Below are positions 1-34,876 of a DNA stretch of 34,876 nt, piece by piece. The notes under the pieces were generated by a model. That model worked only from the letters and a program-made list of their open reading frames with translations, was not told the DNA's origin and searched no databases. Source of the DNA: Cyanobacteria bacterium SIG27 (lineage in GTDB: Bacteria; Cyanobacteriota; Vampirovibrionia; Gastranaerophilales; Gastranaerophilaceae); contig SUTT01000020.1 in NCBI GenBank assembly GCA_015152565.1, positions 1 through 34,876 on the forward strand, in the 5' to 3' direction. The first letter of the stretch is position 1. Every line of letters begins with the position of its first letter. Both the position numbers and the translations under genes were made by a program.

Positions 1-388
1 TCCTGAGTAAAACAGTCGGGATATTTTATACACCTGCTACAATAATTCCCATGTTTCTTTAACTAAATTTTAGAGCGCATAAAATACCCTCCAGTTTTAC
101 TTTCGTACGGAATTAAATTTTTCGCTTGTTGAAATAATTTTATTAATTATCTATTTCTTTTTTCACGTGCACTTAGTGAAAAATAGTTGCGTGAGGCATG
201 TCTGAGCGAAGCGAGTTGCCGTAAGCAACTTTGCTCCTGTGGAGTTTCTTTACAGAAACTCTTACGTCGCCATCGTACAGCTCCAGCAAAAGCTCATCGC
301 TTTCGCTTGGGAGCTTCGGCTAACGCACTGAACTTAGTGCACCACTAGTAGCTAACAACAAACCAAGCCCTGTTTTCTTTTCTTTTTG

Positions 389-442
389 CTTCATTTTTCT
401 TTTCTTTGGTAGGCGATTGAAAAAAGAAAAGAAAAATGAAGA
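389..442. repeat. 19-bp perfect inverted repeat
   Basis: Positions 389-407 are the exact reverse complement of 424-442, with a 16-nt loop. Arms are pyrimidine-rich then purine-rich (CTTCATTTTT... / ...AAAAATGAAG). A second small hairpin, AAGTCT/AGACTT, follows at 443-457. There is no T-run directly after the arms, so this is not a simple terminator. Confidence 0.75.
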
Positions 443-547
443 AGTCTGAAAGACTTGAGAAAGAAATACATATTTAATTTTGCATAAAATAATACATTTT
501 ATACAAAAGCCAAAAGGCTTACGCAATTTTTACGCAAATTTTTTAGC

Positions 548-573
548 CGAGGGGTTTTGCCCCTCGTTTTTTT
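548..573 (+). terminator. Rho-independent terminator, plus strand
   Basis: The stem CGAGGGG (548-554) pairs with CCCCTCG (560-566) over a TTTTG loop and is followed by seven T's (567-573). On the minus strand the stem is followed by GCTAAAAAA, so it does not suit the hydGF operon. It therefore implies a plus-strand transcript coming from within or left of 1-540. Confidence 0.75.
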
Positions 574-596
574 AGTGTAAAAATAAAACTTCTAAT

Positions 597-1760
597 TTAT
601 TTTTTAAAAATTTCAACTGCTCGAGCTAAAATTCCATTCATATAAGCAATTAAAATCCCATAATTTACAATTTTTTTATTTTGTTCTTTTGCAATATTGA
701 TCCTTGATTTCATCTCTGCTTCATTTAACATGCATCCGCCACAATGCACAATTAAAGCATATTTTGATAAATCTTGTGGAAATTCATTTCCTTGGCAAAA
801 TTCAAAAGTTAAATCTTTTTTTGTGTGTTCCTTAATCCAATTTGGAAGCTTCACTGTTCCGATGTCGTTGCATTGTCTGTGGTGTGTGCAACCCTCTGAA
901 ATTAAAATTATATCTCTATTTTTAAGGTTTTCAAGTTCTTTTGCTCCATCAATAAGCACTTGGAGCTCGCCTTTATAATTCGCCATTAAAATTGAAAAAG
1001 AAGTTAATAAAATTTCTTTTGGAATAATATCTTTAACTTTATTAAAAACTTGAGAGTCGCTAATTACAAGGTTAGGTGTAACTTTAGATAACATCATTTC
1101 AAGTTCATCTATCTGTGTACAAATTGCAACTGCCTCTACATCAAGAATTTCTCTTAAAACATTTTGCTGTGGCAGGATTAATCTCCCTTTTGGAGCTGAG
1201 TCATCAATTGGAATAACAAGAAAAACAATATCACCTTTTTTGATTTTGTTTTTAATGATAAATTTTTCTTCTTTATTTTCATTGACTAGTGTTTTGATTT
1301 TTTCTTTTAGCTCTTCAATTCCATCATTTGTTATTGTGCTTATATAGAACTTGTCTTTTTCTTTTTGTTCAATTAAATCAGATTTATTGTAGGTGATAAT
1401 ATAGGGAATATTTTTCTTTTTGAAAGTTTTAATTAGTTCTTCATCATAAACGTTCATCTTTTCTTTTGAATCGATAACTAAAATCGCAACATCAGTTCTA
1501 TTTATTATTTCTTTTGTTTTTTCAATTCGTTTTTTGCCAAGTTCAGATGTGTCATCATATCCTGCGGTATCAATTATTACTACAGGGCCAATTGGAATTA
1601 ATTCCATTGATTTTAGCACGGGGTCAGTGGTTGTTCCTTTGATGTCTGACACTACAGATAGATTTTGACTGGTAATTTTATTTACTATGCTTGATTTTCC
1701 AGCGTTTGTACAGCCAAAAAATGCGATATGCGGGCGTTGCGATTTTAATATTGTGCTCAT
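597..1760 (-). CDS. hydF: [FeFe]-hydrogenase maturation GTPase HydF
   Basis: HydF is the GTPase and iron-sulfur scaffold on which the 2Fe subcluster of [FeFe]-hydrogenase is finished before transfer to HydA. The 387-aa protein is of normal length. It starts with an Era/TrmE-like G domain: P-loop G16-S23 (GCTNAGKS), a GTT switch near residue 43, DTAG at 64-67 and an NKSD base-recognition motif. The C-terminal cluster domain has the family's CxH...HCxxC ligands, here C291, H293, H339, C340 and C343. It begins 2 nt after the hydG stop, so the two are surely co-transcribed and probably translationally coupled; the Shine-Dalgarno is weak (AGG inside the end of hydG). Neither HydE nor a hydrogenase subunit lies in the window. 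Identification is firm. Confidence 0.95.
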   Translation of the reverse strand: MSTILKSQRPHIAFFGCTNAGKSSIVNKITSQNLSVVSDIKGTTTDPVLKSMELIPIGPVVIIDTAGYDDTSELGKKRIEKTKEIINRTDVAILVIDSKEKMNVYDEELIKTFKKKNIPYIITYNKSDLIEQKEKDKFYISTITNDGIEELKEKIKTLVNENKEEKFIIKNKIKKGDIVFLVIPIDDSAPKGRLILPQQNVLREILDVEAVAICTQIDELEMMLSKVTPNLVISDSQVFNKVKDIIPKEILLTSFSILMANYKGELQVLIDGAKELENLKNRDIILISEGCTHHRQCNDIGTVKLPNWIKEHTKKDLTFEFCQGNEFPQDLSKYALIVHCGGCMLNEAEMKSRINIAKEQNKKIVNYGILIAYMNGILARAVEIFKK

Positions 1761-1762
1761 TT

Positions 1763-3202
1763 TTAGAACCTAAAATCTCTGTTTCCTTTTTCAATTTCTA
1801 ATAGATTATTAGTAATTGTCTTTTTTAAATTTTCATTTTTTAATTTTTCTAATTCCTCTTTAATGAATTTTTCACCAAGTTCTTTGGTTTCTTCGCTAGC
1901 GTAATCCATTAAAAATTCTTTTAGCGTAATTAAAGCGTTTGGTTGACAACAGTTTTGAATTAAGCCGGTTTTGCATAGCGACATAAATCTGTCGCCTGTT
2001 CTACCTTCTCTATAGCAAGCAGTGCAGAAAGAGGGGATTTTTTTTAATTCAATTAACCATCTTATAACTTCATCAAGTGTTCTTTGGTCTGATACGTCAA
2101 ACTGTTCTGTGTCAGATGGTCTTTCTTTTTCGCTATATCCTCCAACAGAAGTTCTTGAAGCTCCTGAAATTTGCGAAACTCCAAGTTCAAGTAATTTTTC
2201 TCTTACTTTTTGCGATTCTCTTGTTGAAACAATTAAACCTGTATAAGGAACGGAAATTCTAATTAGCGCAACAATTTTTGCAAACGTTTCATCATCAATT
2301 CCGTTATCAAATTGTTTAGCGTCAATATCATCAGCGTTTTTAATTCTTGGAACAGAAATTGTGTGAGGTCCAACACCATAGACTGCTTCTAGATGTTGTG
2401 CGTGCATTAAAAGCCCGATAAATTCATATTTGTATCTTTCAAGACCAAATAAAACTCCTAAGCCAACATCTTCAATTCCTGCCTCCATAGCTCTATCCAT
2501 GGCTTCTGTATGATATGCATAGTTGTGCTTTGGTCCTGTTGGGTGTAATTTTTCATAAGATTCTTTATGATATGTTTCTTGAAAAAGAATATATGTTCCA
2601 ATTTCAGCGTCACGTAATTTTTTATAATTTTCAACGCTTGTAGCAGCAATATTAACGTTTACACGTCTAATTGCACCATTTTTGTGTTTGATAGAATAAA
2701 TTGTTTTAATTGAATCTAAAATATATTCAATCGGGTTATTGATTGGATCTTCCCCTGATTCAATGGCTAATCTTTTATGACCCATATCTTGAAGCGCAAT
2801 TACTTCCTTGGTAATTTCTTCTTGGGTTAGTTTTTTTCTTGGAATAGTTGTGTTTTGATGGTGATATGGACAATATACGCAACCATTAACGCAATAGTTT
2901 GAAAGGTATAATGGTGCAAAAATAACTATTCTATCTCCATAAAAAGCTTCTTTAATTTCACGAGCTAAATTAAAAATTTTATCTAAAACATTTTTATCTT
3001 CGCAAGCCAAAAGAACACTTGCTTCTTTATATGTTAACCCCTCACAATGGGTTTCATTTCCGTTTTTCGTTGGTTTTGCTTTTTGAAGAATTTTTTCAAT
3101 TAATTCAAAGTTATCTTTGTTTTTTTGTGCATATTCAAGAGTGTCTAAGATTTCTTGATGGTTTATAAATTCTTCTGCTTTTTTTGAATTTTTATTATAC
3201 AT
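1763..3202 (-). CDS. hydG: [FeFe]-hydrogenase maturation radical SAM tyrosine lyase HydG
   Basis: HydG cleaves tyrosine with S-adenosylmethionine to p-cresol and dehydroglycine, and from the latter makes the CO and cyanide ligands of the hydrogenase H-cluster. The 479-aa protein has the radical SAM CxxxCxxC cluster at C104, C108 and C111 (CVNGCVYC). It also has the HydG-specific C-terminal CX2CX22C motif, C393, C396 and C419, which binds the auxiliary cluster with the dangler iron. This separates it from the related ThiH. It is the first gene of hydG-hydF. An AAAGG ribosome site sits about 8 nt before the ATG, and a promoter lies in the short region shared with the divergent nifJ. Function in H2 metabolism follows from family knowledge; the hydrogenase must be elsewhere. 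Confidence 0.95.
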   Translation of the reverse strand: MYNKNSKKAEEFINHQEILDTLEYAQKNKDNFELIEKILQKAKPTKNGNETHCEGLTYKEASVLLACEDKNVLDKIFNLAREIKEAFYGDRIVIFAPLYLSNYCVNGCVYCPYHHQNTTIPRKKLTQEEITKEVIALQDMGHKRLAIESGEDPINNPIEYILDSIKTIYSIKHKNGAIRRVNVNIAATSVENYKKLRDAEIGTYILFQETYHKESYEKLHPTGPKHNYAYHTEAMDRAMEAGIEDVGLGVLFGLERYKYEFIGLLMHAQHLEAVYGVGPHTISVPRIKNADDIDAKQFDNGIDDETFAKIVALIRISVPYTGLIVSTRESQKVREKLLELGVSQISGASRTSVGGYSEKERPSDTEQFDVSDQRTLDEVIRWLIELKKIPSFCTACYREGRTGDRFMSLCKTGLIQNCCQPNALITLKEFLMDYASEETKELGEKFIKEELEKLKNENLKKTITNNLLEIEKGNRDFRF

Positions 3203-3235
3203 TTAATTGCCTTTTATTTAAAAGTATTATTACTA

Positions 3236-3264
3236 ATTATCAAACAAATAAAATAATCAATCAA
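3236..3264 (-). promoter_or_regulatory. Probable hydGF promoter
   Basis: Read on the minus strand, TTGATT (3259-3264) and GATAAT (3236-3241) are separated by 17 nt, leaving a leader of about 27 nt with an AAAGG ribosome site before hydG. It lies back to back with the nifJ promoter, so both units could share regulators. No clear operator palindrome is visible. Confidence 0.5.
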
Positions 3265-3269
3265 ATATT

Positions 3270-3298
3270 TTAGTTGCTTTTTTTGTTTGCGTTATAAT
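3270..3298 (+). promoter_or_regulatory. Probable nifJ promoter
   Basis: A perfect TATAAT (3293-3298) has a weak -35 (TTAGTT, 3270-3275) 17 nt upstream. The start codon is 45 nt after the -10, leaving a leader with AGGGA and AAAGGGA purine runs, the latter fitting as the ribosome site. Confidence 0.6.
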
Positions 3299-3342
3299 AT
3301 TAATTAAGTTGATTAGGGAGTAAACGAAAGGGAAACCACAAT

Positions 3343-6300
3343 ATGACAAAAAAAACAATTACTGTTGACGGTAATTACGCTGCAGCTCATGTTGCGTACG
3401 CTTTGAGTGAAGTTTCTGCGATTTACCCAATCACACCTTCATCTACAATGGGTGAATGGGTTGATGAGTGGGCTTCACAACACAAAAAAAACATTTGGGG
3501 CAAAGAAGTTAAAGTTGCTGAAATGCAATCTGAAGCAGGTGCAGCAGGTGCTGTTCATGGTTCACTTGCAGCAGGTGCACTGACTTCTACATACACTGCT
3601 TCTCAAGGTTTATTATTAATGATTCCTGTAATGCACAAAGCTGCTGGTGAAATGCTTCCTCATGTAATCCACGTTTCAGCACGTGCTTTAGCTGCTCAAT
3701 CATTAGCAATTTTTGGTGATCATACTGACGTTATGGCTTGCCGCAACACAGGTTATGCTATGCTTGCTGCAAACTCTGTTCAAGAAGAAATGGATTTAGC
3801 TTTAGTTGCTCACTTAGCTACATATAAAGCAAAAGTTCCGTTCTTACAATTCTTTGATGGATTTAGAACATCTCATGAAATTCATAAAATTGAAGAAATT
3901 TCTTACGAAGATATCGCTTCATTAGTTGAACCAAAATATATTGAAGAATTTAGACAAAGAGCTCTTCGTCCTGAAGCTCCAATATCAAAAGTTGGTGCAC
4001 AAAATGGTGACGTATACTTCCAAGGTAGAGAAACTTCAAACAAATATTACGCTGCTACTCCTGATATCGTTCAAGAATATATGGATAAAGTTGCTAAAAT
4101 TACTGGCAGACAATATCACCCATTCGATTATGTTGGTGCAGCTGATGCTACTGATATTATCGTTGCTATGGGTTCTGGTTGTGAAGCGATTGAAGAAACA
4201 ATTGAATACTTAAATGCTAACCGTGGAACAAAATATGGTTTAGTTAAAGTTAGATTATATAGACCATTTGATGTTAAACGCTTCAACGAAGCATTACCTG
4301 CTACAACAAAACGTATTGCTGTATTAGATAGAACAAAAGAACCTGGTTCAATCGGTGAACCATTATATCTAGACGTTGTTGCAGCTTTACAAAACAAAGA
4401 TATTAAAGTAATCGGCGGTCGTTATGGTTTATCTTCAAAAGAATTTAGCCCATCAATGATTTTAGCTGTTTATAAACATCTAGAAAACAACGGTTTCCAT
4501 GGTTTCACAGTTGGTATTAACGATGATGTTACTAACTTATCACTAAAAGTGACCGAACAAATTGTTACAGAACCAGAAGGCACTACAAACTGTATGTTCT
4601 GGGGCTTAGGCTCAGATGGTACTGTTGGTGCTAACAAAAACTCAATTAAAATTATTGGTCAATATACAAATAAAGATGCTCAAGCATACTTTGCTTACGA
4701 CTCTAAAAAATCATTTGGTGTTACAGTTTCTCACTTAAGATTTGGTGACAAACACATTAAATCAACATATTTAATTACAGCACCTGATTTTGTTTCTTGT
4801 TCAACTCATGCATATATTGGTAAATATGATTTATTAAAAGGTATCAAAGAAGGTGGAACATTCTTATTAAATTCTCCATACTCTAAAGAAGAAGCTTTTG
4901 CTCATTTAACAAAAGATATGCAAGAAACAATCATCAACAAAAAAATTAAATTCTACAATGTTGATGCTGAAAAATTAGTTAAAGAACAACCTGGTCTTCG
5001 TGGCAAAGGTGCTAACACAGTTATGATGGTTGCATACTTCAAAGTTTCTGGAATTATTCCATTTGAACAAGCTTTAGAAGGTATGAGAGAAATGACAATC
5101 AAAACCTTTAAGAAAAAAGGCGATGACGTTGTTAACATGAATCTTGCTTTAATTGACGCTGCAGTTAACGCTACTGAAGAAGTTGTTGTTCCTGCAACGC
5201 TAGATGGCGTTAAACACGTTGATGATGTTCAAATGATTCCAGAAAATGCTGATGAATTTGCTAAATCAATCATTGAGCCATCAATGCGTCAAAAAGGTGA
5301 TGATATCCCTGTATCTGCAATGAGTGTGGATGGTGTTATTCCAACAGGTACTGCAAAACTTGAAAAACGTGGTATTGCTCCAAGAGTTCCAAAATGGAAC
5401 AGTGAAACTTGCGCACAATGCGGCGTTTGTGCTTCAGCTTGTCCACATGCTGCAATTAGAACAAAACTAGTTGAACCAGCTGATGCAGCGAAAGCCCCAG
5501 CATCATTTACAATGGTTGATGCTAAACCAAACGACCATGGTGAAAAATTCAAAGTTCAAGTATACTGCGATGACTGTACAGGTTGTGGCGTATGTCTTGA
5601 CCAATGTCCAATGAACAAAATTCCTGGAAAAGAAGCGCTAACTTGGTCAACAATCGAAGCTGAAAAAGCTGCTGGTGAAAAAGAAAACGAAAAATTCTTT
5701 GGCGAATTACCAGATAACGTTATGGGTAAAAACACAACTAAAACAATTAAAGGTGCAATGCTTAGAACTCCATTATTTGAATTCTCAGGCGCTTGTGCTG
5801 GTTGTGGTGAAACTCCTTATGTTAAATTGGTTTCTCAATTATTTGGTGAAAATGCAATCGTTGCAAATGCAACTGGTTGTTCATCAATCTACTCTGGTAC
5901 TTTCCCAACTATTCCATACACTAAAAACAAAGAAGGCAGAGGTCCAGCTTGGGCTAACTCATTATTTGAAGACAATGCTGAATTTGGTTTTGGTATGAGA
6001 TTGGCTGTTGATCAAAACAGAGATACTTTAAAAACTTACGTTGAAAAAGTTCTTGAATGTGATAAAACTCCTGCTGATTTAGCAGACGCTCTAAAAGAAG
6101 CTATTTCTCACTTTGATAATTCAAAAACCGATGTTGCATTAGCTGCTCAAAACAAAGCTAAAGAAGTTTTGGCAAAATATGCTGATGTTGATTGTGCTGA
6201 TTTAGCAAAAGTTAGAGAACTTCAAGACTATTTCACTGATAAATCATTATGGATTATCGGTGGTGACGGTTGGGCAAATGATATCGGCTACGGCGGTATT

Positions 6301-6876
6301 GACCACGTATTAGCTCAAGGACAAAACGTTAATATCTTAGTTCTTGATACTGAAGTATATTCAAATACTGGTGGTCAAGCTTCTAAATCAACACCAACTG
6401 GTGCTGTTGCTAAATTTGCTACAGGTGGTAAAAAGACATATAAGAAAAACATGGGCTTAATGAGCATGTCTTATGGATATGTTTATGTTGCTTCAGTTTC
6501 TCTTGGTGCTGATAGACAACAAACTCTTAAAGCATTCCAAGAAGCAGAAGCTTATAATGGTCCATCAATCATCTTTGCTTATGCTCCATGTATTGCTCAT
6601 GGTATCGATATGTCTAAAACTCAAACTGAGCAAAAACGTGCGGTTGAAGCTGGATATTTCCCACTATACAGATATAATCCAGAAAATGAAGTGCCATTTA
6701 CTTGGGACGCTAAAGATCCAAAAGGAAGCTACCAAGACTTTATCCGTTCTGAAGGTAGATATAAATCACTTCTTAAAACAAACCCACAAGCAGCAGAAGA
6801 GCTATACGCTCAAGCTGAAAAAGATGCAGCTCAAAGAATGTCTGTTTATAAGGCAGTTGGCGAGTTGATGAGATAA
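3343..6876 (+). CDS. nifJ: Pyruvate:ferredoxin (flavodoxin) oxidoreductase
   Basis: This enzyme oxidises pyruvate with CoA to acetyl-CoA and CO2, reducing ferredoxin or flavodoxin in the cytoplasm. At 1177 aa it is the full homodimeric type with all domains in one chain. The N-terminal pyruvate-binding domain has YPITPSSTMGEW near residue 25. A ferredoxin-like insert carries two 4Fe-4S motifs: C690, C693, C696, C700 and C742, C745, C748 with C751/C755. The C-terminal thiamine-diphosphate domain has the GACAGCGETPY cysteines near 815-825, which contribute to the proximal cluster, and GDGWANDIGYGG with a SNTGGQ segment at about 973-1010. Codon use is strongly biased, consistent with high expression. 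It is transcribed alone and ends at a strong terminator. Divergent from hydGF, it would supply the low-potential electrons a hydrogenase uses. Confidence 0.97.
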   Translation: MTKKTITVDGNYAAAHVAYALSEVSAIYPITPSSTMGEWVDEWASQHKKNIWGKEVKVAEMQSEAGAAGAVHGSLAAGALTSTYTASQGLLLMIPVMHKAAGEMLPHVIHVSARALAAQSLAIFGDHTDVMACRNTGYAMLAANSVQEEMDLALVAHLATYKAKVPFLQFFDGFRTSHEIHKIEEISYEDIASLVEPKYIEEFRQRALRPEAPISKVGAQNGDVYFQGRETSNKYYAATPDIVQEYMDKVAKITGRQYHPFDYVGAADATDIIVAMGSGCEAIEETIEYLNANRGTKYGLVKVRLYRPFDVKRFNEALPATTKRIAVLDRTKEPGSIGEPLYLDVVAALQNKDIKVIGGRYGLSSKEFSPSMILAVYKHLENNGFHGFTVGINDDVTNLSLKVTEQIVTEPEGTTNCMFWGLGSDGTVGANKNSIKIIGQYTNKDAQAYFAYDSKKSFGVTVSHLRFGDKHIKSTYLITAPDFVSCSTHAYIGKYDLLKGIKEGGTFLLNSPYSKEEAFAHLTKDMQETIINKKIKFYNVDAEKLVKEQPGLRGKGANTVMMVAYFKVSGIIPFEQALEGMREMTIKTFKKKGDDVVNMNLALIDAAVNATEEVVVPATLDGVKHVDDVQMIPENADEFAKSIIEPSMRQKGDDIPVSAMSVDGVIPTGTAKLEKRGIAPRVPKWNSETCAQCGVCASACPHAAIRTKLVEPADAAKAPASFTMVDAKPNDHGEKFKVQVYCDDCTGCGVCLDQCPMNKIPGKEALTWSTIEAEKAAGEKENEKFFGELPDNVMGKNTTKTIKGAMLRTPLFEFSGACAGCGETPYVKLVSQLFGENAIVANATGCSSIYSGTFPTIPYTKNKEGRGPAWANSLFEDNAEFGFGMRLAVDQNRDTLKTYVEKVLECDKTPADLADALKEAISHFDNSKTDVALAAQNKAKEVLAKYADVDCADLAKVRELQDYFTDKSLWIIGGDGWANDIGYGGIDHVLAQGQNVNILVLDTEVYSNTGGQASKSTPTGAVAKFATGGKKTYKKNMGLMSMSYGYVYVASVSLGADRQQTLKAFQEAEAYNGPSIIFAYAPCIAHGIDMSKTQTEQKRAVEAGYFPLYRYNPENEVPFTWDAKDPKGSYQDFIRSEGRYKSLLKTNPQAAEELYAQAEKDAAQRMSVYKAVGELMR

Positions 6877-6893
6877 TTTTTATCTTAATGAAA

Positions 6894-6923
6894 ACACCCT
6901 ATCTTTTGATAGGGTGTTTTTTT
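6894..6923 (+). terminator. nifJ terminator (probably bidirectional)
   Basis: CACCCTATC (6895-6903) and GATAGGGTG (6908-6916) form a perfect 9-bp stem over TTTT, followed by seven T's. The A-run before the stem lets it also serve the convergent small gene whose stop is at 6926. Confidence 0.9.
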
Positions 6924-6925
6924 GT

Positions 6926-7171
6926 TTAAGCGTTATAACTATCATTATGACCAAGATTCATATTAGTTAGTTTCATATTGATTGACATAAGAAGATAAAT
7001 CGAGAAAAATACAAAAATAAAACTAACTAATCCTGCCCATAATACGCCAAGACCTGACCAAAGACCTTGATACATAAACACTTTAACTGTTGAAATAATT
7101 AAAGCAACAATGGTTACAATTGCCATGATATTTACAATGAAGCTACCAAATTTAACTACAAAATTTCTCAT
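6926..7171 (-). CDS. Small two-helix membrane protein, unknown
   Basis: An 81-aa hydrophobic protein that I do not recognise. It has a short basic N-terminus (MRNFVVKFG), then two predicted membrane helices at about residues 10-32 and 40-64, joined by a turn containing QGLWSGLG, and a polar tail rich in Asn. The start is supported by an AAAAGGA ribosome site about 7 nt upstream on the minus strand. It is a single-gene unit convergent with nifJ and sharing its terminator. No catalytic motif is visible. It could be a small membrane subunit or an assembly factor, but nothing here decides that. Confidence 0.7.
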   Translation of the reverse strand: MRNFVVKFGSFIVNIMAIVTIVALIISTVKVFMYQGLWSGLGVLWAGLVSFIFVFFSIYLLMSINMKLTNMNLGHNDSYNA

Positions 7172-7293
7172 ATTTTTTCCTTTTCTTGCGTGCTCGTTTT
7201 TATGCTAACATCATAAAAAGAAAAATTAATTGGTAAATTGGGCAATTTTAGTATTTTTAAAACCAATTTTAACTGTTAAAAATTTTAATATTA

Positions 7294-7302
7294 TGTTACA
7301 AT
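7294..7302 (+). promoter_or_regulatory. Extended -10 promoter, probably leaderless (histidine kinase)
   Basis: TG-T-TACAAT (7294-7302) is an extended -10 box. Only 6 nt separate it from the ATG at 7309, so the expected transcription start is at or next to the start codon. No Shine-Dalgarno precedes the gene. Confidence 0.5.
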
Positions 7303-7308
7303 TCAATT

Positions 7309-9369
7309 ATGAAAAAGAAATTAAATATTGATTTAACTACCCAAAACAAGCTAATTATCGCAGCCCTCGTTATTTCAACCTCATTAATCGTAGCAATTTC
7401 TTTTTGGGCAGTTAATAGAGTAAAGATAGAATTAGATGAAAGTTATAGAAGTTTTGGGCAACTTCTCACAAAAACGCTTGCCGTACAGAATTATGAAATA
7501 ACCCAAGCAGCAACAAACCCTGCTGCATTAAATTCGGTTAAAGCACATGTTCATTCAATTTTGGGCTCAACAAGTGATATATCTTATATTACTTTTAAAA
7601 ATAAAGCTGGCGAAGTAATTTATACTACAATAGAAGCCTATAATAAACGTGCTAAAAACACTGATACTCTTATGTCTTCTCCAATTCAAGACAGTAATGG
7701 AAAAGTTGTAGGACAAGTTGAAATTGGTTTATCTGCAGATTTAGCAAAAGGCGTAACTAATACCACCAAAAATTCAATGTTTTGGGTTTTTAGCGCAGTC
7801 TGGCTTGTTTTCACCCTTGTTATTTTAGGAAACGCTTTTTTAATTAGAAGAGAACTAACTCTTTTACACCATGGTGTTAAAGAAATTGAACAAGGCAAAT
7901 TTGGTACAGTGTTAGACTATAACCAAGCATCGGGTGAAATTAAAGAATTGTTTGACGCTTTTAATGAAATGTCTAAAAAGCTTCATAACTATGAAGAACA
8001 AAATATTGACCAACTGACTTTAGAAAGAAATAAGCTTGAAGCTGTTTTAATGAGCATTGCAAATGGTGTAGTTGTTTGTGATAATTATGATAAAATTTCA
8101 ATAATTAATTCATCCGCTCAAAGAATATTAAACTCTACACAAAAAGAAATCTTGAATACATCAATTCAAAATTATTGCGATACAACAGGAGAGTTGTGTT
8201 TTAAAGATAAAATTACTCAATTTAAAAACACTCCACTTGATATCATTGAAAAGAAACCATTGGAGTTTAATGTTAATGTTGATAAAAGAATTATTAAATC
8301 AATTATTTCTCCAATGTATTCAAAAATGCATGATTATCTTGGTTATATTATTGTTTTAATTGATGTAACCAAAGAAGCAGAAGTTGATAAACTTAAAAAT
8401 GATTTCATTTCAAATGTTTCACATGAATTAAGGACTCCTGTTACAATTTTGAGCTCTTATGCTGATACATTGTATAACTATGGTTCTGAATTTAACTATG
8501 AAGAACAAAAAGAATTTATTGGAACAATTAATCAAGAAGTAATTAGATTAAACACAATGGTTAATGATATTCTTGATTTTTCAAGATTGCAATCAGATAA
8601 AACCCTTGAAATGGAAAAACAAGATATCACATCAACCATTGAAAAAATTACAAATAGTCATAGAGTATTGGCTGATGAAAAAAATATTTCAATGACATTT
8701 ATCAAAGAAGACAGTTTGCCTTTGATTTCATATAATTCTCAAAGTATCGAAAGAGTTATGAGTAATTTAATTACAAATGCGATTAAATATTCTCCTAATG
8801 ATTCTAGAATTAAAATTAGAGCAGAAATTGCACGTGATGATAATTTCTTAGAAGTTACCGTTGAGGACAATGGAATGGGAATTGCTCCTGAACATCAAAA
8901 AATGATTTTTGAAAGATTTTATCGAATTGAAAATCAAGTTCATACAGTAAAAGGCACGGGTCTTGGCTTACATCTAGTTAAAGTAGCAATTGAAAAACAC
9001 CACGGCGGTAAAGTCTTTGTTAAATCAAAATTAAATGAAGGCTCAACTTTTGGTTTTTGGTTGCCTATTCAAAAAGATGATATTAAAAATGCGCCATTTC
9101 CCGAAAAATCCGACACATATCAAGAATTAAAAATTGAAAAATTAGAAGACTATAATACAAAAGCAAAACTTGATAATGAATTTGTAGGAATAAAGCAAGA
9201 ACAAGACGAGCTTGAAAAACCAAAACAAGAAAAATATAACCTTGTTTTTGACGAGATTAATTCAAACAACAATAACCCTATAAGAAAAGATACTCTTGTT
9301 TCTCAAGCAGTCAAAGAAGACACACAAGAAGATGAGTGGGAAATTAGTTTTGAAGTAAGAGATAATTAG
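7309..9369 (+). CDS. Membrane sensor histidine kinase (HAMP-PAS-HisKA-HATPase), orphan
   Basis: A 686-aa two-component sensor kinase of WalK/PhoR architecture. Helix 1 (about 14-36) and helix 2 (about 157-178) enclose an extracytoplasmic sensor domain of roughly 120 residues. A HAMP linker (about 180-230), a PAS domain (about 240-350) and the HisKA dimerisation domain follow, with the phospho-acceptor H372 in SHELRTP. The ATPase domain shows the N box around N486, D520 in DNGMGI, and the GTGLGLHL G2 box near 549. After the catalytic domain there is an unusual acidic, Lys/Glu/Gln-rich tail of about 100 residues ending EWEISFEVRDN. No response regulator is adjacent, so its partner is elsewhere. 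Its stop overlaps by 4 nt the stop of the convergent DUF3137 gene. The ligand cannot be inferred. Confidence 0.92.
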   Translation: MKKKLNIDLTTQNKLIIAALVISTSLIVAISFWAVNRVKIELDESYRSFGQLLTKTLAVQNYEITQAATNPAALNSVKAHVHSILGSTSDISYITFKNKAGEVIYTTIEAYNKRAKNTDTLMSSPIQDSNGKVVGQVEIGLSADLAKGVTNTTKNSMFWVFSAVWLVFTLVILGNAFLIRRELTLLHHGVKEIEQGKFGTVLDYNQASGEIKELFDAFNEMSKKLHNYEEQNIDQLTLERNKLEAVLMSIANGVVVCDNYDKISIINSSAQRILNSTQKEILNTSIQNYCDTTGELCFKDKITQFKNTPLDIIEKKPLEFNVNVDKRIIKSIISPMYSKMHDYLGYIIVLIDVTKEAEVDKLKNDFISNVSHELRTPVTILSSYADTLYNYGSEFNYEEQKEFIGTINQEVIRLNTMVNDILDFSRLQSDKTLEMEKQDITSTIEKITNSHRVLADEKNISMTFIKEDSLPLISYNSQSIERVMSNLITNAIKYSPNDSRIKIRAEIARDDNFLEVTVEDNGMGIAPEHQKMIFERFYRIENQVHTVKGTGLGLHLVKVAIEKHHGGKVFVKSKLNEGSTFGFWLPIQKDDIKNAPFPEKSDTYQELKIEKLEDYNTKAKLDNEFVGIKQEQDELEKPKQEKYNLVFDEINSNNNNPIRKDTLVSQAVKEDTQEDEWEISFEVRDN

Positions 9370-10472
9370 TATTTTGATAATGTTTCTACTGCTTTAAGCA
9401 TTGTTTCTATTTCATCATAAAAATTATCTATTATTTTTTGACTAAATAAAGTTGTATTTAACTTTCCAATTTCGTATGAGTTTTTATTTGTTGATATCAA
9501 TAAAAACATCTTATTTAAATACACATAGCAGTACAAACCATTTGATTTATATAAAGATTTAAGACTATTTAGTGCTTCAATAAAGGTGGGAGTCAAAATG
9601 TATCTTGCTTCAATTTGATCTAGCGTTTCTATTTTATAGTTTTTATTAAATGCAATATCTTCCAGTTTGTCATTTATATGTTTTTTTCTTGGATTATACT
9701 TTATAGCATAATAAATAAGGGAAACTATTGTTGAAAATAAAAATATTAAAAACCCAACAGTAGTATAAAAAGCATCGGTTTCATATTTTACATTGTAGAT
9801 TGTACTAAATATTAGCCCATAAAGAAGAAAGCCAAAAATTATTGTAAGAACTCCAATCCAAAAGATATATGATAGCATTCTTTTATTTTTTGGAGAATTA
9901 TTTTTTGTAGTAATTACAATTTCGTTTTTAATTTCTTTGTTTAAATCTAACAGTAGCGACACTCCTTTGAACTTTGCAATTGTTGTCCCTGTTTCAAAGT
10001 CTTCACAACTATCTGCTATATGTGAAGTTATTTTATAATCGAACAATTTTGTTGTTTTATTGTTTAAGCTAATTTCAAAGTTATCATCTATAAATAAGCT
10101 GTGTTCATTCATTGATTCGCAATTTAAAAACCCACTTTTTTGAAGCATTCTTCTTAAGGTTGCGGATTCAAAATATTTTTTTATTTCTATATTCTTATAT
10201 TTTTTTAAAAATATCGGTAGACAATTTTCTTTCAGATTTTTGATAAATCTTTTTTCTTCTTCGGTTGTTTCAATACCTAGTTTTGATGCTGCAATTCCAA
10301 AAGGCAAAAATAACCAAGTAAATGCACAATTTTGAAAACCCAAATAAATTATAAGAAAAAGCATAGGGAAAAAAGTAACAATTATCATTACTCTTTTTTT
10401 GTATATTTTTTTTCTTAAAACTTCGTATGGTTTTAAAATATTGTAAAATTCAGGTGATATATCGATATTCAT
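9366..10472 (-). CDS. DUF3137-type membrane protein (paralogue 1)
   Basis: A 368-aa protein of the DUF3137 type, a family of unknown function often found beside LemA. A short N-terminal segment ends in VLRKKIYKKR. One hydrophobic hairpin follows at about 28-62 and a second pair of helices at about 205-265. The C-terminal domain carries the signature shared by all five paralogues in the window: LED.AF.K.YKIETLDQIEARYILTP.FIEALN, then an aromatic-Cys strand and a final helix. It is the second gene of a two-gene unit, 17 nt after its sister, with an AGGAA ribosome site about 9 nt before the ATG. Its stop overlaps that of the histidine kinase. Catalytic residues are not evident; a membrane-anchored scaffold or sensor is only a guess. 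Confidence 0.75.
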   Translation of the reverse strand: MNIDISPEFYNILKPYEVLRKKIYKKRVMIIVTFFPMLFLIIYLGFQNCAFTWLFLPFGIAASKLGIETTEEEKRFIKNLKENCLPIFLKKYKNIEIKKYFESATLRRMLQKSGFLNCESMNEHSLFIDDNFEISLNNKTTKLFDYKITSHIADSCEDFETGTTIAKFKGVSLLLDLNKEIKNEIVITTKNNSPKNKRMLSYIFWIGVLTIIFGFLLYGLIFSTIYNVKYETDAFYTTVGFLIFLFSTIVSLIYYAIKYNPRKKHINDKLEDIAFNKNYKIETLDQIEARYILTPTFIEALNSLKSLYKSNGLYCYVYLNKMFLLISTNKNSYEIGKLNTTLFSQKIIDNFYDEIETMLKAVETLSKY

Positions 10473-10489
10473 AATCTAATTTCCTGTTC

Positions 10490-11674
10490 TTATAGTTTTT
10501 TATCTGAATTAAAATATTCAATAATATCATAAATTGCATTAATTTCATCAAATAGATTTTTAAAGTTTTTAGGTTCTAGTAAGTTTCTGTTTATATACCC
10601 AATTTCAAAAAGGTTTTTCTTTGTTGAAATTGCAAACATGATTTTATCGTCATAAAAAGAACATTTTACTTTATTTGATTTAAATGCTATTTTTAAATTT
10701 AAAAATTTTTCTATAAATGCTGGAGTTACAATACAACGAGCTTCTATTTGATTTTCAGAATGTACATGAAATTTTTTTTCAAATTTTACATCTTCTAAAA
10801 TAATTTGCTCTTGCTTTTTTAGTTCTTTAGAATATTCTTTTATTGCAAAAACAAAAATACGTATCAAAAATCCAAATATAATAATTGCTATAGAAAAAAA
10901 TATAATTCCTGCACATGTAAGCGTTAAAAAAGCTACAAAATTTCCTGTTGGATTTATAGAGTCATACATTTGTGGAATAATGGATAAAAAACCTAAACCG
11001 CTGAATAAATATTCAAAAAATCCAAATAAAATTGGTACAAGTATTATACCAAAAACAACCATTCCTATTTTATAACTATCTCTTCCGATTAAATCTCTTT
11101 TTGTTGAAATAACTGCTCTGGTTTCAACTTTTTTATTTTGATTAAATTCTAGAATAATTCCTTTGAAATTAAGCATTTTAATTTCGCAAACTTTAAAATC
11201 GATGTCTTTGTGTTTTCCAAAAAAGCAATCGTCTATATTTTCTTGGTTAAAACTGGCAAACAAACCACTTTTTTCTAATTCGCTTTCTTCAAATATTTTT
11301 ACTTTGTTTACCCATCTTATATCACCAAAAGCTTTTATAATTTTAATTAAAAAATCTTTTTTTAAATTTAATTTAAAAGCATTTATTTTTTCATTCGTTT
11401 TGTAATTAAAGTTGGGGATTAATGTCGCTAGAAATGGTATTGTAAAAAGAATACATATAATAGCTAAAGCGATATGCTGTGAAAAAGCTATATAGAAAAT
11501 GCAGCTTGTATAAATTGCAAAAAAAATTGTGTTTGGAATAATTTTTTTAAATATAACTTCTTTGTATAGTCTTTTTCTTAAAACTTCATATCCTTTTAAA
11601 TAAGGAGAAACATCATTTTTGAATATTTCAACAAATTTTTTTTGTTTTTCGGTGTTATTTAAAATTTTACCCAT
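10490..11674 (-). CDS. DUF3137-type membrane protein (paralogue 2)
   Basis: A 394-aa sister of the gene after it. It has the same plan: an N-terminal helical segment (YEVLRKRLYKEV), a helix hairpin at about 48-88, a soluble segment with DDCFFGKHKDIDFKVCEIK, a long pair of membrane helices at about 205-275, and the C-terminal signature LEDVKFEKKFHVHSENQIEARC with VTPAFIEKF. The two proteins resemble each other more than they do the plus-strand copies, as both have the second helix pair. This is the leading gene of the unit. A TATAAT box ends 6 nt before the ATG and there is no Shine-Dalgarno, so the mRNA is probably leaderless. No LemA gene accompanies this pair. Function is unknown. Confidence 0.75.
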   Translation of the reverse strand: MGKILNNTEKQKKFVEIFKNDVSPYLKGYEVLRKRLYKEVIFKKIIPNTIFFAIYTSCIFYIAFSQHIALAIICILFTIPFLATLIPNFNYKTNEKINAFKLNLKKDFLIKIIKAFGDIRWVNKVKIFEESELEKSGLFASFNQENIDDCFFGKHKDIDFKVCEIKMLNFKGIILEFNQNKKVETRAVISTKRDLIGRDSYKIGMVVFGIILVPILFGFFEYLFSGLGFLSIIPQMYDSINPTGNFVAFLTLTCAGIIFFSIAIIIFGFLIRIFVFAIKEYSKELKKQEQIILEDVKFEKKFHVHSENQIEARCIVTPAFIEKFLNLKIAFKSNKVKCSFYDDKIMFAISTKKNLFEIGYINRNLLEPKNFKNLFDEINAIYDIIEYFNSDKKL

Positions 11675-11680
11675 GTAAAA

Positions 11681-11686
11681 ATTATA
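11681..11686 (-). promoter_or_regulatory. -10 box of DUF3137 pair, probably leaderless
   Basis: A perfect TATAAT on the minus strand, 6 nt before the ATG at 11674. The -35 region is weak (TGACTA at 19 nt spacing). No ribosome-binding sequence fits between it and the start. Confidence 0.45.
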
Positions 11687-11753
11687 AGTTTTTTTGAAAA
11701 ATATTTAGTCAGCTATATAATCTATAATTATTTAACTGAAATAAAATAATTTT

Positions 11754-13295
11754 TTAAATTATTGTTTCAATAAGTTCAAATTTAGGATATGTCATTCCTT
11801 TTTCAAATCTGCTTGGTGCTTTTTGAAGTTGTCTTTTTAAAACTTCATCAATTCGAAGTTTTTTGCCATCTAAAATGACATCTTTTTTATCTGCATTTTT
11901 TAAAATTTCACTTCTTCCATCTATTGGAATGAAATTATCAAATGCGCAAGATATTTGTCTATCTGGCTCATAAGCAAAACCATTTTCATCAAACAAAGGT
12001 TCGTTATCTAAATAAATTTGAACTATTCTATATGATTTATCAGCCGAATTACCTTCGCCTACGATTTTAATATTGCTTGAACATTGTAAAAATCTAGAAT
12101 TTTGTTCACCTAAGCTTAAACGTTTTTCAACCGCAGTTGATAAAATGTCTTTTAATTCATAAGGGTTAAATGTTGCTTTTTGAACCGTTGAATCAAATGT
12201 GATTACTTTTCTTGTGTCATAATTTAAAATGTCAGCATTTTCTTTGTAATATAAAGGTACTCTTACGACATTTGAAGCAAAAAATGCAGCATTAACATCA
12301 GAAATTTCTTTTATACCATCTGCAATAAATGTGCCTAGTGCTCCCGGGTGAGCATAAAATTTAGGTAAGTTTAAAGTATGCGGAGCAACAACATCTGAAA
12401 TTCCGGATTTAGCTTCGTAATCTGATATAAGTTCATTAATTCCGCTTTCAAGAGGCAAAGCGCCACTTTCAATTTCTTTTATATTTTTTAGCTCATTTAA
12501 TCTATTTTGAATATTTAAATCCATTTCAAACATGCTTTTTGAAAATACTTTAGGGGTATACATATTTATCATTGGATTGCTTTTTGGATTATCATGGTCA
12601 TGTCCATTAACAATTAAATCAATATCAATCCCTTGATTTTTTGCATATTCAAATAACCTTTCGCTGGTATCCGCATAATCATGATTTAAAACAATAATTG
12701 AATCTGGTTTTTCTTTTTCAATTGCGCTTTTTAATTCTTCAAATGCTTCTTGTTGAGATATAGCTTCAATATCTTTTAAATCAGCCATAATTCTTTTAAC
12801 ACAAAAACCTGTTACAAAAATCCTGTCCCCATCTCTTTCGATTATTGTATAAGGTTTAATCCAAGTAGGGCACTTTCCTGTTTCTTTATCTAGAAAATTT
12901 GCACAAACAACATGGATTCCGCAAGATTCAAAGTCTTTAATGGTATCTTTTAAAAACTCAGGTCCTCTTCTTTTATCATCAGGATTTTTTGGCGCATATT
13001 TATCACGAGATGTGATTGGGTCATTGTTTCCAATTGTCATAACTATTTCAACATTTGGATTTGCTTGTTTAAATTTTTTATATAAATCAACCATTAAATC
13101 TCTTGAATATACACCACCAAACAAATCGCCACAATTCAAAACTAAAATATTGTTGTTACTTTTAGCTTGTTTAGAAATTCTGGATAGCAATTGCGCTTCT
13201 AATCTTGCTTCTTGATGAGAATCGGTTAATGCTCTAATTACAGTTGTACCTTTGAAATTTGGTTTTGTAAAATTATTATTTAATGCGATTTTCAT
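11754..13295 (-). CDS. 5'-nucleotidase-like metallophosphoesterase with F-x-G N-terminus
   Basis: A 513-aa protein of the two-domain 5'-nucleotidase/2',3'-cyclic phosphodiesterase superfamily. The N-terminal metallophosphoesterase domain has D25-S-H27, NCGD57, an LNHD motif near 205 and GHDH near 230 as metal ligands. The usual GNH(D/E) motif reads G-N90-N91-D92, so the catalytic histidine is replaced by Asn. The C-terminal domain (about 310-480) resembles the nucleotidase substrate-binding domain, with FIADGI and FFASNVVRVPL. Family members are normally secreted, but there is no signal peptide; the protein opens with a short segment ending NFKG (F14-G16), as in three neighbours. An AAGGAT ribosome site about 10 nt upstream supports the start. 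Substrate is unknown, and activity may be altered. Confidence 0.8.
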   Translation of the reverse strand: MKIALNNNFTKPNFKGTTVIRALTDSHQEARLEAQLLSRISKQAKSNNNILVLNCGDLFGGVYSRDLMVDLYKKFKQANPNVEIVMTIGNNDPITSRDKYAPKNPDDKRRGPEFLKDTIKDFESCGIHVVCANFLDKETGKCPTWIKPYTIIERDGDRIFVTGFCVKRIMADLKDIEAISQQEAFEELKSAIEKEKPDSIIVLNHDYADTSERLFEYAKNQGIDIDLIVNGHDHDNPKSNPMINMYTPKVFSKSMFEMDLNIQNRLNELKNIKEIESGALPLESGINELISDYEAKSGISDVVAPHTLNLPKFYAHPGALGTFIADGIKEISDVNAAFFASNVVRVPLYYKENADILNYDTRKVITFDSTVQKATFNPYELKDILSTAVEKRLSLGEQNSRFLQCSSNIKIVGEGNSADKSYRIVQIYLDNEPLFDENGFAYEPDRQISCAFDNFIPIDGRSEILKNADKKDVILDGKKLRIDEVLKRQLQKAPSRFEKGMTYPKFELIETII

Positions 13296-13377
13296 GTTTA
13301 ATTATCCTTGTATTTATAAATAAAATCTTTAATTTCATGTGTAAACGGTTTAACTGGTTTATTTGTTTTGCTCTGTG

Positions 13378-13860
13378 TTATTTTTTGCAAACTTTTCCTA
13401 ATCTTTGCATTAAAGTTTCTACATCAGATTTAATTTTTGCACTTTGATGATATTTTAATACATTTTGCGCAAATTCATCAATTTTGCTTCTTGTAAATCT
13501 GCCATTTATAATCACTCTGCTGTCAGGAGAAGCATATCTGCGAGCAAAACTATCAAGACGAGTTTTACCATCATTTTCATATACATCAACAACAAAAAGG
13601 TTTGAATTTTGATCAGTACCTATTGTGCACAAGTCATCTTCATTGGCTTGTTTACAACAAACAAGAAAAGTGTCTTCATGATCGGCTAGAATTTGCAATT
13701 GTTTTGCAACATCTGAATATCTAACTTCGTTATCGTTGTAAATATCATTTCTTTCTTTTAATATCGCCAATGCTTTTGAAGTCTCTGCACTTTGTTTTGA
13801 ATTACCCCAACTAATTTTTCCAAAATTAATTTTTGATATATTTGTGCGTGCAATATTCAT
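13378..13860 (-). CDS. Unknown 160-aa protein with F-x-G N-terminus
   Basis: I do not recognise this protein. The reading frame is open from 13923, but the ATG at 13860 has an AAAGGA ribosome site 7 nt upstream and gives an N-terminus like those of its neighbours, MNIARTNISKINFGK, so I choose that start. The body is soluble and mixed alpha/beta: a helix with AILKERND, a strand FLVCCKQ, a strand-turn NLFVVDVYENDG, an Arg-rich segment, and a C-terminal helix ending RLGKVCKK. There are no membrane helices and no catalytic signature. It lies 82 nt upstream of the phosphoesterase on the same strand, so the two may be co-transcribed. It is preceded by the terminator of the ADP-forming synthetase gene. 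Confidence 0.7.
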   Translation of the reverse strand: MNIARTNISKINFGKISWGNSKQSAETSKALAILKERNDIYNDNEVRYSDVAKQLQILADHEDTFLVCCKQANEDDLCTIGTDQNSNLFVVDVYENDGKTRLDSFARRYASPDSRVIINGRFTRSKIDEFAQNVLKYHQSAKIKSDVETLMQRLGKVCKK

Positions 13861-13932
13861 ATTTGTCCTTTCTTTTGCAGCCTCAACTTTATAAAACATG
13901 TAAATTTTGTTTTTTGCCAGCAAAATTTCAAT

Positions 13933-13963
13933 AAAAAATCCCCTCTTGTTTAAGAGGGGATTT
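13933..13963 (-). terminator. Terminator of the ADP-forming synthetase gene
   Basis: Positions 13936-13947 and 13952-13963 form a perfect 12-bp stem (AAATCCCCTCTT on the minus strand) over a 4-nt loop, followed on the minus strand by a T-rich run. It lies 17 nt past the stop at 13980. Confidence 0.9.
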
Positions 13964-13979
13964 AGTCAATTTCTAATTA

Positions 13980-16142
13980 TTATTGGCAGCAGCCGTGGCA
14001 AGAACCACAAACGCATCCGCCACTTAATTTATCCATTGCTTCTTTAAGACGAACTTTGATACGTCCATCAACAGCGATACCTTCGCCAGTTTTTTCGCTG
14101 ATTAATAATGGGTTAATATCTAATTCATCAATAAATGGATAATCAGTTACTAATTGAGATAATCTCAATAATGTTTCTTGAATTTGATCCATTTGAGCTG
14201 GAGTTGTTCCTCTAGCGCCTTCAAGAAGTTTATATGCTTTAACTGATTTAATCATTTCAGTTGCATCAACATCGGTTAATGGCGCAATTCTGAATGTTAC
14301 ATCTTTCATAACTTCAATAAATACACCACCAAGACCGAACATCATCATTGGACCATATTGTGGGTCAGTTGCGATACCGCAAACCATTTCACGGTTACCT
14401 TTAACCATTTCTTGAATGATAACACCTTCAAGACCGTCTAATAAGCCTTTTTCTTCTAGTTTAGCGATTAAATCGTTATATTCGGCTTTTAACTGTTCTT
14501 CTGATTGAATATTAACTCTTACACCGCCAACATCAGTTTTGTGAGATGTTGTTTTAGAAGTCATTTTCATAACAACCGGATAACCGATTTTGTTGCCGAT
14601 TTCAACAACTTCTTCTAAGTTTGTTGCAAAACCAGATTTACAAACTCTGATACCATAAGCATCTAAAACGTCAATTGATTCACGAGTTGTTAGCTGAGCT
14701 CTTCCTTCGTGGATTGATTGTTTGATAATTTGTTCAGCTTTAGCTCTATCAACGTTGTATGTTGGAATAGAACCAACTGGTCTTTCTTGCCATAATCTTT
14801 GTTGATTTAATCTGTTTAAACCTTCAGCAGCTTCTTCAGCATACATAAAGAATGGCATATTAACTTCCATTTCAGAAAGTTTTGTGAAGAAATCAGAAGT
14901 TGTCATAAATACGCCGATAACAGGTTTTTGTGGGTTTTTAGCTTTGATTTCCATAATAGCTTTAGCTACATCGATATCTTTTAAGCCTAAGAATGGTAGG
15001 TAAATTACCATAATCATATCAACGTTATCATCTGCAATTACTGTTTCAAGCGTTTGCATGTAGTGTTCAATTGGAGCTGAAGCAATCATATCGATTGGGT
15101 TTTTAACAGAAGCTGCAGCAGGCAAGAAGCTTCTTAATTTGTCTTTTGTAGCGTCTGTGATTGGAGCAATTTGCATACCGTATTCGCAAATTGCGTCAGT
15201 TGCCATAATACCAGGACCACCTGAATTTGTAATGATTGCAACTCTATCGCCTTTTGGAATTGGGCAGTTAGAGAAAACTTTTGCTGTTGCAAATAAGTTC
15301 TTTAATGAATATTCTCTAATAACACCTGATTGAGCTAAAAGTGCGTTTGCTGCTTTATCTGCGCCTGCTAATGAGCCTGTGTGAGAACTTGCAGCAGAAG
15401 CTCCAGCGGCACTTCTGCCAGCTTTTAGAGCTACGATTGGTTTCTTTTTAGAAATTCTAGTAGCTAATTTTCTGAAGTTATCTGGGTTTTGAATTGATTC
15501 CATGTAAAGTAAAATTTGTTTTACATCGTCATCATTTTCCCAGTATTCCATTGCAGTTTCAGCGTTAACATCTGCTTGGTTACCAATTGAAATGAATTGA
15601 GCAAAACCAACATTTAAGTCTTTTAAAATATTTAAAATGCCGCCGCCTAAAGCGCCTGATTGAGATACAAAACCGATATCACCTCTGATTGGTAAGCTTT
15701 CAGCAAAAGTAGCGTCCATTGATACTTCAGGGTTTGTGTTTAATACGCCTAAGCAGTTTGGACCAACTAATCTCATTCCGTAAGCTCTGATTTTTTCAAG
15801 TAATTCTTTTTCAGCCTCTGCACCTTCTTTGCCAGATTCTTTAAATCCTGCAGAAATAATACAAATGCCTTTAATTCCTTTTTGATTACATTCGTCGATT
15901 GCAGCTAAAACGAACTTTTGAGGAACGATGATAATTGCAAAATCAACTTCATTTGGGATTTCTAAAACAGAAGTGTATGCTTGAAATCCTTCAATGATAC
16001 CGCCTTTTGGGTTAACTGGATAAATTTCACCTTGGAATTTGTAATCTCTTAATCTTTGCATTACTTCAGAACCAATAGTTTTTGGCTTAGTTGAAGCGCC
16101 AATAACTGCTATTGATTTTGGTTTCATAATTTTACTTAGCAT
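13980..16142 (-). CDS. Acetate--CoA ligase (ADP-forming), fused subunits, with Cys-rich tail
   Basis: This enzyme converts acyl-CoA, ADP and phosphate to acid, CoA and ATP, giving substrate-level ATP from acetyl-CoA. The 720-aa chain fuses the alpha part, a CoA-binding Rossmann domain (AVIGASTKPKTIG near 13, GPNCLG near 128) and ligase domain, to the beta ATP-grasp part (about 490-705). The phosphohistidine is H254 in SHTGSLAG. The protein ends in an unexpected cluster, C710, C712, C715, C718 and C719 (GGCVCGSCHGCCQ), not part of the family core. The ribosome site AAAGGA precedes the chosen ATG by 8 nt. It starts 24 nt after the radical SAM gene, so they form one operon. With NifJ it makes a pyruvate-to-acetate route. 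Acyl specificity is inferred; no GNAT domain is present, so it is not a Pat-type acetyltransferase. Confidence 0.9.
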   Translation of the reverse strand: MLSKIMKPKSIAVIGASTKPKTIGSEVMQRLRDYKFQGEIYPVNPKGGIIEGFQAYTSVLEIPNEVDFAIIIVPQKFVLAAIDECNQKGIKGICIISAGFKESGKEGAEAEKELLEKIRAYGMRLVGPNCLGVLNTNPEVSMDATFAESLPIRGDIGFVSQSGALGGGILNILKDLNVGFAQFISIGNQADVNAETAMEYWENDDDVKQILLYMESIQNPDNFRKLATRISKKKPIVALKAGRSAAGASAASSHTGSLAGADKAANALLAQSGVIREYSLKNLFATAKVFSNCPIPKGDRVAIITNSGGPGIMATDAICEYGMQIAPITDATKDKLRSFLPAAASVKNPIDMIASAPIEHYMQTLETVIADDNVDMIMVIYLPFLGLKDIDVAKAIMEIKAKNPQKPVIGVFMTTSDFFTKLSEMEVNMPFFMYAEEAAEGLNRLNQQRLWQERPVGSIPTYNVDRAKAEQIIKQSIHEGRAQLTTRESIDVLDAYGIRVCKSGFATNLEEVVEIGNKIGYPVVMKMTSKTTSHKTDVGGVRVNIQSEEQLKAEYNDLIAKLEEKGLLDGLEGVIIQEMVKGNREMVCGIATDPQYGPMMMFGLGGVFIEVMKDVTFRIAPLTDVDATEMIKSVKAYKLLEGARGTTPAQMDQIQETLLRLSQLVTDYPFIDELDINPLLISEKTGEGIAVDGRIKVRLKEAMDKLSGGCVCGSCHGCCQ

Positions 16143-16166
16143 TTATTTGTCCTTTCCTCTAGTGTT

Positions 16167-16802
16167 TTAGTAACCATTGGTAATAAATTCTCTTGCTCTA
16201 AATTTTGCACCAAGAGATTTTGCCACAATTTCACATCTTTCAACGTTCACTGGATAATTTGGAACGTTTGATACTACTGTTGTTGTGGTTTTAATTTTTT
16301 CTTCTACACAAGCACGAATAAATCTTTTTACTTCTTCGTATGCGTTTTCAATTTTCGGATTAGAAACTTTATTATAGGTTTCTTCGTTTTGCGCATTTAA
16401 GCTAATTGAAATATTATCAATATAAGGCGCTAATTCAGAAGCTACATTTCTTTTGTGGATTGCATTAGCGTGCCCATTTGTATTAATTCTTATTTTTATA
16501 TTTGGATAGTTTTCTTTTAAATATTTTGAAATTTCAATAACTTCATTGATTTTAATTAATGGTTCACCATAACCGCAAAAAACAATTTCGTCGCTTTTTG
16601 AAATAATATCTTTTTTGGCTTCAATCTGAGTTATTACGGCACTAGCTGTGGTGTTATCTTTATCAAGCCAAAGGTTTGCGCCTTGAACGTCATCTTTTTG
16701 ATTGCGCAAGCAAAAAACACATGCGTTAGTGCATGCGTTTGTCATATTTATATATGGCTTATTGTCTAAAAAATATAAAAGATTTTCATTACAATCTATC
16801 AT
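16167..16802 (-). CDS. Radical SAM protein of the TatD-associated family
   Basis: A compact 211-aa radical SAM protein. The cluster-binding motif C-T-N-A-C-V-F-C (CxxxCxxC) lies at about residues 23-30, within NMTNACTNACVFCLRNQ. NLWLDKDN, then GYGEPL, INTNGHA and ISISLNAQNEETY follow. These match what I know of the TatD-linked radical SAM family, which is usually next to or fused with TatD nuclease; no tatD is in this window. The product is of unknown reaction. It is shorter than most radical SAM enzymes and has no SPASM or other auxiliary-cluster domain. It has a good promoter with the -10 only 6 nt before the ATG and no Shine-Dalgarno. It is followed after 24 nt by the ADP-forming synthetase. 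Confidence 0.85.
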   Translation of the reverse strand: MIDCNENLLYFLDNKPYINMTNACTNACVFCLRNQKDDVQGANLWLDKDNTTASAVITQIEAKKDIISKSDEIVFCGYGEPLIKINEVIEISKYLKENYPNIKIRINTNGHANAIHKRNVASELAPYIDNISISLNAQNEETYNKVSNPKIENAYEEVKRFIRACVEEKIKTTTTVVSNVPNYPVNVERCEIVAKSLGAKFRAREFITNGY

Positions 16803-16808
16803 AATATA

Positions 16809-16836
16809 ATTGTAACTCTAACAATTTTTTAGACAA
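16809..16836 (-). promoter_or_regulatory. Promoter of the radical SAM/synthetase operon, probably leaderless
   Basis: On the minus strand TTGTCT (16831-16836), 16 nt, TACAAT (16809-16814), then 6 nt to the ATG at 16802. The predicted transcription start coincides with the start codon. Confidence 0.55.
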
Positions 16837-16851
16837 TAAGAATTTTTATAA

Positions 16852-17922
16852 TTAGCCTTGGTGATAGTTGTTTTCTTTTGTTAAATAGCTATTGTTTTTG
16901 AAAGAAATTTTTTCATCTGATGCATCTTTAACTTTTTTAGCAATAAAGCCCATCAAAGCTACTCCAATTGCACCAAGAGTATAGCTTGCCATACCCAAAG
17001 CGTTTGATTTTACAACTTTTTTAATTAAATTTGGCGTATCTTTTAGAGCTTCTTTTGCCCATTTGTTGCCTCTTAATGTTGCCTTGCCTTCTTCCATCAA
17101 TGTTGGAATATATGTTGCAGCAGCTGCTAAAGGTGCAAATTTTCTTATAGCATTATGTCTTTTTTCTTTTGCTGTTAATTCTTTGCCATCTTGGGCTTTA
17201 GCGTCTTTTGTGAAAGCAGGGATTAATGCAATTAATGGTGCAATCATTGATATTGGGCGTATTTTCGCAATGGATTTCCATAAAGTTGAATTGTTAAAGT
17301 TATATGCATGACCCATTTCGTGGAATGCTGCTAGAGGAAGTTTTTTTAAATTGATATTAACACTATTTTGCTCGATGCCTATGTTTTTAAAGGCTTGTTG
17401 AATAAGTTTTGAATTTTTTCCAACAAAAAATGCATTTTTACCTTCTGCGATGCTTATGCCAATAGTATCTTTCAAAGCGTTTGTCGAAGCAAAATCAAAA
17501 GATAATTTAAACATTTCTCTGATGTGTTGTTTGGCTGCTTTTTTGTCTTTATTATCAATACATTGTTGTGCTAAATTTGCTAATTGTTCAAGTTTTTTAT
17601 CATCAAAGACTTGAAATGCGGTTTTTGGTATGCTTTGATAATCGTTTAATTTAACTCCTTTTTTAGCTAAATTGGTGAGTTCTTCAAAAGTTCTTGTTAT
17701 GCCTTTATTTACAATGGCAACTTCATCTTGAGTTAAACCGCTTGAATATTTTGTAAGCCCATTTAAAAGAAATGGATTTAAAGTTTTTAATGTGATATTT
17801 TTTGCTATTCCTCCAGCGCCAATCGCTAAAGCGCCACCCAAAATATTTTTCTTTGCTTGTTGTCGTTTTGTTTGAGTTTGGTTTTTAGCGCCTTGAAAAC
17901 TAACTGATGAAATATTATTCAT
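16852..17922 (-). CDS. HExxH membrane metallopeptidase-like protein with F-x-G N-terminus
   Basis: A 356-aa protein with a probable zinc-peptidase site: H201-E202-M-G-H205 (FHEMGHAYN), and E277/E278 in LMEEGKATLRG about 72 residues later as candidate third ligand, a spacing like gluzincins of the M48 type. A hydrophobic stretch lies near residue 35 (GGALAIGAGGI), another between the two motifs (about 218-232) and a C-terminal helix at about 310-335 (YTLGAIGVALMGF). An AAGGG ribosome site 8 nt upstream selects the ATG at 17922; an in-frame GTG at 17931 would be too close. The protein begins MNNISSVSFQGAKNQ, the tag shared with three other proteins here. Protease activity is inferred from the motif only. 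Confidence 0.7.
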   Translation of the reverse strand: MNNISSVSFQGAKNQTQTKRQQAKKNILGGALAIGAGGIAKNITLKTLNPFLLNGLTKYSSGLTQDEVAIVNKGITRTFEELTNLAKKGVKLNDYQSIPKTAFQVFDDKKLEQLANLAQQCIDNKDKKAAKQHIREMFKLSFDFASTNALKDTIGISIAEGKNAFFVGKNSKLIQQAFKNIGIEQNSVNINLKKLPLAAFHEMGHAYNFNNSTLWKSIAKIRPISMIAPLIALIPAFTKDAKAQDGKELTAKEKRHNAIRKFAPLAAAATYIPTLMEEGKATLRGNKWAKEALKDTPNLIKKVVKSNALGMASYTLGAIGVALMGFIAKKVKDASDEKISFKNNSYLTKENNYHQG

Positions 17923-18005
17923 TAAACACACCCTTTTCGTTTATATTTCGTAAAAATATGAAAATTAATAAAATTGCTAGTTTTAAGATAGAATTTTACA
18001 ATATT

Positions 18006-18560
18006 TTACGTTTGTAGAAAAATTGCTCCTTGCCTTAAAATTTTATACCCGTTTTCTTCGCATAAAATTACCGTTGATGGAATATTTTCGTTTTCACTAT
18101 CTTCAATTGGTTTAATTATTTCTGCACAATGTTTAAATTTTTCTTTTGCTTCTTTATAATTCAAAACAGGGGCTTCGCCTGTGATATTGCAAGATGTTGT
18201 TGCTAAAACTCTGCCATCAATTTTATCGATAATGTTTCTAAAATCATCGCTATCAGGAATTCTTATTCCAACACTATCGCCGTTTGAGGTTATAAAGTTG
18301 GGACAAAAATCTGATTTTTTAAAAATCAAAGTCAGAGCCCCAGGGAGATATTTTTCAATTAATTTATAAGCATAATCTGGAATAAATTTAATATATTTTT
18401 TTAAATGATTAAAATCATCGCTCATAAGAATTAGTGGTTTTTTAGAATCTCTTTTTTTAATTTCATAAATTTTATTAACTGCAATATTATCCAATGGATT
18501 GCAGCCAAAACCCCAAACAGTGTCTGTTTTAAAAGCTATAACTTCACCATTATTAAGCAT
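18006..18560 (-). CDS. tsaC: Threonylcarbamoyl-AMP synthase (Sua5/YrdC/TsaC)
   Basis: This enzyme makes threonylcarbamoyl-AMP from threonine, bicarbonate and ATP, the first step of the t6A37 modification of ANN-decoding tRNAs. At 184 aa it is the short, single-domain form without the Sua5 extension. The nucleotide-binding pocket is visible: FKTDTVWGFG near 9-18, KIYEIKKRDSKKPLILM near 31-47, PGALTLIF near 92, and SVGIRIPDS followed by ATTSCNITGE. Its start lies 8 nt inside the end of murJ, with a strong AAGGAG ribosome site in the murJ coding sequence, so it is the last gene of the spoIID-murJ-tsaC chain. The generic regulatory YciO relatives are an alternative, but the motifs and length favour TsaC. 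Confidence 0.88.
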   Translation of the reverse strand: MLNNGEVIAFKTDTVWGFGCNPLDNIAVNKIYEIKKRDSKKPLILMSDDFNHLKKYIKFIPDYAYKLIEKYLPGALTLIFKKSDFCPNFITSNGDSVGIRIPDSDDFRNIIDKIDGRVLATTSCNITGEAPVLNYKEAKEKFKHCAEIIKPIEDSENENIPSTVILCEENGYKILRQGAIFLQT

Positions 18561-20154
18561 TATTTCTCCTTTTTAGAAATTTAGCAGCTAATTTTTCTTT
18601 AACATCTGATAAATATTCAACTTTTAAAGTTAAAGACGATAAAATATAACTTATAAGTGATATTGTAAAAATAATTCCAACTCTAATAATCTTGAAAATA
18701 AAGCCATCAGCTAAAAATTTATCCAATAAAATGTTAACAAAATCGCCAATTAAAAACGCAATTAAAGCACAAATTAATATTTTAAAAATTTGACTTACAA
18801 ATGCTCTATAGCCTAAAGATATTCTTTTTCTAATTAAAAAGGCCAATAAAGCAGCGTTAATCGTGGTGATAATAACGGTAGACATTGCAATTCCGTTAAT
18901 TCCAAAAGGTTTAACCAAGATTGAGTTAAAAATAAATTTTAATAAAATTGAGCTAATTGCAATTATAAAAGGAGTTTTAGAATCGTTGAAAGAATAATAT
19001 ATTCTTGTAATTGAATCTCTAAACATATAAGGAATAATAGAAAGCGAAATAACAAATAAAACTTCTGAAACCATTAGTGTTGCACTGCTATCAAACGCTC
19101 CTCTTTCAAGCGCCAAAGAGATTAAATCTGTTCTTGAAATAAAAATAAATATCATTAAAAATGCGCCAACATAAATTAAGGAACCAACGCCTTTGTTAAA
19201 ATAATGCCTTACTTCGTCAAACTTGTTTTGTGCTACAAGTCTTGAAAATAACGGGAATAAAGGTACTAAAAGTGCAGATAACATTAACCCGACAGGAAAT
19301 TGAAAAATACGGTTAGCATACCCATAAGCAGTCCACTGCCCTTGTTCTAAGCCTGAAGCAAAAAAGATATCAACATATATTCCAATTTGACCAATTGTTG
19401 ATGATAAAAATGCAGGCATTAGAAGTTCTAAGATATCATTAAAATTTTTATTGTGTAAAAAATTGAAACTTGGTTTAAAAGTATATCCAAGTTTAATAAC
19501 AGCAGGAGTTTGCATTAATAATTGCAAAATCGCACCAATAGTTGTTCCTATTGCAAGATAAAATCCTGATTCATCACCGCCTGTTAAAACTAAAGTAAAA
19601 ATTATGCCAACTGAAAGCATTGATGGAGCGATGTTTGGTAATAAAAATCTATTATATGTAACTAATATTCCATAATACAAACCCAAAAAAGCACCAATTA
19701 AAATAACAGGTGACATAATTTTTAAATGACTTGCAGCTAGTTGTGTTAATTCCGGTGTTGCTTGCGAAATAATGATATTCATTACTTGGGTTGGAAAAAA
19801 GAAGCAAATTAGCGCAATTGAGCCAAAAATCAAAAGTGAAAATGTTTCGTAAACGTTAAAAAGCTTTTTTGTTTGAGCTTCTGGTTTGGTATCAAAATTT
19901 TTAATTATTTTCGAAAAAACGCTAACCGTTGCGCTGTGGAATGGTCCGCCCATTCCGCCTAATATAACTATAGCAAGTGCCGGAATTTGATAAGCGTAAA
20001 AATACGCATCAGATACAATGCTAGCGCCATAATAATTTGCTACAATAACATCTCTTAAAAAGCCTGCGATTTTGGATAGTAAAATGACTATAACAATCAG
20101 CCCTGCGCTTTTTACGAGCATTGATGAATTATTGTTTTTTTCTACTTCTTGCAT
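18553..20154 (-). CDS. murJ: Lipid II flippase MurJ
   Basis: MurJ flips lipid-linked peptidoglycan precursor across the cytoplasmic membrane. The 533-aa protein is almost entirely membrane helices (about 13-14) and belongs to the MOP/MviN exporters. Typical features are the N-terminal LLSKIAGFLRDVIVANYYGAS segment around residues 20-40 with its conserved arginine, GGMGGPFHSATVSVF, SRLVAQNKFDEVRHYFNKG, and the central ALERGAFDSSATLMVSEVL. The start overlaps the end of the SpoIID-like gene by 13 nt, and the last codons carry the ribosome site of tsaC. Together with SpoIID-like wall hydrolysis this points to a cell-envelope operon. Confidence 0.93.
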   Translation of the reverse strand: MQEVEKNNNSSMLVKSAGLIVIVILLSKIAGFLRDVIVANYYGASIVSDAYFYAYQIPALAIVILGGMGGPFHSATVSVFSKIIKNFDTKPEAQTKKLFNVYETFSLLIFGSIALICFFFPTQVMNIIISQATPELTQLAASHLKIMSPVILIGAFLGLYYGILVTYNRFLLPNIAPSMLSVGIIFTLVLTGGDESGFYLAIGTTIGAILQLLMQTPAVIKLGYTFKPSFNFLHNKNFNDILELLMPAFLSSTIGQIGIYVDIFFASGLEQGQWTAYGYANRIFQFPVGLMLSALLVPLFPLFSRLVAQNKFDEVRHYFNKGVGSLIYVGAFLMIFIFISRTDLISLALERGAFDSSATLMVSEVLFVISLSIIPYMFRDSITRIYYSFNDSKTPFIIAISSILLKFIFNSILVKPFGINGIAMSTVIITTINAALLAFLIRKRISLGYRAFVSQIFKILICALIAFLIGDFVNILLDKFLADGFIFKIIRVGIIFTISLISYILSSLTLKVEYLSDVKEKLAAKFLKRRNNA

Positions 20155-21833
20155 TGTTGAAATTCCACACGATAAATTATATGTTTGTTTCGATTTTCTC
20201 TAGTTAATGGTGCAAAAAATATCTCATTTTGCCCTTGTTTTAGATACTCTGTTATATTAATTTTAACAACTCCCCTGTTTGCAATACTTTTTGTTTCATT
20301 AAACACAAAATCATTAATTCTAAAAGGAAATTCGCTAACATTTCTTGTGTTGTTAATAAGTAAATATGCTTTATCATAAATTTCAGGTTCGAAATAAAAT
20401 TCTGTTTTTGAAGATAAATTTGCTTCGCTATATTCAACACTTTTTGGCATTGTTGAAATAACAATATCTGAATAATAATGGTTTAAAATTTCAGGGTATT
20501 TTTTGCCTTGTTTGGCTAAGCTTGAAGCGCCATATTGGCTCATTCCAACCCCATGACCAAATCCACCACCGATGAATTTAAAAGAAACTGGATATTTTTC
20601 ATCTGATGAAAAATCAAAAAGTTTAATTAATCCGCTCTCTTCGCTTTCATTTATTAGCTTTTCTTCTTTTTTAGATGTTTCAACAAAGAAGTTCGTACTC
20701 GGTAAAAGCATATTATTTTTCTTAAACACTCTTCTTATTGCCAATTGGTTTTTGATTTTGTAATTACCTGTTTTAGATATTATCTCAAGTTCTGTTATTC
20801 TTCCTGATTGAGTTCGATTTAAAATTTTAATTTCTTTTAAACCTTCAAGTTTGATATCGCCATCGTATTTTGGATTAACCAAGTTAGCTTTTGATTGTTG
20901 TTGCAGAGTTGCGTGTAGAATTTCTTCTAATTCTCCTCTTGAAAACTCAAACTCCCATCTGAATTTTGGAGAATTTATATCAAGTCCGTTATCTTTTTTT
21001 GAATAAAACTCTTCAACATCTTTTTCATCTTTTAATGGTTTATTATCAAGGTCATATCTTGCTTTTAGATATGGATGTTTAGCTGAATAATTTCCATCTC
21101 CAAAAACATCATCCCAATCATCAGTAATTCCTGGGGATGTTGAAAAATAAAGTGCTGTAATTGGTTGTTCATTATAAAGTGCGTAAATTCCTTGAGTTTG
21201 ATAAATTGCACTATCTGCCATATCTTTATAAGAATTAACTCCATAATAAACCTGAGAAGCAGTTGAATCAACAACATCATAATAATCGCTAATTTTTGCA
21301 TTTGCTGCGTAATTCCTTGCTGCAACGCTTTGGGCTTTTAGTGCTTCTAAACCAAAACTTATTGGCATTTCGTTTGAAACAACACCTCTAAGATAGTTTT
21401 GCATATCTATAACATTAATGATATGAAATCTTATTCCATTTTTACAATGGCGAAGTTCAATCATTCCTTTGTATTTTGCAGGAATACCTTTTCTGTTTAA
21501 TTCTAAAATTTGTAAATCATCATTTGAGCTTAATAGCAATGGACCATTTAATTTTTCATATTTTAGCTCATTATCTATATAAATATTAAATAATGAATCA
21601 TCTATCATAACTTCGATTGTTTTTAACGGCTCAATCGGTTCAATTTGGGCAGTTTGCGACATATCGATAATTTTTATAAAATCGTTTGATGAAAACTTAG
21701 CATTTATATGCTCCCAAGTTGAAAAATTTTGATTAGAAATCCCTACTCGAACAACTTTCTTTTCATCAATTGCGTTAACTCGACCAATAAAAAATAAACT
21801 TAAAAATAATACCAATAATAATTTGATTTTCAT
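20142..21833 (-). CDS. SpoIID/LytB-domain secreted cell-wall protein
   Basis: A 563-aa exported protein with a clear signal peptide (KIKLLLVLFLSLFFIGRVNA, cleavage about residue 21). The SpoIID domain begins around 140: MQNYLRGVVSNEMP with the conserved glutamate that in SpoIID is the lytic transglycosylase residue, ALKAQSVAARNYA, and later GGGFGHGVGMSQYGASSLAKQG near 425-447 with ILNHYYSD. A C-terminal beta-rich extension of about 100 residues follows. In spore formers SpoIID thins septal peptidoglycan; homologues in non-sporulating bacteria are general wall hydrolases, which is the likely role here as no sporulation gene is present. It is the first gene of the unit with murJ and tsaC. It has a good promoter but no Shine-Dalgarno. 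Confidence 0.9.
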   Translation of the reverse strand: MKIKLLLVLFLSLFFIGRVNAIDEKKVVRVGISNQNFSTWEHINAKFSSNDFIKIIDMSQTAQIEPIEPLKTIEVMIDDSLFNIYIDNELKYEKLNGPLLLSSNDDLQILELNRKGIPAKYKGMIELRHCKNGIRFHIINVIDMQNYLRGVVSNEMPISFGLEALKAQSVAARNYAANAKISDYYDVVDSTASQVYYGVNSYKDMADSAIYQTQGIYALYNEQPITALYFSTSPGITDDWDDVFGDGNYSAKHPYLKARYDLDNKPLKDEKDVEEFYSKKDNGLDINSPKFRWEFEFSRGELEEILHATLQQQSKANLVNPKYDGDIKLEGLKEIKILNRTQSGRITELEIISKTGNYKIKNQLAIRRVFKKNNMLLPSTNFFVETSKKEEKLINESEESGLIKLFDFSSDEKYPVSFKFIGGGFGHGVGMSQYGASSLAKQGKKYPEILNHYYSDIVISTMPKSVEYSEANLSSKTEFYFEPEIYDKAYLLINNTRNVSEFPFRINDFVFNETKSIANRGVVKINITEYLKQGQNEIFFAPLTRENRNKHIIYRVEFQQCKK

Positions 21834-21840
21834 GTAAATA

Positions 21841-21869
21841 ATTTTACAATTAAAAATTATTAATGTAAA
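21841..21869 (-). promoter_or_regulatory. Strong promoter of spoIID-murJ-tsaC, probably leaderless
   Basis: On the minus strand TTTACA (21864-21869, 5 of 6 consensus bases), 17 nt, TAAAAT (21841-21846, 5 of 6), then 7 nt to the ATG at 21833. This is the clearest example in the window of a promoter whose start site would fall on the start codon. Confidence 0.65.
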
Positions 21870-21904
21870 ATTGTAATGTTTCGTTTATGTTTACGGAGGA
21901 AAAA

Positions 21905-23284
21905 ATGTCTAGTGAAGATAATCTAAGAAGATTTACTTCTCTTCAGTTGCTAAATTTTTGCATAGGCTTTTTTGGCTTGCAATTTGCTTGGCAAATGAGA
22001 ATTATTTTGTCTGGTCCATTAACCGAATCGCTTGGTGCAAGTCCATTGTTGTATGGTCTTATTTGGTTAGCGGGTCCTGTTACAGGGATTGTTGTTCAGC
22101 CAATCATTGGAGCGCTTTCAGATAATACATTTACAAAATTTGGAAGAAGAGTACCGTATCTTTTCTTTGGTGCACTGTTTGGCGCAATTGGCTTGATTTT
22201 GTTGCCCAAAAGTGAATTTTTGAGTGGTTTATTTGGGCAAAATCATCCAACTTGGTTAGCTTTGTTTATTGCTGCAGTGTTTATTTGGGTGATTGATGCT
22301 TGCGTTAATGCTGCGCAAGGTCCTTATAGAGCTTTAGTTCCTGATAATATGAAAAAAAGCCAACATGCAATAGCTAATTCATATTTAAGTTTTGCTATTG
22401 GTCTTGGTTCTGTTGTTGCAGCTGGAACTGCGCCATTTTTAAAATGGGCGTTTAATTATCAAATGTCTGTTGATGCTCAATTTACTATGGCAGGTATAGC
22501 ATTTATTTTAGGAATGCTGTGGACTTGTTTTACTTTTAGAGAAAATGTGCCATCTAAAGAAGTGATGATTGAAAAGAAACTTGAAGCTAAAAAATGCGCT
22601 TCAAAATCTTTTGTTGAAAATGTTAAGGAGTTTTTAAGCACAAGCCCTGAAGTGGGTAAAATTTGCTTAGTTCAATTCTTTGCTTGGATTGGTTTAATGA
22701 GCTTAATGATTTTCTTTACTCAATATGTTGTGCATATTTTATACCAAATTCCAAATACAGCAGATTTAGCGCCAAATATTATTGAAACATTTGCAGCTAA
22801 ACAAGCAGAAGCTCAAAACTTTTCATCAATTTGTTTTGCATTTTTCAATTTAATTTGCTTTATTATTGCAATTCCAATTGCTAAAATGGCAGAAATTAGA
22901 GGAAATAAAAGCGTTCATGCCGTTTCATTATTAATTATGGCGCTAGCTTATTTATTAATGGCATGCCAACCAAACAAAGTTACAATTTTAGCTGGCATGG
23001 GTCTAGCCGGTATTGGTTGGGCTTCAACTTTGGCGCTACCTTTTGCAATGCTTTCAAAATACATTAAAGAAGGAACTGAAGGTTCTGCGATGGGTATATT
23101 TAACATATTCATTTCGGCTCCACAAGTTCTTGTTTGTACGCTTTTAGCTTGGTTTATTAATAAATCAACTTTCGTGCAAGATAACTATATTAACAACCAT
23201 TATGATTACGCATTTTTATTCGGTGCGCTGATGTTAATTATTTCAGCATTTATAACAATGTCTGTTAAAGAAAAAGAAGAATAA
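21905..23284 (+). CDS. MFS transporter, sugar (SLC45/GPH-like) type
   Basis: A 459-aa major facilitator with about 12 membrane helices. An upstream in-frame ATG exists at 21887, but GGAGG lies 6 nt before the ATG at 21905, within what would be the first codons, so 21905 is the start. The first half has the hallmark loop 2-3 region GALSDNTFTKFGRRVPY, like the DxxxxxxGRRxPf motif of sucrose/maltose H+ symporters and glycoside-pentoside-hexuronide carriers, and FAWQMR in helix 1. A cytoplasmic loop around residues 210-250 is rich in Lys. It is a single-gene unit ending at a strong terminator. Substrate is probably a di- or oligosaccharide, but no sugar enzyme gene lies nearby to confirm this. 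Confidence 0.82.
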   Translation: MSSEDNLRRFTSLQLLNFCIGFFGLQFAWQMRIILSGPLTESLGASPLLYGLIWLAGPVTGIVVQPIIGALSDNTFTKFGRRVPYLFFGALFGAIGLILLPKSEFLSGLFGQNHPTWLALFIAAVFIWVIDACVNAAQGPYRALVPDNMKKSQHAIANSYLSFAIGLGSVVAAGTAPFLKWAFNYQMSVDAQFTMAGIAFILGMLWTCFTFRENVPSKEVMIEKKLEAKKCASKSFVENVKEFLSTSPEVGKICLVQFFAWIGLMSLMIFFTQYVVHILYQIPNTADLAPNIIETFAAKQAEAQNFSSICFAFFNLICFIIAIPIAKMAEIRGNKSVHAVSLLIMALAYLLMACQPNKVTILAGMGLAGIGWASTLALPFAMLSKYIKEGTEGSAMGIFNIFISAPQVLVCTLLAWFINKSTFVQDNYINNHYDYAFLFGALMLIISAFITMSVKEKEE

Positions 23285-23300
23285 AATTTTTTGTACAATT

Positions 23301-23340
23301 AAAAGCCCTAAGCCATTTATTGGTTTAGGGCTTTTAATTT
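23301..23340 (+). terminator. MFS gene terminator (bidirectional)
   Basis: Positions 23301-23315 and 23321-23335 form a 15-bp stem with one G-T pair and a TTTAT loop; the outer arms are AAAAGCCC/GGGCTTTT. Its symmetry allows it to work also for recF, which ends at 23431 on the other strand. Confidence 0.85.
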
Positions 23341-23430
23341 TGTTTGAAAAATATGATAAATTACTTTTTTCAATTCGTTATTATGAGCGCATGCGAAGAA
23401 TCTATTGTAAATAAAGTTTGCTAAAGCGCA

Positions 23431-24522
23431 TTAAATCATTTTCCCATCGCTTATTTTTACAATATCGACATTTTCTAAAAATTTTTCATCAAAAGCTAGA
23501 GTGTCAACTGATGTTATTACCATTTGAATATCTTCTTCAATAGCATTTAAAAGATAATTTTGGCGAATGTTATCAAGTTCAGCTAAGACATCATCTAAAA
23601 GTAAAAGCGGTGTTTCGTTAATTTTTTCTTTAATAATCTGTAATTCGGCTAATTTTAAAGCCAAAACTATAGTTCTTTGCTGACCTTGGGATGCAAACTT
23701 TTTAGAATCAATTTCATTAATGTAAAAATCAATATCATCTCTATGAGCACCAATTAGGCACTGTTGGCGTCTGATTTCATCTTGTTTTATTTCATTTAAT
23801 TTTTGATAAATTAAATCCTTTAACTCTTCAATGTTTAAAAATTCATCCGTTATTGTTTGATACTTTATTGTCAAATCTTCATTTTGCGCCATTGCTTTAT
23901 GCTTGATTTTTGCAACACGTTCAAGCTCAAGCAAATATTTTTTTCTTAAATAAATTACATTAGCGCTTGCGATTGAGAGTTGTTCATTAAACACATCAAG
24001 CATATCGTTTTGAATTAACCCGTTTGCAAGATAGTTTGCTTTTTGAAGTCTAATTTTATTAAATTTTGCCAGTTTCTCGGCATACAAAGGATAAACTTGA
24101 AAAATTGCTAAATCGAGCCATTTTCTTCTGTTTTGAGGTTCACCTCTTAATAAAAGTAAATCAGAAGATGAAAAATTAACACTCGATAAAACTCTTAAAA
24201 AATCACGAGATTTTGTTTTTTTGAGTCCATTAACTTTTAAAATTTTATTTTTAGGTGGATTTAAAATTACTTCAAGTTCAAGCTCTGTATCATTTTTAGA
24301 AACTTCTGCTTTAATTGTCGTAATTTCTTTATTGAATTGAATTAACTCAGAGTCTTTTTTAATTCTTGAACTATCAAGCGCACAAAGATAGAAAATTGCT
24401 TCTAAAATATTGGTTTTACCCTGTGCGTTTTTTCCAATTATTAAAGTTTTGTTTTTTGAAAAATTATATTCAAAATTTTCATAATTTCTATAATTTTTTA
24501 AAATTAATTTTCTCAACTTCAT
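23431..24522 (-). CDS. recF: DNA replication and repair protein RecF
   Basis: RecF is an SMC-like ATPase that helps load RecA at single-strand gaps. The 363-aa product (from 24522) has the family's MKLRKLILKNYRNYENF start, the Walker A motif G-K-N-A-Q-G-K-T near residue 30, NFSSSDLLLLRGEPQNRRKWLD near 115-135, the ABC signature in SQGQQRTIVLALKLAE and Walker B LLLLDDVLAELD. I prefer the ATG at 24522 to the one at 24549 because RecF proteins begin at this point and the promoter overlaps the longer version. A TATACT box lies 8 nt before the ATG (an overlapping TATAAT 3 nt before), with no Shine-Dalgarno. It is alone, not next to dnaA/dnaN as in many bacteria. Confidence 0.93.
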   Translation of the reverse strand: MKLRKLILKNYRNYENFEYNFSKNKTLIIGKNAQGKTNILEAIFYLCALDSSRIKKDSELIQFNKEITTIKAEVSKNDTELELEVILNPPKNKILKVNGLKKTKSRDFLRVLSSVNFSSSDLLLLRGEPQNRRKWLDLAIFQVYPLYAEKLAKFNKIRLQKANYLANGLIQNDMLDVFNEQLSIASANVIYLRKKYLLELERVAKIKHKAMAQNEDLTIKYQTITDEFLNIEELKDLIYQKLNEIKQDEIRRQQCLIGAHRDDIDFYINEIDSKKFASQGQQRTIVLALKLAELQIIKEKINETPLLLLDDVLAELDNIRQNYLLNAIEEDIQMVITSVDTLAFDEKFLENVDIVKISDGKMI

Positions 24523-24538
24523 AAGATTATAGTATAAT
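24510..24538 (+). promoter_or_regulatory. Promoter of the pfkB-like/rqcP/ald/pro run
   Basis: TTCTCA (24510-24515), 17 nt, TATAAT (24533-24538). The leader of about 28 nt contains GAGGAA 6 nt before the ATG at 24573. It overlaps the divergent recF promoter. Confidence 0.55.
24531..24536 (-). promoter_or_regulatory. recF -10 box, probably leaderless
   Basis: TATACT on the minus strand ends 8 nt before the recF ATG at 24522. The -35 is poor (TTTTGC, 17 nt away). The box overlaps the plus-strand TATAAT of the next gene, so the two promoters cannot easily be occupied together. Confidence 0.4.
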
Positions 24539-24572
24539 AAAATAGTCATTCGGGCAAAAGAGCGAGGAAAAA

Positions 24573-25634
24573 ATGTACGATTTTATTACAATTGGTTCAG
24601 CAACTCAGGATGTTTTCATTCAATCTGATGTTGCAAGCATTGTTAGTGTTAGTCAAATTAGCAAAAAAAGTGAGTTTATGTCTTTTCCTTATGGAGCAAA
24701 AACAGAAATCGCTGATTTTTCAAAAAATCTTGGTGGAGGCGCTGTTAACACTGCAACAAACTTAGCTAATCTTGGTTGCAAAACTTCAACAATTATTAAG
24801 CTTGGAAATGATGAACTAAATTCAATAATCAAATTAAAACTTGCTCAATCTGGCGTTGATATTATGAATGTTATTGATTCTGATAAACATTTAACAGGTT
24901 TTTCTATTATTCTTGTTAGTTTTCAAGGAGATAGAACAGTTTTAGCTCACCGTGGCGCAAATGCTCATGTAGCTGAAAAAGAAGTTAATTTTGAAGCAAT
25001 TAAAAATTCTCGCTGGGTGTATGTTTCTCCATTAAGCGGAAATAGCAATAAAATATTAGATAAAGTTGCTAAATTTTGCGAAGAAAATAAAATCAATCTT
25101 GCAATTAACGCAGGGACCACAGCATTAAAAAAAGGCGAAAAGTATTTTTCAAAAATTTTAAAAACTGCTCAAATTGTTTTAATGAACAAAGAAGAAGCTA
25201 CGCTTGTAACCAAAATTCAAGTAAGACAAGATACTAAAGAACAAAAATTTTCTAAATGCGAAATTCATCCAGATATAGTTGAAATGTTAAAAGCGCTAAG
25301 GGGAGAAACAAAAGCAATTACCGTTATTACTGATGGTAAAAATGGTGCATATTGTTATGATGGAAATCAAATTTATATTTGCCCAACATTCCCTGCAATT
25401 GTTACTTCAACTCTTGGTGCTGGCGATGCTTTTGCTTCAACATTCTGCGCAACAATGGATAAGTTTGATTGGAATATTGAAAAATCTCTTAAATATGCAT
25501 CAGTTAATTCGGCTTCTGTTTGTACGCATTTTGGTGCACAAGAAGGCTTTTTGACATTTGATGAAATCGAAGAAAAATTAAATAACGAAAAAGATTTCAA
25601 AGTTAAAATTTTAAAGGCGGAAGAATGCGTCTAG
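24573..25634 (+). CDS. PfkB-family sugar/nucleoside kinase
   Basis: A 353-aa ribokinase-like (PfkB) kinase that would phosphorylate a sugar or nucleoside with ATP. The N-terminal PfkB signature is at about 55-68 (NLGGGAVNTATNLANLG), and the C-terminal signature with the anion hole and catalytic Asp is TLGAGDAFASTF near 285-297. TVITDGKNGAYCY precedes it. An insertion of about 35 residues near 215-245 (from VRQDTKEQKF to LRGETKA) is longer than in ribokinase and could affect specificity. The start is firm, with GAGGAA upstream. Its last 10 nt overlap rqcP. The substrate cannot be told from sequence or neighbours. Confidence 0.85.
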   Translation: MYDFITIGSATQDVFIQSDVASIVSVSQISKKSEFMSFPYGAKTEIADFSKNLGGGAVNTATNLANLGCKTSTIIKLGNDELNSIIKLKLAQSGVDIMNVIDSDKHLTGFSIILVSFQGDRTVLAHRGANAHVAEKEVNFEAIKNSRWVYVSPLSGNSNKILDKVAKFCEENKINLAINAGTTALKKGEKYFSKILKTAQIVLMNKEEATLVTKIQVRQDTKEQKFSKCEIHPDIVEMLKALRGETKAITVITDGKNGAYCYDGNQIYICPTFPAIVTSTLGAGDAFASTFCATMDKFDWNIEKSLKYASVNSASVCTHFGAQEGFLTFDEIEEKLNNEKDFKVKILKAEECV

Positions 25635-25876
25635 ACAAGTTTTTAAAGGTTTCAAGGTTAATTAAAAGAAGAACTGTTGCAAATGATGTTTGCGATTCGG
25701 CAAGAGTGTTTGTAAATAATAATCCAGCCAAACCTGCTAAACAATTAAAAATTGGGGATATTATTTCAATAGAATACAAAAATGCCCTTAAATCATATAA
25801 AGTTTTACAAGTGCCAAACGGAAACGTGCCTGTTAATATGGCAAGTGAGCTTTATGAAGAAATAATTAATGAATAA
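25625..25876 (+). CDS. rqcP: S4-domain ribosome quality-control factor RqcP
   Basis: An 83-aa protein nearly all S4 RNA-binding domain: MRLDKFLKVSRLIKRRT, then ARVFVNNNPAKPAKQLKIGDIISIEY. This closely matches Bacillus RqcP (YabO), which works with RqcH on stalled 50S subunits during C-terminal alanine tailing. It also resembles the heat-shock protein Hsp15, but length and the opening sequence favour RqcP. It overlaps the pfkB-like gene by 10 nt and uses a GGCGGAAG purine run inside that gene for initiation. It is followed after 21 nt by alanine dehydrogenase. Confidence 0.88.
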   Translation: MRLDKFLKVSRLIKRRTVANDVCDSARVFVNNNPAKPAKQLKIGDIISIEYKNALKSYKVLQVPNGNVPVNMASELYEEIINE

Positions 25877-25897
25877 AGAATAATTAAAGAGGTTAAA

Positions 25898-27034
25898 ATG
25901 AGATATAATTTTGGTGTTGTTAAAGAATTAAAAGAAGGTGAAACAAGGGTTGCAATCACTCCTGATGTAGTTGCGATGCTTCAAGCTGATGGTTTAAATG
26001 TTTTAGTTGAATCGGGCGCTGGGGTTACATCTGGTTTTTCTGACGAAGATTATATTAATAACGGCGCAACTGTTGTTAAATCAGCGAGTGAAGTTTGGAA
26101 TAATTCAAAAATTATTGTTAAAGTAAAAGAGCCACAAGAAGAAGAATTTCAATATTTTAGACCTGATTTAATTATTTTTTCATATCTTCATTTAGCGATT
26201 GAAGAAAAATTGACAAATGAACTTTTAGCCAAAAAAGTTACAACAATTGCTTCTGAATCTGTTAAAACCGCTGATGGACAATTGCCTCTTTTAACTCCAA
26301 TGTCTGAAATTGCAGGCAGACTTGCTGTTCAAATTGGAGCTAGATTATTAGAATCACATAAAGGTGGCTCAGGCGTTTTATTATCAGGTGTTCCTGGGGT
26401 TCAGCCGGGGAAAGTTATTATTATCGGTGCAGGCGTAGCTGGCTTTAATGCTGCTCAAATTGCGATTGGCATGGGTGCTGACGTTTCAATTTTTGATGTA
26501 AATCCCAAAAAATTAGTTCAAATTGATGGAATTTATGGTACATCAATTAAAACGCACTATTGCAATCCTGCTCGTATTGCGCAAGAAGTTCCAAAAGCAG
26601 ATATTTTAATTACTTGTGTATTAAATCCATCCCATGTAGCAGAAAAAATTGTACCCGAAGATGTTGTTAAAACAATGAAAAAAGGTTCTGTTATAGTTGA
26701 TGTTGCAATTGATCAGGGTGGAAATGTTGAAACAATAGATAAATGTACAACACACAATGAACCAACCTATGAAAAACACGGCGTATTGCATTGCGCTATT
26801 CCAAATATTCCATCAGCAGTTCCCAAAACGGCTTCTTATGCTTATTCTTATGCTATGTATCCTTATTTAAAAGCGTTAGGAGAAAAAGGAATAATTGAAG
26901 CAGTTAAAGAAAATCAAGATTTATCAAACGGGGTGACTACTTTTAATGGTGTTATTACAAATGCTGATGTTGCTCATTCTCTTAATCAAGAATACACACA
27001 AATTGAACTATTAGTAGGTTTTAAATTAAAATGA
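25898..27034 (+). CDS. ald: Alanine dehydrogenase
   Basis: This enzyme interconverts L-alanine and pyruvate with NAD(H) and ammonia. The 378-aa protein is of normal length. The N-terminal domain has GESGAG-like residues (VLVESGAGVTSGFSDEDY near 46-63), the substrate lysine in VKVKEPQ near 75 and the catalytic histidine in FSYLHLA near 96. The central Rossmann domain has GAGVAGFNAAQIAIGMGADV near 178-197. AGRLAVQIGA and AIPNIPSAVPKTAS are also typical of Ald rather than of PntA transhydrogenase. A clear AGAGG site precedes the start. Its TGA overlaps the proB ATG (ATGA), so translation is coupled. In an anaerobe it can link pyruvate and amino acid metabolism. Confidence 0.95.
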   Translation: MRYNFGVVKELKEGETRVAITPDVVAMLQADGLNVLVESGAGVTSGFSDEDYINNGATVVKSASEVWNNSKIIVKVKEPQEEEFQYFRPDLIIFSYLHLAIEEKLTNELLAKKVTTIASESVKTADGQLPLLTPMSEIAGRLAVQIGARLLESHKGGSGVLLSGVPGVQPGKVIIIGAGVAGFNAAQIAIGMGADVSIFDVNPKKLVQIDGIYGTSIKTHYCNPARIAQEVPKADILITCVLNPSHVAEKIVPEDVVKTMKKGSVIVDVAIDQGGNVETIDKCTTHNEPTYEKHGVLHCAIPNIPSAVPKTASYAYSYAMYPYLKALGEKGIIEAVKENQDLSNGVTTFNGVITNADVAHSLNQEYTQIELLVGFKLK

Positions 27035-28137
27035 TAGAAAATTCAAAAAGAATAGTTTTTAAATTTGGAACAAATATTTTAAGAAATGAAGATGGCGAAA
27101 TTTCGCTATCTCATTTATATTCATTTATTGAAGATATTTCAAAGCTGCATAAACAAGGTAATGAAATTTTAATAGTCACATCAGGCGCTGTTGGGCTTGG
27201 TGCTAAAAAGCTTGGAATTGATACAACAACATCTACTACTCTAAAACAAGCAGCTGCAAGCGTTGGTCAACCTTTGCTTATGGGTATTTGGCAAGATGGT
27301 TTTGAAAAATATGGCATTAAAACTGCTCAAATTTTATTAACAGAAGAAGATTTTGCAAATAGAAAAAAATATCTTTCTTTAAGATTAACCCTATCAAAAT
27401 TATTAGAAAATAAAGTTGTTCCAATTATTAATCAAAATGATGCAGTGTCGCCATCTGAGCTTGAACATGTTTGTTTTTCGGATAATGATAAATTATCTTC
27501 AATTGTTGCTTCAAAACTAGATGCTGATTTATTGGTTATGGTTTCTGATATTGATGGACTGTACGATAAAAACCCAAAAGAGTTTAATGATGCTAAACTA
27601 ATTAAAAAAGTTGAACGTGTCACTCCTGAAATTGAAGCCTTGGCTAGTGGCGCAACGCTTGGTGGCAGAGGTGGAATGATAACCAAACTAACTGCTGCTA
27701 AAGTTGTAACATCAAGCGGACTATACGCTAAAATCGTTAACGGAAAAACGCCAAATATAATTAAAAAAGTGTTTGACGATGAAGTAGGAACGACATTTAT
27801 TCCAAATAATAATCTGTCCCATAAAAAGCGCTGGATAGCTTATGCTACAAATATCATGGGTCAAATTGTTGTAAATAATGGTGCTAAAAATGCTATTATT
27901 GAAAATCAAAAAAGCTTATTAAGCATTGGAATTGTTGATGTTCAAGGCGATTTTCAAAGAGGAGAAATTGTTTCAATATTAGATGAAGAAAAAAATGAAT
28001 TTGCAAGAGGAATATCAAGTTATGATTCATCTGATATTGAAAAAATCAAAGGATGTCATTCCGATAAAATAACTGAAATTTTGGGTTATAAATTTGATGA
28101 TGATGTTGTAATTAAGGATAATTTAGTATTAGTTTAG
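27031..28137 (+). CDS. proB: Glutamate 5-kinase
   Basis: ProB phosphorylates glutamate to gamma-glutamyl phosphate, the first step to proline, and is normally feedback-inhibited by proline. The 368-aa protein has the amino acid kinase fold: VFKFGTNIL near 9, VTSGAVGLGAKKLG near 50, QNDAVSPSE near 133, DKLSSIVASKLDADLLVMVSDIDGLYD, and GGRGGMITKLTAAK near 212. A C-terminal PUA domain (about 275-365) is present. It overlaps ald by 4 nt and precedes proA by 7 nt. ProC is not in the window. Confidence 0.95.
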   Translation: MIENSKRIVFKFGTNILRNEDGEISLSHLYSFIEDISKLHKQGNEILIVTSGAVGLGAKKLGIDTTTSTTLKQAAASVGQPLLMGIWQDGFEKYGIKTAQILLTEEDFANRKKYLSLRLTLSKLLENKVVPIINQNDAVSPSELEHVCFSDNDKLSSIVASKLDADLLVMVSDIDGLYDKNPKEFNDAKLIKKVERVTPEIEALASGATLGGRGGMITKLTAAKVVTSSGLYAKIVNGKTPNIIKKVFDDEVGTTFIPNNNLSHKKRWIAYATNIMGQIVVNNGAKNAIIENQKSLLSIGIVDVQGDFQRGEIVSILDEEKNEFARGISSYDSSDIEKIKGCHSDKITEILGYKFDDDVVIKDNLVLV

Positions 28138-28144
28138 GTAAATT

Positions 28145-29392
28145 ATGATTGATATATTTGAAATTGCGCAAAATGCAAAAAATGCATATTTAAAAACAAT
28201 GAATCTTGATGTTGAAATTAAAAATCAAGCGCTGAGCGCAATAGCTAAAAAAATTGAGCAAAATAAAGATGAAATATTTGCTGCAAATCAAAAAGACCTT
28301 GAAAATGCAAGTATTATGCTAAAAGAGGGCAAAATCAATCAAGCAACATATAATCGCCTTAAAATTAATGAAAATAAGATTAATGATTTAATCACGGGTT
28401 TAAATGATTTAATTAAATTAGATGACCCTGTTAATAAGGTTTTATGGCAAAAAGAATTAGACGAAGATTTAATTTTAAAGAAAATTGCAACTCCAATTGG
28501 TGTTATTGGAGTGATTTTTGAAGCACGTCCGGATTGTTTTATTCAAATTGCTTCTTTGTTAATTAAATCAGGCAATTGCGGTATTTTGAAAGGTGGAAGC
28601 GAAGCGAATAATACAAACGCTTTGTTTGCTGATTTAGTTAATAGTGCGCTTGATGAAATAAATTATCCAAAAAATGCAATTAATTTGATTTATTCAAGAG
28701 AAGATATTAAAACAATGCTTTCTTTGGATGAATATATTAGCTTAATTATCCCAAGAGGTTCAAATTCTTTAGTAAAATTCATCAAAGAAAATACTAAAAT
28801 TCCTGTTTTGGGGCACGCTTCCGGAATTTGTCATATTTTTGTTGATGAAAATGCAAAATATGAAAATGTTAAAAATATTATAATAGATGCTAAAACTCAA
28901 TATCCAAGCGCTTGTAATGCTGTTGAAACGCTTTTAATTCATAAAGAGTGGAATTATATTAATCAACTTAAAAAAGATTTAATTGTAGCTCGAATTGAAA
29001 TAGTTGAAAATCCGCTTGATTATGCTCATGAATATAGCGATACTATTTTATCAATTAAAATAGTTGATAATTTAAATGAAGCAATAGGACATATTAATAA
29101 ATTTGGTTCAGGGCATACTGATTCTATTTTAAGTGAAGATAATGAAAATATTGAAAAATTTATGAATTTGGTTGACTCTGCTTGTGTGTTCTCAAATTGT
29201 TCAACAAGATTTTCAGATGGTTTTAGATTTGGTTTTGGTGCAGAAGTTGGAATTTCAACAAATAAAACTCACGCAAGAGGTCCGGTGGGACTCGAAGGCT
29301 TGACAATTTATAAATATAAGCTTTTTGGTAAAAATCAAATTGTTGCTCCTTATGCGCAAGGTGAAAAAAGCTTTAGGCATAAATTCATTTAA
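28145..29392 (+). CDS. proA: Gamma-glutamyl phosphate reductase
   Basis: ProA reduces gamma-glutamyl phosphate with NADPH to glutamate semialdehyde, the second step of proline synthesis. The 415-aa protein is an aldehyde dehydrogenase-fold enzyme of standard length. Motifs include ATPIGVIGVIFEARPDC near 117-134, IIPRGSNSLVKFI near 200, GHASGICHIFVD near 221 and the catalytic cysteine in QYPSACNAVETLL near 255. GAEVGISTNKTHARGPVGLEGLTIYKY near the end is typical. It is the last recognised biosynthetic gene of the run; the DUF3137/lemA cluster starts 42 nt later with its own possible promoter. Confidence 0.95.
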   Translation: MIDIFEIAQNAKNAYLKTMNLDVEIKNQALSAIAKKIEQNKDEIFAANQKDLENASIMLKEGKINQATYNRLKINENKINDLITGLNDLIKLDDPVNKVLWQKELDEDLILKKIATPIGVIGVIFEARPDCFIQIASLLIKSGNCGILKGGSEANNTNALFADLVNSALDEINYPKNAINLIYSREDIKTMLSLDEYISLIIPRGSNSLVKFIKENTKIPVLGHASGICHIFVDENAKYENVKNIIIDAKTQYPSACNAVETLLIHKEWNYINQLKKDLIVARIEIVENPLDYAHEYSDTILSIKIVDNLNEAIGHINKFGSGHTDSILSEDNENIEKFMNLVDSACVFSNCSTRFSDGFRFGFGAEVGISTNKTHARGPVGLEGLTIYKYKLFGKNQIVAPYAQGEKSFRHKFI

Positions 29393-29434
29393 TAAAACGA
29401 CTTGAATGATTGAAAAATATGATATTGTTAGAAC

Positions 29435-30361
29435 ATGGATAACGATACATATAAAAAAATCAAGTTGGATTTTCAAGATAAATATTTTAAAGTTATCAAG
29501 CCAAAGCTTGCATATTACGAAGAAAAAAGACTCGCCGGACAAGCAAAATGGAAAAAACAAAAAAACACTGTAGTTCTAATTGGAACTATACTCACCATAG
29601 GAGCTTTTTTCATTCATCCACAACTTGCTTTTATGGCTGGTTTTATGGCATTAATTGTCGGGCTTATAATAAGAACTTCTATTGCAGGTAAAATTAACCT
29701 TGAAATGAAGCAAGATTTTATGCCAATAGTTTGCGAATGTTTCGAAAATTTAAGATGGTCAAATGTACGTCCTGCAAGGACTAGCGAATTTTATGATGTA
29801 GGATTGGTTGATTATTATAATAGAACTTCGTTTGACGATATTTTTATTGGGAATTATAAAGGTGTACATTTTAAAATAATAGAAGCCGATTTAAAATATG
29901 AAAGCGGTAGCGGTAAAAATCGTTCTGTTAGAACAATTTTATACGGAATTATTTTAAAAATCGAAGCTAATAGCACAAATAGTTCGCACACAATAATTAG
30001 ACCGGATTCTCTAATTAAAGGAACAATTAAAAATCTAAAAAGAACGGAGCTGGAAGATGTAATCTTTGAAAAGAAATTTGATGTTTATACGAACGATGAA
30101 GTTGAAGCCAGAGTAGTGATTACTGCTGCATTTATGGAAAGATTAAATAACATTGGAAAAGTTTTTAAAGCATATAGTACAAGTTGCGCTTTTTTAAATA
30201 ATGCTGTTTATGTTGCACTTGATACTCGAAAAGATATGTTTGAAATATTCGACTTTAATAAACCGATTGATGGGGCTGAGTTTTTCGCTCGTATGTTTGA
30301 AGAATTACTTTCAATTTATAAATTAATTGATTATCTAGAATTAGGACAAAAAACCACATAA
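29435..30361 (+). CDS. DUF3137-type membrane protein (paralogue 3)
   Basis: A 308-aa member of the five-copy family. The cytoplasmic start (KIKLDFQDKYFKVIKPKLAYY) is followed by a helix hairpin at about 45-88, a soluble segment with FDDIFIGNYKGVHFKIIEADL, GIILKIEAN, then the C-terminal signature LEDVIFEKKFDVYTNDEVE with ITAAFMERLNNIG. It is close to paralogue 5 along the whole length, suggesting recent duplication. No Shine-Dalgarno is visible; a possible -10 (TATTGT, 29423-29428) lies 6 nt before the ATG. It is followed after 15 nt by lemA. DUF3137 next to LemA is a known association without known function. Confidence 0.78.
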   Translation: MDNDTYKKIKLDFQDKYFKVIKPKLAYYEEKRLAGQAKWKKQKNTVVLIGTILTIGAFFIHPQLAFMAGFMALIVGLIIRTSIAGKINLEMKQDFMPIVCECFENLRWSNVRPARTSEFYDVGLVDYYNRTSFDDIFIGNYKGVHFKIIEADLKYESGSGKNRSVRTILYGIILKIEANSTNSSHTIIRPDSLIKGTIKNLKRTELEDVIFEKKFDVYTNDEVEARVVITAAFMERLNNIGKVFKAYSTSCAFLNNAVYVALDTRKDMFEIFDFNKPIDGAEFFARMFEELLSIYKLIDYLELGQKTT

Positions 30362-30376
30362 AGAAAGGGAAATAAA

Positions 30377-30958
30377 ATGGAAAATTTATTAGTACTTATT
30401 ATTTTTCTTGTGCTTGCACTGATTGTATTAATGGCAGTCTATGGCATGTATGTTTCTGTTATGAAAGCAAGAAATAAAACACAAGAAGCTTTTTCTTCAA
30501 TTGACGTACAATTAAAGAAAAGATATGATTTAATTCCAAATATTTTAAAAATTGCTAAAAAATTCATGGAGCACGAAAGAGGCTTGATGGAGGAAATCGT
30601 TAGCCTAAGAAGTAAAGCAATGGGCGTTTCTAATGATTTATCTGAATCAGAAAAGAAATTTGCTCTTGATAAGCAAATTAATGCAAAACTTGGTCAAATT
30701 ATGGTTGCAGTTGAAAACTATCCAGAATTAAAATCTGACCAAACAATGGTTCAGGCAATGAATGCTTTTCAAGATGCAGAAGAGCACATTGCTGCTGCAA
30801 GAAGATTTTATAACTCTGCGGTTTTAGAATTAAACAACAAAACAGACATCTTTCCAACTTCAATAATTGCTGCTATGTGTGGTGTGCGAAGACAGCAATT
30901 CTTTGAAACGGATGAAGTTTCAAGGCAATCGATTGATGCAAGTAATTATTTAAATTAA
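30377..30958 (+). CDS. lemA: LemA family protein
   Basis: A 193-aa LemA-type protein: one N-terminal membrane helix (about 4-26), then a long cytosol-side or extracytoplasmic helical bundle with the family hallmarks VMKARNKTQEAFSSIDVQLKKRYDLIPN near 30-58, a heptad-rich middle, LGQIMVAVENYPELKSDQ near 103-121 and ARRFYNSAVLELNN near 138. LemA proteins are membrane-anchored helical proteins of uncertain function, sometimes tied to envelope stress or surface proteins. An AAAGGGA ribosome site lies 7 nt upstream. It sits between DUF3137 copies, 15 nt after one and 37 nt before another, and a hairpin follows it. Residue identities are typical; the role is open. Confidence 0.93.
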   Translation: MENLLVLIIFLVLALIVLMAVYGMYVSVMKARNKTQEAFSSIDVQLKKRYDLIPNILKIAKKFMEHERGLMEEIVSLRSKAMGVSNDLSESEKKFALDKQINAKLGQIMVAVENYPELKSDQTMVQAMNAFQDAEEHIAAARRFYNSAVLELNNKTDIFPTSIIAAMCGVRRQQFFETDEVSRQSIDASNYLN

Positions 30959-30960
30959 TA

Positions 30961-30982
30961 AAAGCCCCGCAAGGGGCTTTTT
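30961..30982 (+). terminator. Hairpin after lemA, possible weak terminator
   Basis: AAAGCCCC (30961-30968) pairs with GGGGCTTT (30973-30980) over a GCAA tetraloop. The T-run is short (five, partly in the stem) and the next gene of the cluster begins 14 nt later, so it may attenuate read-through or stabilise the upstream mRNA rather than stop it fully. Confidence 0.65.
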
Positions 30983-30995
30983 GAGAGCATAAGCA

Positions 30996-32072
30996 ATGAA
31001 AGTTGAAAAAGAATATTTTATAAATTATTACAATCAAAAAATTAGACCTGAAATTTTAAAATTTACTAAACAACACAAGGTGTGTTTAGAAAAATTTAAT
31101 AAACAAGCAAAAAATGTTAAACCTAAGTCTTTGCTTAGTGTTTTTATTATGCCTGCTTTAAAATTTTTGGCATTTTTTATTTTGATATTTATATTTTCTC
31201 CTTTCAATGAAGCTCTTTTTAATAAAGCTCCCATGGTCGCTATTGCATTAATGATTTTTTCGGTATTATCAATACCTTTGTTGTTTGTAGGTAGCGGCAT
31301 TAAGTTCGTATTAGATATTTTTGCAGCAATAAATGTTTTTCTTCCATTTTATAATAATTTAACTTCTCTTAGCGAGCTTGAAAGTCAAATTAAAAAAGCT
31401 GTAATGCCTGTTTTTTGTCAAATGTTTAAAAATCTTAAATGGTGTCATGGAACATATCAAAACAGATTACAAATATTTAATTCTAAAGTAATTCCGGCAG
31501 GTTTTGATTATAAAAAAGGTTATGATCTTGATGATATTTTTTATGGCGTGATTGATGATGTAAGATTTGAAATAATAGAATTAAAAGTGCCTTTGTTATC
31601 AAATATTGCGTCAAATAATATTCCAAAGGAACAAGAAATGATTTCAAGCATTGTATTAAAAATTGATATAAACAAAAAATTTAATAATCACACTTTGGTT
31701 TATCCTTCATATTGCGAAAAGCCGCTTGATTTTATTGAAACGCAGCTTGAAGATGTAGTTTTTGAATATAAGTATAATGTTTATACGCATAATGAAACCG
31801 AGGCAAGATATCTTATTACTCCAAAATTTATGGAAGCACTAAATAACGCAAAAAGAGTACTGAAGTGTGAAGATATTTGCTGCTCTTTTTATAATAACAA
31901 TTTGTTTGTTTTATTGGATTATAAAGTAAAAAGCGAAAACGAGCTTTTTGGACATGATTTATTTTCTGTTAATATTTACAATGAAAATATTGATGATGTA
32001 CATATTTATATGAAAATATTTAGTGAATTAACAAATTTCTTAAAAGTAATTAATTATTTTAAAAGAGCCTAA
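30996..32072 (+). CDS. DUF3137-type membrane protein (paralogue 4)
   Basis: A 358-aa family member, the most divergent of the plus-strand set. After an N-terminal helix (KFTKQHKVCLEKFNKQ) come two or three membrane helices between about 48 and 115, then KAVMPVFCQMFKNLKWCHG, DDIFYGVIDDVRFEIIELK, a GIVLKID-like strand, and the signature LEDVVFEYKYNVYTHNETE with ITPKFMEALNNAK. It has several Cys (CHG, CEDICCSF) but no recognised metal motif. Initiation appears weak (GAGAGC 7-9 nt upstream). It lies just after the hairpin that follows lemA. Confidence 0.75.
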   Translation: MKVEKEYFINYYNQKIRPEILKFTKQHKVCLEKFNKQAKNVKPKSLLSVFIMPALKFLAFFILIFIFSPFNEALFNKAPMVAIALMIFSVLSIPLLFVGSGIKFVLDIFAAINVFLPFYNNLTSLSELESQIKKAVMPVFCQMFKNLKWCHGTYQNRLQIFNSKVIPAGFDYKKGYDLDDIFYGVIDDVRFEIIELKVPLLSNIASNNIPKEQEMISSIVLKIDINKKFNNHTLVYPSYCEKPLDFIETQLEDVVFEYKYNVYTHNETEARYLITPKFMEALNNAKRVLKCEDICCSFYNNNLFVLLDYKVKSENELFGHDLFSVNIYNENIDDVHIYMKIFSELTNFLKVINYFKRA

Positions 32073-32144
32073 TTAATTCAAACAAATGAGCAAATAGTGG
32101 TTACTGTATGATATTTTAAATTACATATATATTATGGAATTATT

Positions 32145-33176
32145 ATGGATAGAGATACTTTTTTTAAAATTAAACAAACTTTTCAAGAAAATTATTTTCA
32201 GCACGTAAAGCCCAAATTAACTGAATTTGAAGCAAAAAGAAAAAAATATTTAAAAAATGCAAATTTAACGGCACCAATTTTTATTGTGTTAGCTATATTA
32301 TATTTTCTTTTTTATGACAAATTAGGACAAGAAAGCTGCAACTTAAATATAGTTATTGCTTTGGTTGTTATTTCGATTGCATGTCATAAATATGCTCAAT
32401 GGTTATTAAATGTTGAAATTAAAAAATCAGTAATGCCTCATATATGCAAATGTTTTGAGGGGTTGTCTTGGAAAGATTCAAGTTATGATTTAAAAGAAAG
32501 TTACGAACCAACAGGTATTGTAGAAAATTATAATATTTCTTTTGTTGACGATGTTTTTTTGGGAAAATACAATGATATTGATTTTGAAATTATCAAAACA
32601 TCATTAAAGAAAGATTACAAAAATAAAGGTAAAACAACACTTAGTGCTCTTAATGATCCAAATAGTGATTTGTATAAAAGCATGCCTTTTTTGTTGTATA
32701 TTATTGGTTTTGCTGCATATTTGGCAGGTAAAGTTGGCATCGGACAAGGGAATTCAAAAAAAATATTTGATGGAGTTATTTTAAAAATTGTATCTGTTAA
32801 ATCTTTCGCATCTCATACATTAATTAAACCTGATTCTTTGATTAAAATGACAACGGTTAATTTAAACCATACCGAATTAGAAGACGTTGTTTTTGAAAAA
32901 AAATATGATGTTTATTCTAATGACCCAGTTGATGCCAGATATTTAATCACAACCGCATTTATGGAAAGATTAAATAATATTAACAGTGTGTTTGAGGCTG
33001 ATAAATTAAGTTGTGCTTTTTATCAAAATAGTGTATATATTGCTCTTAAAACCAAAAAAGAATTGTTTGCGCCTTGCAATTTGAAAAAGCCGATTGATGA
33101 TGCTAGTGCATTTGTTGAAATTTTTCAGGAAATCATTAGTGTTTATAGACTGATTGAGCATCTTAAATTGTCGTAA
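32145..33176 (+). CDS. DUF3137-type membrane protein (paralogue 5)
   Basis: A 343-aa protein very like paralogue 3 (MDRDTFFKIKQTFQENYF against MDNDTYKKIKLDFQDKYF at the start; SLIK.T..NL..TELEDV near the end). It differs by an inserted stretch at about 160-200 containing an extra membrane-like segment (MPFLLYIIGFAAYLAGK), in a place where paralogue 3 has only a short loop. The C-terminal signature reads LEDVVFEKKYDVYSNDPVD with ITTAFMERLNNIN. A GGAA run lies about 6 nt before the ATG. The 72-nt gap to the previous gene is AT-rich with TATATT-like boxes, so it may have its own promoter. Confidence 0.77.
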   Translation: MDRDTFFKIKQTFQENYFQHVKPKLTEFEAKRKKYLKNANLTAPIFIVLAILYFLFYDKLGQESCNLNIVIALVVISIACHKYAQWLLNVEIKKSVMPHICKCFEGLSWKDSSYDLKESYEPTGIVENYNISFVDDVFLGKYNDIDFEIIKTSLKKDYKNKGKTTLSALNDPNSDLYKSMPFLLYIIGFAAYLAGKVGIGQGNSKKIFDGVILKIVSVKSFASHTLIKPDSLIKMTTVNLNHTELEDVVFEKKYDVYSNDPVDARYLITTAFMERLNNINSVFEADKLSCAFYQNSVYIALKTKKELFAPCNLKKPIDDASAFVEIFQEIISVYRLIEHLKLS

Positions 33177-33209
33177 GCAATTTTTTTCTTTGTTTTGTTT
33201 TTATAAGAT

Positions 33210-34163
33210 ATGATTAAATGTGTTTCGTTTCAAAGTGCAAGCTTAAATAATAAAAACATAACAAACAAGACGCTCGACAAACAAAGTGTTGCAGTTTATC
33301 CTACATTTAAAGAATTTTCAAATAATTTGTTTTCGCACTATGCAAGTCAGGTTATAAATCATCCTAAAGGCACAACGCCCAATGTTGCCTTGCAATTAAA
33401 GGCGCTTAATGGAAGTCTGGATGAAAAAATATTGAAAGCAAAAGATATTATTTTAAAAGATATGAATTTTCCAAGCGATTTAGTTCAATGCATTGATGAT
33501 GATTTAGCTGGAAGTGGATATGCTGCATTTTCACCTGCGCTTGGTAGCGTGATTGTTGATAAAAAAGCCTGCCAAAGTCCAAATGCACAATTTAGCGATG
33601 ATGAGATATTATGTATTTTAAGACATGAATTAGATCATCTTGAAGTATTTGTAAAATTATATAAAAAATTGGGTAGCGATGAATTTGAAAAACTCATTTT
33701 AGGTTGTGAGTTTTTAGTTGGTATGTTACCACCTGAAAAGCGAAAAATTAATCATGAATTTTATTCAAAATTAGCCCAATATGTAAATGTTGATAATTTT
33801 GATTCTGATAAATATGTTGATGCAATAAAAAATTATTGTCCTGTTGTGTTGGGTAATTCGCCTTATGAAAATTTTGTGGGAATTTCTAAAAACTTTAATA
33901 ATGCACTCGAAGCTTCAGCGCAAGATAAGCAAAGAAAACTTGAACATTTGATGGGAGTCAAAACCCTTGATAATTTTTATTCAGCTATTGACGAAGCGAA
34001 AAATTTTGAAAAAGAAATCAAACAAAAAGGAATTAATGAAGAAAAAGGAGTAAAAGAGTTGTTTGATAAGCAATATGCAAAAGCTCTTGCAACAACAAAG
34101 CTTGAAGATAATCCTCAAAATTGGGCAACGATAATACAACAGGCAAGAAAGTTAATTGATTGA
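33210..34163 (+). CDS. HExxH protein with F-x-S/G-like N-terminus, probable metallopeptidase
   Basis: A 317-aa soluble protein that I do not recognise as a named family. It carries H139-E-L-D-H143 (ILRHELDHLEVF), a zinc-peptidase type motif, preceded by a region predicted as beta strands, YAAFSPALGSVIVDKKAC near 107-124, as in many minimal metallopeptidases. A third ligand is not certain; candidates are E230 region EASAQDKQR. The rest is helical with many Lys/Asp. The N-terminus MIKCVSFQSASLNNKN resembles the tag of three other proteins in the window, one of which is also HExxH. No signal peptide or membrane helix. No Shine-Dalgarno is seen; the upstream TTTTTATAAG is only 2 nt from the ATG, so initiation is unclear. 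Confidence 0.65.
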   Translation: MIKCVSFQSASLNNKNITNKTLDKQSVAVYPTFKEFSNNLFSHYASQVINHPKGTTPNVALQLKALNGSLDEKILKAKDIILKDMNFPSDLVQCIDDDLAGSGYAAFSPALGSVIVDKKACQSPNAQFSDDEILCILRHELDHLEVFVKLYKKLGSDEFEKLILGCEFLVGMLPPEKRKINHEFYSKLAQYVNVDNFDSDKYVDAIKNYCPVVLGNSPYENFVGISKNFNNALEASAQDKQRKLEHLMGVKTLDNFYSAIDEAKNFEKEIKQKGINEEKGVKELFDKQYAKALATTKLEDNPQNWATIIQQARKLID

Positions 34164-34171
34164 TAAAATTA

Positions 34172-34204
34172 AAAAAAAGGATACCAAATGGTATCCTTTT
34201 TTTT
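34172..34204 (+). terminator. Bidirectional terminator after the HExxH gene
   Basis: GGATACC (34180-34186) pairs with GGTATCC (34191-34197) over AAAT, flanked by eight A's and seven T's. It ends the plus-strand gene and can also end minus-strand transcription coming from the tRNA side. Confidence 0.9.
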
Positions 34205-34227
34205 AATAATATGGCGGGAACGACGGG
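34195..34227 (-). repeat. 33-bp copy of the tRNA-Asp 3' end (att-like)
   Basis: Identical, base for base, to 34449-34481, which covers the CCA end, 3' acceptor strand, part of the T arm of tRNA-Asp and its downstream T-run. Beyond 34227 the copy diverges at once and no tRNA follows. This is the layout left by site-specific integration into a tRNA 3' end, or by decay of a tandem tRNA copy. Confidence 0.8.
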
Positions 34228-34231
34228 ACTT

Positions 34232-34417
34232 TCTTGGATTTTGACAGCTCGAAAATTAAGCACTTCGCTTTAAAAACTGCGTTTTTGTCGCTTCGTTAAT
34301 TTTCTCGAACAGACGGGCTCACGACGGGTTTAAAAACCCTGTTCCGCCCTAGTCAAAATCCGCCGAACTTCCGCGATAATGCTTTGCATTATGCGGGTTC
34401 AATCTCATCATCCAAGA
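34232..34417. other. Structured non-coding element between tRNA-Asp end repeats
   Basis: No gene. The segment is bounded by TCTTGGA (34232-34238) and its inverse TCCAAGA (34411-34417). Inside are GGATTTTGAC (34236-34245) with GTCAAAATCC (34352-34361), TCGAAAATTAA (34249-34259) with TTAATTTTCTCGA (34296-34308), AAAAAC/GTTTTT (34272-34286), GGGTTT/AAACCC (34326-34339) and a bulged stem around ATAATGC/GCATTAT (34371-34396). It is richer in G+C than the flanks. It could be a structured RNA, a MITE-like element or the remnant of an integrated element. Confidence 0.6.
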
Positions 34418-34426
34418 TATATTAAT

Positions 34427-34458
34427 AAAAAAAAGACATCTAACGATGTCCTTTTTTT
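34427..34458 (-). terminator. tRNA-Asp terminator
   Basis: GACATC (34435-34440) and GATGTC (34445-34450) form the stem over TAAC, with A- and T-runs on the two sides. On the minus strand it starts just after the CCA end of tRNA-Asp. Confidence 0.85.
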
Positions 34459-34481
34459 AATAATATGGCGGGAACGACGGG
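34449..34481 (-). repeat. 33-bp repeat, tRNA-Asp side
   Basis: Partner of 34195-34227 at an offset of 254 bp. It includes the T-run of the terminator, the CCA end and the 3' part of the tRNA, so the intact gene lies on this side. Confidence 0.8.
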
Positions 34482-34543
34482 GCTCGAACCCGCGACCTCA
34501 TGCGTGACAGGCATGCGCTCTAACCAAACTGAGCTACGCTCCC
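34466..34543 (-). tRNA. tRNA-Asp (anticodon GTC)
   Basis: The minus strand folds as a full cloverleaf: 7-bp acceptor GGGAGCG/CGTTCCC, D arm GCTC/GAGC, anticodon arm CATGC-CTGTCAC-GCATG with GTC, and T arm GCGGG-TTCGAGC-CCCGT. Discriminator G and an encoded CCA (34466-34468) follow. GTC with G73 identifies Asp. It is downstream of and in the same direction as rpmA, about 43 nt away. Confidence 0.97.
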
Positions 34544-34585
34544 AAACCATATTAAATTTTCACTTATATTCTAGCAATCCTAGAA

Positions 34586-34840
34586 CTATTGAGCGTAAAC
34601 GCTTACTTGTTTTCTTGTTCTTCTGTATGGTTCAAATTTAACTACACCATCAACTAGTGCAAATAATGTGAAATCTTTACCCATACCTACATTGTTACCA
34701 GGATGAATTTTTGTTCCTTTTTGACGAACAATAATGTTACCTGCAACAACTTGTTCATTAGCGTATTTTTTAACGCCTAATCTCTTACTTTCGCTATCGC
34801 GACCGTTCTTTGACGAACCTACACCCTTCTTATGTGCCAT
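34586..34840 (-). CDS. rpmA: 50S ribosomal protein L27
   Basis: An 84-aa L27 that starts [22 protein letters not shown], with [29 protein letters not shown] following, all typical. L27 sits near the peptidyl-transferase centre of the large subunit, and its flexible N-terminus reaches the tRNA ends. The N-terminus has no Firmicute-type cleavable extension: the Ala-His-Lys-Lys sequence follows the start Met directly, as in Gram-negative and cyanobacterial L27. This argues against a Firmicute host. An AGGAGAA ribosome site precedes the ATG. Confidence 0.97.
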
Positions 34841-34842
34841 TT

Positions 34843-34876
34843 TTATTCTTCTCCTGTTGTTTCTTCACTTTTAGCT
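34843..34876 (-). CDS. rplU: Probable C-terminal end of ribosomal protein L21 (partial)
   Basis: A minus-strand frame enters from the right edge and ends at TAA (34843-34845), 2 nt before the rpmA ATG, reading [10 protein letters not shown]. rplU commonly lies directly upstream of rpmA, so this is likely its acidic C-terminal tail, but the ten residues alone do not identify it. The rpmA ribosome site lies within its last codons. Confidence 0.5.

Follow-up and report, generated by a model that had tools for sequence, protein, structure and literature searches.

The window, by which we mean the whole 34,876-nt stretch of DNA analysed here, comes from the genome (G000) of a gut bacterium of the order Candidatus Gastranaerophilales, and carries, among other genes, three DUF3137 genes with one LemA gene among them at 29435-33173. 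Further along, rpmA (L27) adjoins a tRNA-Asp(GTC) gene, and the following features were identified around this tRNA.

34466-34543, minus strand: tRNA-Asp(GTC), intact, read as functional and as the anchor of the cassette (ARAGORN; Rfam RF00005, 67.6 bits)
34427-34458, minus strand: terminator 1, proximal to the tRNA, stem GACATC/GATGTC, read as the first part of the cassette (repeat and inverted-repeat search)
about 34364-34404, minus strand: spacer hairpin, an inverted copy of the T-arm 5' half (GAACCCGC ... GCGGAAGTTCG), ending in GTTCG (from the sequence)
34232-34363, minus strand: palindromic repeat of 132 nt, GCGGATTTTGACTAG...GTCAAAATCCAAGA, a three-way junction (covariation; model R1, 137.7 bits, this same copy belonging to the model's training alignment)
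34212-34231, minus strand: displaced tRNA-Asp 3' fragment, T-loop to CCA, with one mismatch to the gene (direct repeat)
34172-34203, minus strand: terminator 2, stem GGATACC/GGTATCC, read as the displaced host terminator (repeat and inverted-repeat search)

Read on the tRNA strand, the order was tRNA, terminator 1, T-arm-like hairpin, palindrome, tRNA 3' fragment and terminator 2. Locating both tRNA ends confirmed the duplication at a distance of 254 bp that an earlier note on this DNA had reported: the tRNA 3' end with its T-run lies at 34198-34230 and again at 34452-34484, and the repeat, described there as 33 bp and perfect, is real, with 32 of 33 positions identical and 30 bp perfect. The two terminators share a common plan and are 78% alike with differing stems, as had been noted, although on the tRNA strand they follow the tRNA ends rather than precede them. 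A terminator-like hairpin occupied the place of terminator 1 in most tRNA-linked units, and relatives with an empty site carried a single variable terminator at the position of terminator 2.

The segment folded better than shuffled sequences on both strands (z -4.1 on the plus and -3.6 on the minus strand), and the ORF list held no frame of at least 80 aa within 34164-34465, hence no integrase gene in this interval, in agreement with the structured, non-coding character proposed earlier. Rfam returned nothing in the segment above gathering score besides the tRNA. The inverse heptamers CTTGGAT/ATCCAAG, proposed as the termini of the element, are present but do not mark its ends, because the orthologous arrangement in the related genome G012 lacks the pair; the true palindrome is that at 34232-34363. 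Chance origin was excluded because G012 repeats the arrangement (92% over 223 bp) and because it recurs at further tRNAs. The segment is a composite of a terminator and T-arm-like hairpin with a separately dispersed palindrome.

To compare sites, we matched the rpmA-tRNA-Asp region in 26 of 28 genomes of the genus. Three of the 26 sites (G000, G012 and G005) were occupied by a displaced tRNA end and a palindrome, the palindrome of G005 being preceded by a degenerate neighbour and not by the GTTCG hairpin. In the remaining 23, stretches of up to 520 nt showed the tRNA-Asp gene with neither displaced end nor palindrome; among them, G039 was viewed on a second contig that begins at the tRNA, and a degenerate copy resembling the T-arm lies farther along in G013. 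The segment was also matched elsewhere in G000 and in relatives, so both the empty sites and the additional copies for which the earlier note had suggested a search were found. The tRNA-Asp gene is a hotspot, with downstream sequence that changes among relatives.

The palindrome family and its insertion sites

The palindrome belongs to a family of dispersed repeats of about 80-190 bp that end in CAAGA. Alignment of 26 copies yielded a three-way junction in which 21 of the 29 pairs show double changes, which answered the covariance folding proposed earlier; 98.1% of 754 cells were paired, and 143 cells carried double changes, compared with 42.7 in shuffled and at most 38 in slid versions. Nearly all pair changes were Watson-Crick. 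On the sense strand, G.U exceeded A.C by 14 to 6 in alignment A1, which was not significant (p 0.12), and by 31 to 8 in alignment A2 (p 0.0003), A2 being model-fitted and its copies related. A mobile structured RNA, which the earlier note had also considered, is one possible reading of the strong covariation and of this sense-strand G.U excess.

The R1 covariance model matched 17 of 28 genomes of the genus and, under stricter filters than in the genus search, 67 of 146 genomes and 21 of 40 genera of the order. Pattern scanning of a titled sequence collection gave at least 113 stretches, many titled Candidatus Gastranaerophilales and many merely "bacterium"; among the matches listed, a few were titled Clostridia, Acinetobacter or Fusobacterium CAG:439. 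The palindrome was also present on three viral contigs, in one of which (L366) it ends a frame that resembles, by eye, the baseplate gene of L077, L078 and L080. Our literature search, in which subscription papers were largely outside reach, retrieved no description of the family, which is large and apparently undescribed. The palindrome is accordingly one member of an order-wide family and not the lone remnant considered in the earlier note, whose description as an att-flanked satellite without integrase held for the att-like flanks, the structure and the mobility and gave way, as worded, to a composite containing a member of this family.

Copies of the palindrome alone were also found at stop codons and precisely where terminator T-runs end, nearly all of them in sense orientation. 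Among 117 pattern copies (after dropping 2 duplicates), a tRNA 3' fragment lay on the sense side in 19 and on the antisense side in 0, a T-run lay on the sense side in 8 with 0 A-runs, and a sense stop-codon junction was found in 5, as against 3 when the mirror orientation was tested more loosely, at three offsets; the strict test left 58 of the 117 without any tag. Among 112 model matches (after dropping 1), stop junctions numbered 17 in sense and 1 in antisense, T-runs 7 and A-runs 3, the three A-run matches being stop-codon cases with A-rich downstream DNA. The 15 T-run cases, some of them at near-identical loci, lay at the end of terminator-like hairpins. The bias at stop codons may result from selection, since an antisense insertion would lengthen the protein; selection would not account for the bias at terminators and tRNAs.

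Judged by eye from translations, the stop-codon hosts resembled rplJ, rpsK, rplB, groEL and a phage baseplate gene. At rplJ, where 33 genomes matched, 30 loci were returned and 29 were read, the palindrome sat at TA^ of the stop codon in 3 of the 29 loci (L368, L376 and L380), and 24 had neither a palindrome nor another insert. L375 and L397, from two g15 genomes, had an insert of another palindrome-like kind immediately after the rplJ stop codon. In L088, L159, L258, L273, L284, L291, L294, L322, L341 and L356, the palindrome lay between a MuB-like gene (by eye) and the next gene, ending the first frame and providing the next frame with an in-frame ATG 39 nt ahead of it in all 10 copies matched (12 loci given); these loci are probably in Mu-like prophages. 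In L154 the palindrome lies inside an ORF and is read through in frame.

Two more general interpretations of these sites were rejected. Several copies lie between open frames that rejoin when the copy is removed, as for an intron; most, however, interrupt a stop codon (TA|G) ahead of the following gene, and the ATG of the muB group and the read-through in L154, in the cases inspected, also count against an intron. In L121, L123 and L320 the palindrome sits inside REP-like hairpins (GTTGGGCATA|CCTGCCCAAC) with the loop as entry point, and as a general rule such loop targeting did not hold, with junction-spanning stems of at least 5 bp in 9 of 96 copies versus 6.1 by re-pairing, leaving single cases only.

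Recurrence at tRNA genes, arrays and islands

Units linked to tRNAs were found at Asp, Arg, Asn, Ala, Glu, Gly, His, Leu, Ser and Tyr, with the recurring layout of tRNA, terminator, T-arm-like hairpin, CAAGA-ending palindrome, displaced tRNA 3' end and a different terminator. Their hairpins were tRNA-specific: the plan of the spacer hairpin, with letters particular to the tRNA, was also seen at Arg, Leu, Asn, His, Ala and others. The distance from tRNA to palindrome was 66-102 nt, in a search that allowed 30-130, and units were near-identical across genera. A same-strand copy of the last 18 nt of the tRNA occurred within 900 nt downstream of 55 of 113 distinct tRNA genes, a set drawn from loci enriched for the palindrome family, with 0 in the antisense control; displaced copies were present at 15 tRNA species. 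CAAGA stood at the junction of 46 of 68 displaced fragments; random windows had it in 39 of 1360. A T-run followed the tRNA in 48 and the displaced fragment in 52 of the 68. Some displaced fragments, mainly of tRNA-Arg, were instead preceded by the junction GGGGTCCCTG and belong to other insert types.

The 74-nt tRNA-Asp spacer was present in 58 of 288 genomes of the family and 15 of 41 genera, and in the 30 loci opened it led into several different palindromes. Some of these loci held arrays of at least two units, in the order tRNA, cassette, tRNA end, cassette, tRNA end (L407, L421 and L411 among the loci listed). Near-identical units stood at tRNA-Asp genes that differed in isoform, upstream genes and neighbourhood. 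G120 (L174, tRNA-Asp CGTTCCC) and G103 (L164, CGGTCCC) carried the same unit, and in each both tRNA 3' copies matched the local gene; in L334, which may be chimeric, the copies were unlike.

Larger assemblies were seen in two genomes. In G012 (L428, G012:C40, 6278-19500), a 12.7-kb island lies behind tRNA-Arg(TCT) and carries a tyrosine integrase gene close to its distal end; next come a displaced fragment that begins at the anticodon loop and two small cassettes, each closed by a further tRNA fragment, the second with the palindrome type of the window. A second array in G000 (L002, 1400-1990, G000:C15) adjoins tRNA-Gly(TCC) and comprises about three units with a period of 119 bp, made of a short tRNA end, a terminator and other palindromes, with one copy of the window's palindrome type inside.

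Candidate mechanisms and known systems

At the level of sequence comparison, the repeat family, its fold, the empty and occupied sites, the recurrence at many tRNAs, the tandem arrays and the stacking behind an integrase island together establish the anatomy and mobility of the cassette. Our preferred reading, to which we give a little better than an even chance, takes the segment for a non-coding cassette, anchored at the tRNA, that a recombinase supplied in trans has inserted at the tRNA 3' end. A mobile unit consisting of terminator, T-arm-like hairpin and covarying palindrome ending in CAAGA would integrate at the 3' end of tRNA-Asp, leaving the tRNA intact with a new terminator behind it and pushing the old 3' end and old terminator 254 bp downstream. 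For its movement the gene-free unit would depend on a site-specific recombinase; the likeliest candidate is a tyrosine integrase with the T-arm/acceptor region as its attachment core. The palindrome would serve as the recognition structure of the cassette and could also spread alone to other transcript ends.

Tyrosine integrases were present in 16 of 16 genomes tested, and their number did not track palindrome copy number; none of the cassettes inspected contained an integrase gene. One integrase normally serves one tRNA, and the many tRNA species, the host-matching copies in L174 and L164 and the free palindromes at other transcript ends do not fit a trans-acting integrase well. Judging by their sequences, the L174 and L164 copies speak for host-derived ends and would fit target duplication better than a carried attP end, whereas the unlike copies of L334 speak against host-derived ends. 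A tRNA integrase does not account for palindromes alone at stop codons and terminators. To look for an autonomous parent, we inspected 20 regions, each up to 4.2 kb long, in which a left end lacked its partner, and none had an ORF between matched ends; an 863-nt pair in L237 (G000) proved to be a truncated copy with a chance right end.

Several other origins were weighed against this cassette reading. We consider it possible, though unlikely, that an ordinary selfish palindrome of REP, RPE or MITE type fell by chance into the attR of a deleted tRNA island; palindromes away from tRNAs, the changing sequence at the tRNA-Asp hotspot and the full integrase island at tRNA-Arg in G012 would agree with this, but random decay should scatter the narrow tRNA-palindrome distance, and both the near-identity of units across genera and the recurring inverted T-arm copies argue against it. 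Slightly more doubtful still is a reading in which tRNA 3' ends are the repeat of an accretion array of folded, gene-free cassettes, piling up like integron cassettes or CRISPR spacers, with a mobile form of sense-strand RNA or single-stranded DNA that would enter transcript ends (tRNA T-loop/CCA, stop codons, last base of terminator T-runs) through a novel enzyme. A Cas1- or casposase-like or other long-stagger enzyme, inserting the unit behind the tRNA CCA with a target duplication of about 19 bp and thereby turning tRNA 3' ends into array repeats, would explain why the shared unit of L174 and L164 is flanked in each case by the local tRNA, and the layout of L407, L421 and L411; given the unlike tRNA 3' copies in L334 and in the window, and stop-codon palindromes at which no 19-bp duplication was seen, we think it improbable.

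We judge a non-autonomous derivative of IS110/IS1111 (bridge RNA) or IS200/RAYT elements to be, if anything, marginally less probable than such an enzyme. Imperfect subterminal inverted repeats and insertion without clear target duplication would suit it, and PF01797 (RAYT-type) was found in 5 of 26 genomes, all five within the 18 carriers, but PF02371 (DEDD transposase) was found in 0 of 26, PF01797 was found neither in G000 nor in 13 of the 18 carriers searched, and the 11 PF01797 loci held one R1 match, itself at tRNA-Asp (L151). Very improbable, finally, is an origin without any mobile element, in which tRNA-Asp was duplicated in tandem and its second copy decayed: the fragment retains a T-arm-like left part (GCGGAAGTTCG) in register, yet most relatives have a single copy, the interior repeat belongs to a family with copies at other tRNAs and elsewhere in the genome, and the decaying second tRNA-Asp common to all relatives that the earlier note had named as favouring duplication is contradicted by the empty sites.

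The trans-supplied cassette reading also leaves the unit distinct from systems that it resembles. Rickettsia palindromic elements are palindromic repeats able to sit in frame inside ORFs, a likeness seen here in one case (L154), but most copies of the present family lie at transcript ends and tRNAs, outside ORFs. Group IIC introns insert directly behind terminator stem-loops in sense orientation, as these palindromes do; the palindrome is far too small for a group IIC ribozyme and had no Rfam match at gathering score. With integron attC cassette arrays the likeness is one of layout only. In the Islander paper (PMC4383910), a displaced tRNA fragment is the signature of tRNA integration and the published search rejects intervals below 2 kb or without integrase; the cassette shares with such islands the intact tRNA, the same-strand 3' fragment downstream, the T-loop/acceptor site and tandem stacking, but measures about 0.2 kb and has no integrase inside. 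GTAG and CGTC REPs/REPINs, as described in PMC3733652, are simple hairpins of 20-40 bp, dispersed mostly outside ORFs, the CGTC repeats seemingly without a dedicated transposase. Dispersal, position and the apparent lack of a dedicated transposase are common to our family, which differs in size and tag, forming three-way junctions of about 80-190 bp docked at tRNA ends, and a RAYT (Y1_Tnp) gene was found 0 times in G000. The cassette resembles a gene-free, shrunken tRNA island combined with a palindromic repeat and matches the full definition of neither.

Elements at tRNAs that are below 2 kb or free of integrase escape standard island finders, as these are described in PMC4383910. If our reading is true, tRNA genes across a whole bacterial order would gather gene-free mobile cassettes, tRNA terminators would be supplied by mobile DNA, and structured DNA or RNA would reach transcript ends through a hidden recombinase or reverse transcriptase. 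Because insertion at terminator ends and stop codons is oriented, this mechanism can be tested.
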